Under the pieces are notes generated by a model that was given only the letters and a program-made list of their open reading frames with translations, was not told the DNA's origin and ran no database searches. Below, piece after piece: positions 1 through 64,000 of a DNA stretch of 64,000 bases. This DNA is from Actinomycetes bacterium (GTDB taxonomy: Bacteria; Actinomycetota; Acidimicrobiia; Acidimicrobiales; JABEUL01): NCBI GenBank assembly GCA_021790815.1, contig JAJYFT010000003.1, positions 1 to 64,000 on the forward strand, read 5' to 3'. Every line of letters begins with the position of its first letter. Within the stretch, counting starts at the first letter, position 1. The position numbers and the translations under genes were made by a program.

Positions 1-314
1 GATCAGTAATACCGGCGTGAACTCTGGCAAGCGTGTGGACGTGATCGGGCATAATTTCCATCTCAATTGCTTAGGCACAAAATTCCTACCTAACTGATAA
101 GTTGCCTAAGACAAACCTCAACACCTTTGTGCAACAACCTTTTGCGATATTTGGGGCAGAAGATACTGTGATACTTGTCTGAAAAGATAGTTTTGTTGAT
201 CGAGTAGTATTCCATCTTCATTGCAGTAATGTACCAAGTTGGAAAGATAACATTAAGTGCGAGCCTTGACCCACAACTGAAGTCATTTACTTGCGGCACG
301 ACTTCGGTCAGCAT
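1..314 (-). pseudogene. Degenerate IS200/IS605-family TnpA (HUH Y1 transposase) remnant, truncated by window edge
   Basis: ORF 90..314(-) contains YHSIFCPKYRKRLLHKGVEVCLRQLIS (TnpA N-terminal motif); after a stop/frameshift the minus strand at 1..~70 encodes AIEMEIMPDHVHTLARVHAGITD, containing the HxH (HVH) motif typical of IS200 TnpA. Confidence 0.75.
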
Positions 315-332
315 ACAACATTGAAAACAGCA

Positions 333-1925
333 CTACATACTGCGAAACAACCCTAAATCTGCTTTATCTTTTACGGACAGCAGTTCGTGGTCTTTTACGG
401 CCAAGTCTCCGCTTTGTTGGATAAGCATCTTTCTTGAATTGCTGACTACTTCTTTAAATGGACTCGTTGCATACCAAGGGATAGATTGCACGTAATACGG
501 ATTCAACTCTGGAACTATAACCAATACGTGTCCATTCACCCCTCTTGCAATCTGGTCTTTTGGCAAAGCTGGCTCCTTTCTAAAGGACACCGAAATAGAT
601 GCGGATGATTTGATCCCAAGCCTAGATGGAATACCAAAAGCATTCAGCGCTTTACTAACCGCCCTTCCTTTTTGCTCAACTGGTTTATTTAACGTGGTAG
701 TAGGCATGTCCACTTCTCCCCCAAGAAGTGAGACTGACTCGAGTGTTTTCTTGTCCGCCACGCCTGTAAAAATTACTTTAACAGGAAATAGCGTTAAGAA
801 TCCTTCTGCCTCTTTTCCAAATCGAGCTTCACCCTGAGATAAGTCCTGAAGACAAGCAAGTGTTAGCACACCACGTCCTCCACCTTCAGCTATAAGACCG
901 CTTATGTTCGGAAGAGGGGCACAATTTGCAAACTCATCTAGAGCGAACAAAACTGGTGCTCGCCTTAAGTCGTTCGATGGTAAACCCATTCCATCGAGTT
1001 CAGCATGGTATTTATAAGTTTCGGTCTTAATCTCTTCTAGCAAACTCACAACTACAGGTGCAATTCTGCTTTGGTCATCAGAATCAGAAGCTATATAAAG
1101 AGTGTCACCTGACTTTACAAAATTCTTAACGCTAAAGTTTGTATTTTTAGATGAATTTATGACCTTTTCTGATCGGTAAGCACTTAGAATCCCAGCAGCA
1201 GTCGAAAAAATACCTGACAGTTCTCTATCTTCAGTCTGAAGCAACCCCCTTAACACTTTTTCAGCAATCGAGTTTTGTGAATTTTGAGTTATGACTTCGG
1301 TAGCAAAATTCAAATCTCTAGTAAGAATTGAACCTATGACTTCATCCATGCCACAATTTTTAATCCCACTTGCGTATAGTATTGGCGCTAGTAAAGCTTC
1401 TGCTCTTTCGTTCCAATGCGATTGATCACTTCCAAGTACCGATCTTCCAGTCGAACTAACGATAGCATGGGCAGTTCTTAGGGCCCCTTCCCAAGTTTTC
1501 GATGAATCCGTTGGTGACCACCGAAGCGGAGTCAAAATACCTGTGGACACATAATTTTCAAGTCGCCCACTACAAAGATTATCTGTAGGATCGAAAATCC
1601 AGCACTTTCCACCAAGTGATCTCGTCCCAAGAGTTGCCTCAACAATATCAGTTTTAGTGCTCGTCGAAACAACAGGCCCAAGAGAACTAATAATTGATGG
1701 GACAATAAGACATGACGATTTCCCTGACCTCGAAGGCCCTAAAGCAAGAATCGGACGTTGGGGAGGTGAAAACTTAAACTCACTCGAGTTATTTTGGCCA
1801 AAATAATGGTTTTGATCAAAAGAGGGTCCTAATCCAAACGGTATTCCAAATCCATTTGTTACATTTAAATCTTTTAAAAATAATAGTTTCTCAATGGAAT
1901 GCGATTCACCTGTGTTTAATTCCAC
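333..1925 (-). CDS. VirD4/TraG-family type IV coupling protein-like ATPase (no evident N-terminal TM helices)
   Basis: Walker A GPSRSGKSS, Walker B-like VLFALDEFAN, GGGRGVLTLACLQDLSQ motif and FDPTDN segment typical of TraG/VirD4 proteins; GTG start. Confidence 0.8.
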   Translation of the reverse strand: MELNTGESHSIEKLLFLKDLNVTNGFGIPFGLGPSFDQNHYFGQNNSSEFKFSPPQRPILALGPSRSGKSSCLIVPSIISSLGPVVSTSTKTDIVEATLGTRSLGGKCWIFDPTDNLCSGRLENYVSTGILTPLRWSPTDSSKTWEGALRTAHAIVSSTGRSVLGSDQSHWNERAEALLAPILYASGIKNCGMDEVIGSILTRDLNFATEVITQNSQNSIAEKVLRGLLQTEDRELSGIFSTAAGILSAYRSEKVINSSKNTNFSVKNFVKSGDTLYIASDSDDQSRIAPVVVSLLEEIKTETYKYHAELDGMGLPSNDLRRAPVLFALDEFANCAPLPNISGLIAEGGGRGVLTLACLQDLSQGEARFGKEAEGFLTLFPVKVIFTGVADKKTLESVSLLGGEVDMPTTTLNKPVEQKGRAVSKALNAFGIPSRLGIKSSASISVSFRKEPALPKDQIARGVNGHVLVIVPELNPYYVQSIPWYATSPFKEVVSNSRKMLIQQSGDLAVKDHELLSVKDKADLGLFRSM

Positions 1926-2042
1926 ATAACATTTTTAATCACTGACTATCAGTGAAGGTATCAGTAGGTAAAAATTTTATGTCCAAAAGATTCCAAATTT
2001 AAACGACTGAAGGATTAAAATGCCGAAAGGCAGGAAACTAAC

Positions 2043-2909
2043 TTAGATATTTATTGCATCGTTTATCATAGAAATATCTTCATTTGAAAGAACTATTTCT
2101 GAAGATTCGACATTTTCCTGAACTGTTTCCTCCTTAGTTGAAGAAGGTATCGGAATGATTAATGGTGATTGCGCTAGAAGCCATGCCAGAGCGACTTGTT
2201 GTGCCGACACACCATGAGTACCAGCGATGTATTGAAGGGCCGGCATTTTAACACCTATTTCTTTGGCTCTCGATGCCCCTCCCAAAGGGCTATAGGCAAG
2301 AAATGCTATGCCAAACATAGTGCAGTACTCTACGACATCTAACGATACTCTCTCTAACGCAGATAGTTCATTTTGAACGCTTGCAACTGGAAGAATACCC
2401 AGGGCTTCTGTGAGCATATCAATGTCAACATTTGAAATTCCCGCTTGTCTAACTTTACCCTCACTAATAAGTTCAGACACAGCACCAAGAGATTCTACAT
2501 ATGGTACATTTGGATCTTTCGCGTGAAGATGATATAGCCCGATGCAATCAACACCCAATGCTTTCAAACTTAATTCACAGGACTCTTTTATGTACTCAGG
2601 TCTACCATTTATTGGCCAAACCCCCTCTTGAGGCTTTCTCTTGCCACCCTTTGTTGCAACCAAAATAGAACTAGCATCACCATTCCAAGTTGCAAGTGCT
2701 TTTGAGATCAGTCTTTCATTGTGACCGTGTTCAGTTTCACTATTAAGACAATACGCATCTGCAGTGTCTATTAAATTAATGCCACTGTCTAGAGCTTTGT
2801 GTATTGTCTTGATCGCTTGACCTTCATCAGGCCTATTTTCAATGGATAGGGCCATACCACCAAACCCAATCTCACTTACTGTAGCGTCACCTATCATTCG
2901 AGTATTCAT
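2043..2909 (-). CDS. Aldo/keto reductase
   Basis: IGFGGMALS, DTADAY, YHLHAKDP, QNELSALER and AYSPLGG motifs of the AKR family. Confidence 0.85.
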   Translation of the reverse strand: MNTRMIGDATVSEIGFGGMALSIENRPDEGQAIKTIHKALDSGINLIDTADAYCLNSETEHGHNERLISKALATWNGDASSILVATKGGKRKPQEGVWPINGRPEYIKESCELSLKALGVDCIGLYHLHAKDPNVPYVESLGAVSELISEGKVRQAGISNVDIDMLTEALGILPVASVQNELSALERVSLDVVEYCTMFGIAFLAYSPLGGASRAKEIGVKMPALQYIAGTHGVSAQQVALAWLLAQSPLIIPIPSSTKEETVQENVESSEIVLSNEDISMINDAINI

Positions 2910-3028
2910 AAGATTTAATTATTTTACTCTAAATTAAAGTTTGCCCGCCACAATTTCTGAAATAAATCCGTTTACTGCAAAGAGTTGCCTAGGAACCTGA
3001 GAAACCTACATAAACGCATCTAAAGTTT

Positions 3029-3508
3029 CTATAAGCGGATACTTACAATTTCAACTTCTAAAGTTCCATTTGGTGCCTCATAGATCACTTTTGCGCCTAT
3101 TTTATGACCAATTAAAGCTTTCCCGAGCGGTGATTGTGGGGATACGACTAATACGTCTTCCCTTTTTTCTTCAATTGAGCCTACTAGGTAATACTCAACT
3201 TCAGTATCGCCATTATATCTAATTCCTACTATAGAACCAGTCGAAACAGTATCGTCAGTAAGATTTGACGAATCTACGATTGTGGCATCTAAGAGCATAG
3301 CCTCTAGCTGTCTAATCCTTGCTTCCATTTTCCCTTGAGAATCCTTCGCTGCATGGTAGTCACCATTCTCAGATAGATCTCCAAGAGCTCTAGCCTGCTC
3401 AATTGCATTTGCAATGTCAATACGGCCTTTTGTTTTAAGGCCTTCAAGCTCTTGCCTCAAACGCTCATACGTTTCTTTAGTCAACTGTGTTTCACTCACA
3501 GTTAACAT
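3029..3508 (-). CDS. greA: Transcription elongation factor GreA
   Basis: ARALGDLSENGDYHAAKDSQG and SPLGKALIGHKIGA motifs; start chosen at internal M of the supplied ORF (3029..3523). Confidence 0.92.
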   Translation of the reverse strand: MLTVSETQLTKETYERLRQELEGLKTKGRIDIANAIEQARALGDLSENGDYHAAKDSQGKMEARIRQLEAMLLDATIVDSSNLTDDTVSTGSIVGIRYNGDTEVEYYLVGSIEEKREDVLVVSPQSPLGKALIGHKIGAKVIYEAPNGTLEVEIVSIRL

Positions 3509-3652
3509 GCTACAGTTTGCCACGACATCATGCAGGAGTTTTTTATAACTACCTAGATTCTTTCGGTTACGTTTAATGCGTTAAACAGCAATTTAGCCTT
3601 TTAGACCAATTTTATTTGCCTCAATGTTAAAAATGTGGCAATATATAAGGTA

Positions 3653-3694
3653 GTGAAACATTATAGATTCCCTGAAATAATTGTAATTATTTGA
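3653..3694 (+). CDS. Putative leader peptide MKHYRFPEIIVII (attenuator)
   Basis: GTG AAA CAT TAT AGA TTC CCT GAA ATA ATT GTA ATT ATT TGA, AAGG just upstream, followed directly by a hairpin and an intrinsic terminator ahead of leuB-ilvE-cimA. Confidence 0.6.
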   Translation: MKHYRFPEIIVII

Positions 3695-3714
3695 GTACGC
3701 AGATTTCTGCGTAC
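3695..3714 (+). promoter_or_regulatory. Hairpin immediately downstream of leader-peptide stop
   Basis: Perfect inverted repeat GTACGCAG-ATTT-CTGCGTAC. Confidence 0.7.
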
Positions 3715-3717
3715 TTT

Positions 3718-3745
3718 ACCGTCCAAAAAATTGGGCGGTTTTTTT
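3718..3745 (+). terminator. Intrinsic terminator (candidate attenuator) upstream of leuB
   Basis: ACCGTCCAA-AAAA-TTGGGCGGT followed by a T run; lies on + strand with no upstream + gene in the intergenic region. Confidence 0.8.
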
Positions 3746-3899
3746 ATGATTTTTTACGGTTTTAGACGGTTTCACCTGGAAAACAAGAGTTAACTTAATT
3801 TAGTGATATAGATGGACTTATGTTTTATCTTTAGTCATGCTTTAGGTGACTTTTAAGCATATGTCTACATAGAAGTTATGTAAATTGGAGAATAGAGAA

Positions 3900-4940
3900 T
3901 TGACATTTAAGATTGCTACAATCGAAGGAGACGGTATTGGGGAAGAAGTCGTCAAAGAAGCTCTTAAGGTAATTACTGCTGCAGGGGTTGATTTTCAAGC
4001 TACGAAATTTAACCTTGGTGCTGAAAGGTATTTAAAAGACGGCAAAGTTCTGCCAGAAAACGAGTTAGACGCGCTTCGAAAATTCGATGCAATCATGCTG
4101 GGAGCAGTTGGTCCACCAATTGGGTCCACGGATGTTCCTGCAGGACTATTGGAAAGAGGCCTACTTTTAAAACTTCGTTTTTCTCTTGACCTTTATATCA
4201 ATTTAAGACCTTTTATTGCTCCTAAAGGCTCCGTCCAAGAAGACGCTGACTTTGCAGTGGTTAGGGAAAACACAGAAGGCACCTACGCGGGTGAAGGCGG
4301 TTTGCTCAGACAAAACACGCCATTTGAAGTTGCTACACAAGGTTCGGTTAACACACGTTTTGGCGTTGAACGATGTGTAAGATTTGCGTTTCAGTTAGCA
4401 ATGAAACGTAGAAAACACCTAACTTTAGTTCACAAAACTAACGTTCTTACTTTCTCAGGAGGACTTTGGCAAAGAACTTTCGACGAAGTTTCAAAAGAGT
4501 TTCCTGAGGTTAAGACAGCTTACAACCATATAGATGCCGCATGCATATATATGGTTGAAAAGGCAACTGCGTATGACGTTATCGTCACAGACAATCTATT
4601 TGGAGATATATTGACAGACTTAGCTGGCGCCGTAACGGGTGGGATTGGACTTGCCGCATCAGCAAACTTAAATCCGGAAAAGACTGGCCCGTCACTTTTT
4701 GAACCAGTCCACGGTGCAGCCCACGACATAAAAGGAACTGGAAAAGCAAATCCGCTAGCTGCAATTAAATCAGCTGCACTTATGCTGGACCACCTCGGCG
4801 AGGAAACAATTGCACAAACAATTACAGATGCCGTTACAGTAGAATCTCAAATCTTAGCAACTAAAGATCTAGCGCTAACAACAAGTGAGATAGGCGACAG
4901 AGTCGCAGAAAGGGTAGCAAATGCCAATAACTCCAACTAA
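3900..4940 (+). CDS. leuB: 3-isopropylmalate dehydrogenase (isopropylmalate/methylmalate dehydrogenase family)
   Basis: IEGDGIGEEVV, LRPFIAP, VRENTEGTYAGEGG, VTDNLFGDILTD and EPVHGAAHDIKGTGKANP motifs; ORF begins 3885 (TTG), but TTG at 3900 has GGAG at a better spacing. Confidence 0.92.
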   Translation: MTFKIATIEGDGIGEEVVKEALKVITAAGVDFQATKFNLGAERYLKDGKVLPENELDALRKFDAIMLGAVGPPIGSTDVPAGLLERGLLLKLRFSLDLYINLRPFIAPKGSVQEDADFAVVRENTEGTYAGEGGLLRQNTPFEVATQGSVNTRFGVERCVRFAFQLAMKRRKHLTLVHKTNVLTFSGGLWQRTFDEVSKEFPEVKTAYNHIDAACIYMVEKATAYDVIVTDNLFGDILTDLAGAVTGGIGLAASANLNPEKTGPSLFEPVHGAAHDIKGTGKANPLAAIKSAALMLDHLGEETIAQTITDAVTVESQILATKDLALTTSEIGDRVAERVANANNSN

Positions 4941-5847
4941 ATATATATGGATGGACGGTGAACTTACTCCATGGGAAGACGCAAAAATCCACGTTTTAAC
5001 CCATACTTTACACTACGGAGTCGGAGTATTTGAAGGTATCCGTGCTTACAAGACTCAGGATGGACCCGCTATTTTCCGATTAAGGGACCACATTCGAAGA
5101 CTATATAATTCAGCTCACATCTATGGAATTACAATTCCTTTTAACGAATCTGACTTAGTAGATGCCACAAAAATTACAGTTCGCGAAAACAACATTGACT
5201 CGGGCTACATTAGGCCAATCGTATATTTAGGCTACGGAGAAATGGGGTTAAATCCATTACCTTGTCAAGTAAACGTTGCAATTGCAACCTGGCCATGGGG
5301 AACCTACCTTGGAGATGAAGGCGTTAGAAATGGTGTTCGAGTCAAAGTGTCATCTTGGAGAAGACACGATCCCAACGCAATGCCTGGGGCCGCAAAAGGA
5401 ACTGGTATGTACGTGAACTCCGCCCTAGCTAAGGTTGAAGCAATACACGCTGGTTACGATGAAGCTGTTTTGCTAAACCCACAAGGTTTTGTCAGTGAGT
5501 GCACTGGTGAAAATATATTCATCGTTAAGAACAAAAAACTCATAACTCCACCAACTTCACTCGGAGGCGCACTTGAAGGAATAACACAAGATTCTATTAT
5601 GACCATTGCGAAAAGCCATGGATACGAAACGATGGAGGCCGCAATTGTAAGAAGCGATCTCTACACTTGTGATGAAGCATTCCTAACTGGTACCGCAGCT
5701 GAGCTTGTCCCAATCAAAAGTGTTGATGATAGAACTGTTGGAACTGGAACTCCGGGTGATATCACAAAAGACCTACAAGACACTTATTTTAAATGTGTAA
5801 AAGGAGAGGTTAAAGAGTTTCAAAGTTGGTTGGAATTCGTAAAATGA
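4921..5847 (+). CDS. ilvE: Branched-chain amino acid aminotransferase
   Basis: WMDGELTPWEDAKIHVLTHTLHYGVGVFEGIRAY and ECTGENIFIVKN motifs (class IV aminotransferase). Confidence 0.92.
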   Translation: MPITPTKYIWMDGELTPWEDAKIHVLTHTLHYGVGVFEGIRAYKTQDGPAIFRLRDHIRRLYNSAHIYGITIPFNESDLVDATKITVRENNIDSGYIRPIVYLGYGEMGLNPLPCQVNVAIATWPWGTYLGDEGVRNGVRVKVSSWRRHDPNAMPGAAKGTGMYVNSALAKVEAIHAGYDEAVLLNPQGFVSECTGENIFIVKNKKLITPPTSLGGALEGITQDSIMTIAKSHGYETMEAAIVRSDLYTCDEAFLTGTAAELVPIKSVDDRTVGTGTPGDITKDLQDTYFKCVKGEVKEFQSWLEFVK

Positions 5848-7430
5848 ACTCAAGGGTTATACAGGTTCTAGATACAACACTTAGAGATGGATCCCAACAA
5901 GAAGGCCTTTCTCTGACAGTATCTGACAAGTTAAGAGTTGCCGAACAACTTGATCTATTAGGAATTACATACATTGAAGGTGGTTGGCCGGGAGCTCACC
6001 CAAAGGATGAAGAGTTTTTTGAGCGAGCTAAAACTGAATTGAACTTGCAAAACTCTATACTTGTGGCTTTTGGCTCGACACGAAAAGCTGGCATAAAAGT
6101 GGGCGAGGACAACGTTCTAAAGAACCTTATAAACGCTCAAACGAGATCTGTATGCATAGTTGCAAAATCATGGGATATGCACGTCACTGAGGCGCTTAAA
6201 ACGACACTTGAAGAAGGAATCGCGATGGTAAAAGAGTCGGTTGACTACTTGACCTCGTATGGACTTGAAGTTCTCCTTGACGCTGAACATTTTTTTGATG
6301 GATTTAAAGCAAACAAAGACTTCGCGTTACGAGTTCTCGATGCTGCAAGTTCAGCAGGTGCTTCGAGCCTTGTGCTTTGTGATACCAATGGAGGTTCTCT
6401 TCCTCAATACGTTAGAGACGTAGTTAAAGAAGTCTCAAAACACTTCAGCTCCCTTGGTGTTCACTGTCACAATGACAGTGGTTGTGCAGTTGCAAATACC
6501 ATCGAAGCTGTCCTTGCTGGTGCCTCCCACATTCAAGGGTGCGTGAATGGATACGGCGAAAGAACTGGGAATGCAGATCTAAGTACTGCGATTCCGAATT
6601 TGTCACTTAAACTGGGCTTTGAAACAATTCCGAATGAAAAATTAAAATTACTAACTCCAGTTGCACACCACATTGCAGAAATTATTAATATTGCCCAAAG
6701 TCCGCAACAGCCGTATGTTGGAGTCGCTGCATTCGCTCATAAAGGTGGCATTCATACTTCTGCACTTGCTCGACGTTCTGACACTTACGAACACGTTGCA
6801 CCTGAACAGGTAGGAAACTTCACAAGGTATCTTGTTAGTGAAATGTCGGGAAAGGCAACACTAAAAATTAAGGCCGATGAGTTCGGTTTTAATCTAGATG
6901 ATCAATCTCTTATGAAAATATTGGATGACCTTAAAGAGAGAGAGTACGCTGGCTATCACTACGAGGCGGCAGATGGGTCCTTTGAACTATTGATGCGGCA
7001 AGCAGCAGGACTAATGAAGGAATTTTTCAAAGTAGAATCTTTTAGAGTCATCGCTGACTGGACATCAAGTGAAAGCTCTCACACCAAAGGTGACCTTACC
7101 TGCGAAGCTACTGTAAAAGTCCATGTCAAAGGGGATAGAATCGTGGCAACAAAAGAAGGAAATGGCCCGGTTAATGCTCTTGACGCAGCACTTCGAAGTG
7201 CAATTGAACCATTTTTTGAGGATCTTAAACACCTTCATCTTACGGACTACAAAGTCAGAGTACTTGATTCATCTCATGGTACTGGAGCTTCTACTAGGGT
7301 TTTAATCGATACAACTGACGGCGACAAGACGTGGTCAACTATAGGAGTATCTGAAAATATAATCGAAGCCTCATGGCAAGCCCTTTTAGATGCGATAGTT
7401 TACGGTCTTCTACGTCACGTCGACCCATAA
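5844..7430 (+). CDS. cimA: Citramalate synthase (CimA / alpha-isopropylmalate synthase-like family)
   Basis: VLDTTLRDGSQQEGLSL, HCHNDSGCAVANT, VNGYGERTGNADL, HKGGIHTSA; ATGA overlap with ilvE stop supports start 5844. Confidence 0.85.
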   Translation: MNSRVIQVLDTTLRDGSQQEGLSLTVSDKLRVAEQLDLLGITYIEGGWPGAHPKDEEFFERAKTELNLQNSILVAFGSTRKAGIKVGEDNVLKNLINAQTRSVCIVAKSWDMHVTEALKTTLEEGIAMVKESVDYLTSYGLEVLLDAEHFFDGFKANKDFALRVLDAASSAGASSLVLCDTNGGSLPQYVRDVVKEVSKHFSSLGVHCHNDSGCAVANTIEAVLAGASHIQGCVNGYGERTGNADLSTAIPNLSLKLGFETIPNEKLKLLTPVAHHIAEIINIAQSPQQPYVGVAAFAHKGGIHTSALARRSDTYEHVAPEQVGNFTRYLVSEMSGKATLKIKADEFGFNLDDQSLMKILDDLKEREYAGYHYEAADGSFELLMRQAAGLMKEFFKVESFRVIADWTSSESSHTKGDLTCEATVKVHVKGDRIVATKEGNGPVNALDAALRSAIEPFFEDLKHLHLTDYKVRVLDSSHGTGASTRVLIDTTDGDKTWSTIGVSENIIEASWQALLDAIVYGLLRHVDP

Positions 7431-7452
7431 TTTAGGCGTAGAATATCTAGAT

Positions 7453-7965
7453 ATGGCTCAACCAAACTTTGCTCCGATTTCAGAAACTAGTCGACTGCGG
7501 TCAATAGATGAACTTGAAGTTCCTCGACGATGGTCTCCCTATCGCACTGGTGAGTTACGGTTTAATAAAAAACCAGGACAGCCACGTGGGAAATGGTTAG
7601 GATCGCCAGGACCAGATCTTGGCTATGCGCTTAAGTTGGCTGAACACCTTGAACACCATATAAAGTTGGGCAAGGACGAGTCGCTGCACGATGCAATTGA
7701 CGGAATCGTAGTTGTAGCGATGAAAAGATCATCATACTTTGGTCGGGCTCCGATGATAGGTGACATCAAGTTTGCTATCAACATATGTGGTTTTAGCGCT
7801 GATCTAAGTGGCGATAAAGCGAAACGGCGACAGGAACTTTTTGCTTCGATTGGTCACAGCTACGACAAGAAAAGAAGGCTCGCAAGTTTGATAAACGAAG
7901 ATCTGTTGCAATTGAGTCCCGAAAACGCTGCTTCAGCATTTAATTCAGACGACAGAATCATCTAA
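7453..7965 (+). CDS. Conserved hypothetical protein (170 aa)
   Basis: Uninterrupted ORF in operon orientation between cimA and nadE; composition globular; no family recognised. Confidence 0.65.
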   Translation: MAQPNFAPISETSRLRSIDELEVPRRWSPYRTGELRFNKKPGQPRGKWLGSPGPDLGYALKLAEHLEHHIKLGKDESLHDAIDGIVVVAMKRSSYFGRAPMIGDIKFAINICGFSADLSGDKAKRRQELFASIGHSYDKKRRLASLINEDLLQLSPENAASAFNSDDRII

Positions 7966-8068
7966 ATAATGGGCTTTGGCTTGAGATTTTTAAAAGCTAA
8001 AATTACCTATTACAATTTTGCAATATGCTTAACCAAACCAACATCACTTAAAAAGGAAGCTAGCTGCA

Positions 8069-9946
8069 ATGTCACTTATTAGGGTAGCTCTTTGCCAACT
8101 AGATTTCACCGTCGGCGATTTGGATGGTAATAAGAAACGAATTTTGATAGCCCTTGAACAAGCTGAATCAAGCGGGTGTGACGTTGCGGTTTTTAGCGAA
8201 TTAGCAATATCTGGCTACCCTCCTGAAGATCTCGTCTTAAAACCACAATTTGTTAAAGACAATTTGCAAGTTGTCGAAACCGTAGCTTCAAATTCTAAAA
8301 GGTGTGCAGCAATTTTTGGATTCGTAGATGAATCTAATGATCCAGAACTTTTTAGGAAAGATCAACTAACCTCAAACGGGAAATCAACACTGAATGAACA
8401 TAGTAACGATGAAGATGAATATATTGAACTTGAAAAAGACGAAGTAAAAAACAACAAATCCGACCAAGAAGATTTTGATCAGCACCTTCTACCGAGTTCT
8501 TTAAAAAGTTTGTTCAACGCTTCAGCTATCGTTGCTGATGGATCAATACTCGGTCGCTATCATAAACGAACACTCCCGAACTACTCCGTGTTCGATGAGG
8601 AACGGACATTTACACCAGGTTCAGGAGATATTCCAATTTTTACTATTGCCGGAATTAATACGGCAGTCGTGATTTGTGAAGATGCCTGGATTGAAAATGG
8701 GCCAATTGTACAAGCTGTTAATTTCGGAGCACAACTTATATTTGTCATTAATGCTTCACCATACTTAGCCTCAAGATTAGAAACTCGAAAATCGGTTTTA
8801 AGAGATAGAGCTCTCGAATCAAATGTCCCGATAGTTTACGTAAATCAAGTTGGTGGACAAGATGAGCTCGTTTTTGACGGGGGATCCATGATACTTGATT
8901 CCAAAGGAGATTTAATATCCCTACTTCCCCAATTCGAGGAAAACATACAGATTGTAGATCTAAATATAAGTACTGAGCAAACTCCATTACAATCGAAAGA
9001 AAGAAAGATATCAAAGAAAGTAGCGGTATCCCTTAGAGGTAGACCAAATTCAGACTTTTTTGGTGGAGTAGTTAGCCCCACTTTAGAAAAAGACGAAGAG
9101 ATCTACGAAGCTCTAATTACTGGAACGAGAGACTACGTGGAGAAAAATGGTTTTACCGGTGTAGTTATTGGACTATCAGGTGGAATTGATTCGTCTCTGG
9201 TTGCCACAATTGCTCGTGACGCTTTAGGCCCTGATCGAGTTTTAGGAATAGCAATGCCCTCAAAGTTTTCTTCAAAAAGCTCGATAACAGATGCAAAAGA
9301 GCTGTCAAAAAATTTAGGTATTGAGCTTCGGATTTCCCCAATAGAGGACGTACAGAAGAGTTTTGAAAAGTTATTTTTAAAACTTTTTGGATCAGACATT
9401 TCTGGGCTTGCCCATGAAAATCTTCAAAGTAGAATCCGAGGTGTCATCCTTATGGGAATATCTAATTCAATGTCAAAACTTGTCCTCACGACTGGTAACA
9501 AGAGTGAGTTAGCCGTTGGTTACTCCACACTATATGGGGACTCTGCTGGAGGATTTGCTGTAATTAAAGATGTCTTCAAAACAGATGTCTATAGGCTTTG
9601 TCAATTCAGAAATGAACGGGAGGTGTCGACTAACAAAGTAGCTCTCATCCCAAAGAACGTCCTAACAAAAGCTCCTTCCGCGGAACTACGCCCTGATCAA
9701 CGCGATGACCAATCACTTCCACCTTATGAGATTCTTGACCCTATATTAAAACAACTTATCGATTACGACAAGTCACCTAGTGATGCTACACTTAAACACT
9801 ACGATCAAAGCATTGTCAATTCAATTGCACGCCTTATTGATCAAGCTGAACATAAACGACGCCAAAATCCTCCAGGTGTACGTATATCTGCAAAGGCGTT
9901 CGGGAAAGACCGGAGGGTTCCAATAACAAATAAGTATCGGCCTTGA
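8069..9946 (+). CDS. nadE: Glutamine-dependent NAD+ synthetase with acidic insertion in nitrilase domain
   Basis: N-terminal nitrilase-like amidase (SELAISGYPPEDL, VICEDAWIENGP) plus C-terminal SGGIDSSLVATIA and TTGNKSELAVGYSTLYGD motifs. Confidence 0.92.
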   Translation: MSLIRVALCQLDFTVGDLDGNKKRILIALEQAESSGCDVAVFSELAISGYPPEDLVLKPQFVKDNLQVVETVASNSKRCAAIFGFVDESNDPELFRKDQLTSNGKSTLNEHSNDEDEYIELEKDEVKNNKSDQEDFDQHLLPSSLKSLFNASAIVADGSILGRYHKRTLPNYSVFDEERTFTPGSGDIPIFTIAGINTAVVICEDAWIENGPIVQAVNFGAQLIFVINASPYLASRLETRKSVLRDRALESNVPIVYVNQVGGQDELVFDGGSMILDSKGDLISLLPQFEENIQIVDLNISTEQTPLQSKERKISKKVAVSLRGRPNSDFFGGVVSPTLEKDEEIYEALITGTRDYVEKNGFTGVVIGLSGGIDSSLVATIARDALGPDRVLGIAMPSKFSSKSSITDAKELSKNLGIELRISPIEDVQKSFEKLFLKLFGSDISGLAHENLQSRIRGVILMGISNSMSKLVLTTGNKSELAVGYSTLYGDSAGGFAVIKDVFKTDVYRLCQFRNEREVSTNKVALIPKNVLTKAPSAELRPDQRDDQSLPPYEILDPILKQLIDYDKSPSDATLKHYDQSIVNSIARLIDQAEHKRRQNPPGVRISAKAFGKDRRVPITNKYRP

Positions 9947-9982
9947 GTAGACATTAAAACAGTGAACTAGCAGGAATAAACT

Positions 9983-10555
9983 ATGCAGACTAACGAAGAA
10001 CCCCCACTGAGCAGTTACGCATCTATCACTCAGGTAGCCCAAATTTGTGCTGATACCGTTAAAACTGAAATTGCAATATATCGAATTTACAAGAGACTTG
10101 AAGAAATACTGAGTAAATCATTTTTCACAGAAGAAGAAAATGACATTGGGGACAAAACTATCGAGCTATTTAATCTAAGTCACATTTTTGCATTCAAACA
10201 CCTAATTAACGCAAAGCAGTTTTTTTCAATGATTCCACTAAGTATTCCTGATCTGAACAGATTGGACCTTGTTGCAACAAAAAACAGCTACATAACTAAT
10301 AATGTAAGCGAGCTTTTTTTAAATTTGAATGTAAACTCTCTGAAATCGAATGGCTTGCAGGTGCAAAACCTTGAATTATCAAAATTTACCAAAGAGATTG
10401 CCAACTTCCTCATTCAATTTAGTGATTTCATATCTAATTTAAACTTTAATTTTGGAACATACACCAATGTCATGAGAGTCCTGAGTGAATTAAAGGTTGA
10501 GTTGACATATGAGCTAACCTTTCTTGAAAACTTTTCAGACAGTCAGAATTCGTGA
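9983..10555 (+). CDS. Hypothetical protein (190 aa)
   Basis: Intact ORF with AGGA upstream of ATG; no recognisable motifs. Confidence 0.5.
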   Translation: MQTNEEPPLSSYASITQVAQICADTVKTEIAIYRIYKRLEEILSKSFFTEEENDIGDKTIELFNLSHIFAFKHLINAKQFFSMIPLSIPDLNRLDLVATKNSYITNNVSELFLNLNVNSLKSNGLQVQNLELSKFTKEIANFLIQFSDFISNLNFNFGTYTNVMRVLSELKVELTYELTFLENFSDSQNS

Positions 10556-10846
10556 TCACATACAAGGCGCCAGCACAACTTATATAGAGATAAATAATTC
10601 AAGCACACCTCCGCTAGTAGTTTTAACTAAACATATTTACGAGTTATTTAGGCCGCGTTTTGAGGTTAGTGAGTGTGTCAAAATATATTAATCATTAATG
10701 ATGTACGATAGTACTTTTAACAGCCATGAATTCCAGACTTTTTCTACAAAATTCCCAAAACCAGCTATTTGAGACAATAACCGTGCGTTCACAATAGGTA
10801 AACATAACTAAGATAACAGTTAATTTCCAAATTTTGATATTAATAC

Positions 10847-10875
10847 TTGACAAAGGTAGTAAACTTTGCTTATAA
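10847..10875 (+). promoter_or_regulatory. Sigma-70-type promoter upstream of sigma factor gene
   Basis: TTGACA - 17 nt - TTATAA. Confidence 0.65.
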
Positions 10876-10980
10876 GCAATTTTTGTCTTAAATACAAAGT
10901 TGTGGAACAATAAGTTAACAGCACGAAAACGTGCACTGAGACTACTGCGGGTTTTGACCGCAAATACCGGAGGATAATAG

Positions 10981-11919
10981 GTGGCTAAAGATCGTGTCGA
11001 AAGAGACGACGAGGATTTAGTAAGACTTTACTTAACAGATATTGGACAGTATCCACTACTGAGTAAGGATGATGAGGTCAGGCTAGCCCAGGATATCGAA
11101 ACCGGCTTTAACGCTGAAAAAGAACTTAGTCAAAAGGGCAAAGAACTTACTCCAGCAAAAAAAAGAGAACTTAAAAGAGCTCTACGTCATGGCGAGGATG
11201 CTCAGCAAGCTTTCGTTCAGTCAAACTTGAGACTTGTTGTTTCAATTGCTAAAAAATATCAAGCTTCAGGGCTACCTCTTTTAGACTTAATCCAAGAGGG
11301 AAACTTAGGATTGATGCACGCAGTTGAGAAATTTGACTGGCGAAAAGGATTCAAGTTTTCTACTTATGCAACTTGGTGGATTCGTCAAGCAATTACTCGT
11401 GGAATTGCCAATACTGGTAGAACGATTAGGCTTCCCGTACATGCAGGTGACACACTAACGAGAGTCCAGAAAGCTCAAGCGCGCCTTGAGTTAAAACTTG
11501 GACGTCCTCCTTCACTAATTGAGTTGGGAAATGAAGTAGAACTTCCTGAAGATAAATTAATTGAAGCTCTACGGTTTAGGTCTGAACCACTCTCCCTTTC
11601 TGAACCCCTTAGAGAAGATGGAGATGCTGAGTTAGGTGACGTTGTCGAAGATAGAGCCGCTGAATCTCCATTTGAAGTTGCAGCAACTGCTTTATTGCCA
11701 AGTGAAATATCCAGACTATTAGCGCCACTTGACGAGAGAGAAAGAGATATTCTCCGCTTAAGATTTGGCCTTGACAGAGGAGAACCCAGAACTTTGGAAG
11801 AAGTCGGAGCAGAATTTAATTTAACTCGTGAAAGAATTCGCCAAATCGAAGCACGGGCGATGTCGAAATTACGTCACCCTTCGTCTGATACTGGAGCAAG
11901 AGACCTCTTAACGGTTTAA
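10981..11919 (+). CDS. RNA polymerase sigma-70 factor (RpoD/SigA-SigB-like)
   Basis: [69 protein letters not shown], and region 4 [33 protein letters not shown] start with GGAGG. Confidence 0.92.
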
Positions 11920-12527
11920 TGTTCAAAAACATAGACTCCCGCAGTGTAACTACCAAAAATGTAAAACACTACGTAAATGAACGCAACATTTATCCTCCAT
12001 ACCCAAAGAACACAAAAACTTTAGTTGTTGGAATGGGCTGTTTCTGGGGAGCCGAAAGAGTATTCTATGAATTTCAGGGGGTGTACGTCACTGCAGCAGG
12101 ATATGCAGGTGGAACTATCGAATATCCTTCCTATGAAGATGTATGTACAGGCAAAACCAACCATGCTGAAGTTGTTAAAGTTGTTTTTGAGTGCGATAAG
12201 GTGTCAATTCAAGATCTCTTAAGAGTTTTCTTTGAGTCCCATGACCCTACACAAAAAAACAGACAGGGTAACGACATAGGCACACAGTACAGAAGCCTAT
12301 TGATACTTAATACATTAGAAGAACTTCAGATTGCACGCTCAATCGGCTTAAAGTATCAAGCAGAACTCGACAAAAATAACCTTAAAAAGATCACAACTGA
12401 ATATCTGATCGACCTGCCTTTTTACTACGCTGAAGACTACCACCAACAATATTTAGCCAAAAACCCTTCCGGTTACTGTGGCCTAAAAGGAACTGGCGTA
12501 ACCTGCCCTACCAGCTATGACAATTGA
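11919..12527 (+). CDS. msrA: Peptide-methionine (S)-S-oxide reductase
   Basis: GMGCFWGAERVFYEFQGVYVTAAGYAGG and DPTQKNRQGNDIGTQYRS motifs; TAATG overlap with upstream stop. Confidence 0.92.
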   Translation: MFKNIDSRSVTTKNVKHYVNERNIYPPYPKNTKTLVVGMGCFWGAERVFYEFQGVYVTAAGYAGGTIEYPSYEDVCTGKTNHAEVVKVVFECDKVSIQDLLRVFFESHDPTQKNRQGNDIGTQYRSLLILNTLEELQIARSIGLKYQAELDKNNLKKITTEYLIDLPFYYAEDYHQQYLAKNPSGYCGLKGTGVTCPTSYDN

Positions 12528-12551
12528 TCTTACCTATATCGCCCATACTTT

Positions 12552-13571
12552 TTAATTAAAAGTTTCGTCGCGCTTTCTGAGTGGATGGTCGTCAGGAATT
12601 TCGACAATATATAGCCTTACGCCATCTGGATCACTCACCCACATCTCCATTAAACCCCAAGGTTCTTTGCGGGGACCTCTAGTAATAAGAACGTTTCTTT
12701 TCTTGAGTTCCGTTTCAACTTCATATATATCTCTGACCTGCAACCAGACAGACAGATTTGGTCCTGCCCCTGATCCAACTCCTGAAACCTCTAAGAATCC
12801 ACCACCAAGGTAAAATACGACACCTCTGTCTTTCCCTTGACCAAACTCTCTTGCAACTCCTAGCCCTAGGTCATCTCTATAAAATTTGATTGATCTTTCT
12901 AAATTTGTAGGTCTTAATAGAACTCTACTTGAAAGAACTTCCATGCTAAATCTCTCCTTACTCACGTTTGTTGCGTTTTCTTCAGTAGCCTGATCTACTT
13001 TAACCGCATTAATGACCCTCTCATCTAATTCTTGATGATCTAAAGGCCTTAGATTATCTTTATAATTAGCTTCAGCTAAATGGAGTTCATTTTTATTTTC
13101 TTCTTTATTTTCTTCATTTTTTTGCAAAGGTTTATCTTGAATGTCTTCATTTTCCTTTGTGTCTGCTACCTCTCGAAGATTTGAGGACTCACCAATAGTT
13201 TCACCTTGAGATATGGATTCATTCTTAAGCACCTCGAGCATTACCTTTTCAAATATGCTTGCCGACTTAACTAATTGATCAATATTTCCTAATATCTTCA
13301 CTTTGCCAGCCGTTATTGCTTCACTTGGGCCAGACTCTCCCCTACTTATTTGACGTGCGGTATCTAAATCTAAAGCAAATATAGGGACAAAATTAATTGA
13401 ACCACCTTTAACAATTTGGATCTGGTTATTATTTACCACGACGCGATACTTGAATATGCTTTCACTGCCGTCTTTAATCTGAAATTCAGCTTCAAGATTA
13501 TGATCTACTCTAATATTTTTTAGGCGAGAATTAGCTAACTCAAACCATTCATCATCGAAAATGTTTACCAC
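12552..13571 (-). CDS. SCP2-like domain + acidic linker + glyoxalase/VOC domain fusion
   Basis: N-term ~115 aa resembles SCP2 sterol-binding fold (ARQISRGESGPSEAITAGKVKILGNIDQLVK); C-term VOC pattern (ERSIKFYRDDLGLGVAREFG...WVSDPDGVRLYIVEIPDDHP). Confidence 0.7.
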   Translation of the reverse strand: MVNIFDDEWFELANSRLKNIRVDHNLEAEFQIKDGSESIFKYRVVVNNNQIQIVKGGSINFVPIFALDLDTARQISRGESGPSEAITAGKVKILGNIDQLVKSASIFEKVMLEVLKNESISQGETIGESSNLREVADTKENEDIQDKPLQKNEENKEENKNELHLAEANYKDNLRPLDHQELDERVINAVKVDQATEENATNVSKERFSMEVLSSRVLLRPTNLERSIKFYRDDLGLGVAREFGQGKDRGVVFYLGGGFLEVSGVGSGAGPNLSVWLQVRDIYEVETELKKRNVLITRGPRKEPWGLMEMWVSDPDGVRLYIVEIPDDHPLRKRDETFN

Positions 13572-13598
13572 AAACTATAGGCTAGTAGAGATTTAAGA

Positions 13599-14369
13599 TT
13601 ATTTCGCATCTGTTTCAACTTTTTTGCTTTTCCTGAAAATCTTTTTACCGAGCCAAGCAATAGGGTCATAACGATCATCGACAACCCTTTCTTTAAGTGG
13701 GATAATTGCATTGTCAGTAATGTGAATATGTTCAGGGCACACTTCAGTACAACATTTAGTGATATTACAGTAACCTAACCCCATTTTTTCTACAAGAAGT
13801 TGCCTTCTGTCGTTTGTATCGAGAGGATTCATTTCTAGGTCGGCATATCGAACAAATAGCCTTGGTCCAGCGTAATGTTCTTTATTTTCCTCGTGATCAC
13901 GAATTACGTGACAAACATCTTGACAAAGAAAACACTCAATACACTTTCGAAATTCTTGGCCTCTTTCAACATCCTCTGTGTACATTCTGTAAGTTCCATC
14001 GGCTTCACGAGGCTTTGGTTTAAATCCCGGAACTTTCTTGAGCATTTCAAAGTTAAAAGATACGTCAGTTACGAGATCACGGATAATTGGAAACGTCTTG
14101 AGCGGAGTTATGACGATAGGTTCACCTTCTGGAAGCTGATTAACACGAGTCATGCACATAAGCCGAGGCCGTCCATTAATTTCAGCTGAACAACTTCCAC
14201 ACTTACCAGCTTTACAGTTCCATCGAACAGCAAGGTCAGGAGCCAAAGTAGCCTGAATACGATGAACAACGTCTAGTACTACCTCTCCTTCTTGAGCGGG
14301 AATCTTAAATTCAATGAACTCTCCACCGTTCTCGTCTCCCCTCCAAAGTCTTACAACTAAGTCAGCCAC
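13599..14369 (-). CDS. sdhB: Succinate dehydrogenase/fumarate reductase iron-sulfur subunit
   Basis: CKAGKCGSCSAEINGRPRLMC, CIECFLCQDVC, CCTEVCPEHI cysteine clusters. Confidence 0.92.
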   Translation of the reverse strand: MADLVVRLWRGDENGGEFIEFKIPAQEGEVVLDVVHRIQATLAPDLAVRWNCKAGKCGSCSAEINGRPRLMCMTRVNQLPEGEPIVITPLKTFPIIRDLVTDVSFNFEMLKKVPGFKPKPREADGTYRMYTEDVERGQEFRKCIECFLCQDVCHVIRDHEENKEHYAGPRLFVRYADLEMNPLDTNDRRQLLVEKMGLGYCNITKCCTEVCPEHIHITDNAIIPLKERVVDDRYDPIAWLGKKIFRKSKKVETDAK

Positions 14370-16207
14370 TACTTGACCTCCTTCGACTCAGTAATACCGG
14401 TTGGTTGGGCGGCTCCCTCAAACAGCGAAGCCAGTTCATCAGGCATAACTGGAAGTGGTTCAGGTGTAACTGTTATATCATTACCTTGTAACCGAACTAC
14501 ATGGTTAGTTTTTCCAAACTCTGGGTCTGCCTTTGGATAATCATCTCTCGTATGACCACCTCGACTTTCCTTTCGCATTAAGGCTGCTTTGGCACAAGCT
14601 TCAGAAACTGTAAGCATCGAGTTCAAGTCAAGTGCAGTATGCCAAGACGCATTGAATTTAACACCGCCTTTTGCTCCAACTCCTTTTACTCTCTCCTTAA
14701 ACTCTTCCAGCTTTTCAACAGCTTCTACAAGCTCGCTCTCTGTTCTAATAATTCCAACCAAGGCCTGCATTGTCTCTTGGAGATCATGCTGGATAGTGTA
14801 AGGGTTTTCACCTTCAGGATTATTGAGTGGTTTTAATGCTCTATTTAAAGCGTCTTCAACTAATGACTCACTTAACTTCGAGGAGCCTTTTTCTAATGCA
14901 CTCTGAGCTGCTGCTAGCCCTGCACGTCTTCCAAATACAACTAGATCTGAAAGTGAGTTTCCACCCAACCTGTTTGAACCGTGCATTCCTCCGGCGACCT
15001 CTCCAGCTGCATACAGCCCTTCCACAGTTGCTTTGGCTGTATCAGGATCCACTCTGACGCCACCCATCGCATAGTGACAAGTAGGACCAACTTCCATTGG
15101 TGTTACTGTTATGTCTACATCAGCTAGTTCTTTAAACTGATGGTACATTGACGGTAATCTGCGCCTGATGTACTCAGGCGAGCGTCTCGATGCAATGTCT
15201 AGAAAAACGCCTCCATGAGGAGACCCCCTTCCAGCTTTAACTTCAGCGTTTATAGACCTGGCAACTTCATCTCTAGGAAGTAGTTCGGGTGGGCGTCTGT
15301 TATTTGCTTTGTCTTCATACCACCTGTCGCCTTCAGCTTCGCTATCAGCGGTTTCAGCGGCAAACATCTGAGGGATATATTCAAACATAAACCTTTTCCC
15401 CTCAGAGTTTTTTAATATCCCTCCGTCACCTCTGACGCCTTCGGTGACAAGTAATCCCTTTACTGAAAGCGGCCACACCATTCCTGTGGGATGAAATTGG
15501 ACAAACTCCATATCAATTAGATCAGCTCCAGCCCAGAGTGCTAAAGCATGACCATCTCCCGTAGATTCCCATGAATTAGAAGTAAATTTCCAAGATTTTC
15601 CTATTCCACCTGCAGCGAGTATAAAAGATTTTGCCTTAAATAGAACGAAGGATCCATTATTCCTATAGAACCCAAGCGCTCCGGAGACTGCGCCATTTTC
15701 ATCGTGTAGAAGTTCAACAATTTTAACTTCCATAAATACTTCTGCACCAGTAGTTACAGCTTTCTGCTGCAACGTCCTGATTAATTCAAGCCCAGTTCTG
15801 TCACCAACGTGAGCAAGCCTTGCATACTTGTGCCCTCCAAAATCTCGTTGGAGAATCAATCCATCTTTAGTTCTATCAAATAATGCACCCCACTCTTCAA
15901 GTTCATTTACTCGATCTGGTGCTTCTTGAGCATGGAGCTGAGCCATGCGCCAGTTATTTAGCATTTTCCCGCCACGCATTGTATCTCTAAAATGCACTTG
16001 CCAACTGTCTTCTTTCCAGACGTTCCTAAGTGCTGCAGCGATTCCACCTTCAGCCATGACGGTATGGGCTTTACCAAGTAAGGACTTACAGACAATCGCA
16101 GTTTTTGCGCCAGAATCGATAGATTCGATCGCCGCTCTAAGCCCAGCGCCCCCAGCACCTATAATTACAACATCAAACTCATGCGTTTCAATTGAAGCAT
16201 TAACCAT
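14369..16207 (-). CDS. sdhA: Succinate dehydrogenase/fumarate reductase flavoprotein subunit
   Basis: VIIGAGGAGLRAAIE, HTVMAEGGIAAAL, EFVQFHPTGM, GGVRVDPDT, GLYAAGEVAGGMHGSNRLGGNSL motifs. Confidence 0.95.
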   Translation of the reverse strand: MVNASIETHEFDVVIIGAGGAGLRAAIESIDSGAKTAIVCKSLLGKAHTVMAEGGIAAALRNVWKEDSWQVHFRDTMRGGKMLNNWRMAQLHAQEAPDRVNELEEWGALFDRTKDGLILQRDFGGHKYARLAHVGDRTGLELIRTLQQKAVTTGAEVFMEVKIVELLHDENGAVSGALGFYRNNGSFVLFKAKSFILAAGGIGKSWKFTSNSWESTGDGHALALWAGADLIDMEFVQFHPTGMVWPLSVKGLLVTEGVRGDGGILKNSEGKRFMFEYIPQMFAAETADSEAEGDRWYEDKANNRRPPELLPRDEVARSINAEVKAGRGSPHGGVFLDIASRRSPEYIRRRLPSMYHQFKELADVDITVTPMEVGPTCHYAMGGVRVDPDTAKATVEGLYAAGEVAGGMHGSNRLGGNSLSDLVVFGRRAGLAAAQSALEKGSSKLSESLVEDALNRALKPLNNPEGENPYTIQHDLQETMQALVGIIRTESELVEAVEKLEEFKERVKGVGAKGGVKFNASWHTALDLNSMLTVSEACAKAALMRKESRGGHTRDDYPKADPEFGKTNHVVRLQGNDITVTPEPLPVMPDELASLFEGAAQPTGITESKEVK

Positions 16208-17056
16208 TTAAAAGAACCTCGGATCATGAATTGTTCCAGATGCAACCAAGTATACGTAGAAATCAGTCACGCCAATCCATACCAGGCTTAACCAGGCAAA
16301 CAACATATGGTGTGGGTTTAGCACCGATACTTTCTTCCAAAACCAGTGCCTTATCTTTGCCTTTGAGAACTGGTCGACGTGGCCGCCACAAAGGTGCCTA
16401 CAAGCGTGACAGGATAGGGTATAAAGCCAAATTAAAGCTGCATTAACAATAAATACTAATGTTCCTAGCCCCATTCCAACTGAGTTTCCAAATCGAAAGG
16501 CTGCAACTGCATCCCACGTCAAAATTATGGCAAAAACTACGGCAAAATACCAAAAATAACGGTGGATATTGTTAAGAATTAGAGGGAGTTTCGTCTCACC
16601 AGAATAAGTTTTGTGCGGTTCGGCAACACCACAAGCTGGTGGTGAAAGCCAGTAAGACTTGTAATAGGCTTTTCTGTAATAGTAACAAGTTGCTCTAAAA
16701 CCAGCAGGGAAAATAAGTATAGGTAGAGCAGGAGAAAGTTTCCACCATGTCCCTAAAACTGATGCAGTTTTATACGTGCAATTTGATGCCAAACATGGCG
16801 AGTAGAACGGCGATAGGTAGTCTCTACCGTGTGCTCCATCGTAGTAATTTCCGTTCCTAAAAGCGGTCCATGTCGCGTAAATTACGAATAACGCTAACCC
16901 AATACCTGATGCAACCTGAGGAAGCCACCATATATCCTTTCTTAGGGTTTTTACGTCAGGCCCACCTCTTACGCCGCCCAACGAAACTTTTGTACCAACA
17001 TTTTCTGGATTAGATTTTGTAACTGTCACCAATTTAATACCGTAGCGCAAAATCAT
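16208..17056 (-). CDS. Succinate dehydrogenase membrane/cytochrome subunit (actinobacterial type)
   Basis: Multi-TM protein (about five hydrophobic segments) directly upstream of sdhA; CHACRHLCGGHVDQF segment. Confidence 0.75.
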   Translation of the reverse strand: MILRYGIKLVTVTKSNPENVGTKVSLGGVRGGPDVKTLRKDIWWLPQVASGIGLALFVIYATWTAFRNGNYYDGAHGRDYLSPFYSPCLASNCTYKTASVLGTWWKLSPALPILIFPAGFRATCYYYRKAYYKSYWLSPPACGVAEPHKTYSGETKLPLILNNIHRYFWYFAVVFAIILTWDAVAAFRFGNSVGMGLGTLVFIVNAALIWLYTLSCHACRHLCGGHVDQFSKAKIRHWFWKKVSVLNPHHMLFAWLSLVWIGVTDFYVYLVASGTIHDPRFF

Positions 17057-17394
17057 ACCCTTTGTAAAGATAGGGCCAATAAAATCAATTCATTTTACTG
17101 ATATATCAAGGTCACAGCACTTAACGCCTCAAGATTTTTACAATATTTATCACTTCTTAAGGAGAAAATATTAGATTCATAGCCTCTAAGTTTAATGTCT
17201 TAACTGTTATCAAAAGAACTCTATACCAATCGCTAGCTACGTAAAAATAGCTCGAATTATGCCGATATGCTAGTTATCTGTTCAAGTCTTAAAATCGTTA
17301 ACTTGAAACTTGTCTGCCGCCAACTTTTCTAGGAGCGAACACAAACCTTCGGGAAAGACAATATTTCAGCCATAGCAAGTTACTCCCTGGTAAT

Positions 17395-18888
17395 ATGATT
17401 TATACCTGCAATCAAACTTTACAACTACAACGAGCATATGCTAATAACGTGACATTAAAACCGGACCTGAATACATTAGAAGATCTCAAGAACTCTGGTT
17501 GGGCTCCTTTAAGCGTTAAAAAAGAGATTGCAAAGAACGTTGTCATGAGAGTTCGGCAAAAACTTCCTATAATTAAAGGATTCATTGGATACGATGATTC
17601 AGTCCTTCCTCAGCTTACCAACGCACTTATTGCGGGTCATGACATTATTTTCCTGGGTGAACGTGGACAAGGGAAAACAAAGTTAGCCAGAGGACTCGTC
17701 GAACTTCTTGATGAATGGATGCCAATCGTAAAAGGTTCGGAGATCAACGATAGTCCCTACAATCCCGTTTCCAAGTATGCAACACAACTAGTCAATGAGC
17801 TTAAAGAAAAAACTCCAATCGATTGGGTTCATCGATCAAAGAGATTTGGCGAAAAATTGGCAACTCCAGATACATCTGTCTCCGATCTAATAGGTGAGGT
17901 TGACCCTGTTAAGGTTGCTGAAGGACGATACCTATCAGACGAACTTACCCTTCACTTTGGGCTAATTCCGAGAACAAATCGCGGTATTTTTGCCATAAAT
18001 GAAATTCCAGATTTAAGTGAACGCATTCAAGTAAGTCTTTTTAACATCCTTGAAGAGAGAGACCTACAAATTAGAGGATTCAACGTCAGACTTCCGCTCG
18101 ATATTTTCTTGGTAGCATCTGCTAACCCAGAGGACTACACAAATAGAGGTCGAATCGTGACGCCACTTAAAGACCGTTTTGGATCACAGATTAGAACGCA
18201 TTACCCTAAAGACATTGCACTTGAGACCTCAATAATACTGGCTGAATCTAGTCAACCGCTTGTGTCAGAGCCAATCGTAAAGGTCCCTAGCTTCATAACT
18301 GAAATTATCGCTACGATAAGTCAGCTAGCTCGTCTTAGCCCCCATGTAAGTCAGCAAAGTGGTGTGTCTGTGAGAATGTCTATCACAAACTATGAGAATG
18401 TAGTGGCAAACTCTGTAAGAAGGTCACTAGCTAACGACGAGCTAACTGCGGTTCCAAGGATATCTGACCTCCAATCACTTCTTCCATCTACAACTGGCAA
18501 AATTGAAATTGAATCCTTCGATGAAGACGAGAGCGACACTATAATCGAAAAACTCTTAAGAAGTGCTGTGCATAGTGTTTATAAAGCTACTGTGCCGCCT
18601 GAAAACCTGGGATTAATTATCAGCGAATTTGACGGCGGTAAAGTTTTCGTAACATCAAGTGAGCTTTCTTCAAAATCCTACATAACTTCATTAAGTGAAT
18701 TCTCATCACTAAAAGCTCTTTCTGAGACTCTTTGTGACGCTAACCCTGATGATGCCGAAATAGCTAGTGCAGCCGAACTAATTTTAGAAGGTCTTTATCT
18801 CGCAAAGAGACTCAACAGAGACTCTTCAGGTGACGGATCTGTATTTAGAATTCGCGATGTAGCATCTGGCAATTCGAGAAAGCTTTAA
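17395..18888 (+). CDS. MoxR/ChlI-like AAA+ ATPase
   Basis: FLGERGQGKTKLARGL Walker A; GIFAINEIPDLSERIQVSLFNILEERDLQIRGF typical of Mg-chelatase-type/MoxR AAA+. Confidence 0.85.
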   Translation: MIYTCNQTLQLQRAYANNVTLKPDLNTLEDLKNSGWAPLSVKKEIAKNVVMRVRQKLPIIKGFIGYDDSVLPQLTNALIAGHDIIFLGERGQGKTKLARGLVELLDEWMPIVKGSEINDSPYNPVSKYATQLVNELKEKTPIDWVHRSKRFGEKLATPDTSVSDLIGEVDPVKVAEGRYLSDELTLHFGLIPRTNRGIFAINEIPDLSERIQVSLFNILEERDLQIRGFNVRLPLDIFLVASANPEDYTNRGRIVTPLKDRFGSQIRTHYPKDIALETSIILAESSQPLVSEPIVKVPSFITEIIATISQLARLSPHVSQQSGVSVRMSITNYENVVANSVRRSLANDELTAVPRISDLQSLLPSTTGKIEIESFDEDESDTIIEKLLRSAVHSVYKATVPPENLGLIISEFDGGKVFVTSSELSSKSYITSLSEFSSLKALSETLCDANPDDAEIASAAELILEGLYLAKRLNRDSSGDGSVFRIRDVASGNSRKL

Positions 18889-20876
18889 TGGAATTTCAAA
18901 AAAGAATTACGTTTGCTTACAGCACTAGAAATGGTGCCGAGGATGAGTACGACTTGGATGCTGAAACTATACTAGAGGAGATTACCGATGATCTCCTCTT
19001 CCACGGAGATATAATGGCAGCACTTAGAAGACTCCTCCAATCCGGTCTGACTACTAAGGACGGCAAGAGGGTGCTGAGTCTTGAAGAGGCTGTCGAGTCA
19101 ATCAAGAGGAAACGTCTCAAACTAGAACATGCAGTGGATCCTAACAGCATTTTTAAAAACATTGAAGATAAACTTGAAGAAATTCTAAAGGCTGAGAAGA
19201 GTTCAATTGAAATTGACATTCACAATGCAAAGAACATCGACAATAAATTAGGCAGGGGAATTTCTACCGACTCACTCGAGATGGCACTGATGCGACTTGA
19301 CTTGATGCCATACGACTTGCCGTCTCGGATGTCTGAATTAAACAACTACAGATTTAATTCAGATTTAGCTGAGAATGAGTTCATAGAGTTAAGAGAACAT
19401 TTAAGAAAAGATATTCTTGACTCCCACTTAGACAACTTTGGTTCATTCATAGAAAACTCAAATGAAGACACACTCAATAGGATCAAGGAGTGCATAAACA
19501 CTCTAAATACCATGCTAGAACAAAGGGGCAACAATCAAACCCTTAACCCCTCTTTTGAAGAATTTATGAAGTGCTTTGGCGACTTATTCCCGGGTAACCC
19601 AAAAACTTTGGAGGAGCTGATTCAAATGTTGATTACTCAGATGGAAAACATGTCGGCTCTTTTTGATGCAATGACACCTAATGAACGCGATAGATTCCAA
19701 CAACTTAATGATGGACTCTTAAATGACTTGGATTTGAGCTGGCAAGTTTCAAGACTAAACGCAAACCTTCAAGTCTTTCAGGACAAAAATAGACTACTGA
19801 GTGATTATAATTTTCAAGGATCTTCTAGGCTTTCACAGGCAGGTCATTTAATTGCAGACATTGCAAAACTGAAAGACCTAGAGAAGTTACTTGCCGGCGC
19901 AAGAAACCCTGGGGCACTCCTAGAAATTGACTTTAACGAGGTGAGTAGATTAGCAGGGACACAAATATCCAATTCTATTGAAACTTTGAGCAAATTGCCT
20001 TTGAAACTGCAAAACGAAGGTCTCATAGAACGGCGTGGGGACAAGCTATCTTTAACACCGAAAGGGCTCACAAAAATTGGTTCGAAAGCATTAAAAGATT
20101 TGTTTGTGATGCTAGAAAAAGACAGGTTAAATAGTCATTTCTTAAAGAATTTTGGGGTAGGTGGGGAGAAGAATGGCTCTACTCGAAACTATGATTTCGA
20201 CACTCCATTCCATATAAACCTGGGTGAGACTTTAAGGAACTCAATAAAGAGAGGCGTGGGGACTCCAATTGAGATTAACGCAAAGGACTTTGTAGTCGAT
20301 GAGACCGACATGATGTCACATTCGTCGACGGTCGTTTTGGTTGATTTGTCTCTTTCAATGCCAATGAAAGATAACTTTCTGGCAGCAAAAAAAGTGACAT
20401 TGGCACTCTACTCTTTGATATCATCAAAATTCCCCAATGATTTTATAAAAATAGTCGGATTTTCGGAGATTGCTAGAGAGATCCCACCCCACAAACTTCC
20501 AGAAATTACATGGGACTTTGCATATGGAACCAATATGGAACACGCGTTCAGACTTGCAAGAAAGATTTTAGAAAAAAAGTACGGGAATAAACAAATAATA
20601 CTCATTACTGATGGTGAACCGACAGCACATATTGAAGACGGTGGCGAAGTATATTTTAACTATCCACCAACTTCAAAAACCGTAAAGGCAACGCTTTTGG
20701 AAGTAAAACGTCTAACAAAAGCAAATATTAGGATAAACACTTTTATGCTGGACGACTCAGTACATTTGAAAGAATTTATCGAAAGAATGACGCGGTTTAA
20801 TAAAGGAAGAGCATTTTTTACTACGCCTGAAAATCTTGGTAAATATGTGTTAGTTGACTTTTTGAGTCGCCGGTAA
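18888..20876 (+). CDS. VWA-domain protein partner of MoxR/ChlI-like ATPase
   Basis: MIDAS motif VVLVDLSLSMP and IILITDGEPTAHIEDG; overlaps upstream ATPase stop by 1 nt. Confidence 0.85.
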   Translation: MEFQKRITFAYSTRNGAEDEYDLDAETILEEITDDLLFHGDIMAALRRLLQSGLTTKDGKRVLSLEEAVESIKRKRLKLEHAVDPNSIFKNIEDKLEEILKAEKSSIEIDIHNAKNIDNKLGRGISTDSLEMALMRLDLMPYDLPSRMSELNNYRFNSDLAENEFIELREHLRKDILDSHLDNFGSFIENSNEDTLNRIKECINTLNTMLEQRGNNQTLNPSFEEFMKCFGDLFPGNPKTLEELIQMLITQMENMSALFDAMTPNERDRFQQLNDGLLNDLDLSWQVSRLNANLQVFQDKNRLLSDYNFQGSSRLSQAGHLIADIAKLKDLEKLLAGARNPGALLEIDFNEVSRLAGTQISNSIETLSKLPLKLQNEGLIERRGDKLSLTPKGLTKIGSKALKDLFVMLEKDRLNSHFLKNFGVGGEKNGSTRNYDFDTPFHINLGETLRNSIKRGVGTPIEINAKDFVVDETDMMSHSSTVVLVDLSLSMPMKDNFLAAKKVTLALYSLISSKFPNDFIKIVGFSEIAREIPPHKLPEITWDFAYGTNMEHAFRLARKILEKKYGNKQIILITDGEPTAHIEDGGEVYFNYPPTSKTVKATLLEVKRLTKANIRINTFMLDDSVHLKEFIERMTRFNKGRAFFTTPENLGKYVLVDFLSRR

Positions 20877-21025
20877 CACAAAAAACGCATATTTTGGCCA
20901 TATTCTCACTTTAAGTAGTAATATATGTGCACTGTGCGTGAAACCACTTGATATTTTCTTCAATTCGTGTCAAGATAACATTGATGTAATTACAACCGTG
21001 ATATCTTCACGATGGGAGGCAGAAA

Positions 21026-21304
21026 ATGGAAGTTAACGTAGCACTAATGTTCGGAGCCCACGACATGACCTGGCAAAGAAAAGCAAACTGTATGGGAGTT
21101 GATCCTGACCTATTTTTCCCCGAAAGAGGAGCCTCGACGCGCGAAGCAAAAGAGGTTTGTAGGGGTTGCGTTGTCAAGCCAGAATGTTTAGAGTATGCAA
21201 TATCAAGCGGCGAAAAATTCGGGATTTGGGGCGGAATGAGTGAAAGAGAAAGAAGAAGAATTCGACGGGCGAGATCTCTGATAAGAATCTCAGCTTCTGC
21301 CTAA
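21026..21304 (+). CDS. WhiB-family Fe-S transcriptional regulator
   Basis: NCMG...CRGCVVKPECLEYA four-Cys pattern, GIWGGMSERERRRIRR turn motif. Confidence 0.93.
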   Translation: MEVNVALMFGAHDMTWQRKANCMGVDPDLFFPERGASTREAKEVCRGCVVKPECLEYAISSGEKFGIWGGMSERERRRIRRARSLIRISASA

Positions 21305-21492
21305 GTTACTCCTAAAAACTAAAATGTGCCATGCTAACCACAGACTAAGGTAACACTTTTGATAGTTCAGTTTTTATAGCAAAAATTCAAAAATTTAAAG
21401 AATTTCTCTTTTCATGCCGAAAAAGGAAGTATACAACATATTCGCTGCATATACTCCAATTAAGGTAAGTGTAAAAAGACGGGAGAAAATTC

Positions 21493-22605
21493 ATGAACGT
21501 ACCAGAAGTTCCTATTCTTTTAAGATCGGCACGCATAATGATTGTTGACGACAAAGAGGAAAGCGTTCTCCTTCTAGAAAAATTCCTAAGATTGGCTGGC
21601 TATAACAACATATATGGTCAAACTGATCCGAGACAGGCGCTTTTAGACTTGTCCGAGTGGAATCCAGATCTAATGATCCTTGACCTCCACATGCCAACAT
21701 TAGATGGGTTTGCAATTCTTGACATGATTAGAGAAATGCAAGAAGATACGGACTATGTGCCCGTAATAGTAGTAACTGCTGATGCGAATAAAGAAGTAAT
21801 GCGCAAAGCACTTGAAAAAGGTGCAATAGATTATTTAACTAAACCACTAGATAGAGAAGAAGTTCTCCTGCGAGTCAGAAACATTGCGCAATCTAAATTT
21901 CAATATAAGCAGTTGAGGTTAAAGTCAGAGTCACTTGAAAAAAATATTCATGATCGTGAACTTGAACTAGATATTGCTAGAATTGAAATACTTGAACGAC
22001 TTGCCCAAATTGCAGAGTACCGTGATGATGAAAGCAAAGAGCACACAAAAAGAGTTGGGGATATTTCAGCGTTAATTGCAAACGACTGTGGCATGAGCGA
22101 ATCAATGGTGAGGATCATGAGAAAAGCAGCTCCCCTTCATGATTTAGGTAAAGTTGGGATTCCTGAATCAATTCTTCTAAAACCTGGAAAATTGTGCGAT
22201 GACGAGTTTGAGATAGTGAAATCCCATACAACGTTAGGAGCTGAATTCCTATCAGGTAGTGAGCACAGGCTTCTTAATGTCGCTAGAGACATTGCTTTAT
22301 GTCATCATGAACGATTTGATGGAACAGGCTATCCAAATAAACTCTCAGGTCAAAACATTCCACTTGAAGCGAGAATCGCTTCAGTTGCAGATGTATTTGA
22401 CACCCTCACCCACGTTCGACCATATAGGTCTTCTTGGCCTCTGGATCAGGCGATAGCAGAACTTAGAGATAAAGCTGGCACTCAATTCGATCCCGAGCTT
22501 GTTAGGCTTCTAGAACAGGCCGTAAACGCCGGTGAAATCAACGAGTCTGGCCTAAATACAAGTCGCATAAAATTCAGCAATACGTACGCTTTAAGAGGAA
22601 CTTGA
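21493..22605 (+). CDS. Response regulator with HD-GYP domain (putative c-di-GMP phosphodiesterase)
   Basis: Receiver MIVDDKEESVLLLEKFLR...DLMILDLHMPTLDG...YLTKPLD; HD-GYP HDLGKVGIPESILLKPGKL...HHERFDGTGYP. Confidence 0.92.
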   Translation: MNVPEVPILLRSARIMIVDDKEESVLLLEKFLRLAGYNNIYGQTDPRQALLDLSEWNPDLMILDLHMPTLDGFAILDMIREMQEDTDYVPVIVVTADANKEVMRKALEKGAIDYLTKPLDREEVLLRVRNIAQSKFQYKQLRLKSESLEKNIHDRELELDIARIEILERLAQIAEYRDDESKEHTKRVGDISALIANDCGMSESMVRIMRKAAPLHDLGKVGIPESILLKPGKLCDDEFEIVKSHTTLGAEFLSGSEHRLLNVARDIALCHHERFDGTGYPNKLSGQNIPLEARIASVADVFDTLTHVRPYRSSWPLDQAIAELRDKAGTQFDPELVRLLEQAVNAGEINESGLNTSRIKFSNTYALRGT

Positions 22606-22700
22606 TATATTTACAATGAGTTGGGCTCACTTATATCATCCGACTCAAATTGCAACTCATTTGGCTAAATGCTGGGTTCACCTATTTTTAGGTATTTTTA

Positions 22701-23519
22701 CTACTTGATAGCATTCACTCGATTTTCTAAAATATGAAAATCCTCTATACCACATAATTTAAGATCTTTTTTGCTTAAATTCCTAAGTACAAAATTTGGT
22801 ATAAGGCCGACAACCTCACCACGTAGTACTCCACCTCCCATGTCATGTGTCATAGATTTAATTGCATTGAACACCAACACAGGCGTAACGACCCAAGGCA
22901 TAACTAAATTACAAGATATCTGAATAGATTCCCCAACCTCCAAAGCTAGCGCTCTTATTTCGTCCGATCGTATCGAAGACGCTATCTCTTTTGCATCCTC
23001 GAGAACAATTCCATCAAGCCAGACATTATAAGCAACCAAGGTATGCCTTGCGCCCGCACAAATAAATCCTGCTTTTTTATTTACGTGATTTGGCTCATAT
23101 TCAACTTTGGAACCTCCTCTTAACAGACGTCTCAACTCAGGAAGCGACCTTTCAGGACCGTATATCCCAACTGGAACGTTCAAAACATCGCAAGCCCACT
23201 TCGCAAAAGTATCTCGTGCTGAAATAGCTTCCGTTAAGTTGACATCTGAACCATCTTGCAATGGTACAAATGGGACAACATCAACTACACCAAATCTTGG
23301 ATGAACCCCACTATGACTTTCTATATCTAAAAGTGCAACTGCACTAATACTCAGTTGACGAACATCTTGTTCTAAGTTTTCACCTGCTAGGGTAAATACA
23401 CTTCGATTGTGCCACTTGTCAATATGTACGTCTAAAAGACTTTCCTTACAGACTTTCTTAAGTTTTTCGAGAACTTGAGCGTCTTTACCCTCACTCACAT
23501 TTATGACTGCTTCAAGCAC
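22701..23519 (-). CDS. Glutamate formimidoyltransferase-like protein (FtcD N-domain, stand-alone)
   Basis: EAVINVSEGKD, HNRSVFTLAG, HSGVHPRFGVVDVVPFVPL motifs. Confidence 0.85.
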   Translation of the reverse strand: MLEAVINVSEGKDAQVLEKLKKVCKESLLDVHIDKWHNRSVFTLAGENLEQDVRQLSISAVALLDIESHSGVHPRFGVVDVVPFVPLQDGSDVNLTEAISARDTFAKWACDVLNVPVGIYGPERSLPELRRLLRGGSKVEYEPNHVNKKAGFICAGARHTLVAYNVWLDGIVLEDAKEIASSIRSDEIRALALEVGESIQISCNLVMPWVVTPVLVFNAIKSMTHDMGGGVLRGEVVGLIPNFVLRNLSKKDLKLCGIEDFHILENRVNAIK

Positions 23520-23524
23520 TTGTA

Positions 23525-23818
23525 CTATTGAGAATTAATTGATGCAAGTCTTTCCAGCCGTCGAACTCGTAAAATTCTTCGCCTTTCTCTCTCGGAAGAA
23601 CCTCCCCACACCCCATGGTCGATGCGATTATCCAGTGCATATTCAAGGCAGTGTTCCTTCACTACACACTTGCGGCATATCTTTCTTGCGACTTCAACAC
23701 CTGCACCGTCACTTGGGAAAAATATGTCTGGGTCAAGGTCCTTACAAAGACCATCTTTCATCCATACTTCTGCCCCAGCTTCAGACGTGTCGTACTTCTC
23801 TAACTTTTTGCCTAACAT
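23525..23818 (-). CDS. WhiB-family Fe-S transcriptional regulator
   Basis: GLCKDLDPDIFFP...CRKCVVKEHCLEYAL and GVWGGSSERERRRILR. Confidence 0.93.
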   Translation of the reverse strand: MLGKKLEKYDTSEAGAEVWMKDGLCKDLDPDIFFPSDGAGVEVARKICRKCVVKEHCLEYALDNRIDHGVWGGSSERERRRILRVRRLERLASINSQ

Positions 23819-23885
23819 TCACCCTCAATTTAGTCAAGATAATCTTATTACCAGTTTATACCAAAAACTTCTTCATCCGCCGGTT

Positions 23886-25430
23886 TTATTCCCATTCAAT
23901 AGTTCCAGGTGGCTTTGACGTGATATCATACGCTACCCTATTTACCCCATCTACCTCGGATATAACCCTTGATGCTATCTTTTCCAGTAGGTCATAAGGA
24001 AGACGTGCAAAATCAGCGGTCATTGCATCATCGCTGGTAACAGCTCTTAATATTATGGGGTAAGCATACGTTCTCTCATCGCCCATCACTCCAACAGATC
24101 TAACATCGGCTAGCACAGCAAAAGCCTGCCAAAGTTCTCTCTCAAGTCCAGCTCGCCTAATTTCATCCAAAACAATAGCGTCGGCTGCTCTGACTATCCC
24201 GACACGTTCTGGTGTCACTTCCCCTACAATCCGTACAGCTAGCCCTGGTCCTGGAAACGGTTGGCGAAATACGATTTCATCACTAAGCCCAAGTTCACTA
24301 CCAACTATTCTCACTTCGTCTTTAAAAAGCCTGCGAAGTGGCTCCACTAGCTCAAAATTCATATCATCAGGAAGCCCTCCCACGTTGTGGTGGCTTTTTA
24401 TGACTGACGCATTTCCAGGTCCTGATTCAACAACATCTGGATAAAGTGTCCCCTGAACTAAATATTTAACATCTACCTTCTCATTTGCTACTTCTTCAAA
24501 TATACGTATAAAAAGCTCTCCAATTATCTTCCTTTTTTCTTCAGGGTCTCGAACTCCTTTTAATCGAGAGAAAAATCTGTCCTTTGCATTTATATGTATA
24601 AATTCCGTCTTAAAATCGCGTGTAAATGCAGCTTCTACTTCTTCTGCTTCACCTTGACGCATTAGACCAGTATCAACGAACACACACGTTAGATTCGAAC
24701 CAACAGCTCTATTGACTAATGCGGCAGCAACAGCTGAATCAACTCCACCAGACAGTGCGCACAACACTTTCTCCTCCCCAACCTGAGATCTAACTTGATC
24801 GATTGCCGTCTCAATTACTGAGGTCGAAGTCCAATTTCTTGAGCAACCTGCCACCTTAAAAAGAAATGACTTTATGATCTCTTGACCATGGTCAGTATGT
24901 GCAACTTCTGGGTGGAACTGAACCCCGTATAAGAGTTTTTGATCATTTTCAAAAGCAGCTACTGGAGAATGGTCGCTTTGAGCTACAGTTCTAAAATCAG
25001 GTGGCATCGACACTATATGATCTCGATGGCTCATCCAAACATTATCGCCCTCTAGTACTGAACCTAATAGCTTCGAACTGCTACCTAGATGAATCTCAGT
25101 CCTTCCGTACTCTCCTTTTTCGGTTTTTCCTACTACGCCATTTAAGTCTCTTGCTATTAACTGTGCCCCATAACATATTCCTAAAATTGGTATGCCTAGG
25201 TCATACACTTCAGTATCAATATCAACCGAATTAGCTGCATAAACAGATTCTGGACCTCCAGAAAATATGATCGCAGCAGGATTAAAATCCATCAGCTCTT
25301 GTGCACTCATCGGCCTGACAATTTCAGAGTACACATGCGCCTCTCGAACTCTTCGAGCTATCAATTGAGCGTACTGAGCACCGAAATCTACAATTAAGAC
25401 AGGCCTGTTTGGCCAAATAATATTATCCAA
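23886..25430 (-). CDS. guaA: GMP synthase (glutamine-hydrolysing)
   Basis: [36 protein letters not shown]-terminal [13 protein letters not shown]. Confidence 0.97.
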
Positions 25431-26594
25431 CTAGCTGCCCATGCCTACACCTTGCGATCGCTGAAGTGCTTTCCCTTCAGTCTGCAAAGAAGGAGCCACC
25501 ATCACTTCAGCTTTGTGAAACTCTTTAATTGAAGCATAACCACAAGTTGCCATTGACGTCTTCAGTGCACCAAATAAATTCATACGACCATCATTTTCGT
25601 GTGCTGGTCCAAGCAGAATTTCTCTTAGTGTTCCTCGCCTATCTACTTTGACACGAGCTCCACGTGGAAGGGTTGGATGAAAAGTTGCCATTCCCCAGTG
25701 GAAGCCTCTACCGGGAGCCTCATGGGCATGCGCCAATGGAGATCCCAACATAACGGCATCTGCTCCGCAAGCAAATGCTTTAGCAATATCGCCGCCTCTG
25801 CTCATTCCACCGTCAGCAATTACGTGGCAGTAAACACCTGTTTCATCCAAGTGCCTCATTCTGGCACCAGCTGCATCGGCAATAGCTGTAGCCTGTGGGA
25901 CTCCAATTCCTAGGACACCCCGAGTCGTGCAGGCATTTCCTGGCCCGACTCCAACAAGCACACCAACTGCTCCAGTTCTCATAAGGTGTAGTGCAGCGTG
26001 ATAAGAAGCACAACCCCCTACAATTACTGGCAAGTCTAAGTCTCTAATGAATCGTTTCAAATTCAGAGGCTCCACAGATTTAGATACGTGCTCGGCTGAT
26101 ACAACTGTGCCCTGGATTACTAGTAGGTCGAGCTCGCCTTCCATAATGGCAGCTGACAGCTCTTCAGTTCTCTGGGGGGTAACTGAAGCCGCAGACACTA
26201 CTCCCGCATCTTTTATCTGCTTAATCCGTTCAGTTACAAGTTCGGTTTTTACAGGTTCCTGATATATCTGCTGCATTCTTGCCGTAGCTTTTTCAGGCTC
26301 TAATGTCGCTATTTCATCAAGTATTGGCTCTGGATCCTCATACCGCGTCCAAAGACCTTCTAAGTTAAGCACACCCACTCCACCAAGATGACCAATCTCA
26401 ATCGCAATCGCAGGGCTTACAACTCCATCCATCGCTGAAGCCAAAAGAGGCAAGTCGAACTTAAAAGCATCTATTTCAAAGGTTATGTCGACGTCTTCTG
26501 GATCTCTCGTCCGTCTAGACGGCACAATCGCAATGTCATCAAAACCGTAGGCACGCCTACCTGACTTACCAATACCTATTTCGACCTCAGCCAT
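25431..26594 (-). CDS. GuaB3-family IMP dehydrogenase-related protein
   Basis: [76 protein letters not shown]; adjacent to guaA. Start set to M at 26594 of ORF 25431..26609. Confidence 0.88.
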
Positions 26595-26655
26595 AAAACC
26601 TCCTCGCAATCACCCTTGAATCCGCATTCAAAGGAAAAACTTCACTACATAATAG

Positions 26656-26684
26656 GGTACCGCACGAGAGACTCGTGCGGTACC
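26656..26684. repeat. Perfect 13-bp inverted repeat (hairpin) between surface protein and guaB3
   Basis: GGTACCGCACGAG-AGA-CTCGTGCGGTACC; no poly-T on either side. Confidence 0.85.
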
Positions 26685-26710
26685 AATGAAGAGGTAATTA
26701 CTCGTTAAAT

Positions 26711-29700
26711 TTAAACAGCTGTGCCTGATCCCCCAGTTATCGCTTCAGTAACGTAAATATCACATCCACTGCCCAGGGTTCCACTAAACGAAACCGTAAA
26801 TGTCCCATTTGCTGAAGTGCTTCCAGTTGATGATCCAACTGTTACACCACTGCACCCTATAGGTACAATCGAAAGTGGGTCATTTGCAATGCCAACACCA
26901 TTTCCGTTGTCAACAGTAACGTTGGCATTGGATCCTGATATTACAACGGACACCGAATATTTACTTGACGTAGCAACTTCAACTTGAGGCAACGCATATA
27001 CATAAGTAGCATTCGTATATGACTCAGTAAATGTAAGATCACAGAACCCAACTGAACTAGATGGAGTATAGTCAAAAGTGACCTGACCTTTTGCCGAAGT
27101 ATAAGGCATGAAGCTACTAGAAATGCTTCCACAAGACGAGCCAGCAGCTGGAGTTATTGAAATTCCATCCCCTTCAACGCCAGCACTACCATTATTTACC
27201 GTTAAAGTAACTGGCACCATTGCACCTCCAGCAACAACTGCCGAAGCCGATGTTACAGAAAAAGATGGAGTTATTGCACTCGGAGGAGTTGCAACTTGTC
27301 CAAATGACGCCAGCCCACCACTTCCAGATACCGCTTCAATTGTAAGCAAGTTACAGTTACCAATATAGGTTGATGCTTGGTACGGAACTGTGACCATCCC
27401 ATTTGCATTCGTAATAAATGGTGAAACGCCTGCTCCAAAGAACTGTAGACCCGATGGCACTCCACCACAAGCCGGATTTCCGCCAAACGAAGCTGGCAGC
27501 TTTGAAGGATTAATTACTAAGACAGGATCGTTCACAACTGGAATTCCAGAAGGATTTGTTACTCGCACCTCCATATTTACCATACTCGTGTCAGATGCCA
27601 ATACACTCGGGGTAGATCTTACTACTGTAACTGTATTCTTCACAGATGCTGGATACGATGCTTGAGTGACCAAGTTAACATTCAATGCACCAGGAGTTGC
27701 TGGTGAAGTCACGAGGAATGCGCAAAAACCAACATGGATAGGAGTATATGTAGTCACGAACTTTCCGTCACTTGCAGTCGTACCAGATACTGCTCCAAGC
27801 GTTCCACAGCTAGCTGTCGTATAAACACTATTCGTTACGTTTAATGGTGTAATACTCACGGCTGCACCACCAATTGGATTGCCATATCCATCTTCAACGC
27901 TAATTACTACAGGGTCTGCAGGATCATTAGCATTAACATTAGATAAAGGTAGAGATGGAGATGATCCATTAACTGAAATAAGTACTTGGTTTGGTGGCCC
28001 GAGCTGAGTTATGCTCCCAAATCCAATTGCACCACTTAAACTCTCTTCAGCAGTTACTGCGCAGTTGCCCATAACTTTAGAAGATTTATAGGTAAAACTT
28101 GCAACCCCTGAGGAATTTGTTATTGCAGTATATGCAGATAAACTTCCACATCCTGAAGCTACTCCAGACACGAGACTTATTCCTACCGTAGCACCATTTT
28201 CTGGCGATCCGCCATTCATTACAGTCACAGAAACAGCTGTAGTAGAGGATCCATCAGCCACAACTACAGCTGGAGCCACAGAAACAATGCTTAACTGTGT
28301 CGCTGAAGTTGCAGCAACCGTTGTTTCACCGCTCATACTTGTAGCAGACTCATTTGCAGTAATCACGCATAGTCCAGAAGCGGCTGGGGCAGTAAGTGTT
28401 GCGCTAAGTTGACCTTCCTGATTTGTGACTCCTGATGAAACTGACAGGGTCCCACATGTCGAACTCAGTGCAACGGAATCAAGAGTAAGTGGACCTGTAT
28501 CCGTTGTAACAGTTACTAACACTGATGTAGTACTTGTCCCGTCAGCAGGTATTGCAACTGCACCAGCATCAACAGAAACAGTTGCAGGAGGAGGAGTTAA
28601 GGTTAAGTTTGAAGTTCCCATTCCTCCAGTAGTAGCCTCAGTTGCATCGAGTGAACATCCACCTTGGACGATGCTAGCTGTCGCACTGAAAATAGCCTGA
28701 CCACTTGAATTAGTAGTACCCAATCCATTTGAAGAAAGTACCGCACACCCACTTGAAGAATAAATCGAAACTGGATCGTTCGGAACTGGTACTCCGTTTT
28801 TGTCAGTTACAGTAACTGTCGCGGTAGTTGAACTAATCCCATCTGCGGGAAGCGATGCATTTAGCAACTTAATTGAAACACTATAGCTTGAAGTTGCTCC
28901 AGCTATCGTTTGATTTACTACTTCTGCACCACTCATTGAAGGTGAACTCGAATCAGTTCCAGTAATTTGACAAACACCAACACTAGCTCCAGGAGTATAA
29001 TTCACTGTTCCAGATCCTGATATTCCAATAGCTACAGTTTTAGTTGACAAAGTTCCACAAGCTGCTGCAGGAACACCTGTAAGTGCCAAGTTGACGGTAC
29101 CGCTAATTGGCTGCCCATCTTGAGTTAATGAAAGTGAAATTGTAATCTGGGAAGATCCAGAATTCACATTTACATATGCGCTTCCAAATCCAACAACTGG
29201 CGGGTTTAGAGCTTGTGAAATTATAAGCTGACCGCTTCCAGAGGACGCAAAATCTGTTACGGAAATATCACATGTTCCAGCCACAGTTGAAGCGGTATAA
29301 GTGAAAGAAAATTCACCGTTAGACCCTGTCGTTGGAGTTACCCCCGTGCTGAGAATGCCACAAGAACCTAACACACCATTTGTAGTTGAAAAAGAAAGCT
29401 GATCACCTGAAACCGGTGAACCATTTGGCGTAGTTACTAAAACGGTAACTGTCTCATGTGAAGAAGCACTCGGCGTTATTGTCGTATTTCCTATAACACT
29501 TACGTTGTCAGTCCCGATCGAAGCTGCAGTAAAGTATCCGTCTGCGTCAACAACCACTTGAGTACTCCCTAGAGCGTTGTAAACATTAATCGATCCTTTG
29601 CCAAGTTTTGTAACTGACATGTTTGGCACAATTTGAGATGAGCTAAAGTTAAGGTCAGAACTGATGGGAGGGGCAGAACCATCTCCTGGATAAACAGTTA

Positions 29701-30826
29701 AGTAGCCACCAGCAGGCACAGTTGAACCCGCTTCAGTTACGTTAGTTACAACTGCGTCTGGGGGATTGGTAGATGAAGCTAGCGGGATGCTTCCAACACC
29801 TGCAACAGGCACATTTATGTCGCTATTTGGCCCTACGGCTGAACTTGTACGAGTATCGATTAGCCTTTGAGGAGATATAGGCACGAATAGAGAGCCTGAA
29901 GTTCCCGAGCCAGTTGAATCACTGAACCATCCATTCACGTCAACAATTACGTCAGCATTAGAATTAAATGATTCAAAATCAACTTTCCCATCGCTTCCCA
30001 CTGAGACCATAACTCTATTTGCTATCGTTTGCCCTTCTGACCAGTTTAGATTTGATACAACAGGTGCCGAAGTCCCATCTGGCCAAATAGTTAAGTACCC
30101 ACCATTTGCATTTGTATTCGTTGCAGTTACGTTCATTACAACCGCAGACACTCCACTCGACGGGATTCCACCCACTCCATCTATTTGAATACTCTGCATT
30201 TTACTTGCTACTAGAGTACTCCCAGCATATTTACTTGTTGAACCAGTTCTAGTGTCAACTATTCTTGATGGACTAAGAGGGTAAAAATGACCAGATGCCC
30301 CAACAGAAGCTGCAGGAGTTTCATAGTAGCCCTCAAGATCTACGATTAAATTAGCCTGTCCAGCTGACTCATTGGCGATTGAAATGCTTGCACCGCTTCC
30401 AATTTCTACGGTTACAAGATTTGGCACAGTCTGGCCAGCACTAAAGTTCAAATTCGATGTTGTCGGAACCGAATTTCCAGTTGCGGGCGTGGGGAACACA
30501 GTTAAGTACCCAGCGGCCGATGGACTAACTACAGTTACGTTAACGACCACTGCATCAGCTGTCGAAGGTACATCAGCAGATGGCAAAACAAGATTTGTCA
30601 CCGAACCAGCAAGCATCGGCGACCCTGAACAAGGAGTAGCGGTTCCTACACGAGTATCACAGATTCTAACTGGAGAGATAGCAACGTATTTGCCGCCAGG
30701 TAGTGTTATTGAGCCTGCAAGAGCCTCCTTGGGTTGCAATCCGAGAAACGATATAAAATACCCAACCATTGTTATAGCTACAACTCCGATAACAAACGCG
30801 GACTTAATTCGTCGCAACTTATTCAT
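26711..30826 (-). CDS. Large secreted modular surface protein: 3 N-terminal repeats plus ~9 Ig-like (invasin/BIG-1-like) domains
   Basis: N-terminal hydrophobic segment (AFVIGVVAITMVGYFISFLG); three ~130-aa modules with AVVVNVTV..GYLTVFP..SNLNFSAGQTVPN..VDLEGYY; then Ser/Thr-rich Ig-like repeats each with a CG..(T/S)..G..G.C motif. Confidence 0.85.
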   Translation of the reverse strand: MNKLRRIKSAFVIGVVAITMVGYFISFLGLQPKEALAGSITLPGGKYVAISPVRICDTRVGTATPCSGSPMLAGSVTNLVLPSADVPSTADAVVVNVTVVSPSAAGYLTVFPTPATGNSVPTTSNLNFSAGQTVPNLVTVEIGSGASISIANESAGQANLIVDLEGYYETPAASVGASGHFYPLSPSRIVDTRTGSTSKYAGSTLVASKMQSIQIDGVGGIPSSGVSAVVMNVTATNTNANGGYLTIWPDGTSAPVVSNLNWSEGQTIANRVMVSVGSDGKVDFESFNSNADVIVDVNGWFSDSTGSGTSGSLFVPISPQRLIDTRTSSAVGPNSDINVPVAGVGSIPLASSTNPPDAVVTNVTEAGSTVPAGGYLTVYPGDGSAPPISSDLNFSSSQIVPNMSVTKLGKGSINVYNALGSTQVVVDADGYFTAASIGTDNVSVIGNTTITPSASSHETVTVLVTTPNGSPVSGDQLSFSTTNGVLGSCGILSTGVTPTTGSNGEFSFTYTASTVAGTCDISVTDFASSGSGQLIISQALNPPVVGFGSAYVNVNSGSSQITISLSLTQDGQPISGTVNLALTGVPAAACGTLSTKTVAIGISGSGTVNYTPGASVGVCQITGTDSSSPSMSGAEVVNQTIAGATSSYSVSIKLLNASLPADGISSTTATVTVTDKNGVPVPNDPVSIYSSSGCAVLSSNGLGTTNSSGQAIFSATASIVQGGCSLDATEATTGGMGTSNLTLTPPPATVSVDAGAVAIPADGTSTTSVLVTVTTDTGPLTLDSVALSSTCGTLSVSSGVTNQEGQLSATLTAPAASGLCVITANESATSMSGETTVAATSATQLSIVSVAPAVVVADGSSTTAVSVTVMNGGSPENGATVGISLVSGVASGCGSLSAYTAITNSSGVASFTYKSSKVMGNCAVTAEESLSGAIGFGSITQLGPPNQVLISVNGSSPSLPLSNVNANDPADPVVISVEDGYGNPIGGAAVSITPLNVTNSVYTTASCGTLGAVSGTTASDGKFVTTYTPIHVGFCAFLVTSPATPGALNVNLVTQASYPASVKNTVTVVRSTPSVLASDTSMVNMEVRVTNPSGIPVVNDPVLVINPSKLPASFGGNPACGGVPSGLQFFGAGVSPFITNANGMVTVPYQASTYIGNCNLLTIEAVSGSGGLASFGQVATPPSAITPSFSVTSASAVVAGGAMVPVTLTVNNGSAGVEGDGISITPAAGSSCGSISSSFMPYTSAKGQVTFDYTPSSSVGFCDLTFTESYTNATYVYALPQVEVATSSKYSVSVVISGSNANVTVDNGNGVGIANDPLSIVPIGCSGVTVGSSTGSTSANGTFTVSFSGTLGSGCDIYVTEAITGGSGTAV

Positions 30827-30903
30827 TCATCCTCCTAATCGAAAAGACCAAACATATAAAATTAAAATATTATAAATTGATATGACCCTTACAAATTAAA
30901 AGG

Positions 30904-31626
30904 TTAGTCAATAAATAAGAAACTTGCAAGTGCTTTTAACAAATTGAGCGTAATTTTTGCTGTCGCGCCCCATATGACCTCCTCTTTTGCGCTGAAAAAA
31001 TGTATCGGTACTTTATTTTGTGACCAATACTCAACGTGGTAATTCGCTGGATCGTAGAGATCTGTTATCGGGACTGAAAATACCCGGGAGACTTCATCAG
31101 GATTTGGACTGGTTGCAGGTACTTTTTCCATGGTTGAAAGTATCGGAACGATTGAAGCCTCTCCTGAAACTGTCGAAATAGCATCAAGCGATCCGATAAC
31201 TTTGACCTCATTAATATTTAGTCCAACCTCTTCATTTGCTTCTCGCAGTGCAGTCTCAATAGGGGATTCATTAATATCTTTTCTTCCTCCACAAAATGAT
31301 ACCTGGCCAGAATGTGACCTCAAATTTAGGTTTCGCCGAGTATAGAGAATTTCTGGTCCTGCTTCTGAGTTAAAAACCAGGACCAAAACCGCTGCATCTA
31401 TTTCTTTCATCGGGTGAGAGATTGGGGATGGCCAAGCAGGTCTCACTTCTATAGAGCCGTTTTGTTTTAAAGTTTCAAAAGATAGCCAGTCCACAAATGA
31501 GTTCCAATTAACATTCTTTCGAACTATCTCAGCATTAGCCGATTCTAGCCATAAAAGAGAATCAGCCGGCAAGGATTCAATTGAACCTACCGGCTGATCT
31601 AAACTTCCGTCCTTACGGAATATCAC
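30904..31626 (-). CDS. NUDIX hydrolase (CoA pyrophosphatase-like)
   Basis: Nudix box GGRKDINESPIETALREANEEVGL. Confidence 0.88.
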   Translation of the reverse strand: MIFRKDGSLDQPVGSIESLPADSLLWLESANAEIVRKNVNWNSFVDWLSFETLKQNGSIEVRPAWPSPISHPMKEIDAAVLVLVFNSEAGPEILYTRRNLNLRSHSGQVSFCGGRKDINESPIETALREANEEVGLNINEVKVIGSLDAISTVSGEASIVPILSTMEKVPATSPNPDEVSRVFSVPITDLYDPANYHVEYWSQNKVPIHFFSAKEEVIWGATAKITLNLLKALASFLFID

Positions 31627-33575
<1,949 letters not shown>

Positions 33576-33578
33576 GAA

Positions 33579-33605
33579 TTAGCACTCTTACTCCTAGAGT
33601 GCTAA
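33579..33605. promoter_or_regulatory. CIRCE operator (HrcA binding site)
   Basis: TTAGCACTC-N9-GAGTGCTAA, perfect, directly upstream of groES. Confidence 0.95.
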
Positions 33606-33633
33606 TCGTAGTAGAGATTTTGCCCCTTTGCAA
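33605..33633 (-). promoter_or_regulatory. groESL promoter
   Basis: Minus strand TTGCAA-N17-TACGAT immediately upstream of CIRCE. Confidence 0.6.
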
Positions 33634-33682
33634 CAAAAATTTAAAAAAAAAATTATATTTTGTATTTATCGAGGTAGATAGC

Positions 33683-34699
33683 TTACTGAAACCGCATTTT
33701 TAAGGATGAATTTGCCCCAACGTAAAGATCGGACAAATCCCCATTTAGGTACTTGAACATCCCTGCAGCCCCAATCATCGCTGCATTATCTGTACAGTTT
33801 TCTTTCGGTGGCAGCTTCACAGGAATGCCTTTTCTGGCTCCTAACTCAAGCGCTCTGTTACGTAAGAGTGAGTTGGCTGCCACTCCGCCGCCTAAAATTA
33901 TAGATTTTGCTCCAACTTCATCGCTTCCAACATCTAAACGTTCAATTAATGAATCAACAACCGTTTTTCTAAAAGACGCGGCAACGTCTTCAACCTTCGC
34001 CGACCTATTTTTTTCAAGGTATCTAATCACTGAAGTCTTTATCCCGCTAAATGAAAAATTCATTGTCCCAGAGACTAATGTTTTTGGAAACTTAACGCTA
34101 TTTTCGTCTCCGGACAAAGATGCCCTGTCAATTTCAGGTCCTCCTGGATAACCAAGTCCTAAACCCCGCGCAACTTTGTCAAACGCTTCGCCACACGCAT
34201 CATCGACGGTCTCTCCAATTAGCCTGTACTTACCGGGACTTTTCATTTCAAGCAACAACGTGTGTCCACCTGAGACTAACAGAACAATGGCAGGAAGCTC
34301 AATTGAATTTTCGGACTCTAAAAAAGGCGCAAACAGGTGACCTTCTAAATGGTTTACCCCAACAAATGGAATATCTAAACAAAATGCAAGGGCTTTTGCA
34401 GCGCTCACTCCAACAAGGAGTGCGCCAATTAATCCCGGTCCAATTGTCGCTGCAACGACATCAATGTCCTTGAGCGCTACATCACCTTTTTTAAGAGCTA
34501 ACTCTGTCACCGTTCCAATTCTTTCAAGGTGAGCTCGACTTGCGACTTCTGGAACGACTCCACCAAAAGATGAGTGTAAGTCTATCTGACTTGAGACAAT
34601 GGATGATTTAAGTAATACGCTGTCAAAAGTTCCACTGCTTTCAACAACTGCGCAAGCAGTTTCATCACATGACGTTTCAATTGCTAAAAGTCTAATCAT
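33683..34699 (-). CDS. tsaD: tRNA N6-adenosine threonylcarbamoyltransferase TsaD
   Basis: AIETSCDETACAVVE, GVNHLEGHLFAPFL, VSGGHTLLLEM, GGVAANSLLR. Confidence 0.96.
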   Translation of the reverse strand: MIRLLAIETSCDETACAVVESSGTFDSVLLKSSIVSSQIDLHSSFGGVVPEVASRAHLERIGTVTELALKKGDVALKDIDVVAATIGPGLIGALLVGVSAAKALAFCLDIPFVGVNHLEGHLFAPFLESENSIELPAIVLLVSGGHTLLLEMKSPGKYRLIGETVDDACGEAFDKVARGLGLGYPGGPEIDRASLSGDENSVKFPKTLVSGTMNFSFSGIKTSVIRYLEKNRSAKVEDVAASFRKTVVDSLIERLDVGSDEVGAKSIILGGGVAANSLLRNRALELGARKGIPVKLPPKENCTDNAAMIGAAGMFKYLNGDLSDLYVGANSSLKMRFQ

Positions 34700-34700
34700 A

Positions 34701-35231
34701 CTAGTTTGCTTCTTCCAATAAATTAATCAGAGTTTTCATAGAAGCTTCGCTGCTAAGGTCATGAATCCACATAATCAATGCGTCCTCATTCTCCTTGACA
34801 TAATAATTAGGCCGAATACCGACTGGCACAAAACCAACTTTCTCATAAAGATGTTTTGCGGCATCATTGGAAACTCTAACTTCTAATGTTGCAGATTCAA
34901 TGCCGATTTTGGATGAATAAGCAAGTAATAGTACTGTAATAGATAATCCAATGCCCATTCTTTTAAACTCGCTCTTTGTTGCAAGATTTAGAATATGAGC
35001 TTCTCCCGCAAAAAACCCAACACCACCGTAGCCAACCACTTCACCTTTTAACTCAGCAACCAGATACAGCCGATCAAGTTTTAGTTCGCTTCTTAAAAGT
35101 CTTTCGCTCCATGGGTCGTTAAACTCTACTTTCTCTATTTTGTGGATTTCCGGAATGTGACTCTCTTGCATCTTTACGATTGAGATTTCACCTAACTTGT
35201 AGTAAGCAGCGTTCGAGTCAGCCAAAAACAT
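34701..35231 (-). CDS. rimI: Ribosomal protein alanine N-acetyltransferase RimI (GNAT)
   Basis: GNAT motifs ILNLATKSEFKRMGIGLSI, EVRVSNDAAKHLYEKVGFVPVGIRPNYY; position between tsaB and tsaD. Confidence 0.88.
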   Translation of the reverse strand: MFLADSNAAYYKLGEISIVKMQESHIPEIHKIEKVEFNDPWSERLLRSELKLDRLYLVAELKGEVVGYGGVGFFAGEAHILNLATKSEFKRMGIGLSITVLLLAYSSKIGIESATLEVRVSNDAAKHLYEKVGFVPVGIRPNYYVKENEDALIMWIHDLSSEASMKTLINLLEEAN

Positions 35232-35920
35232 TACCCATTCCCATCGATTTTCATTTTGCTCTTCGTTGCGTCGGGCTCCCTAAGATAAAGTGGTCTGACT
35301 TCGCCAACTTTAAATTCGTTTTTCGTCACTGCTAGTAAACCTAGGCGATCTGCTAATGGAAACTTGGAACAACTAGTACATATTTCGTAATCAATATTAG
35401 ATCCAAGTATTTGAATAACTTCGTCCGTCAAATTCCCTACCATAACATATTTTTCAAGGTGGTCAAGCTCACTAAGCAAATTAAGTGGGTTTACCACATT
35501 AACTGTAATATTTTCCAAAAGACCGTCTTTGCCAAGCCTATAAATTCCGTAAAAGATCTCTTGGCGTCTAGCATCTAGAATCGACATAACAAGACGGTCT
35601 GTCGGATCAGAAACCGAACTTGCAAGGACTTCGGTGCTAGTAATACCAGCGATTGGAATCGATAGAGTCTTCGCAATTGTGTTTGCAGTAACTATTCCAA
35701 CTCTTAAACCCGTAAACAAACCTGGCCCAATGTCCACACAAACCGCATCCAAATCATCTTTGGTAACCTTAGTTAGCTTCAAAATCGAGTCGATTAGTGG
35801 AATTATAGTTTCCACATGGAGTTGAGAAAGGTTAATTACTGAAAACCCAACAACCTCGGCATCTACAATGAGCGCTGCTGACACTGAGGATGAACTCGTT
35901 TCTATACTTAGAACTTTCAC
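35231..35920 (-). CDS. tsaB: TsaB, tRNA threonylcarbamoyladenosine biosynthesis protein
   Basis: VLSIETSSSSVSAALI, DIGPGLFTGLRVGIVTAN, DARRQEIFYGIY. Confidence 0.93.
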   Translation of the reverse strand: MKVLSIETSSSSVSAALIVDAEVVGFSVINLSQLHVETIIPLIDSILKLTKVTKDDLDAVCVDIGPGLFTGLRVGIVTANTIAKTLSIPIAGITSTEVLASSVSDPTDRLVMSILDARRQEIFYGIYRLGKDGLLENITVNVVNPLNLLSELDHLEKYVMVGNLTDEVIQILGSNIDYEICTSCSKFPLADRLGLLAVTKNEFKVGEVRPLYLREPDATKSKMKIDGNG

Positions 35921-36432
35921 TATTTTGATTCTCTTTCAACTTCCACTCTAAATGCTTCAATAATCTCTGTGCTCCTTACGTATTCAGTAGTAGAGATCTT
36001 AATAATCCTAGAATCTTCATCGCTTAGTTTAGAAGTAATTTCTATATGAAACGTCAGACGAGGTAATTCATTTAAAAACCTCTCACCCCATTCAACTGCT
36101 AAGACTGAGTCGCATGAAACTTCATCTAGACCTAAACCTTCTACCTCATTTGCGTTGTTTAATCTATACATATCAACATGGACAAGCGCGATTGAACCTT
36201 CATACTTAGTTGCTAGCACAAACGTTGGACTTGTTATATTGTCTTGAATATTAAGTCCTTTCCCAATTCCCTTTATAAAGACTGTCTTTCCGGCACCTAA
36301 ATTGCCGGTAACACAAATTACATCACCGCGTTTTAATATCTTGGAAAACTTTTCACCAAACTCGAAGGTGTCTTGGCGGTTCAAAGACAACAGTTCAGTA
36401 GCATATACGGCAGTCTTTCTTACTTCATCCAT
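35920..36432 (-). CDS. tsaE: TsaE, tRNA threonylcarbamoyladenosine biosynthesis ATPase
   Basis: GNLGAGKTVFIKGIGKGL, SPTFVLATKY, HVDMYRL, VEWGERF. Confidence 0.93.
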   Translation of the reverse strand: MDEVRKTAVYATELLSLNRQDTFEFGEKFSKILKRGDVICVTGNLGAGKTVFIKGIGKGLNIQDNITSPTFVLATKYEGSIALVHVDMYRLNNANEVEGLGLDEVSCDSVLAVEWGERFLNELPRLTFHIEITSKLSDEDSRIIKISTTEYVRSTEIIEAFRVEVERESK

Positions 36433-36444
36433 GTAACCACCGAT

Positions 36445-37020
36445 TCAGACAGAATTCATAATTTTTTTAGCTCTGATAAAATCAGATCTCATCTGGGCTA
36501 TTAACATTCCACCTGTTCTAAGTGCCGCTGCAGGATGAAATGTTGGAACTACTTTAAAACCGTTAAACTCGTAAGTTTTCTGGCGCACTTTAACTATTCC
36601 ATCCTTCACATTGAGAACAGCTTTTGTAGCTGTATTTCCTAACGTGACGATAACTCTGGGTTGAACTAAATCTAACTGCGAACTAAGAAAGTGATTGCAA
36701 CTTAAAACTTCATCTTTTAACGGATTTCTATTTTCTGGAGGACGACATTTAACTACATTTGCAATGTAACATTCTTCTCTTTTAACTTTTAACTCTTCTT
36801 CAATCAGGAGAGTAAGGAGCTTACCCGACCTTCCTACAAAAGGTTCTCCTCGCAGGTCTTCTTCTTGCCCAGGTCCTTCACCAATAAAGAAAATCTTGGC
36901 CGTAGAACTCCCGCTGCCAAATACAACATTTGTTCTGCTCGAATATAATCGGCATGCGACGCAACTTAAAGCGTCTGCCTTTAGAAGTTCTAGTTTTTGT
37001 AACTTTATATCCTGTTTCAT
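36445..37020 (-). CDS. Uracil-DNA glycosylase, family 4-like (Fe-S)
   Basis: CVACRLYSSRTNVVFGSGSSTAKIFFIGEGPGQEEDLRGEPFVGRSGKLL, NVVKCRPPENRNP, TFHPAA. Confidence 0.92.
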   Translation of the reverse strand: MKQDIKLQKLELLKADALSCVACRLYSSRTNVVFGSGSSTAKIFFIGEGPGQEEDLRGEPFVGRSGKLLTLLIEEELKVKREECYIANVVKCRPPENRNPLKDEVLSCNHFLSSQLDLVQPRVIVTLGNTATKAVLNVKDGIVKVRQKTYEFNGFKVVPTFHPAAALRTGGMLIAQMRSDFIRAKKIMNSV

Positions 37021-37030
37021 TGAAAACTTT

Positions 37031-38209
37031 CTACACTACAATTCTTTGCACACGTTGGCCAATTCGAGTAAGAACTTCGTAATGTATTGTACCAATCTCA
37101 TCTGCAATATCTTGTGCATCTATTTTGCAGTCTTTTGACCTCCCGATTAGTATTACGTCATCATCTGGTCTAACATTCAATCCAGTTACGTCCACCATCA
37201 GGTGGTCCATTGTTACTACTCCAGTAATTTTGCAAGGATTATTATTAATTATTACAAAGTAACTACTGCCGTTTCTGCCTAGTGATCTCGGAATTCCATC
37301 CGCATATCCAATTGGGATTGTTGCAATTTCCATATCTCTATCTGCAATAAACTGATGGCCATACGATATTCCTTCTCCATGCTTGACCATGGAAACCTTT
37401 CTAACTTTTGCTTTTAACTCGAGTACTGGTTTCAAACATCCATAACTGTTATTACCCGCAAAAGTAACTTGTTCTTTAACTACTTGTGACGGATAATATC
37501 CATAAACGCCAATTCCAGATCTTGCCATGTCAAAATGTGCCTCTTTAAACATCATCAGACCAGCTGTGTTTGCAATATGTAATTTAACTGAATTACGATC
37601 CTTAAATTTAAGCAGTTTAACAAAGTTCTTAAAGCGATTAATTTGTAAACTATTAGCAGCATTGTTTCTCTCATCTGCACAAGCAAGGTGTGACCAAACG
37701 CCTTTTAATTTAAATCGTTGTTCAGCTTCCACTTGCTTTACCAATTGAAATGCTGTTTCCTCTTCCGCCCCTGATCTATGCATACCGGTTTCAACTTTAA
37801 TATGGATTGGAATTACCTCTGTCTCCACCATTAAATCGTTTTTAATAAGTTCACCAAAAGCTACGGCACAATCCCTTAACTTGTTCATGCCTACCGTTGA
37901 AGTAATCGTTGGAGTAAGTCCGTGTCTTACAGCTTCTACAAGGCTTTCTGGGTCCGGTTCGGAGAGGAGTAGAATTTCCGCTTGAATTCCACTATCACGA
38001 AGTTCAATACCTTCAGAAACGGTCGCTACACCCAGAGTTTTCACCCCACAATCTTGAGCAACACTCGCAATGTTAATGGCCCCATGGCCATACGCGTCCG
38101 CTTTAACTACTAAACAAATCTCACAATTGACAGCAAATCTTCTAAGAACCTCAATGTTACTAATTACATTTTTACGATTTATTTCAGCATACGCTCGACT
38201 AAAGTTCAC
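37031..38209 (-). CDS. alr: Alanine racemase
   Basis: VVKADAYGHGA PLP lysine motif; HIKVETGMHRSG; TIPIGYADGIPRSLG. Confidence 0.95.
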   Translation of the reverse strand: MNFSRAYAEINRKNVISNIEVLRRFAVNCEICLVVKADAYGHGAINIASVAQDCGVKTLGVATVSEGIELRDSGIQAEILLLSEPDPESLVEAVRHGLTPTITSTVGMNKLRDCAVAFGELIKNDLMVETEVIPIHIKVETGMHRSGAEEETAFQLVKQVEAEQRFKLKGVWSHLACADERNNAANSLQINRFKNFVKLLKFKDRNSVKLHIANTAGLMMFKEAHFDMARSGIGVYGYYPSQVVKEQVTFAGNNSYGCLKPVLELKAKVRKVSMVKHGEGISYGHQFIADRDMEIATIPIGYADGIPRSLGRNGSSYFVIINNNPCKITGVVTMDHLMVDVTGLNVRPDDDVILIGRSKDCKIDAQDIADEIGTIHYEVLTRIGQRVQRIVV

Positions 38210-39653
38210 GCTTATCCTCGTAACCGCCTGCGAACTCTCTCATTAAACTCACAAATGCACCAGGTATTAGCGTAACTAGATCGCTTGCAATTAAACCTTC
38301 TGAATCAAATAGTCGACTTAAATACCCATGAAACTGTGCTGACAGGGCAACGGTTTCGATTACGGTCAAAGGATTCGGTGATGCAAACTGATGCGCTAAA
38401 AACCCACATATGAGGCCAAATAGTACATCACCACTGCCTGCTGTTGCTAACCGAGAAGTACCAGATTGAACAAAAACTGCTCTCTTAAACCTTTCTGGAT
38501 TATCCAAGTAGTGTTTTGAATCCACAACGGTTGTAGTTGCACCCTTTAGAAGAATGGTTGAGCTGAGTCTTTCTGATTCGTGCAACAAAGAGTTAAAAAT
38601 GTCTAATGCATTATTTTCTTCTATGAACTTCTTAAACTCCCCTAGATGTGGTGTTAAGACAGTTTCTCTGTTTAGTTCTCTTCTTCTCTCTAATATTGCT
38701 AACGCATTTGGGAATTTCTCTACCACTGCTAAAGCATCTGCGTCGACGATTACAGGAACCTCAACTTCATCAATTACTTCTAATGCCTTTCTCAGTGTCT
38801 CCTGATCTAAACCAATACCAGGTCCAATCCCTACAACACAACATCTTTCACTTTCACTTATTGCTAATTCAGACCAGTTACCTTCTCCGGGCAGTGAAAC
38901 AACCTCACCCATATCTACTGGCGATCCATTCGGTGAAATATGTCTTACCATCCCTGCACCACTTCTAAGAGCAGCGGAACAAGAAAGCTTTGCCGATCCG
39001 TCCATGCCACGAGAACCTGCAATTATTAAGCAGGCACTCTTCCATTTATGATGGTCCCTGTCGAGAGGCTTAAAAAGTCTTAAGGTATCACGATCTTCAG
39101 CAAGTAAATACTCGCTCTCACCAATTTCTAAACCAATGTCATAAGTTCTAATTTTTCCGGCATAACTCGGTCCATCACCAATTAATTGTCCAACTTTCAT
39201 TGCCTGGAAAGTTAGTGTTTCGTCTGCCCTAACAGCATGTGAGTACGCATTACCTGTTTCACCATCAAGCCCTGAAGGAATATCAACTGCCAAAATTGGT
39301 ACTTTACTTTGAACGCTTGGTGAAACGTATTCCCGTTTTAGCCCCGTCCCAAAAGCCGCGTCTACAACTAAATCGCAGTCAAATTCTCCAAAACCACTTA
39401 CTTGATCAAGACTTAAAACCGTAACCTTGCAGCCTCTTTTTTTTAAATGATAAGCTGCAACTTTACCGTCTTCACCGTTGTTTCCTGGACCAGCCACAAT
39501 AATTACTTTTTTCCCATAACAAGATCCTAGGATTTTGATCGAAGCTTGAGCTACTCCAAATCCTGCACGATCGATAAGAACTTTTAGTGGGGCATTTTTA
39601 GCGAACTCTTCATCCATACTTTTCGCATGGCTTACCGAAATTACCTTTTGCAT
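38199..39653 (-). CDS. Bifunctional NAD(P)H-hydrate epimerase / ADP-dependent dehydratase
   Basis: N-term VAGPGNNGEDGKVAAYHL and VDIPSGLDGETG; C-term GPGIGLDQET, TPHLGEFKKF, LATAGSGDVLFGLICGFLA. Confidence 0.93.
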   Translation of the reverse strand: MQKVISVSHAKSMDEEFAKNAPLKVLIDRAGFGVAQASIKILGSCYGKKVIIVAGPGNNGEDGKVAAYHLKKRGCKVTVLSLDQVSGFGEFDCDLVVDAAFGTGLKREYVSPSVQSKVPILAVDIPSGLDGETGNAYSHAVRADETLTFQAMKVGQLIGDGPSYAGKIRTYDIGLEIGESEYLLAEDRDTLRLFKPLDRDHHKWKSACLIIAGSRGMDGSAKLSCSAALRSGAGMVRHISPNGSPVDMGEVVSLPGEGNWSELAISESERCCVVGIGPGIGLDQETLRKALEVIDEVEVPVIVDADALAVVEKFPNALAILERRRELNRETVLTPHLGEFKKFIEENNALDIFNSLLHESERLSSTILLKGATTTVVDSKHYLDNPERFKRAVFVQSGTSRLATAGSGDVLFGLICGFLAHQFASPNPLTVIETVALSAQFHGYLSRLFDSEGLIASDLVTLIPGAFVSLMREFAGGYEDKREL

Positions 39654-40018
39654 ATAGCAACCATTGCAACTGCTAACGTGTCGGTGTGAGATATTGACAG
39701 GTCAATATTTATTCCAAACAAACTTTCGAATTTATCTTTAGCTCTTCCATTCAAAACTACGTAAGGCTTGCCGTTAGAGTTTTTTAATATCTCCACCTCC
39801 TGAAAGTCTACCCCTCCGAGACCAAGAGACATTGCCTTCCACGTAGCCTCTTTCGCAGCAAATCTAGACGCAAACTTTAAAGATGGATTTGCAACCCTTC
39901 CAACTAGATTAATTTCTTTCTCACTAAATAGACGGCTTATTAGTCGAGGATGCCTTTCCACCGACCTTTGAAATCTTGCTATTTCAATTATGTCAACTCC
40001 AACTGAAACTTTTGTCAT
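39641..40018 (-). CDS. acpS: Holo-[acyl-carrier-protein] synthase
   Basis: SVGVDIIEIARF, FASRFAAKEATWKAM, LSISHTDTLAVAM. Confidence 0.93.
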   Translation of the reverse strand: MTKVSVGVDIIEIARFQRSVERHPRLISRLFSEKEINLVGRVANPSLKFASRFAAKEATWKAMSLGLGGVDFQEVEILKNSNGKPYVVLNGRAKDKFESLFGINIDLSISHTDTLAVAMVAICKR

Positions 40019-40035
40019 AATGCAAATTCTCTTAC

Positions 40036-41856
40036 CTACTCTACAGTCACTGTCTTTGCTAAATTCCTTGGCCTATCAACATCATTGCCATTGATCTGTG
40101 CCAACTCATAAGCTAGAAACTGCATAGGGATTATATCGATGATTGGGTGAAAGAGTTCGTGCGTAACAGGCACTTTAAAACAGTACTTAGTAAACTCTTC
40201 AGACGCGACAACAGCGATTAAAGCTCCTCTAGCTTTTACTTCTTCTAAATTACTCTTTACCTTATCTAAAAGTCTATTCTTAGTCGCAATTCCAATTGCA
40301 ACTACCTTGTCATCTACTAACGCTATGGGTCCGTGCTTAAGTTCTCCTGCGGCATAACCCTCAGCGTGCAAATAAGATATCTCTTTGAGCTTGAGAGCTG
40401 CTTCTAAAGCAGTCGGATACCCAACATGTCTACCTAAAAAGAAAAAATCTTTAGAGTAAGAAATTTCTCTTGAAATCTCTCTGTATGTCGTCTCACTCTT
40501 GAGTGTCTCATCTATTAGAAGAGGAACTGACGAAAGTTCATCAAAAAGCTTGTCAACTTCGCTAGGGTAAAGTGTTCCCCTCAATTCAGCTAATGCTAAT
40601 GCTAGAATTTCTAACGCAGTAATTTGAGAAACATATGTTTTAGTAGCCGCAACCCCAACTTCAGGTCCAGCTCTTGTATAAAGAACTGTGTCAGCTTCCC
40701 GGCTAAGGGAAGAGTCCACTACATTTGAAATCGCAACTACGGTCGACTTCCATCTCTTAGCTTCTTTAATAGCTTGAAGTGTATCTATTGTCTCACCAGA
40801 TTGGCTTACACCAACAACCAAAGTTCGTGAATCTAATATTGGATCTCTGTACCTAAACTCACTTGCAATATCAATTTCGACTTGGAGCCGAGTCCAGTGC
40901 TCTATAGCGTACTTAGCAACCATTGCTGCGTGAAAACTACTTCCACATGCTACTAAAAATATCTTTTCAATATCTCTTAGCTCTTGAGCACTTAGGCGCA
41001 TTTCGTCAAAGACTAGAGTGGAAAGTTGTCCCTTTTTCCCTCTTAGGGTATCTGCGACAGCGGAGGGTTGTTCGTGGATCTCTTTGAGCATGAAAGTTTC
41101 ATATCCGCCTTTTTCAGCTGCGTTCAGGTCCCAATTTACTTCCGTCCTTAAAATATCTGTTATTTCACCATTCGCACTAACGACATTAATTTCTTGATCT
41201 TTGATATCAATACACTGGCCATCAAAGACAAGGTAAAACTCCGACACTTTGCCTAGAAGTGCCGGAATATCAGACGCAACAGCAATGAAGTCATCGGCAA
41301 CTCCAATTATTAACGGTGAGATATTTTTTGCGACGGCTAATTCGTTGGGAAACTTTGAGCCAACTAATCCAATTGCATAAGTTCCATGAAGTTGTGAAAC
41401 GACTTTTGAAAGTATTTCACCAAGATTTTTACCGGCTTCTACAGACTCTTCAGCTAGGTGGGCTATGACTTCAGAGTCAGTATTTGAAGTAAACTCGTGA
41501 CCTCGCTTTAGAAGTTCTTCTTTTAACTCGAAATGGTTCTCTATTATGCCATTGTGGACAATTGCAAATTCATTATTGCAATCAAAAAGAGGATGTGCGT
41601 TTTCAATTGAGGGTTTGCCATGTGTTGCCCATCTTGTGTGACCGATTCCTAGCGTAGCCTTACAATCTTTAAGAATTACATCAGTCGCTAATCTACTTAA
41701 TGAGTCAGTTCCATTTGACTCTCTAAAACGAATTAACTCATTTTCACAAAGAACAACGCCTGCAGAATCATACCCACGATACTCGAGTCTGCTTAATCCA
41801 TCAATAATCAGACTAGCTACCGGTTCTTTTCCAACCACAGCAATGATGCCGCACAT
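40036..41856 (-). CDS. glmS: Glutamine-fructose-6-phosphate aminotransferase
   Basis: MCGIIAVVG N-terminus, LEYRGYDSAG, HTRWATHG, KEIHEQPSAV, C-terminal DVDRPRNLAKTVTVE. Confidence 0.98.
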   Translation of the reverse strand: MCGIIAVVGKEPVASLIIDGLSRLEYRGYDSAGVVLCENELIRFRESNGTDSLSRLATDVILKDCKATLGIGHTRWATHGKPSIENAHPLFDCNNEFAIVHNGIIENHFELKEELLKRGHEFTSNTDSEVIAHLAEESVEAGKNLGEILSKVVSQLHGTYAIGLVGSKFPNELAVAKNISPLIIGVADDFIAVASDIPALLGKVSEFYLVFDGQCIDIKDQEINVVSANGEITDILRTEVNWDLNAAEKGGYETFMLKEIHEQPSAVADTLRGKKGQLSTLVFDEMRLSAQELRDIEKIFLVACGSSFHAAMVAKYAIEHWTRLQVEIDIASEFRYRDPILDSRTLVVGVSQSGETIDTLQAIKEAKRWKSTVVAISNVVDSSLSREADTVLYTRAGPEVGVAATKTYVSQITALEILALALAELRGTLYPSEVDKLFDELSSVPLLIDETLKSETTYREISREISYSKDFFFLGRHVGYPTALEAALKLKEISYLHAEGYAAGELKHGPIALVDDKVVAIGIATKNRLLDKVKSNLEEVKARGALIAVVASEEFTKYCFKVPVTHELFHPIIDIIPMQFLAYELAQINGNDVDRPRNLAKTVTVE

Positions 41857-41859
41857 ATT

Positions 41860-43206
41860 CTAAAGCCTAATACTATTTTCTATGATGTGTTCCAACTCTG
41901 AAGCTACACTGTTTGCAATTTGATTAGCTCTGTCTTGTGTTGTCATCTCGACCATAACTCTTACTAACGGTTCAGTCCCACTTTGCCTTACAAATACTCG
42001 ACCAGAGTTATTAATTGAGCTTTCTATATCGTGCAGAAATGACTTAAACTCGTTAGAGGATAAAAATTTACCTATAGATTCCCTGCTAACACCACTATGC
42101 CTTACATTCACCAGGGTTTGCGGATATTTCTCCATTGAATTTAGACGAAGTTCGTAAAGATATTTTTCCGATCTCTTCATTAAATCCAACATTAAGACTG
42201 CCGTTAAAATTCCATCGCCTGTTGAAGTAATATCACGTCTTATTATGTGGCCTGATTGCTCACCTCCGAGTGAAAGGTTATCTTTGATTAGAGCTTCAGA
42301 AACAAATTTGTCTCCAACTTCTGTTGTAACAACATCAATGCCTTTGTTTTTCATTGCTTCATAGAAACCAAAATTACTCATTACCGTAACGACAACAGTA
42401 TTTTTCTGAAGAGTCCTTCTGTCTCTCATGTCCTCAGCGAACATAGCAACAATATAATCTCCGTCAATCTCATTAAGATTCTCGTCAATTGCAATCATCC
42501 TATCCGCATCTCCATCAAATGCGATGCCTACGTATCCTGGACGTTTCTTAACTGCATCAACAAGACTTACTAAATTAGTCGCACCACATTGATCATTTAT
42601 AGATACCCCATCATCAGAGTCGTTAATTACAAAAACTTCGGCCCCTAAAGATTCAAATATTGGCAAAGCAAATTTTGCAGATGCTCCATTTGCACAGTCA
42701 ATGACAGTCTTAACCCCACTTAAAGAGTCCGTTACGGAATTTCTAATTTGATCCCGCCAGTAGAGAAGTTCGGATTGAGCTTGAGCAACTCGACCAATTC
42801 TTGAAGTTTTGTGTTTAGGAATTGCCTTTTCTATGTAGTTCTCTATCTCAATCTCCACACTCCGAGAAAGCTTAAAACCATCATTTCCGACTAACTTAAT
42901 ACCATTGTCTAAATAGGGATTGTGAGAAGCCGAGATAACTGCACAGTTAAGTCCCAAATTCTTCGCTACGCTCATCACAGCTGGTGTTGGCGCAATTCCA
43001 AGATCGAGTACGTCAACTCCGCTACTGTTTAATCCATCTGCTAGTGACTTCATAAGCGACGAACCAGATATTCGTGAATCCCTACCAACTACTATAGAAT
43101 CAATGTTGAGCACGTACGCTACGGCCTCACCAAGCAAACGCATAAACTCATTAGTTAGCTCAATGTCAGCAACTCCACGGATCCCGTCGGTGCCAAATTT
43201 TAACAA
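41860..43206 (-). CDS. glmM: Phosphoglucosamine mutase
   Basis: FGTDGIRGVA, VISASHNPYLDNGIK, FDGDADRMIAID, VRQSGTEPLVRVMVE. Confidence 0.97.
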   Translation of the reverse strand: MLKFGTDGIRGVADIELTNEFMRLLGEAVAYVLNIDSIVVGRDSRISGSSLMKSLADGLNSSGVDVLDLGIAPTPAVMSVAKNLGLNCAVISASHNPYLDNGIKLVGNDGFKLSRSVEIEIENYIEKAIPKHKTSRIGRVAQAQSELLYWRDQIRNSVTDSLSGVKTVIDCANGASAKFALPIFESLGAEVFVINDSDDGVSINDQCGATNLVSLVDAVKKRPGYVGIAFDGDADRMIAIDENLNEIDGDYIVAMFAEDMRDRRTLQKNTVVVTVMSNFGFYEAMKNKGIDVVTTEVGDKFVSEALIKDNLSLGGEQSGHIIRRDITSTGDGILTAVLMLDLMKRSEKYLYELRLNSMEKYPQTLVNVRHSGVSRESIGKFLSSNEFKSFLHDIESSINNSGRVFVRQSGTEPLVRVMVEMTTQDRANQIANSVASELEHIIENSIRL

Positions 43207-43210
43207 ATGA

Positions 43211-43603
43211 CTATCTCTTTGAATACTGAGGAGCTTTTCGTGCTTTCTTTAGTCCGTACTTCTTAGACTCTTTCTCTCTGGCATCTCTAGTCAAAAAACC
43301 AGAACGTTTGAGGTCTGGCCTCTTTTCAGGTATTACCTCAATTATTGCTCTAGCTATTCCAAGTTTTAATGCTCCGGCTTGACCGGATAGTCCGCCACCA
43401 CAGATAGTTGCATCAACGTCATAGGTATCATGTATCTTTGCTATCACTAGAGGCTGGGTAACCAACACTTGGTGCACTTTAGATGGAAAGTACTCGTTTA
43501 GAGGTCTTTTGTTGATGGTAATTATTCCAGACCCAGAGCGAATCCTTACTCTTGCGATAGCTGACTTACGTCGACCTGTTGATTGTGTTAAAGGTTGTGA
43601 CAT
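43211..43603 (-). CDS. rpsI: 30S ribosomal protein S9
   Basis: [31 protein letters not shown]...[14 protein letters not shown]. Confidence 0.98.
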
Positions 43604-43612
43604 TTCTAACTC

Positions 43613-44062
43613 CTATGATGCCCTTTTTGCTGAAGGCAGTTCCAACTTTATAGGTGTTTGGGCCTGATGAGGATGGCTGTCGCTCGCATACACGTGAAGT
43701 TTTTTTAACATTTGCCGACCTAAACTTGTTTTTGGCAACATACCTCGAACAGTAATTTTCAATAGTTCCTCTGGTCTCTTCTCGAGTAGATCAGCATAAC
43801 TCTCTTTTCTCAAACCTCCAGGATACCCAGAGTGACGATAAGCAAAAGTATTGTCTGCTTTTCTTGCAGTCATTACAAGTTTTGACGCATTGACCACTAT
43901 TACATTATCACCAGTATCGAGATGCGGCGCATAGCCTGGCCTGTGCTTGCCCATCAAAACTGTTGCAATTTCACTTGCAAGGCGACCTAATACCATGCCA
44001 TCTGCATCCACTAAGTGCCACTCTCTTTTGATTTCTTTACCTTTTGGGGAAAACGTAGTCAA
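43613..44062 (-). CDS. rplM: 50S ribosomal protein L13
   Basis: WHLVDADGMVLGRLASEIATVLMGKHRPGYAPHLDTGDNVIVVNA. Confidence 0.97.
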   Translation of the reverse strand: MTTFSPKGKEIKREWHLVDADGMVLGRLASEIATVLMGKHRPGYAPHLDTGDNVIVVNASKLVMTARKADNTFAYRHSGYPGGLRKESYADLLEKRPEELLKITVRGMLPKTSLGRQMLKKLHVYASDSHPHQAQTPIKLELPSAKRAS

Positions 44063-44130
44063 AGATTCTCCATTTCCTAGACTTTTATTGCCACTAAAAC
44101 ATTCCGTTAAGCTTATTTTCTTGTATTAAT

Positions 44131-44937
44131 TTAAGCAAGCCATTTTAGGGGCGACGTAATATTATAGCGCACTTTATGAAGATACAATCCATCTGGAGGT
44201 GCGATATGCTTTATTGCGCTTCTGTCTTCTTGACTTTGGGCTTTCTTAAGTACTGAGGCAGGTATCTTACTCAATCCAACTTCAACGAGTGTCCCAATAA
44301 TAGACCTAACCATTTGGTGACAAAAAGAACTAGCTGTCAAAGTAAACTCAAGAATATCGTTTGCATTTCTGACAAGGGATACATCGTAAACTCGTCTTAC
44401 AAGAGAAACTTCTTTATCTTTTGGTTTGCGACAAAAGCTTGCAAAACTATGCTCCCCAATTAAGCTGTCACAAGCAAGATTCATCACTTTTAGATCAAGT
44501 TCTTGGCCAATATGCCAAACATAACCTTGTTCCCAAGGAAACCTGTCAAAACTCTCTCGAATGTAGTACTTATATGTTCGGCTAACCGCACTATAGCGAG
44601 CATGAAATTCATTGGGAACTTGATCGATTTCTTTTATAAATATATGTGGAAAAACTATGGAGTTCAAACTCTTTTTAATCTTCGTAAAATCAATCTCATC
44701 CAAGCTAAATCTTAAGCCATCTTTTGGACATTCGATATGGACAACCTGGCCAAATGCATGAACACCTGCATCAGTTCTGCCTGCACAAAATATTTCGAAC
44801 TCTTGACCAAACACCTTTGAGTAAGCACTTCTTAATTCAGATGCGACAGTAGAAAGGTTAGGTTGATACTGAAAACCATGGAAACTCCTACCATCATAGG
44901 CAAGGAGTGAAGCGATTTTTACAATGCCTTCAGGCAA
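44131..44937 (-). CDS. truA: tRNA pseudouridine(38-40) synthase
   Basis: YDGRSFHGFQYQPN, GRTDAGVHAFGQVVH, SFCHQMVRSIIGTLVEVG. Confidence 0.95.
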   Translation of the reverse strand: MPEGIVKIASLLAYDGRSFHGFQYQPNLSTVASELRSAYSKVFGQEFEIFCAGRTDAGVHAFGQVVHIECPKDGLRFSLDEIDFTKIKKSLNSIVFPHIFIKEIDQVPNEFHARYSAVSRTYKYYIRESFDRFPWEQGYVWHIGQELDLKVMNLACDSLIGEHSFASFCRKPKDKEVSLVRRVYDVSLVRNANDILEFTLTASSFCHQMVRSIIGTLVEVGLSKIPASVLKKAQSQEDRSAIKHIAPPDGLYLHKVRYNITSPLKWLA

Positions 44938-44956
44938 AGCTTACAGCGTCTTGAAA

Positions 44957-45310
44957 TCAGACTAGCTCTATACGAGCCATTGGTGCATTGTCTCCCTGTC
45001 TTGGACCCAACTTAAGAATTCTGGTGTAACCGCCATTTCTCTCAGTGTATCTGGGGCCAATTTCGTTGAAGAGTTTATACGCCATATCCTTATCACGAAT
45101 AAGTGCAACGACTCTTCGGTGATCCGCAACTTCACCTCTTTTTGCAGCAGTTATTACTTTTTCAGCAACAGGTCGCAAAGCTTTTGCTTTTGCTTCTGTA
45201 GTGACAATCGCCTCTGCTGCAATCAGTGACGCAACGAGGTTGCCCATCATTGCTTTAGCATGAGCTGCGTCACCACCAAATCTTGCACCTTTTTTTGGCT
45301 TACCACGCAT
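44957..45310 (-). CDS. rplQ: 50S ribosomal protein L17
   Basis: [68 protein letters not shown]. Confidence 0.97.
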
Positions 45311-46255
45311 TTATATCCCCTGAAACCCTCTGAGCGTAAGACCACGCTCATCTAGCTTAACAATTACTTCATCAAGTGACTTTTGCCCAAAGTTGGTTAG
45401 GGTTAGCAACTCTTCAACACTTCGCTGTAGAAGTTCACCGATGGTATTAATCTGAGCTCTCTTAAGACAGTTGCGAGGTCTTTCAGTAAGATCAAGATCT
45501 TCAATCGGAAGGTCCAGATCAGGTGAAGATGAGTTACTTGACGATACTTCCCCTAATTCAAGCCCTATTGGCTGATCACTAAGACTTGCAATCAGTCCCA
45601 CAAGATTCTTCAACGTTTCGCCCGCTGAGGCAAGTGCCTCACGTGGCGTAATCGAACCATCGGTCTCAACATCTAAGATTAGCTTGTCGTAGTTTGTTGC
45701 CATTTCAACCCTAGTCGTCTCCACAGAAAGAGCTACTCGTCTAACAGGTGAGAAAATAGCATCTACTGGTATTACACCAATAGTATTCGAACGGCTTGTT
45801 CTGTCTGCAGATAGATAACCACGTCCCTGTTCGACAGTAAGATCCATTGCAACTCGACCTTTTTCGTTTACGGTTGCTATTACAAGATCACCGTTGAGTA
45901 TTTCAACATCGCTAGATAGTTGGATGTCGCGAGCAAGGACCTGAGCGGGTCCACGCACGTCAAGTCTTAGTGTAACTGGCTCTTCTGAATAGCACTGCAG
46001 CACAATATCCTTGATATTTAAAATTATGTCAGCCACATCTTCTTTTATCCCAGGTAACGATGTAAACTCATGAAGAGCGTCATCAAACCTTACCTGTGTA
46101 ATTGCAGCACCTGGTATTGAAGACAATAACGTTCTTCTTAGCGAGTTGCCTATCGTGTGACCAAAACCAGGCTCAAGAGGGCTAACAACAAACTTTTGTC
46201 TATTGCCAACTTCATCGTCCAATGCCTCTACAGTTGGCCTTTGTATAATTAACAT
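45311..46255 (-). CDS. rpoA: DNA-directed RNA polymerase alpha subunit
   Basis: FVVSPLEPGFGHTIGNSLRRTLLSSIPGAAIT; C-terminal domain RPRNCLKRAQINTIGELLQRSVEELL. Confidence 0.98.
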   Translation of the reverse strand: MLIIQRPTVEALDDEVGNRQKFVVSPLEPGFGHTIGNSLRRTLLSSIPGAAITQVRFDDALHEFTSLPGIKEDVADIILNIKDIVLQCYSEEPVTLRLDVRGPAQVLARDIQLSSDVEILNGDLVIATVNEKGRVAMDLTVEQGRGYLSADRTSRSNTIGVIPVDAIFSPVRRVALSVETTRVEMATNYDKLILDVETDGSITPREALASAGETLKNLVGLIASLSDQPIGLELGEVSSSNSSSPDLDLPIEDLDLTERPRNCLKRAQINTIGELLQRSVEELLTLTNFGQKSLDEVIVKLDERGLTLRGFQGI

Positions 46256-46323
46256 TTATTCTCCTTAGTCCCTTTCTTCGGCTAACTTTTAAATCTCTTT
46301 TGTTTAGACAATCTTCAATAAAA

Positions 46324-46950
46324 CTACTTCGAGTAAAGTTCGACTATTAGTTGCTCACGAATTGGAGCGTCGACGTGTTCTCTCAAAGGAAGATTTAATA
46401 CAGTTATAGAAGTTTTATCTTCAGACCTTTCTAACCATGCAGGTACAGCTCGATCAATTGTGTCAAAATTATGCCGAATAACAATAAATGATTTTGCCAC
46501 CTCTGAAAGGCTTATGACGTCCCCAACCTTTACCCTATAACTAGGTATGGTAACTTTTTTTCCATTGACTAAAACATGACCGTGTCTAACGAACTGTCTT
46601 GACTGACTCCTACTTGAACCCCACACCGCCCTAAAAGCCACGTTGTCCAATCTCGTTTCTAAAATTCTTAAAAGTGTCTCACCCGTGATACCTGATAGAC
46701 GGTTAGCCTCTTCATAACAATTAGCAAACTGAGTTTCTAAAATTCCATATATTCGGCGTGCCTTCTGCTTTTCTCTCAGCTGACCTAAGTACTCACTTCC
46801 CTGACGTGACCTATCCCTACCATGTTCACCCGGTGGGTATGGCCTTCTCGTAACTGGACACTTTGGTGTATCACACTTGGGTCCCTTTAGAAAGAGTTGA
46901 ACTTTTTCACGTCGGCACAATCTGCAAACCGGACCAGTATATCTTGCCAT
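46324..46950 (-). CDS. rpsD: 30S ribosomal protein S4
   Basis: MARYTGPVCRLCRREKVQLFLKG; ARRIYGILETQFANCYEEA; LETRLDNVAFRA; S4 domain. Confidence 0.98.
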   Translation of the reverse strand: MARYTGPVCRLCRREKVQLFLKGPKCDTPKCPVTRRPYPPGEHGRDRSRQGSEYLGQLREKQKARRIYGILETQFANCYEEANRLSGITGETLLRILETRLDNVAFRAVWGSSRSQSRQFVRHGHVLVNGKKVTIPSYRVKVGDVISLSEVAKSFIVIRHNFDTIDRAVPAWLERSEDKTSITVLNLPLREHVDAPIREQLIVELYSK

Positions 46951-47355
46951 TTAAACTCTCCTCCTCTTCTTGGGACGACAGCCGTTGTGAGGCATTGGAG
47001 TAACATCTTTTGTCGATACAACTTCAATACCGGCTGCTACTAAGGATCTAATAGCTGTCTCACGTCCAGACCCTGGCCCTCTAACCAAAACATCAACACG
47101 CTGAACTCCATGCTCCATAGCTCGCTTAGCACACGCTTCAGCCGCCATTTGCGCAGCAAACGGAGTTGACTTTCTCGAACCTTTAAATCCAACGTTGCCC
47201 GCCGACGACCAAGCCAGAACGTTTCCATCTGTATCAGAAATTGAAACAATCGTATTGTTGAACGAACTTTTTATGTGCGCAACTCCATAAGCAACATGCT
47301 TCTTCTCGCGCTTCTTTGCCTTCCTGCCACCCTGCTGTTTCGCTGGTTTCGCCAT
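46951..47355 (-). CDS. rpsK: 30S ribosomal protein S11
   Basis: [50 protein letters not shown]. Confidence 0.98.
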
Positions 47356-47372
47356 CTAACTAATTACCATTT

Positions 47373-47750
47373 CTACTTACGAACCTTCTTCTTTCCTGCA
47401 ACTGTTTTCTTGGGTCCTTTCCGTGTTCGGGCGTTAGTGTGTGTTCTTTGCCCTCTAACAGGAAGACCTCTCCTATGTCGGATGCCTTGGTAGCAACCAA
47501 TGTCCATCTTCCTTTTTTTGTCACTTGCTACATCGCGTCTTAAATCACCCTCAACTTTTAAGTTTTCATCAATAAAAGCACGGATCTTGTTTATCTCTTC
47601 GTCAGTTAAATCTCTAACTTTTGTATCAACCGAAATCTCAGTCACTTCACAAATATTCTTTGCTTCTGATCTCCCAATTCCAAAAATATAGGTTAAAGCA
47701 ATCTCTAACCTTTTATCTCTTGGGATGTCAACACCTGCAATACGCGCCAT
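47373..47750 (-). CDS. rpsM: 30S ribosomal protein S13
   Basis: [28 protein letters not shown]; start at internal Met of ORF 47373..47786. Confidence 0.97.
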
Positions 47751-47751
47751 G

Positions 47752-47865
47752 CTAGCCCTGCCTTTGCTTGTGACGTGGGTTCTCACAAATGACCATTACA
47801 ACTCTGTGTCTTCTGATCACCTTACATTTTTCACATATCGGTTTTACGCTTGGACGAACTTTCAT
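47752..47865 (-). CDS. rpmJ: 50S ribosomal protein L36 (absent from supplied ORF track)
   Basis: Minus-strand translation [37 protein letters not shown], canonical C..C..C..H L36. Confidence 0.96.
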
Positions 47866-47905
47866 CTTTTCTCTCTTAAAATTGGAATATAAATGTCTTT
47901 AAAAT

Positions 47906-48130
47906 TTATTTATAACGGTATGTTATGCGACCTCTATTGAGGTCATATGGAGTTATTTCAACCTGCACTCGATCACCCGAAAGTATCCGTATTCTATGCA
48001 TCCTCATCTTACCTGACGAATGTGCGAGAATCTTATGACCATTCTCGAGTTCAACTCTGAACATAGCATTAGGAAGCGGCTCAACAACCGTACCTTCTAA
48101 CACTATTGCCTCTTCTTTAGCTTTTTGCAG
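47906..48130 (-). CDS. infA: Translation initiation factor IF-1 (probable CTG start)
   Basis: (L)[78 protein letters not shown] 5 nt upstream of CTG 48130; ORF track starts at internal GTG 48103. Confidence 0.88.
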
Positions 48131-48258
48131 ATATACCTCCGTGTAGTTTGCTAATTTAGCTATTTACAATAATTTAGAAATAACTTCATCAGACTAAAAT
48201 TTACGCTTTTTTATAACAAATACCTTCGTTACATAGCGCGAACTTATATAATAGCACG

Positions 48259-49014
48259 TTACAAACGTGTCAAAATCTCTGGTCCAGATTCCGTCACCGC
48301 AATTGTGTGCTCAAAGTGTGCAGAAAGTAGACCGTCCTTTGTAACGACACTCCAGCCATCGTCTAAAACCCGAGTCTCATACCCTCCTTCATTGACCATC
48401 GGCTCTACTGCAAAAACGTGACCTTCTCTTAAAATTGGTCCTGGGCTGCCCGGCCAATAGTTTGTGACCTGGGGTTCTTCGTGCATTTGTGTTCCAATTG
48501 CATGGCCAACATACTCACGAACAACTGAATAACCGGCAGAAACTGCGACCTTTTCAACGGCTCTTCCAATCTCATTCAATCTATTTCCTGAAAACATCTG
48601 GTCAATTCCTGCATAAAGAGCCTTTTCCGTTACATCAATTAACCTGCTAACTCTTTCAGAAACTTTTCCCACTCCCATTGAAAACGCAGCATCTCCATGG
48701 TATCCATCGACTATCGCGCCACAGTCAATCGATATAAGATCACCTTCTTCAAGCCGATATCCGCCAGGTATTCCATGGACAATCATGCTGTTAGGCGAGG
48801 AACAAATTGTGGCAGGAAAACCATGGTATCCAAGGAAATTTGACTTAGCTAATCTCTTATCTAGAACGTCTCGTGAGATTTTATCAAGCTCTAAAGTTGT
48901 AACTCCAGGAACAATTTTTTCTTTTATTTTTTCGTGAATTTCGGCAACAACTTTGCCAGCCTTTCTCATTTTCTCAATCTCATCTTTCGAACGCCTCAAT
49001 TTACACCCACCCAA
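48259..49014 (-). CDS. map: Methionine aminopeptidase type I
   Basis: FLGYHGFPATICSSPNSMIVHGIP, ISIDCGAIVDGYHGDAA, VGHAIGTQMHEEPQV, FAVEPMV. Confidence 0.96.
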   Translation of the reverse strand: MGGCKLRRSKDEIEKMRKAGKVVAEIHEKIKEKIVPGVTTLELDKISRDVLDKRLAKSNFLGYHGFPATICSSPNSMIVHGIPGGYRLEEGDLISIDCGAIVDGYHGDAAFSMGVGKVSERVSRLIDVTEKALYAGIDQMFSGNRLNEIGRAVEKVAVSAGYSVVREYVGHAIGTQMHEEPQVTNYWPGSPGPILREGHVFAVEPMVNEGGYETRVLDDGWSVVTKDGLLSAHFEHTIAVTESGPEILTRL

Positions 49015-49261
49015 AAAGTGATACCACTTTTAATAGCCATCTCAAATATTCTCATCAGGTAGTCTCACTAGTTCTTCTATTCGTGTCAATTTGATATAAA
49101 TACATAATTTGCAACTCGTAAAAAATAGTCCTCTAAAACAAATATCCTGAGAGCAACTTTCGATCAATAAAAATGCCACGCTGCCGTACTTGCTTTGCAC
49201 ATACTATATGATTCAAAATATTCCTTTGTTGCAACTGGTTCACAATAGCTATTGTAATGAG

Positions 49262-49927
49262 TCAGTTTCGACTAAGTTTCGATTCAATAGCTTTTATGAC
49301 CCTCGAAAGGACAACATCAGCAGTCCCAACTCCGTTAATAGTAGACAAAAGTGACTTCTCACGATAGAAGTCTACAAGTGGTGCAGTTTGTTCATCATAA
49401 AGAGTAAGCCTTCTAATAATTGCATCTTCTGTATCGTCATCTCTTTGGATGACTTCACCACCGCAAATATCGCATGTCCAATTAATTTTAGGAGGTTGAG
49501 AAGTCGAATATACAGCCTGGCAATCAATACATACTCTCCTTGATGCAAGCCTTCTTAATACAACACCAGTGGGAACCTCTAGGTCAACTACTAGGTTAAG
49601 ACTCAAAGGAAGGAGCATCTCTTCTAGGAGTACTGCCTGAGAAACAGTTCTAGGGTATCCATCCAAAATAAACCCTTTCTCCCTTGCGCCGTCTCTGTCC
49701 AATCTCTCAGCAACCATCTTATTTACAACTTCATCAGGTATAAGCTCACCTTTTTCCATTGATTTCTTTGCTTCAAGGCCTAATACAGTTTCAGCCCTCA
49801 CAGCTGCTCTAAGCATGTCACCAGTCGCGATATGTGGGACAGCATAAAAACGTGACAATCGAACACATTGAGTTCCTTTTCCTGCGCCCTGTTTTCCCAG
49901 GACAACTACAAATGCCCCCTTGTTCAC
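49262..49927 (-). CDS. adk: Adenylate kinase
   Basis: LGKQGAGKGTQCVRL, ATGDMLRAAV, FILDGYPRTVSQA, Cys4 LID CIDC..CDIC. Confidence 0.96.
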   Translation of the reverse strand: MNKGAFVVVLGKQGAGKGTQCVRLSRFYAVPHIATGDMLRAAVRAETVLGLEAKKSMEKGELIPDEVVNKMVAERLDRDGAREKGFILDGYPRTVSQAVLLEEMLLPLSLNLVVDLEVPTGVVLRRLASRRVCIDCQAVYSTSQPPKINWTCDICGGEVIQRDDDTEDAIIRRLTLYDEQTAPLVDFYREKSLLSTINGVGTADVVLSRVIKAIESKLSRN

Positions 49928-51214
49928 CTAGTTAAGAAAACTCTCGTAGTTTCTCATCACCAGTTGACCATCAAGTTGCCTCAGGGTCTCAAGTGTGACT
50001 CCAACAGATATAAGAACAGTGACTCCAAAAAAAGGAACCTGCTTTATATTCCAAAGAACTAGAGGAATGGCAGGTAGGACTGCAAAGATAGCTAGATAAA
50101 GTGAACCAGGAAGCGTAATCCGATTCAAAATTCTACTCAGGTAACGTTCTGTCGGAAGTCCAGGTCTAATTCCAGGTATATATCCACCTTGTTTTCTAAT
50201 CTGCTCTGCCTGAAGCTGTGGGTCAAACTGAATTCGAACGAAGAAAAATGCAAACAAGACAATCAACGCGCCATAAGTAAATATATAAATTATGCTCGTT
50301 GAAGCTAAATTATTCTTCACAAAATTTGTGAGTGGTTGCCATGGAATAATATTGGACAAAAGTACAGGAATATACAGTAATGAGCTAGCAAAAATTACTG
50401 GTACAACACCACTTTGATTAACTTTCAAGGGAATATAAGTTGATTGACCAGCCATTTGACGCCTTCCAACAATTCTTTTTGCGATAACCATTTGGATTCG
50501 TCGCTGACCTTGCTCCATAAAAACAATCGCTACAAGCATTGCAAGAGTTAAAGCCATTATCACCCAAAACTTAAACTGTCCTGCTTGAGATAAAACTATC
50601 GCTCCAACACCTGGTAAAGTCGCCACTACATTTGCAAAGATAAGGATAGACATCCCTTGACCAATCCCGTGCTGGGTTATTAACTCACCCAACCACATGA
50701 CAAACGCTGTTCCAGCCGTTAGTGTCAGAACAATAAATGCGGCTCTTGGAAATGTCCAGTCCGGGATAAGATCAACTGAACTGCCTGTGTTGAATATCCC
50801 ACCAGTGTGAAAGGCATACGTTAACCCAGATGCCTGCATAATTGCGAGCCCAACGGTCAAATAACGCGTAGTCTGAGTTAGTTTTTTCTGTCCTACTGGT
50901 CCTTGCTCTCTCCATTCAGCTAGTTTCGGAATTGCAGTTGTCAACATCTGCACAATGATCGAACTAGTTATGTAAGGCATTATCCCTAGCCCGAAAACAG
51001 CCATTTTAGTAATAGCGCCACCCGTAAACAAGCTGAGATACGCGAGAATACCGTTATTCTGTGCCTGTTGCTTCAAAGCTTGGAGCTGATGAACATCAAC
51101 CCCTGGTACTGGTATATTTGCACCAAGTTGATAGGCTCCAATTACAAAGACGGTAAATAGAACTTTCTTTCTTAAGTCACCTACTTTGAAAATGTTAGAA
51201 AGTCTAGATAGCAC
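49928..51214 (-). CDS. secY: Protein translocase subunit SecY
   Basis: ANIPVPGVD, GLGIMPYITSSIIVQML, GIGQGMSILIFANVV, KVNQSGVVPVIFASSLL. Confidence 0.97.
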   Translation of the reverse strand: MLSRLSNIFKVGDLRKKVLFTVFVIGAYQLGANIPVPGVDVHQLQALKQQAQNNGILAYLSLFTGGAITKMAVFGLGIMPYITSSIIVQMLTTAIPKLAEWREQGPVGQKKLTQTTRYLTVGLAIMQASGLTYAFHTGGIFNTGSSVDLIPDWTFPRAAFIVLTLTAGTAFVMWLGELITQHGIGQGMSILIFANVVATLPGVGAIVLSQAGQFKFWVIMALTLAMLVAIVFMEQGQRRIQMVIAKRIVGRRQMAGQSTYIPLKVNQSGVVPVIFASSLLYIPVLLSNIIPWQPLTNFVKNNLASTSIIYIFTYGALIVLFAFFFVRIQFDPQLQAEQIRKQGGYIPGIRPGLPTERYLSRILNRITLPGSLYLAIFAVLPAIPLVLWNIKQVPFFGVTVLISVGVTLETLRQLDGQLVMRNYESFLN

Positions 51215-51257
51215 CTGTCACTCCAAATTCGAATTATCTGAATTATAACCTTAAATT

Positions 51258-51746
51258 CTAGCGGTTTGAAAGCGCACTACCAGAAACTGGCGGTCTCCCA
51301 TGGCCAAACGGCGCAGGAATAATCTCAACTGAACCACCTTTTGCCTCAATCTCTTTTTGAGCAGAAGCTGAAATTGCGTGGACTTTTAATGTTAAAGCTG
51401 AGGATATTTCACCTCTACCTAAAACCTTAACCATTCCCCGTGAGTGCACAAGGCCCTTGTTTCTAAGTATCTCAGGAGTTATGGTGGATTCGTTGAGTCT
51501 ACTAATATCGTCAAGGTTTACGACTTGGTATGTTACTTTAAACGGGTTTTTAAATCCTTTTAGCTTAGGAATTCTTTGGGTAAGAGGAAGTTGACCTCCT
51601 TCAAATCCTGGTCTAACCGAAGAACGAGCATTTTGCCCTTTTGTCCCTCTTCCAGCGGTTTTCCCTCCGTGTCCACCAATACCACGTCCGACCCTGCGTT
51701 TTTTCGTTACGGATCCATAAGCTGGTTTCAAATCATGAATTTTCAT
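51258..51746 (-). CDS. rplO: 50S ribosomal protein L15
   Basis: KKRRVGRGIGGHGGKTAGRGTKGQNARSSVRPGFEGGQLPLTQRIPKLKGF. Confidence 0.97.
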   Translation of the reverse strand: MKIHDLKPAYGSVTKKRRVGRGIGGHGGKTAGRGTKGQNARSSVRPGFEGGQLPLTQRIPKLKGFKNPFKVTYQVVNLDDISRLNESTITPEILRNKGLVHSRGMVKVLGRGEISSALTLKVHAISASAQKEIEAKGGSVEIIPAPFGHGRPPVSGSALSNR

Positions 51747-51773
51747 TTTTTACCTTTTAACTAACTTCCTTGA

Positions 51774-51971
51774 TCAATTTTCTGAGCTTATTTGCTCAAC
51801 TTTAACCATGTGGCTAACGCGACGTATCATACCTAAAATCTCTGGTCTATTTGGAAGGTCGTTTGACTTTCCAATTTTACGGAGACCGAGGGCCCGAAGT
51901 GTAGCCTTAGTTTTAGGCTTGACACCGATTACTGATTTAATTTGTGTGACCCGAATTACCTGATTTTCCAT
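51774..51971 (-). CDS. rpmD: 50S ribosomal protein L30
   Basis: IRVTQIKSVIGVKPKTKATLRALGLRKIGKSNDLPNRPEILGMIRRVSHMVKVE. Confidence 0.95.
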   Translation of the reverse strand: MENQVIRVTQIKSVIGVKPKTKATLRALGLRKIGKSNDLPNRPEILGMIRRVSHMVKVEQISSEN

Positions 51972-51973
51972 AC

Positions 51974-52525
51974 TTACTTCTCCTGCTGTGCTGAAGCTGC
52001 TATTTCTTTTCGTCTTTCCCTATACGCATTCAACACGCCTCTTGGGGTAACTTCTTCAACTGATTTTCCTCTTAGACGAGCGACATCTTCGGGTCGTTTA
52101 AGTGCCTTTAGCCCTGCCATGGTAGCGTGAGCGACATTTAAACCGTTCGAAGACCCAAGTGATTTAGCAAGAATATCGTGAATTCCGGCCATTTCAAGAA
52201 TGGCTCGTGCTGCTCCACCAGCAATAACACCAGTACCCGGAGCTGCCGGTTTGAGCAGAACCCTTCCCGCTCCTGCTTCTCCAATAATCCTGTGAGTTAT
52301 GGTTGAACCAGCTAAAGGAACTTCAATCATGCTCCTTTTAGCAACTTCTATACCTTTTTGAACTGCTAATCCTGCTTCTTTAGCTTTTCCATATCCAAGA
52401 CCAACTTTGCCATTTCCGTCGCCTACCACCATTAACGCCGTAAAAGAAAACCTTCGCCCTCCTTTTACAACCTTTGCAACCCTATTTACTAATATTGTTC
52501 GCTCTTCATACTGAACCTCTACCAT
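51974..52525 (-). CDS. rpsE: 30S ribosomal protein S5
   Basis: [43 protein letters not shown]. Confidence 0.98.
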
Positions 52526-52527
52526 TG

Positions 52528-52890
52528 CTAAAACTCCAAACCAGCTGATCTTGCAGCTTCAGCCAACGCAGCAACTCGACCGTGATATATAAATCCACCC
52601 CGGTCAAAAACAACAGTTTTTATGCCTGCTTCCAATGCACGCTTTGCTACTTTTTCACCGATAATACCCGCAGCTTCAATTCCACTTTTTCTGTTTTCTT
52701 TAAAATCCTTTTCAAGTGTCGAAGCATGAACTAAGGTAGTTCCTTTTTGATCATCAATAATCTGTGCCGAGATGTGCTTTGACGATCGAAATACACAGAG
52801 ACGCGGTCTTTCTGTTGTACCACTAATTTTAATGCGGATTCGAAAATGCCGCTTTTGTCTTGAACTGACTGAGCCTTTAGCTAAGGTCAT
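52528..52890 (-). CDS. rplR: 50S ribosomal protein L18
   Basis: [61 protein letters not shown]. Confidence 0.97.
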
Positions 52891-53426
52891 TTTGCGGCTT
52901 TCCCTGCCTTTCTAATAATTCTTTCATTTGCATACCTGACACCTTTTCCTTTATAAGGTTCGGGCTTCCTTAGTTTTCTAATATCTGCAGCAACTTGACC
53001 AACTTTTTCCTTGTCAATACCTTTAACAATTATTTTATTATTGGCTGGAACCTCAAAACTCACTCCATCTGGCGCAGAGACAAAGACTGGATGGCTAAAA
53101 CCTAAAGCGAGCTCTAACTCATTTGGCGCCTTTTGCATTGCACGGTAACCAACGCCAACAATATCAAGCTCCTTTATAAACCCATTAGTTACACCAACTA
53201 CCATGTTTGAAACAAGTGTCCGTGTTAGCCCATGTAGAGACCGAGCTGATCTACTTTCTTCAGATCGTTCGACATATAGAGTATCACCATCTTGCCTTAT
53301 CAAAATAGTTAGAGGAATTGTCCTCTCAAGATCTCCGTTAGGTCCTTTGACTTTTACCCTGTCACCATCGATATTAACTTCAACATTGCTTGGAACTGCA
53401 ATTGGAGTACGTCCTATTCTAGACAT
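52887..53426 (-). CDS. rplF: 50S ribosomal protein L6
   Basis: [17 protein letters not shown]...[13 protein letters not shown]...[23 protein letters not shown]. Confidence 0.97.
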
Positions 53427-53475
53427 TCAATTCTCCTCTTCCGGTTTTACTATACCTATGATTGTGCTAAACCTA

Positions 53476-53880
53476 CTACCAAACATGACACAAAATCTCT
53501 CCACCCATGTTGGCTTTCCTAGCTTCACGATCGGTCATTAGGCCTTTTGAAGTTGAAATGATTGCAAGTCCAAGTCCTCCAAGGACACGAGGAACCTGAT
53601 CGGCTCTCGCGTAAATCCTAAGACCTGGTTTTGAAACCCTTCTCAAACCACCGATCGTTCTTTCTCTCTCTTGTGTATACCTAAGATCTAACTCAAGAGT
53701 GCTGCCGACACTATTTTGATTATCTACTAACTTATAGCCAGCTAAGTAACCTTCTCTCGTAAGAATTTGAGCAAGTGCAACCTTTAGCTTTGATGAAGGC
53801 ATCTTTACAGACGGCTTCATTGCAAGATTTGCATTCCTAATTCTAGTTAGCATATCTGCTATAGGATCGGTCATAGTCAT
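53476..53880 (-). CDS. rpsH: 30S ribosomal protein S8
   Basis: [62 protein letters not shown]. Confidence 0.97.
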
Positions 53881-53895
53881 ACGTTTAAGCCCTCC

Positions 53896-54081
53896 TTACC
53901 AACTCGACTTCGTAACACCGGGAACCTCACCTGCGTGCACCATTTCTCTAAAACATATCCTGCAAAGACCAAATTTTTTAAAAACGGCTTTCGGGCGACC
54001 GCATCTAAGACATCGAGTGTATGCTCTCACTTTATATTTTGGTACTCTTTGTTGTTTTTGAACTAAGGCTTTTTTTGCCAT
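53896..54081 (-). CDS. rpsN: 30S ribosomal protein S14 type Z (zinc-binding)
   Basis: 61 aa, [38 protein letters not shown]. Confidence 0.96.
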
Positions 54082-54083
54082 CT

Positions 54084-54668
54084 TTAATTTCCTTCCCGTT
54101 TGAATGGGAACCCAAGCGCAACAAGTAGCGCTTTACCTTCTTCATTACTTTTTGCTGTTGTTACGATAGTTATATCCATACCCCTCGATGCGTCGATTGA
54201 ATCGTAATCTATTTCGGGGAATATTAATTGTTCTACAACTCCAAAAGTGTAGTTTCCTTTACCATCAAAAGATTTATTTGGCAATCCTCTAAAGTCTCGA
54301 ATTCTTGGAATCGATATAGCTACAAGTCTGTCGTAAAACTCCCACATCCTATCGCCTCTAAGTGTAACTTTCGCGCCAATCGGGTTGCCTTCACGCAGTT
54401 TAAATTGAGAAATTGATATTTTAGCTTTTGTTACTAAAGGCTTTTGTCCAGTGATCTTTTCAAGATCTCTTAGTGCACCATCTAAAAGCGATTGCTGCTG
54501 GGTAGCTTTGCCAACTCCCATATTTATAACAATCTTTGATAGAGTTGGTACTTCCATAATGTTTTTGAAGTGCAACGATTCTTTTAATTCATTTCTAATA
54601 GTTGAAAGATATCGCTCTTTTAGTCTCGGCACTTTGCGCTCTGTTTGAAAAGAAGTAGATGATGCCAT
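54084..54668 (-). CDS. rplE: 50S ribosomal protein L5
   Basis: [51 protein letters not shown]. Confidence 0.97.
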
Positions 54669-54971
54669 TTAAAGGTCGCCTCCACATTTTCCACAGACTC
54701 TTTTTTTTGAGCTGTCGCTCAATTCGTAAGAAATTCGTGTCGGGCCACAGGACGAGCAGACAATCGCAACGTTGGAAGCATTGACAGGCATATCTTTATC
54801 AATAATGCCACCTTGCATCATTGCTTTAGTAGCTTTAGTATGCTTCTTAACAACATTGACTCTATCGACTATTACTTTATTCGTGTGTGGGAATACATGC
54901 ATTACCTCACCTTCACGTCCTTTGTCCTTGCCAGTAAGTACTCTGACTTTATCTCCCTTTTTAATTTTCAT
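54669..54971 (-). CDS. rplX: 50S ribosomal protein L24
   Basis: MKIKKGDKVRVLTGKDKGREGEVMHVFPHTNKVIVDRVNVVKKHTK. Confidence 0.96.
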   Translation of the reverse strand: MKIKKGDKVRVLTGKDKGREGEVMHVFPHTNKVIVDRVNVVKKHTKATKAMMQGGIIDKDMPVNASNVAIVCSSCGPTRISYELSDSSKKRVCGKCGGDL

Positions 54972-55340
54972 CTATATAACCTCCGGAGCAAGTGAGATAA
55001 TTCGCATAAATCGTTTCTCTCGCAACTCACGGCCCACAGGCCCAAAAATACGAGTACCTCGAGGTTGCATCTGCTCATTAATCAAAACTGCAGCGTTCTC
55101 ATCAAATCTTATGTAGCTTCCGTCTGGTCGTCTTTTTTCTTTTTTCGTCCTGACGACAACACACTTGACAACATCACCCTTTTTTACCCCCGCACCTGGA
55201 ATAGCATCTTTAACCGTGGCAACAAAAATATCGCCAATCGACGCGTACCGGCGTCTGGAACCTCCAAGAACTTTGATGCAAAGAACTTCTTTAGCTCCAG
55301 AGTTATCCGCAACCTTAAGCCTAGTTTCTTGCTGAATCAT
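54972..55340 (-). CDS. rplN: 50S ribosomal protein L14
   Basis: [37 protein letters not shown]. Confidence 0.98.
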
Positions 55341-55624
55341 CTGGCACGCTCCACAATTTCAACAAGCCTCCAATGCTTACTTTTTGATAGCGGCCGAGTT
55401 TCAACAACTTTCACTTTGTCTCCAATATTGGCATCATTAGCTTCATCATGGACATAGAGTTTCTTCGTCTGTTGAACAATCTTCTTATAACGAGGATGTC
55501 GAACTCTTTCAATAACAGCAACTACACACGTCTTTTGCATGGCAGTTGATACTACTATTCCTTCACGCTCTTTTCGACGGGTTCTTACGTTTTCTATATT
55601 TTCTTCAACTTCATTCATCTTCAT
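55337..55624 (-). CDS. rpsQ: 30S ribosomal protein S17 (overlaps rpmC 3' end)
   Basis: [69 protein letters not shown]; start among MKMNEVEEN Mets (55618 or 55624). Confidence 0.93.
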
Positions 55625-56015
55625 CCGCCTCTGTAGCTTCTTCATCTTCAACCGAAGAATTCACTTCAATTGCATCTTCTTCACTATGATCTATCTTGCT
55701 CTTAATTTCGACATCAATCTCATCTGAACTATCTTGATCTGGTTCTTCATCTACCTCAAGTTCTTCGATAGTAGATACTTTAAGTTTTCTAGTTTTCAAT
55801 GAAACTGGTTTTAAATGTTCAATACCAAGCTCATCTTCATGAAGAATTGTTAAAATGCGTGCGATCTCTTGCTTAACTTTCTTTATTTCAGACACATTGT
55901 CGAGCTGTCCCGTTGCTGCCCGAAACCTCAAGGACACTAGAGCTTGCCGACTTTCATTCAATCTCCCTACCAACTCAGCGGTGTGATACGTAGCTAGTTC
56001 TTTAGCCTTCGTCAT
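55611..56015 (-). CDS. rpmC: 50S ribosomal protein L29 with long acidic C-terminal extension
   Basis: L29 core [55 protein letters not shown] then ~60 aa Glu/Asp-rich tail. Confidence 0.93.
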
Positions 56016-56437
56016 ACTTGCACCTCCAGTGGATTTCTTACAACAAATCGAGCCTTCATGGGAAGCTTTTGAATCGCTAGGTTCATAGCTTCTTTGGCTA
56101 GCTCCTCATTCACTCCAGCTAGTTCGAATAGTATTCGACCTGGTTTTATTACTGCAACCCAAAGCTCCGGATTCCCTTTTCCAGAACCCATTCTCGTCTC
56201 TGCTGGCTTTTTCGTAACTGGTTTGTCTGGGAAAATACGAATCCAAACTTTCCCACCACGTCGGACATGTCTAGTCATTGCAATACGAGCAGCTTCAATT
56301 TGACGGGCCGTCAACCAAGCTGGTTCAAGAGCCTGAATTCCAAAATCTCCGAAACTCACATCAGATCCACCCTTTGCCATTCCAGTCATCCGCCCACGAT
56401 GGGTCTTTCTGTAACGCACTTTTTTAGGCATTAACAT
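56012..56437 (-). CDS. rplP: 50S ribosomal protein L16
   Basis: [69 protein letters not shown]. Confidence 0.98.
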
Positions 56438-56439
56438 AG

Positions 56440-57354
56440 TTAATCGGACTCCTTTCTGAAGTGTGGTGTCTCGTGATGCTCTCCACGTATTCTTCTTTCA
56501 ATCTCTTCTTCTTCTGCTAAAAGCTTCTCAAGGGCATCACCATCTGGACCTGAATTTGAAAGCTCTTCTTTTTCAATGGGAACTTCTGACTCTCCGAAAA
56601 CAGTCTGGTCTGGACGGCGCTTTCCTCCACCAGCAGTAATGATTCTTCGGGGCTTAAGTTGACCAGAAGTCTCTCCAACCGCCATTGCCGCTTCTTGGTG
56701 AATTTTATCCTCGGAAGTAGTCTTGTAAGGAACAATATCGCCTTTATAAATCCAAACTTTAACCCCAATTCGGCCAAATGTGGTCCTAGCTTCCCTGAAA
56801 CCGTAGTCAACATCTGCCCTAAGGGTATGAAGAGGGACACGACCTTCACGATACGATTCTTTTCTAGCCATTTCAGCTCCACCAAGTCGGCCTGAACATT
56901 GGACTTTAACGCCCTGACCACCAGCCTTTTGAACCATTTGAATAGCTCTTTTCATTGCACGTCTGAAGCTAATTCTTCTTGAAAGCTGATCTGCAATACC
57001 TTGTGCAATTAGTGCTGCATCAAGTTCAGGTTGTTTAATTTCCTGAATGTTAAGAGAAATTTTAGAGTTACCTGTTATGTGTTCAAGCCTCTTTCTAAGC
57101 CTCTCCGCCTCTTGACCTTTACGCCCAATTACAATACCTGGCCTTGCCGTATGTACATCAACTCTAAGTCTGTCTCTGGTTCTCTCGATTTCTACCCTAC
57201 TTACCGCTGCGGCTTCTAGCTCTCGCATTAGGTAGTCTCGAATTTTCCAGTCTTCTATAACTAGTTTCTTGTAGTCTCGGTCCTCAAACCAACGTGATTT
57301 CCAATCAGTAGTTATACCTAGCCTAAATCCATATGGATTAACTTTCTGTCCCAT
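56440..57354 (-). CDS. rpsC: 30S ribosomal protein S3 with C-terminal extension
   Basis: [58 protein letters not shown]. Confidence 0.98.
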
Positions 57355-57358
57355 TTAA

Positions 57359-58279
57359 CTAACCCTCGCTTCCATCAGAGTCTTGAACTTCGCTGTCTTC
57401 AGCACCTGAATCTGATTCCAAAACTGATTCATCCTCCAAATCGATTGCGAGTTTTTCTGCAGCTTCAGATCTCACGGGAGTTTCCTGATGTCTACCTAAG
57501 TCAGAATCTTCTAATTCGAGTTCATCCTCTAAATCGATTGCGAGTTTTTCTGCAGCTTCAGATCTCACGGGAGTTTCCTGATGTCTACCTAAGTCAGAAT
57601 CTTCTAATTCGAGTTCATCCTCTAAATCGATTGCGAGTTTTTCTGCAGCTTCAGATCTCACGGGAGTTTCCTGATGTCTACCTAAGTCAGAATCTTCTAA
57701 TTCGAGTTCATCCTCTAAATCGATTGCGAGTTTCTCTGCAGCTTCAGATCTTTGACCTTCAGCGCCTAAGCTCTCTTCAAGCTCAACTATCTCGTTTGTA
57801 TCAGCACTAAGTTCTTGTACATCATCACTATTTTCCGACTTTGCTTTAGAACTTGCTCGAGCAGCTTCCACTCGTTTCTGCCTTCGAATCGCGGTTTCAG
57901 CAGCTCTTCTAGATCTAACTTTTTCAAGTTCTTCTGGCGTTAATCGTGAGACTTCAATAGTAATATGACAATTTCTTTTCCTGATTCTTGAAGCCCTTCC
58001 TCGCGCTCTTGGCTTAAACCGTTTCATCGTAGCGCCTTCATCAGCAAAACAAGTAGAAACGTAAAGCTCAGTAGCGTCAAGACCTTCAGATTGAGCGGCG
58101 TTTGCTATTGCAGAGGCTAAAACCTTAGCAATTGGAATTGCTGGTCCCCTAGATGTTTTTAGCAGCATAGAAATAGCATCGTGAGCATTTTCCCCACGAA
58201 TTATATCCAAGACTTCACGCGCCTTATATGCTGAGAAACGAGCAAACTTAAGTCGAGCTGATGCAACTTCATTAGCCAC
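57359..58279 (-). CDS. rplV: 50S ribosomal protein L22 with acidic tandem-repeat C-terminal extension
   Basis: L22 core SARLKFARFSAYKAREVLDIIRGENAHDAISML...RFKPRARGRASRIRKRNCHITIEV; then RSEAAEKLAIDLEDELELEDSDLGRHQETPV repeats. Confidence 0.95.
   Translation of the reverse strand: MANEVASARLKFARFSAYKAREVLDIIRGENAHDAISMLLKTSRGPAIPIAKVLASAIANAAQSEGLDATELYVSTCFADEGATMKRFKPRARGRASRIRKRNCHITIEVSRLTPEELEKVRSRRAAETAIRRQKRVEAARASSKAKSENSDDVQELSADTNEIVELEESLGAEGQRSEAAEKLAIDLEDELELEDSDLGRHQETPVRSEAAEKLAIDLEDELELEDSDLGRHQETPVRSEAAEKLAIDLEDELELEDSDLGRHQETPVRSEAAEKLAIDLEDESVLESDSGAEDSEVQDSDGSEG
57431..57751. repeat. 93-bp tandem repeat, ~3.45 near-identical copies, inside rplV
   Basis: Copies begin at 57431, 57524, 57617 and 57710 (partial); only isolated single-base differences seen. 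Confidence 0.97.
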
Positions 58280-58281
58280 CT

Positions 58282-58560
58282 TTATCGCCTCCCTTGCCTT
58301 TCTTGACCGGCATGAAATCTAAAGGTTCGTGTCGGCGCAAACTCCCCAAGTTTGTGACCAACCATTGATTCCGAAACGAAGACAGGCACATGCTTTCTGC
58401 CATCGTGCACAGCAATTGTGTGACCAACCATGTCAGGTATTATCGTCGATCGTCGTGACCATGTCTTAATAACCCTCTTCTCATTTGCCTGATTCATGAT
58501 TTCTACTTTTTTCAATAAGTGGTCATCCACAAAAGGACCTTTTTTTAAACTTCTCGGCAT
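58282..58560 (-). CDS. rpsS: 30S ribosomal protein S19
   Basis: [60 protein letters not shown]. Confidence 0.98.
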
Positions 58561-58574
58561 ATCTTTTCCTTTAC

Positions 58575-59411
58575 CTATCGCCTCGCGCCTCGACCTCGTC
58601 GGCGACGGATTATAAGCTTGTCTGAATCTTTATTCTTGCGACGTGTGCGACCTTCAGGCTTGCCCCACGGAGAAACAGGGTGACGTCCACCAGAAGTCTT
58701 ACCTTCTCCACCACCTAGTGGGTGATCAACTGGGTTCATGGCAACACCACGAGTCTGAGGTCTTACACCCTTCCACCTATTTCGACCTGCTTTCCCTATA
58801 GAAATTAATTCAGCCTCCGAATTGCCTACTTCTCCTACAGTTGCTCTGCAATCTATCATTACCCTACGCATTTCGGTAGAAGGAAGCCTGACAGTTGCAT
58901 ACGCTCCTTCTTTCGCTACAAGTTGAATTGCTGCTCCTGCACCTCGACCCATTTTCCCGCCGGCACCAGGTTTTAACTCTACGTTGTGGACTACAGTACC
59001 AACTGGAATATAACGCATGGGTAGTGCATTTCCAGGTCTAATATCAGCATCTCTACCCGACTTTACAAAGTCACCAACTTTAATCTTGTTCGGGGCAAGT
59101 ATGTACCGTTTTTCACCGTCTTCGTAGTGAAGTAAAGCAATTCTCGCATTACGGTTTGGATCATACTCGATTGCAACAACTTTTGCGCCAATTCCATCTT
59201 TATCGCGCTTAAAGTCTACAATTCTGTACTGCCTCTTATGACCTCCACCTTTGTGTCTTGCAGTTTTGCGACCCAGGTTATTTCTACCCCCAGTTGAGGG
59301 CTTCGGTCCAATTAGTGACTTTTCAGGTTTTGACTTTGTAATTTCAGAAAAGTCCGAGACAGTCTGAAAGCGGCGACCTGCGCTAGTAGGCTTACGTTGC
59401 CTTAGTGCCAT
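58575..59411 (-). CDS. rplB: 50S ribosomal protein L2
   Basis: [52 protein letters not shown]. Confidence 0.98.
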
Positions 59412-59708
59412 TTAACTACGCACCTCCTCAAAGATTTCGATCTTATCTCCAGGCTGCAACGTTACTATGGCTCGTTTTATATCAGGTTTTTTCCCTTGCC
59501 TGCCCGATCTTCGATCTGTAACTACTTTTCCTGATCTGCGAAGTGTATTCACTTTTTTTACTCTGACTTGAAATGTACTTTCAACGGCTTGCCTTATTTC
59601 AATCTTCGTTGAAGTTGGCTCAACGGAAAATACATACGACCCAGAGTCCATTAATGAATATGACTTTTCGGAAACAACCGGATTAAATAGGATTGTCTTT
59701 TTCTTCAT
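59412..59708 (-). CDS. rplW: 50S ribosomal protein L23
   Basis: NPVVSEKSYSLMDSGSYVFSVEPTSTKIEIRQAVESTFQVRVKKVNTL. Confidence 0.96.
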   Translation of the reverse strand: MKKKTILFNPVVSEKSYSLMDSGSYVFSVEPTSTKIEIRQAVESTFQVRVKKVNTLRRSGKVVTDRRSGRQGKKPDIKRAIVTLQPGDKIEIFEEVRS

Positions 59709-60446
59709 TTAAACACTTACACTTTCCGATATAGGAGCATTTGCATCAGAACTTTCAAATTTACCTGCAAGAAGAGTCGAGTCAGTGAATACTATCCAGT
59801 CATTGAAAAGAACAGCATACGTCGTAAGTTGCGATATTTCAACTGTCGTAACGTTAGGAAGATTCCTAAAAGAAAGAGCTGCATTATCATCAACTGAATT
59901 GAGAACTACTAGGATTTTTCCTCGAACTTTAATTTTCTCCAATAGTTCGATCGCTTCTTTTGTTGAGGGTGTTTCAAAATCGAACCTCTCAATGATTGCA
60001 ACTCTCCTTAGCTTCGCTCTATCAGAAAGTGCCGATTTCAAACTTGCTCTAACCATCTTCTTTGGAGTTTTTTGATCATGATTCTGTGGCTTTGGGCCAA
60101 GCGCAACACCTCCACCTGTAAATTGAGGGGCTCTCGTTGTACCTTGGCGCGCTCTTCCAGTCCCTTTTTGCCTAAACGGCTTTGCTCCCCCTCCTCTGAC
60201 TTCGGCTCTAGTTTTTGTCGATCTAGTGCCCGATCGGATAGAGGCCAGATAGGCCGTCACTACTTGATGCATCAATGCAACGTTTGGGATTAATCCGAAA
60301 ATTTCTTTGTCAAGCTCTACTTCAGTGTCGAACTCTCCATTTGAATTAAATCTTTTTGCTTTTCTCAAGATAAGTTCTTGCTGCCTACGGATTTTTTTGC
60401 CAATATACTTATTCGCATAAGCGTCATTATCTAAAACAACCGTCAT
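59709..60446 (-). CDS. rplD: 50S ribosomal protein L4
   Basis: GTRSTKTRAEVRGGGAKPFRQKGTGRARQGTTRAPQFTGGGVALGPKP. Confidence 0.97.
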   Translation of the reverse strand: MTVVLDNDAYANKYIGKKIRRQQELILRKAKRFNSNGEFDTEVELDKEIFGLIPNVALMHQVVTAYLASIRSGTRSTKTRAEVRGGGAKPFRQKGTGRARQGTTRAPQFTGGGVALGPKPQNHDQKTPKKMVRASLKSALSDRAKLRRVAIIERFDFETPSTKEAIELLEKIKVRGKILVVLNSVDDNAALSFRNLPNVTTVEISQLTTYAVLFNDWIVFTDSTLLAGKFESSDANAPISESVSV

Positions 60447-61078
60447 GATGCCACCGCATTTCTCAAAACTACCAGGCCACCTTTAGGACCTGGTACAGCA
60501 CCTTTAACTAAAATCACGGATTTGTCAGCATCCGAAGAAACTACCTCAAGGTTTAATGTAGTTACTTTTTCACCACCCATGCGGCCTGCCATTTTTGTTC
60601 CCTTAAATACGCGAGACGGTGTTGCACAAGCTCCGATAGAACCAGGCGCTCTGTGCTTCTTGTGGTTTCCGTGAGAAGCACCCTGACCCTTGAAGTTATG
60701 TCGCTTCATGCCACCAGCAAACCCCTTGCCTCGAGAAACTGAAGTAACATTCACCTTCTCTCCCTTTTCAACAATGTCACTCTTTAGCTCATCACCAACA
60801 TTAAAATCTGAAACGTCATCTAATCGAAGTTCTAATAGTTCACGACCAGGCTCCACGTTCGCCTTGTCAAAGTGACCAAGTTCAGGACTATTCAAATTAC
60901 TCTTCCTCTTAAACCCAACTGTAACTTGTAATGCCGAGTATCCCTCTTTTAGAGGAGTTTTAATTTGCACAACCCTAATTGGTTCAATTTTAAGAACAGT
61001 AACAGGAACCACGCGCTGATTCTCGTCCCACACTTGAGTCATGCCGATTTTTCTTCCGACAATCGCTTTTTTCCTCAT
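60443..61078 (-). CDS. rplC: 50S ribosomal protein L3
   Basis: AIVGRKIGMTQVWDENQRVVPVTVLKI; VTSVSRGKGFAGGMKRHNFKGQGASHGNHKKHRAPGSIG. Confidence 0.98.
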   Translation of the reverse strand: MRKKAIVGRKIGMTQVWDENQRVVPVTVLKIEPIRVVQIKTPLKEGYSALQVTVGFKRKSNLNSPELGHFDKANVEPGRELLELRLDDVSDFNVGDELKSDIVEKGEKVNVTSVSRGKGFAGGMKRHNFKGQGASHGNHKKHRAPGSIGACATPSRVFKGTKMAGRMGGEKVTTLNLEVVSSDADKSVILVKGAVPGPKGGLVVLRNAVAS

Positions 61079-61294
61079 AAGTCCTTTTCCGGTTCTCTAA
61101 AAATCATTCTTAATAAAACGCGCACAGCAATATTACGTCAGCTAAATAACTGTATTGCAAGTAAATGCTATGTGCTCTTAAAATGCTGTGAGGTCCCCAA
61201 TACCACTTCTGGAAGGGCGCACACAGACACTCTCAGTCAAGATACTAAAAGCACTTGACGTCAGTTGTAATATATTACTACAAAAATTACCTGT

Positions 61295-61322
61295 AAAAAA
61301 CAAACCGCTCTTTCGGCAGTTT
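61295..61322 (-). terminator. Intrinsic terminator overlapping rpsJ stop codon
   Basis: Minus strand AAACTGC-CGAAAGA-GCGGTTT-GTTTTTT (7-bp stem with one G-U). Confidence 0.65.
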
Positions 61323-61641
61323 ATTGAATTTTGATCGCTATATCAACCCCAGCTGGCAAATCCAGCCTTTGAAGTGAATCAACGGTCTTGGCACTATGGT
61401 CCACAATATCAATTAGCCTCTTATGAATTCTCATTTCAAAATGTTCACGAGAATCTTTATACTTATGTGGAGATCTAATTACTGTGTACCGGTGCTTCTC
61501 GGTTGGAAGGGGAACAGGACCATTAACTTTTGCTTGTGTTCTTACAACCGTTTCAACTATCTTTTTCGTTGACGAATCCAATATTTCATGGTCATATGCC
61601 TTCAAGCGAATCCGTATTTTCTGTCTATTCCCACTTGCCAT
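61321..61641 (-). CDS. rpsJ: 30S ribosomal protein S10
   Basis: [73 protein letters not shown]. Confidence 0.98.
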
Positions 61642-61642
61642 A

Positions 61643-61678
61643 CTTAACCTACTTAATAATCTACCTGATAATCTACTT
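61643..61678. repeat. 12-bp imperfect tandem repeat x3 spanning tuf stop to rpsJ start
   Basis: + strand CTTAACCTACTT / AATAATCTACCT / GATAATCTACTT. Confidence 0.7.
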
Positions 61679-62860
61679 GATTATCTTAGTTACTCGACCA
61701 GCACCAACGGTTCGGCCTCCTTCACGGATGGCAAACCTCAGCCCTTCATCCATGGCAATCGGCTTTCCGAGTTCAACAGTAATAGTTGTATTGTCACCTG
61801 GCATAACCATCTCAGTTCCAGATTGAAGCTCAATTGATCCAGTCACATCCGTGGTTCTAAAGTAGAACTGCGGCCTATAACCATTGAAAAATGGCTTGTG
61901 ACGTCCACCTTCTTCTTTTGTGAGGACATACATACTAGCTTCAAAGTTTGTGTGAGGTGTGATTGAACCTGGCTTGCATAGTACTTGACCACGCTCAACT
62001 TCTTCTTTTTTGGTTCCCCTTAAAAGAGCACCGATATTGTCACCTGCTTCAGCCTCATCTAAGAGTTTCCTGAACATTTCCACACCGGTGCAGACAGTCT
62101 TTTGGGTATTTCTAAGACCTACAATTTCAACTTCGTCTCCGGGATGAAGAGTACCTTGTTCAATTCTCCCAGTGACTACAGTTCCTCGACCAGTTATAGT
62201 CATAACATCTTCAACTGACATTAAGAAAGGCTTGTCCTTGTCTCGACTCGGCTGAGGAATGTACTCGTCAACGGCGTCCATCAGTTTCATTATTTGCTCT
62301 GTCCACTGTGCGTCGCCTTCAAGCGCCTTAAGTGCACTTACCCTTATGACAGGTGTGTCATCGCCTGGAAATTCGTACTCATTTAATAGCTCTCTTACTT
62401 CGAGTTCTACTAAGTCAAGTAGCTCTTCGTCGTCAACTACATCAGCTTTATTTAGCGCAACAACAATTGATGGAACACCTACCTGGCGAGCCAGAAGTAC
62501 GTGCTCACGAGTCTGCAGCATCGGTCCATCTGCAGCTGAAACTACTAAAATCGCTCCGTCTACCTGTGCAGCACCTGTAATCATGTTCTTGATGTAGTCA
62601 GCGTGCCCAGGCATGTCAACGTGAGCATAGTGACGTTTCTCAGTCTCATACTCAACGTGAGCAATTGATATAGTTATACCTCTTGCCTTCTCTTCGGGCG
62701 CCTTGTCGATTTGATCAAAAGGCGTGAAAGATACATTCGGATTCTTCTCCGCAAGTACTTTCGTTATTGCCGCGGTCAGAGTAGTCTTCCCGTGGTCAAT
62801 GTGTCCCATTGTTCCTACATTTAAATGCGGTTTATTCCGCTCAAACTTTTGCTTGGCCAT
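61673..62860 (-). CDS. tuf: Elongation factor Tu
   Basis: [70 protein letters not shown]. Confidence 0.98.
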
Positions 62861-62886
62861 GTCGGTTCCTTCGCTCCGTCGTGGTC

Positions 62887-62987
62887 GAAATGAAAATCAC
62901 GATCTTCATTTCCCAACTCTTCCCCCGTGGAAGAGTAATCCTACCTATTTTAAACCTGTAAATTTCAGGATTCACAAATTATGTGAA
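62887..62987 (-). promoter_or_regulatory. Structured tuf 5' leader (four consecutive inverted repeats)
   Basis: On + coordinates: GAAATGAA/TTCATTTC (62887-62912), ACTCTTCC/GGAAGAGT (62916-62936), CCTG/CAGG (62955-62969), TTCACA/TGTGAA (62971-62987). Confidence 0.6.
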
Positions 62988-62994
62988 CTCGTCC

Positions 62995-63000
62995 ATTATA
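62995..63000 (-). promoter_or_regulatory. Candidate -10 box (TATAAT) of tuf promoter
   Basis: Minus strand CCTTATAATGG in fusA-tuf intergenic region; -35 not convincing. Confidence 0.45.
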
Positions 63001-63030
63001 AGGCAATCTCGACACGTATGTTTACGTTTT

Positions 63031-64000
63031 CTATTCTCCTTTTGCTTTCGCAATAATTTCTTTAGAAACCGAATCAGGAACTTCCTGATACGAATCGAAC
63101 TGCATTGTATACGATGCCCGTCCTTGCGTCCTAGAACGCAGATCAGTAGCATAGCGGAACATCTCACCTAGAGGAACTTGAGCTTTAACAGCTTGATTGT
63201 TTCCTCGCTGCTCCATTCCTTCAACCTTACCACGCCTAGAGGAAAGATCTCCAATGACATCACCCATATATTCCTCAGGCGTAACAACTTCAACCGCCAT
63301 AATTGGCTCCAAAAGGACTGGGTGAGCTAACCTTAAAGCTTTTTTAATAGCCATAGAACCAGCGATTCTAAAGGCCATCTCAGAAGAGTCAACCTCGTGG
63401 TAAGAACCATCATTAAGTATAACCTTAACATCAACTGTTGGATAACCAGCAAGAACACCCGATGTCAACGCTTCCTTTATTCCACCATCTACCGCAGGGA
63501 TGTACTCTTTTGGAATTACACCACCTGTAATTTTGTTTTCAAATACGTACCCAGTTGCTGAATCAGTGGGCTCCACGTCAATTACAACGTGGCCGTACTG
63601 CCCGCGACCTCCAGATTGGCGAATATAGCGCTCATCCACTCCCGTAATTTTTTTGGTAATCGTTTCTCTGAAGGCTACTTGGGGTTTGCCAACATTAGCG
63701 TCGACGCCAAATTCTCGTAACATCCTATCTACTAGAACTTCCAAGTGGAGTTCACCCATACCTGCAATAACGGTTTGACCAGTTTCTTCGTCCGTAGAAA
63801 CTTTAAATGTTGGATCCTCTTCGCTAAGCGCAAAAAGAGCCTTACCCAACTTGTCTTGATCAGCCTTCGTCTTAGGCTCAATTGCGACATTTATAACTGG
63901 TTCTGGGAACTCAAGTGATTCTAAGACTATTGGGTTTTGAGGGTCACAAAGAGTATCTCCAGTAGAAGTGGACTTAAGACCTACAGCGGCTACAATATCA
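63031..64000 (-). CDS. fusA: Elongation factor G, C-terminal part (continues past window end)
   Basis: [55 protein letters not shown]...[20 protein letters not shown]; open to edge upstream of the 63849 ORF start. Confidence 0.97.

Follow-up and report, generated by a model that had tools for sequence, protein, structure and literature searches.

The genes leuB, ilvE, and cimA of an uncultured actinobacterium with a genome of 2.44 Mb are preceded by a short open reading frame (ORF), a hairpin (H1), and an intrinsic terminator (T). This raises the question of whether the supply of isoleucine and valine decides if transcription reaches these genes, and by what physical step it could do so. We studied the element within a stretch of 64,000 nucleotides, hereafter the window (Table 1). 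Its genome is assigned to Actinomycetota by four WhiB genes, a family recovered in the control set from C. glutamicum alone, and the class may be Acidimicrobiia. A preliminary description of this DNA had proposed an Ile/Val attenuator composed of a 13-codon leader ORF ending in Ile-Ile-Val-Ile-Ile, an 8-bp hairpin abutting its stop codon, and a terminator with a T run. All three parts are found by direct reading, and a terminator scan also recovers T at 3718-3745. The order of the genes after T is leuB, ilvE, cimA. That no plus-strand gene lies before T, greA being on the minus strand, had also been noted and is confirmed, with gene families assigned by NCBIfam search. The start of cimA may alternatively be the ATG at 5844. 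At the level of the sequence, an intrinsic terminator stands between the leader ORF and the first gene.

Table 1. Features of the leader element and of the downstream genes (window coordinates).
Feature	Coordinates	Strand	Sequence or family	Basis and remarks
Predicted promoter	3616..3644	+	-35 TTGCCT 3616-3621, 17-nt spacer, -10-like CAATAT 3639-3644	
Leader peptide ORF	3653..3694	+	MKHYRFPEIIVII + TGA; GTG start 3653-3655; stop TGA 3692-3694	direct reading; leaderless translation predicted
Ile-Ile-Val-Ile-Ile codons	3677..3691	+	ATA ATT GTA ATT ATT	direct reading
Hairpin H1	3693..3716	+	8-bp perfect core 3695-3714, GTACGCAG-ATTT-CTGCGTAC	starts inside the stop codon
Intrinsic terminator T	3718..3745	+	ACCGTCCAA-AAAA-TTGGGCGGT 3718-3739; U tract 3740-3745	stem 3718-3726/3731-3739
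leuB, 3-isopropylmalate dehydrogenase	3900..4940	+	NCBIfam NF002898	476.6 bits, over cut-off; TTG start, GGAG upstream
ilvE, branched-chain amino acid transaminase	4921..5847	+	NCBIfam TIGR01122 / NF005146	over cut-off
cimA, citramalate synthase	5826..7430	+	NCBIfam TIGR00977	690.9 bits, over cut-off

In the window, H1 is a perfect palindrome, which extends to 10 bp (3693-3716) when the GA of the stop codon and the G-U pairs are counted. The greA-leuB intergenic region is AT-rich, and we generated 3000 first-order Markov versions of it. The chance of an ORF ending in five Ile/Val codons was 0.03%, and none of the 3000 versions combined such an ORF with a terminator within 60 nt. The comparative evidence given below is far stronger than this test on a single sequence. 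The DNA around the leader has further features. The Ile/Val codons form an inverted repeat (AAATAATT-GT-AATTATTT), and a greA promoter-like site on the minus strand (ATTACA-16-TATAAT, 3687-3660, 10/12) overlaps the leader ORF; the DNA of the leader codons may thus serve both strands. Downstream of T, at 3740-3775, ACGG..GACGGT partly repeats the 3' arm of T.

We located LeuB in 59 of 60 relatives and read the DNA upstream of its gene. All six sampled family members have the leader element there, as do about two thirds of the 58 leuB loci of the order. The family and many members of the order share one layout: a short ORF whose last codons are Val/Ile, usually one further codon, a stop codon (mostly TAG), a GC-rich hairpin whose first base is the final one of the stop, then a few linker nucleotides, and the terminator CCGUCCAC..GUGGGCGG with its U tract. 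In the family and the order, the N-terminal half of the leader peptide drifts, and the codon run, the stop, H1, and T are kept. The preliminary description had pointed to the leaders of orthologues as the place to look for frameshifts or non-branched-chain codons; what we found are in-frame Ile/Val codons at the same positions in 5/5 of the other family members and in most of the order. Distant relatives, taken from a LeuB-protein scan of named genomes, were uninformative for the leader. Near the leuB of one genome (locus L110, genome G045), a 14-nt unit, TGCAAACCTCTTGG, is repeated in tandem about twelve times.

We built a covariance model (R1) from 34 leaders of the leuB type and accepted matches at E<=0.01. 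Matches were found in 245 of the 396 genomes sampled from the class, and about a third of the class genomes have none. We examined 162 matches, a sample made up mostly of the higher-scoring ones and biased to the leuB type, from which most matches scoring under about 47 bits are absent. Comparing the downstream DNA with proteins showed that 111 of these are followed by leuB, 23 by cimA, and 15 by ilvB; a further 12 had been excised beside leuB, and for one the DNA was too short to tell. Hence, every match among the 162 with readable downstream DNA directly precedes leuB, cimA, or ilvB. The genome of the window itself carries a second copy before ilvB (locus L191, G000:C132:10552-10638, minus strand), with a leader ending in IVLVVM and a TAG stop. 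In another genome (G011), in which cimA does not adjoin leuB, the element lies before cimA, and no match was found before leuB. Outside the class, six further genomes of the phylum have matches; among those read, the next gene is leuB in one case, ilvB in two, and leuA in one, and two have none of the test genes in the available downstream DNA. The leuA copy (L300 in G479, from another class of the phylum) encodes the leader MSQNLLLT, whose codon run is Leu only. Another match of the phylum (L295 in G484) is good and its leader ends in VLLIT, with no branched-chain amino acid (BCAA) gene directly downstream; the next readable frames resemble a small protein and prephenate dehydratase, a context possibly due to relocation or to a break in the assembly. 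We set aside a match in Rubrobacter (L186, E 0.002), which has no leader ORF and none of the four test genes downstream.

The codons of the leader change with the gene that follows. We number them backwards from the stop codon. At codons -5 to -2, cimA leaders have 92% Ile (four Ile codons), leuB leaders 51% Ile and 34% Val, and ilvB leaders 57% Val and 28% Leu; the background codon use is about 4.5% for Ile and 10% each for Val and Leu. Taken together, Ile, Val, and Leu fill 85% of these positions in the leaders of the leuB class, compared with about 24% in the background. The enrichment is confined to these positions: BCAA codons are at or below background upstream of codon -5 (of codon -6 in ilvB leaders), and also at codon -1, which is almost never a sensing codon. 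The rare codon GTA accounts for 47% of the Val codons in leuB leaders, compared with 5% in the genes that follow; in ilvB leaders its share is 68%. The pattern is kept in GC-rich genomes, with rare codons, and it shifts with the downstream gene. This gene-by-gene match is the strongest evidence for translation of the leader ORF and for sensing by its codons. The predicted sensing positions, conserved across the class, are codons -5 to -2. As in ribosome-mediated BCAA attenuators generally, the codon run of a short putative leader ORF matches the amino acid that its operon makes. The Ile/Val attenuator proposed upstream of leuB-ilvE-cimA gains support from the codons, from the gene association, and from the covariation of H1 described below.

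The leader mRNA is probably leaderless because its start codon lies 6-10 nt after the -10 box. A strong -35/-10 pair is present in 120 of the 162 leaders, compared with 13% of shuffled sequences, and in 99 of those 120 the first in-frame start is 6-10 nt after the -10 box, which is the usual site of transcription start. The pair found in the window, TTGCCT-17-CAATAT, is the best promoter-like pair of its leader and lies 8 nt before the GTG at 3653; it is weaker than the pairs of the relatives and is in the same place. An alternative -10 box would be TATATA (3642-3647). A start of transcription downstream of 3745 had been named as a reason for abandoning the attenuator; the predicted promoter lies upstream of the leader instead.

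The two hairpins are conserved as RNA structures. Over H1 and T in 100 matches, 99.4% of the cells are paired, and two-sided changes occur in 15 of the 18 pairs, in a total of 152 cells. The covariation score is 0.328, compared with 0.144 in shuffled alignments (0/500) and at most 0.078 in slid registers. The alignment was fitted to the model and is biased to it, and a first, unfitted alignment shows the same trend; in these statistics, kinship among sequences was handled by the controls of the tool only. H1 alone, whose covariation had been suggested as a check, covaries in these 100 relatives at all nine modelled pairs, with 99.2% of the cells paired. The T sequence given above, with its U tract, is conserved in the leuB type, and the cimA and ilvB types have different sequences with the same architecture. 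The spacing is very regular. H1 begins at the stop codon in nearly all leaders, and the linker between H1 and T measures 1-6 nt in 96% of 151 leaders, with a mean of about 3 nt in each of the leuB, cimA, and ilvB classes. It is still about 3 nt where the loop of H1 is enlarged, as in ilvB. The correlation between the length of H1 and that of the linker that would keep the distance from the stop to T constant is weak or has the wrong sign (-0.12 in leuB, -0.30 in cimA, +0.57 in ilvB), so that the linker itself seems to be the constrained quantity.

We then asked which ribosome positions spare H1. We took the ribosome to cover the RNA as far as 12 nt beyond the first base of its A-site codon, a footprint assumed from established toeprint distances, and folded the remaining RNA. 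The mean minimum free energy of the exposed H1 region is -19.9, -14.2, -7.1, -2.8, and -2.1 kcal/mol with the A site at codon -5, -3, -2, -1, and the stop, respectively. H1 is fully stable (about -20 kcal/mol) when the ribosome is at codons -5 and -4. The values for the window, from codon -5 to the stop, are -15.0, -14.6, -9.4, -5.2, 0, and 0 kcal/mol. The energy falls away at codon -1 and at the stop; with the ribosome at any of the sensing codons, by contrast, H1 can still fold at least in part. Since these codons spare H1 and codon -1 is avoided, H1 is predicted to be folded in starved cells, with read-through, and melted in fed cells, with termination. H1 and T have no nucleotide in common and are separated by about 3 nt, so this is not the classical competition for a shared strand. 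As far as secondary structure goes, T could form in either state of the ribosome.

The reading that we favour, and hold to be probable though well short of certain, is ribosome-mediated attenuation of leuB-ilvE-cimA transcription in response to charged tRNA-Ile and tRNA-Val, with H1 opposing T. Transcription would begin with the leader GTG or shortly before it, and 70S ribosomes would bind the nascent RNA directly at its 5' end. When Ile or Val is short, the ribosome would stall with codon -5, -4, -3, or -2 in the A site, H1 would fold wholly or partly and oppose T, and RNA polymerase would continue into leuB. When both are ample, a ribosome at codon -1 and the stop would cover the 5' arm of H1 and melt it; T would then zip fully, and transcription would end before leuB. 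The sequences themselves show the parts with their spacing, the codon pattern, the association with genes, and the covariation of H1; we infer the stalling, the termination in vivo, and above all the opposition of H1 to T. This key step would depend on a postulated effect of adjacency: a folded H1 some 3 nt upstream could block, sterically or mechanically, the closing of the base of T in the exit channel of the polymerase. Another physical route is conceivable, in which the folded H1 shortens the path and the stalled ribosome is held close behind the polymerase. Stalls at codon -2 may act weakly, the ribosome being already over part of H1 (-7.1 kcal/mol left). The model would also predict read-through when the leader is not translated, since the untranslated leader also folds H1, unlike in the trp attenuator of E. 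coli.

Alternatively, H1 could be a pause hairpin only, which serves the loading of ribosomes on leaderless RNA, with antitermination coming from the stalled ribosome or from lost coupling. Leaderless initiation does need time until the 5' end emerges, and a pause role has been proposed by the authors of the C. glutamicum study for their first hairpin (PMC11857589). However, a pause requires neither that H1 start exactly at the stop codon nor that the linker be fixed at about 3 nt, and by itself it yields no difference in termination between fed and starved cells. We regard this as an unlikely account of the element.

In a classical attenuator, the 3' arm of H1 (GGUGUGCG in many relatives) would pair with the 5' arm of T (CGUCCACC) when the ribosome is over the 5' arm of H1. 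Such a helix can be drawn on the common leuB-type consensus with 7 of 8 bases pairing, and 79% of the cells pair in this register, above the slid ones. Yet at two of its seven pairs the bases do not match in roughly half of the sequences or more, and in the window it is essentially absent (-0.4 kcal/mol). The pairing between these arms is no better than that of shuffled arms in leuB leaders (z -0.03) and is worse in cimA and ilvB leaders. It would also require stalls closest to H1, whereas codon -1 is almost never sensing. Other partners fared no better: the leader codon region pairs with the 5' arm of T no better than shuffles in the three gene classes, and the fold of the 3' arm of H1 through the loop of T, before the 3' arm of T exists, is weaker than shuffled in all three. 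Hence, in 162 leaders and three gene classes we found no conserved alternative of the trp type that shares a strand with the terminator, which makes the classical scheme quite improbable. The preliminary description had failed to find a convincing 2:3 antiterminator in the window; these negative tests show that its absence is a property of the whole family.

Two further explanations were considered. H1 and T could form a tandem-hairpin terminator of the usual sort or mark where a small RNA ends, the Ile/Val codons being a by-product of AT-rich DNA or of the greA promoter. The AT-rich intergenic region, the inverted repeat that contains the codons, and the overlapping promoter-like site on the minus strand fit this idea, and adjacent hairpins are known from the ends of genes (PMC8355165). 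It is refuted in comparative terms by the association with particular genes and by codons matched to them, which are kept in GC-rich genomes and vary with the downstream gene, and there is no plus-strand gene before T for it to serve; we give it almost no credence. It is just as hard to believe that H1 is a DNA operator for a regulator, as its perfect palindrome in the window might suggest, because many relatives keep the pairing by G-U pairs and compensatory changes, as expected for RNA, and because H1 is fixed in position relative to the stop codon.

The element can be compared with several known systems. Enterobacterial trp, ilv, and leu attenuators have a leader peptide rich in the regulated amino acid, a stop-proximal geometry, and a terminator; their 2:3 antiterminator, one strand of which also belongs to the terminator, has no conserved counterpart here. 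Further parallels are in Actinomycetota. In the ilvBNC attenuator of C. glutamicum (three-hairpin or 'fast', the ilvB-II motif of Corynebacterium), the leader starts one nucleotide from the transcript start (PMC11857589; PMC10272879). This attenuator is experimentally supported, and the bases of its antiterminator and terminator are adjacent with a 3-nt overlap (PMC11857589). It shares with the present element the phylum, a BCAA leader peptide, a near-leaderless start (predicted here), and hairpins side by side. However, its antiterminator extends over a portion of the leader ORF and has a GCC trinucleotide in common with the terminator, whereas here H1 comes after the leader and the shared boundary trinucleotide is absent, H1 and T being adjacent but 1-6 nt apart in 96% of the leaders. 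The controlled gene also differs from ilvBNC, as here it can be leuB or cimA besides ilvB.

The ilvB1NC leader of M. tuberculosis likewise has four BCAA codons, including GUA, before the stop, and replacing LVVI by AAAA abolishes the response (PMC13236596). Its proposed logic matches ours, with stalling leading to the antiterminator and a ribosome at the stop masking it. It differs from the element studied here in that terminator and antiterminator are presented as structures that exclude each other and no leaderless start is described for the leader (PMC13236596). Leader peptides and terminators before ilvB have been known in Corynebacterium, Mycobacterium, and Streptomyces since Seliverstov et al. 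2005 (PMC1262725). Those leaders also have BCAA codons beside U-tract terminators; unlike here, the codons overlap the terminator hairpin, and leuB and cimA are not reported (PMC1262725). The LEU element, which precedes leuA, lacks a terminator and forms a pseudoknot, with a run of leucine codons that pairs with the Shine-Dalgarno box of leuA (PMC1262725). In the window there is a terminator, and the codon run contains no Leu. Short leaderless ORFs acting as amino-acid-sensing attenuators have a parallel in the mycobacterial polycysteine ORFs of Canestrari et al. 2020, as cited in PMC13236596, where the amino acid is cysteine.

Other actinobacterial ilvB leaders, judged by reading, are alike in their BCAA codons and in the order of their hairpins, one of which adjoins the terminator. 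BCAA codons and neighbouring hairpins of a similar kind are present in three upstream regions of ilvB from other actinobacteria (L307, L308, and L309). Where the class has TAG, L308 and L309 have AAG, and their stop codon has shifted into H1; this natural variant could be used as a test of the geometry of the stop codon.

Rfam 15 gave no match above the gathering score in the window or in seven related loci, with weak sub-threshold sRNA hits only, and we found no description of the element before leuB or cimA in the open-licence papers searched. Hence, the actinobacterial kind of BCAA attenuator is known, and what is new is the set of genes, the uniform geometry, and the lack of a shared-strand antiterminator. 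The probable leaderlessness, the copies before ilvB in the same genome and before cimA in others, and the likeness to actinobacterial ilvB attenuators had escaped the preliminary description.

The mode of action of such regulation in Actinomycetota was called unclear in 2005, and it has only lately been tested, in two genera. The family is a natural data set of several hundred genomes and three or four pathway genes, in which the codons change with the gene. It points to a separate, codon-specific control of the isoleucine that is made via citramalate. It also poses a physical question: can a neighbouring hairpin block an intrinsic terminator with which it has no bases in common? We suggest tentatively, as a proposal with somewhat less than even prospects, that this is a widespread actinobacterial attenuator family in which H1, without any nucleotide of T and set by the position of the ribosome, would control termination purely by its proximity of about 3 nt. 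As a separate observation, the genome carries four genes of the WhiB family, two of which are inside the window (21071-21259 and 23576-23764).
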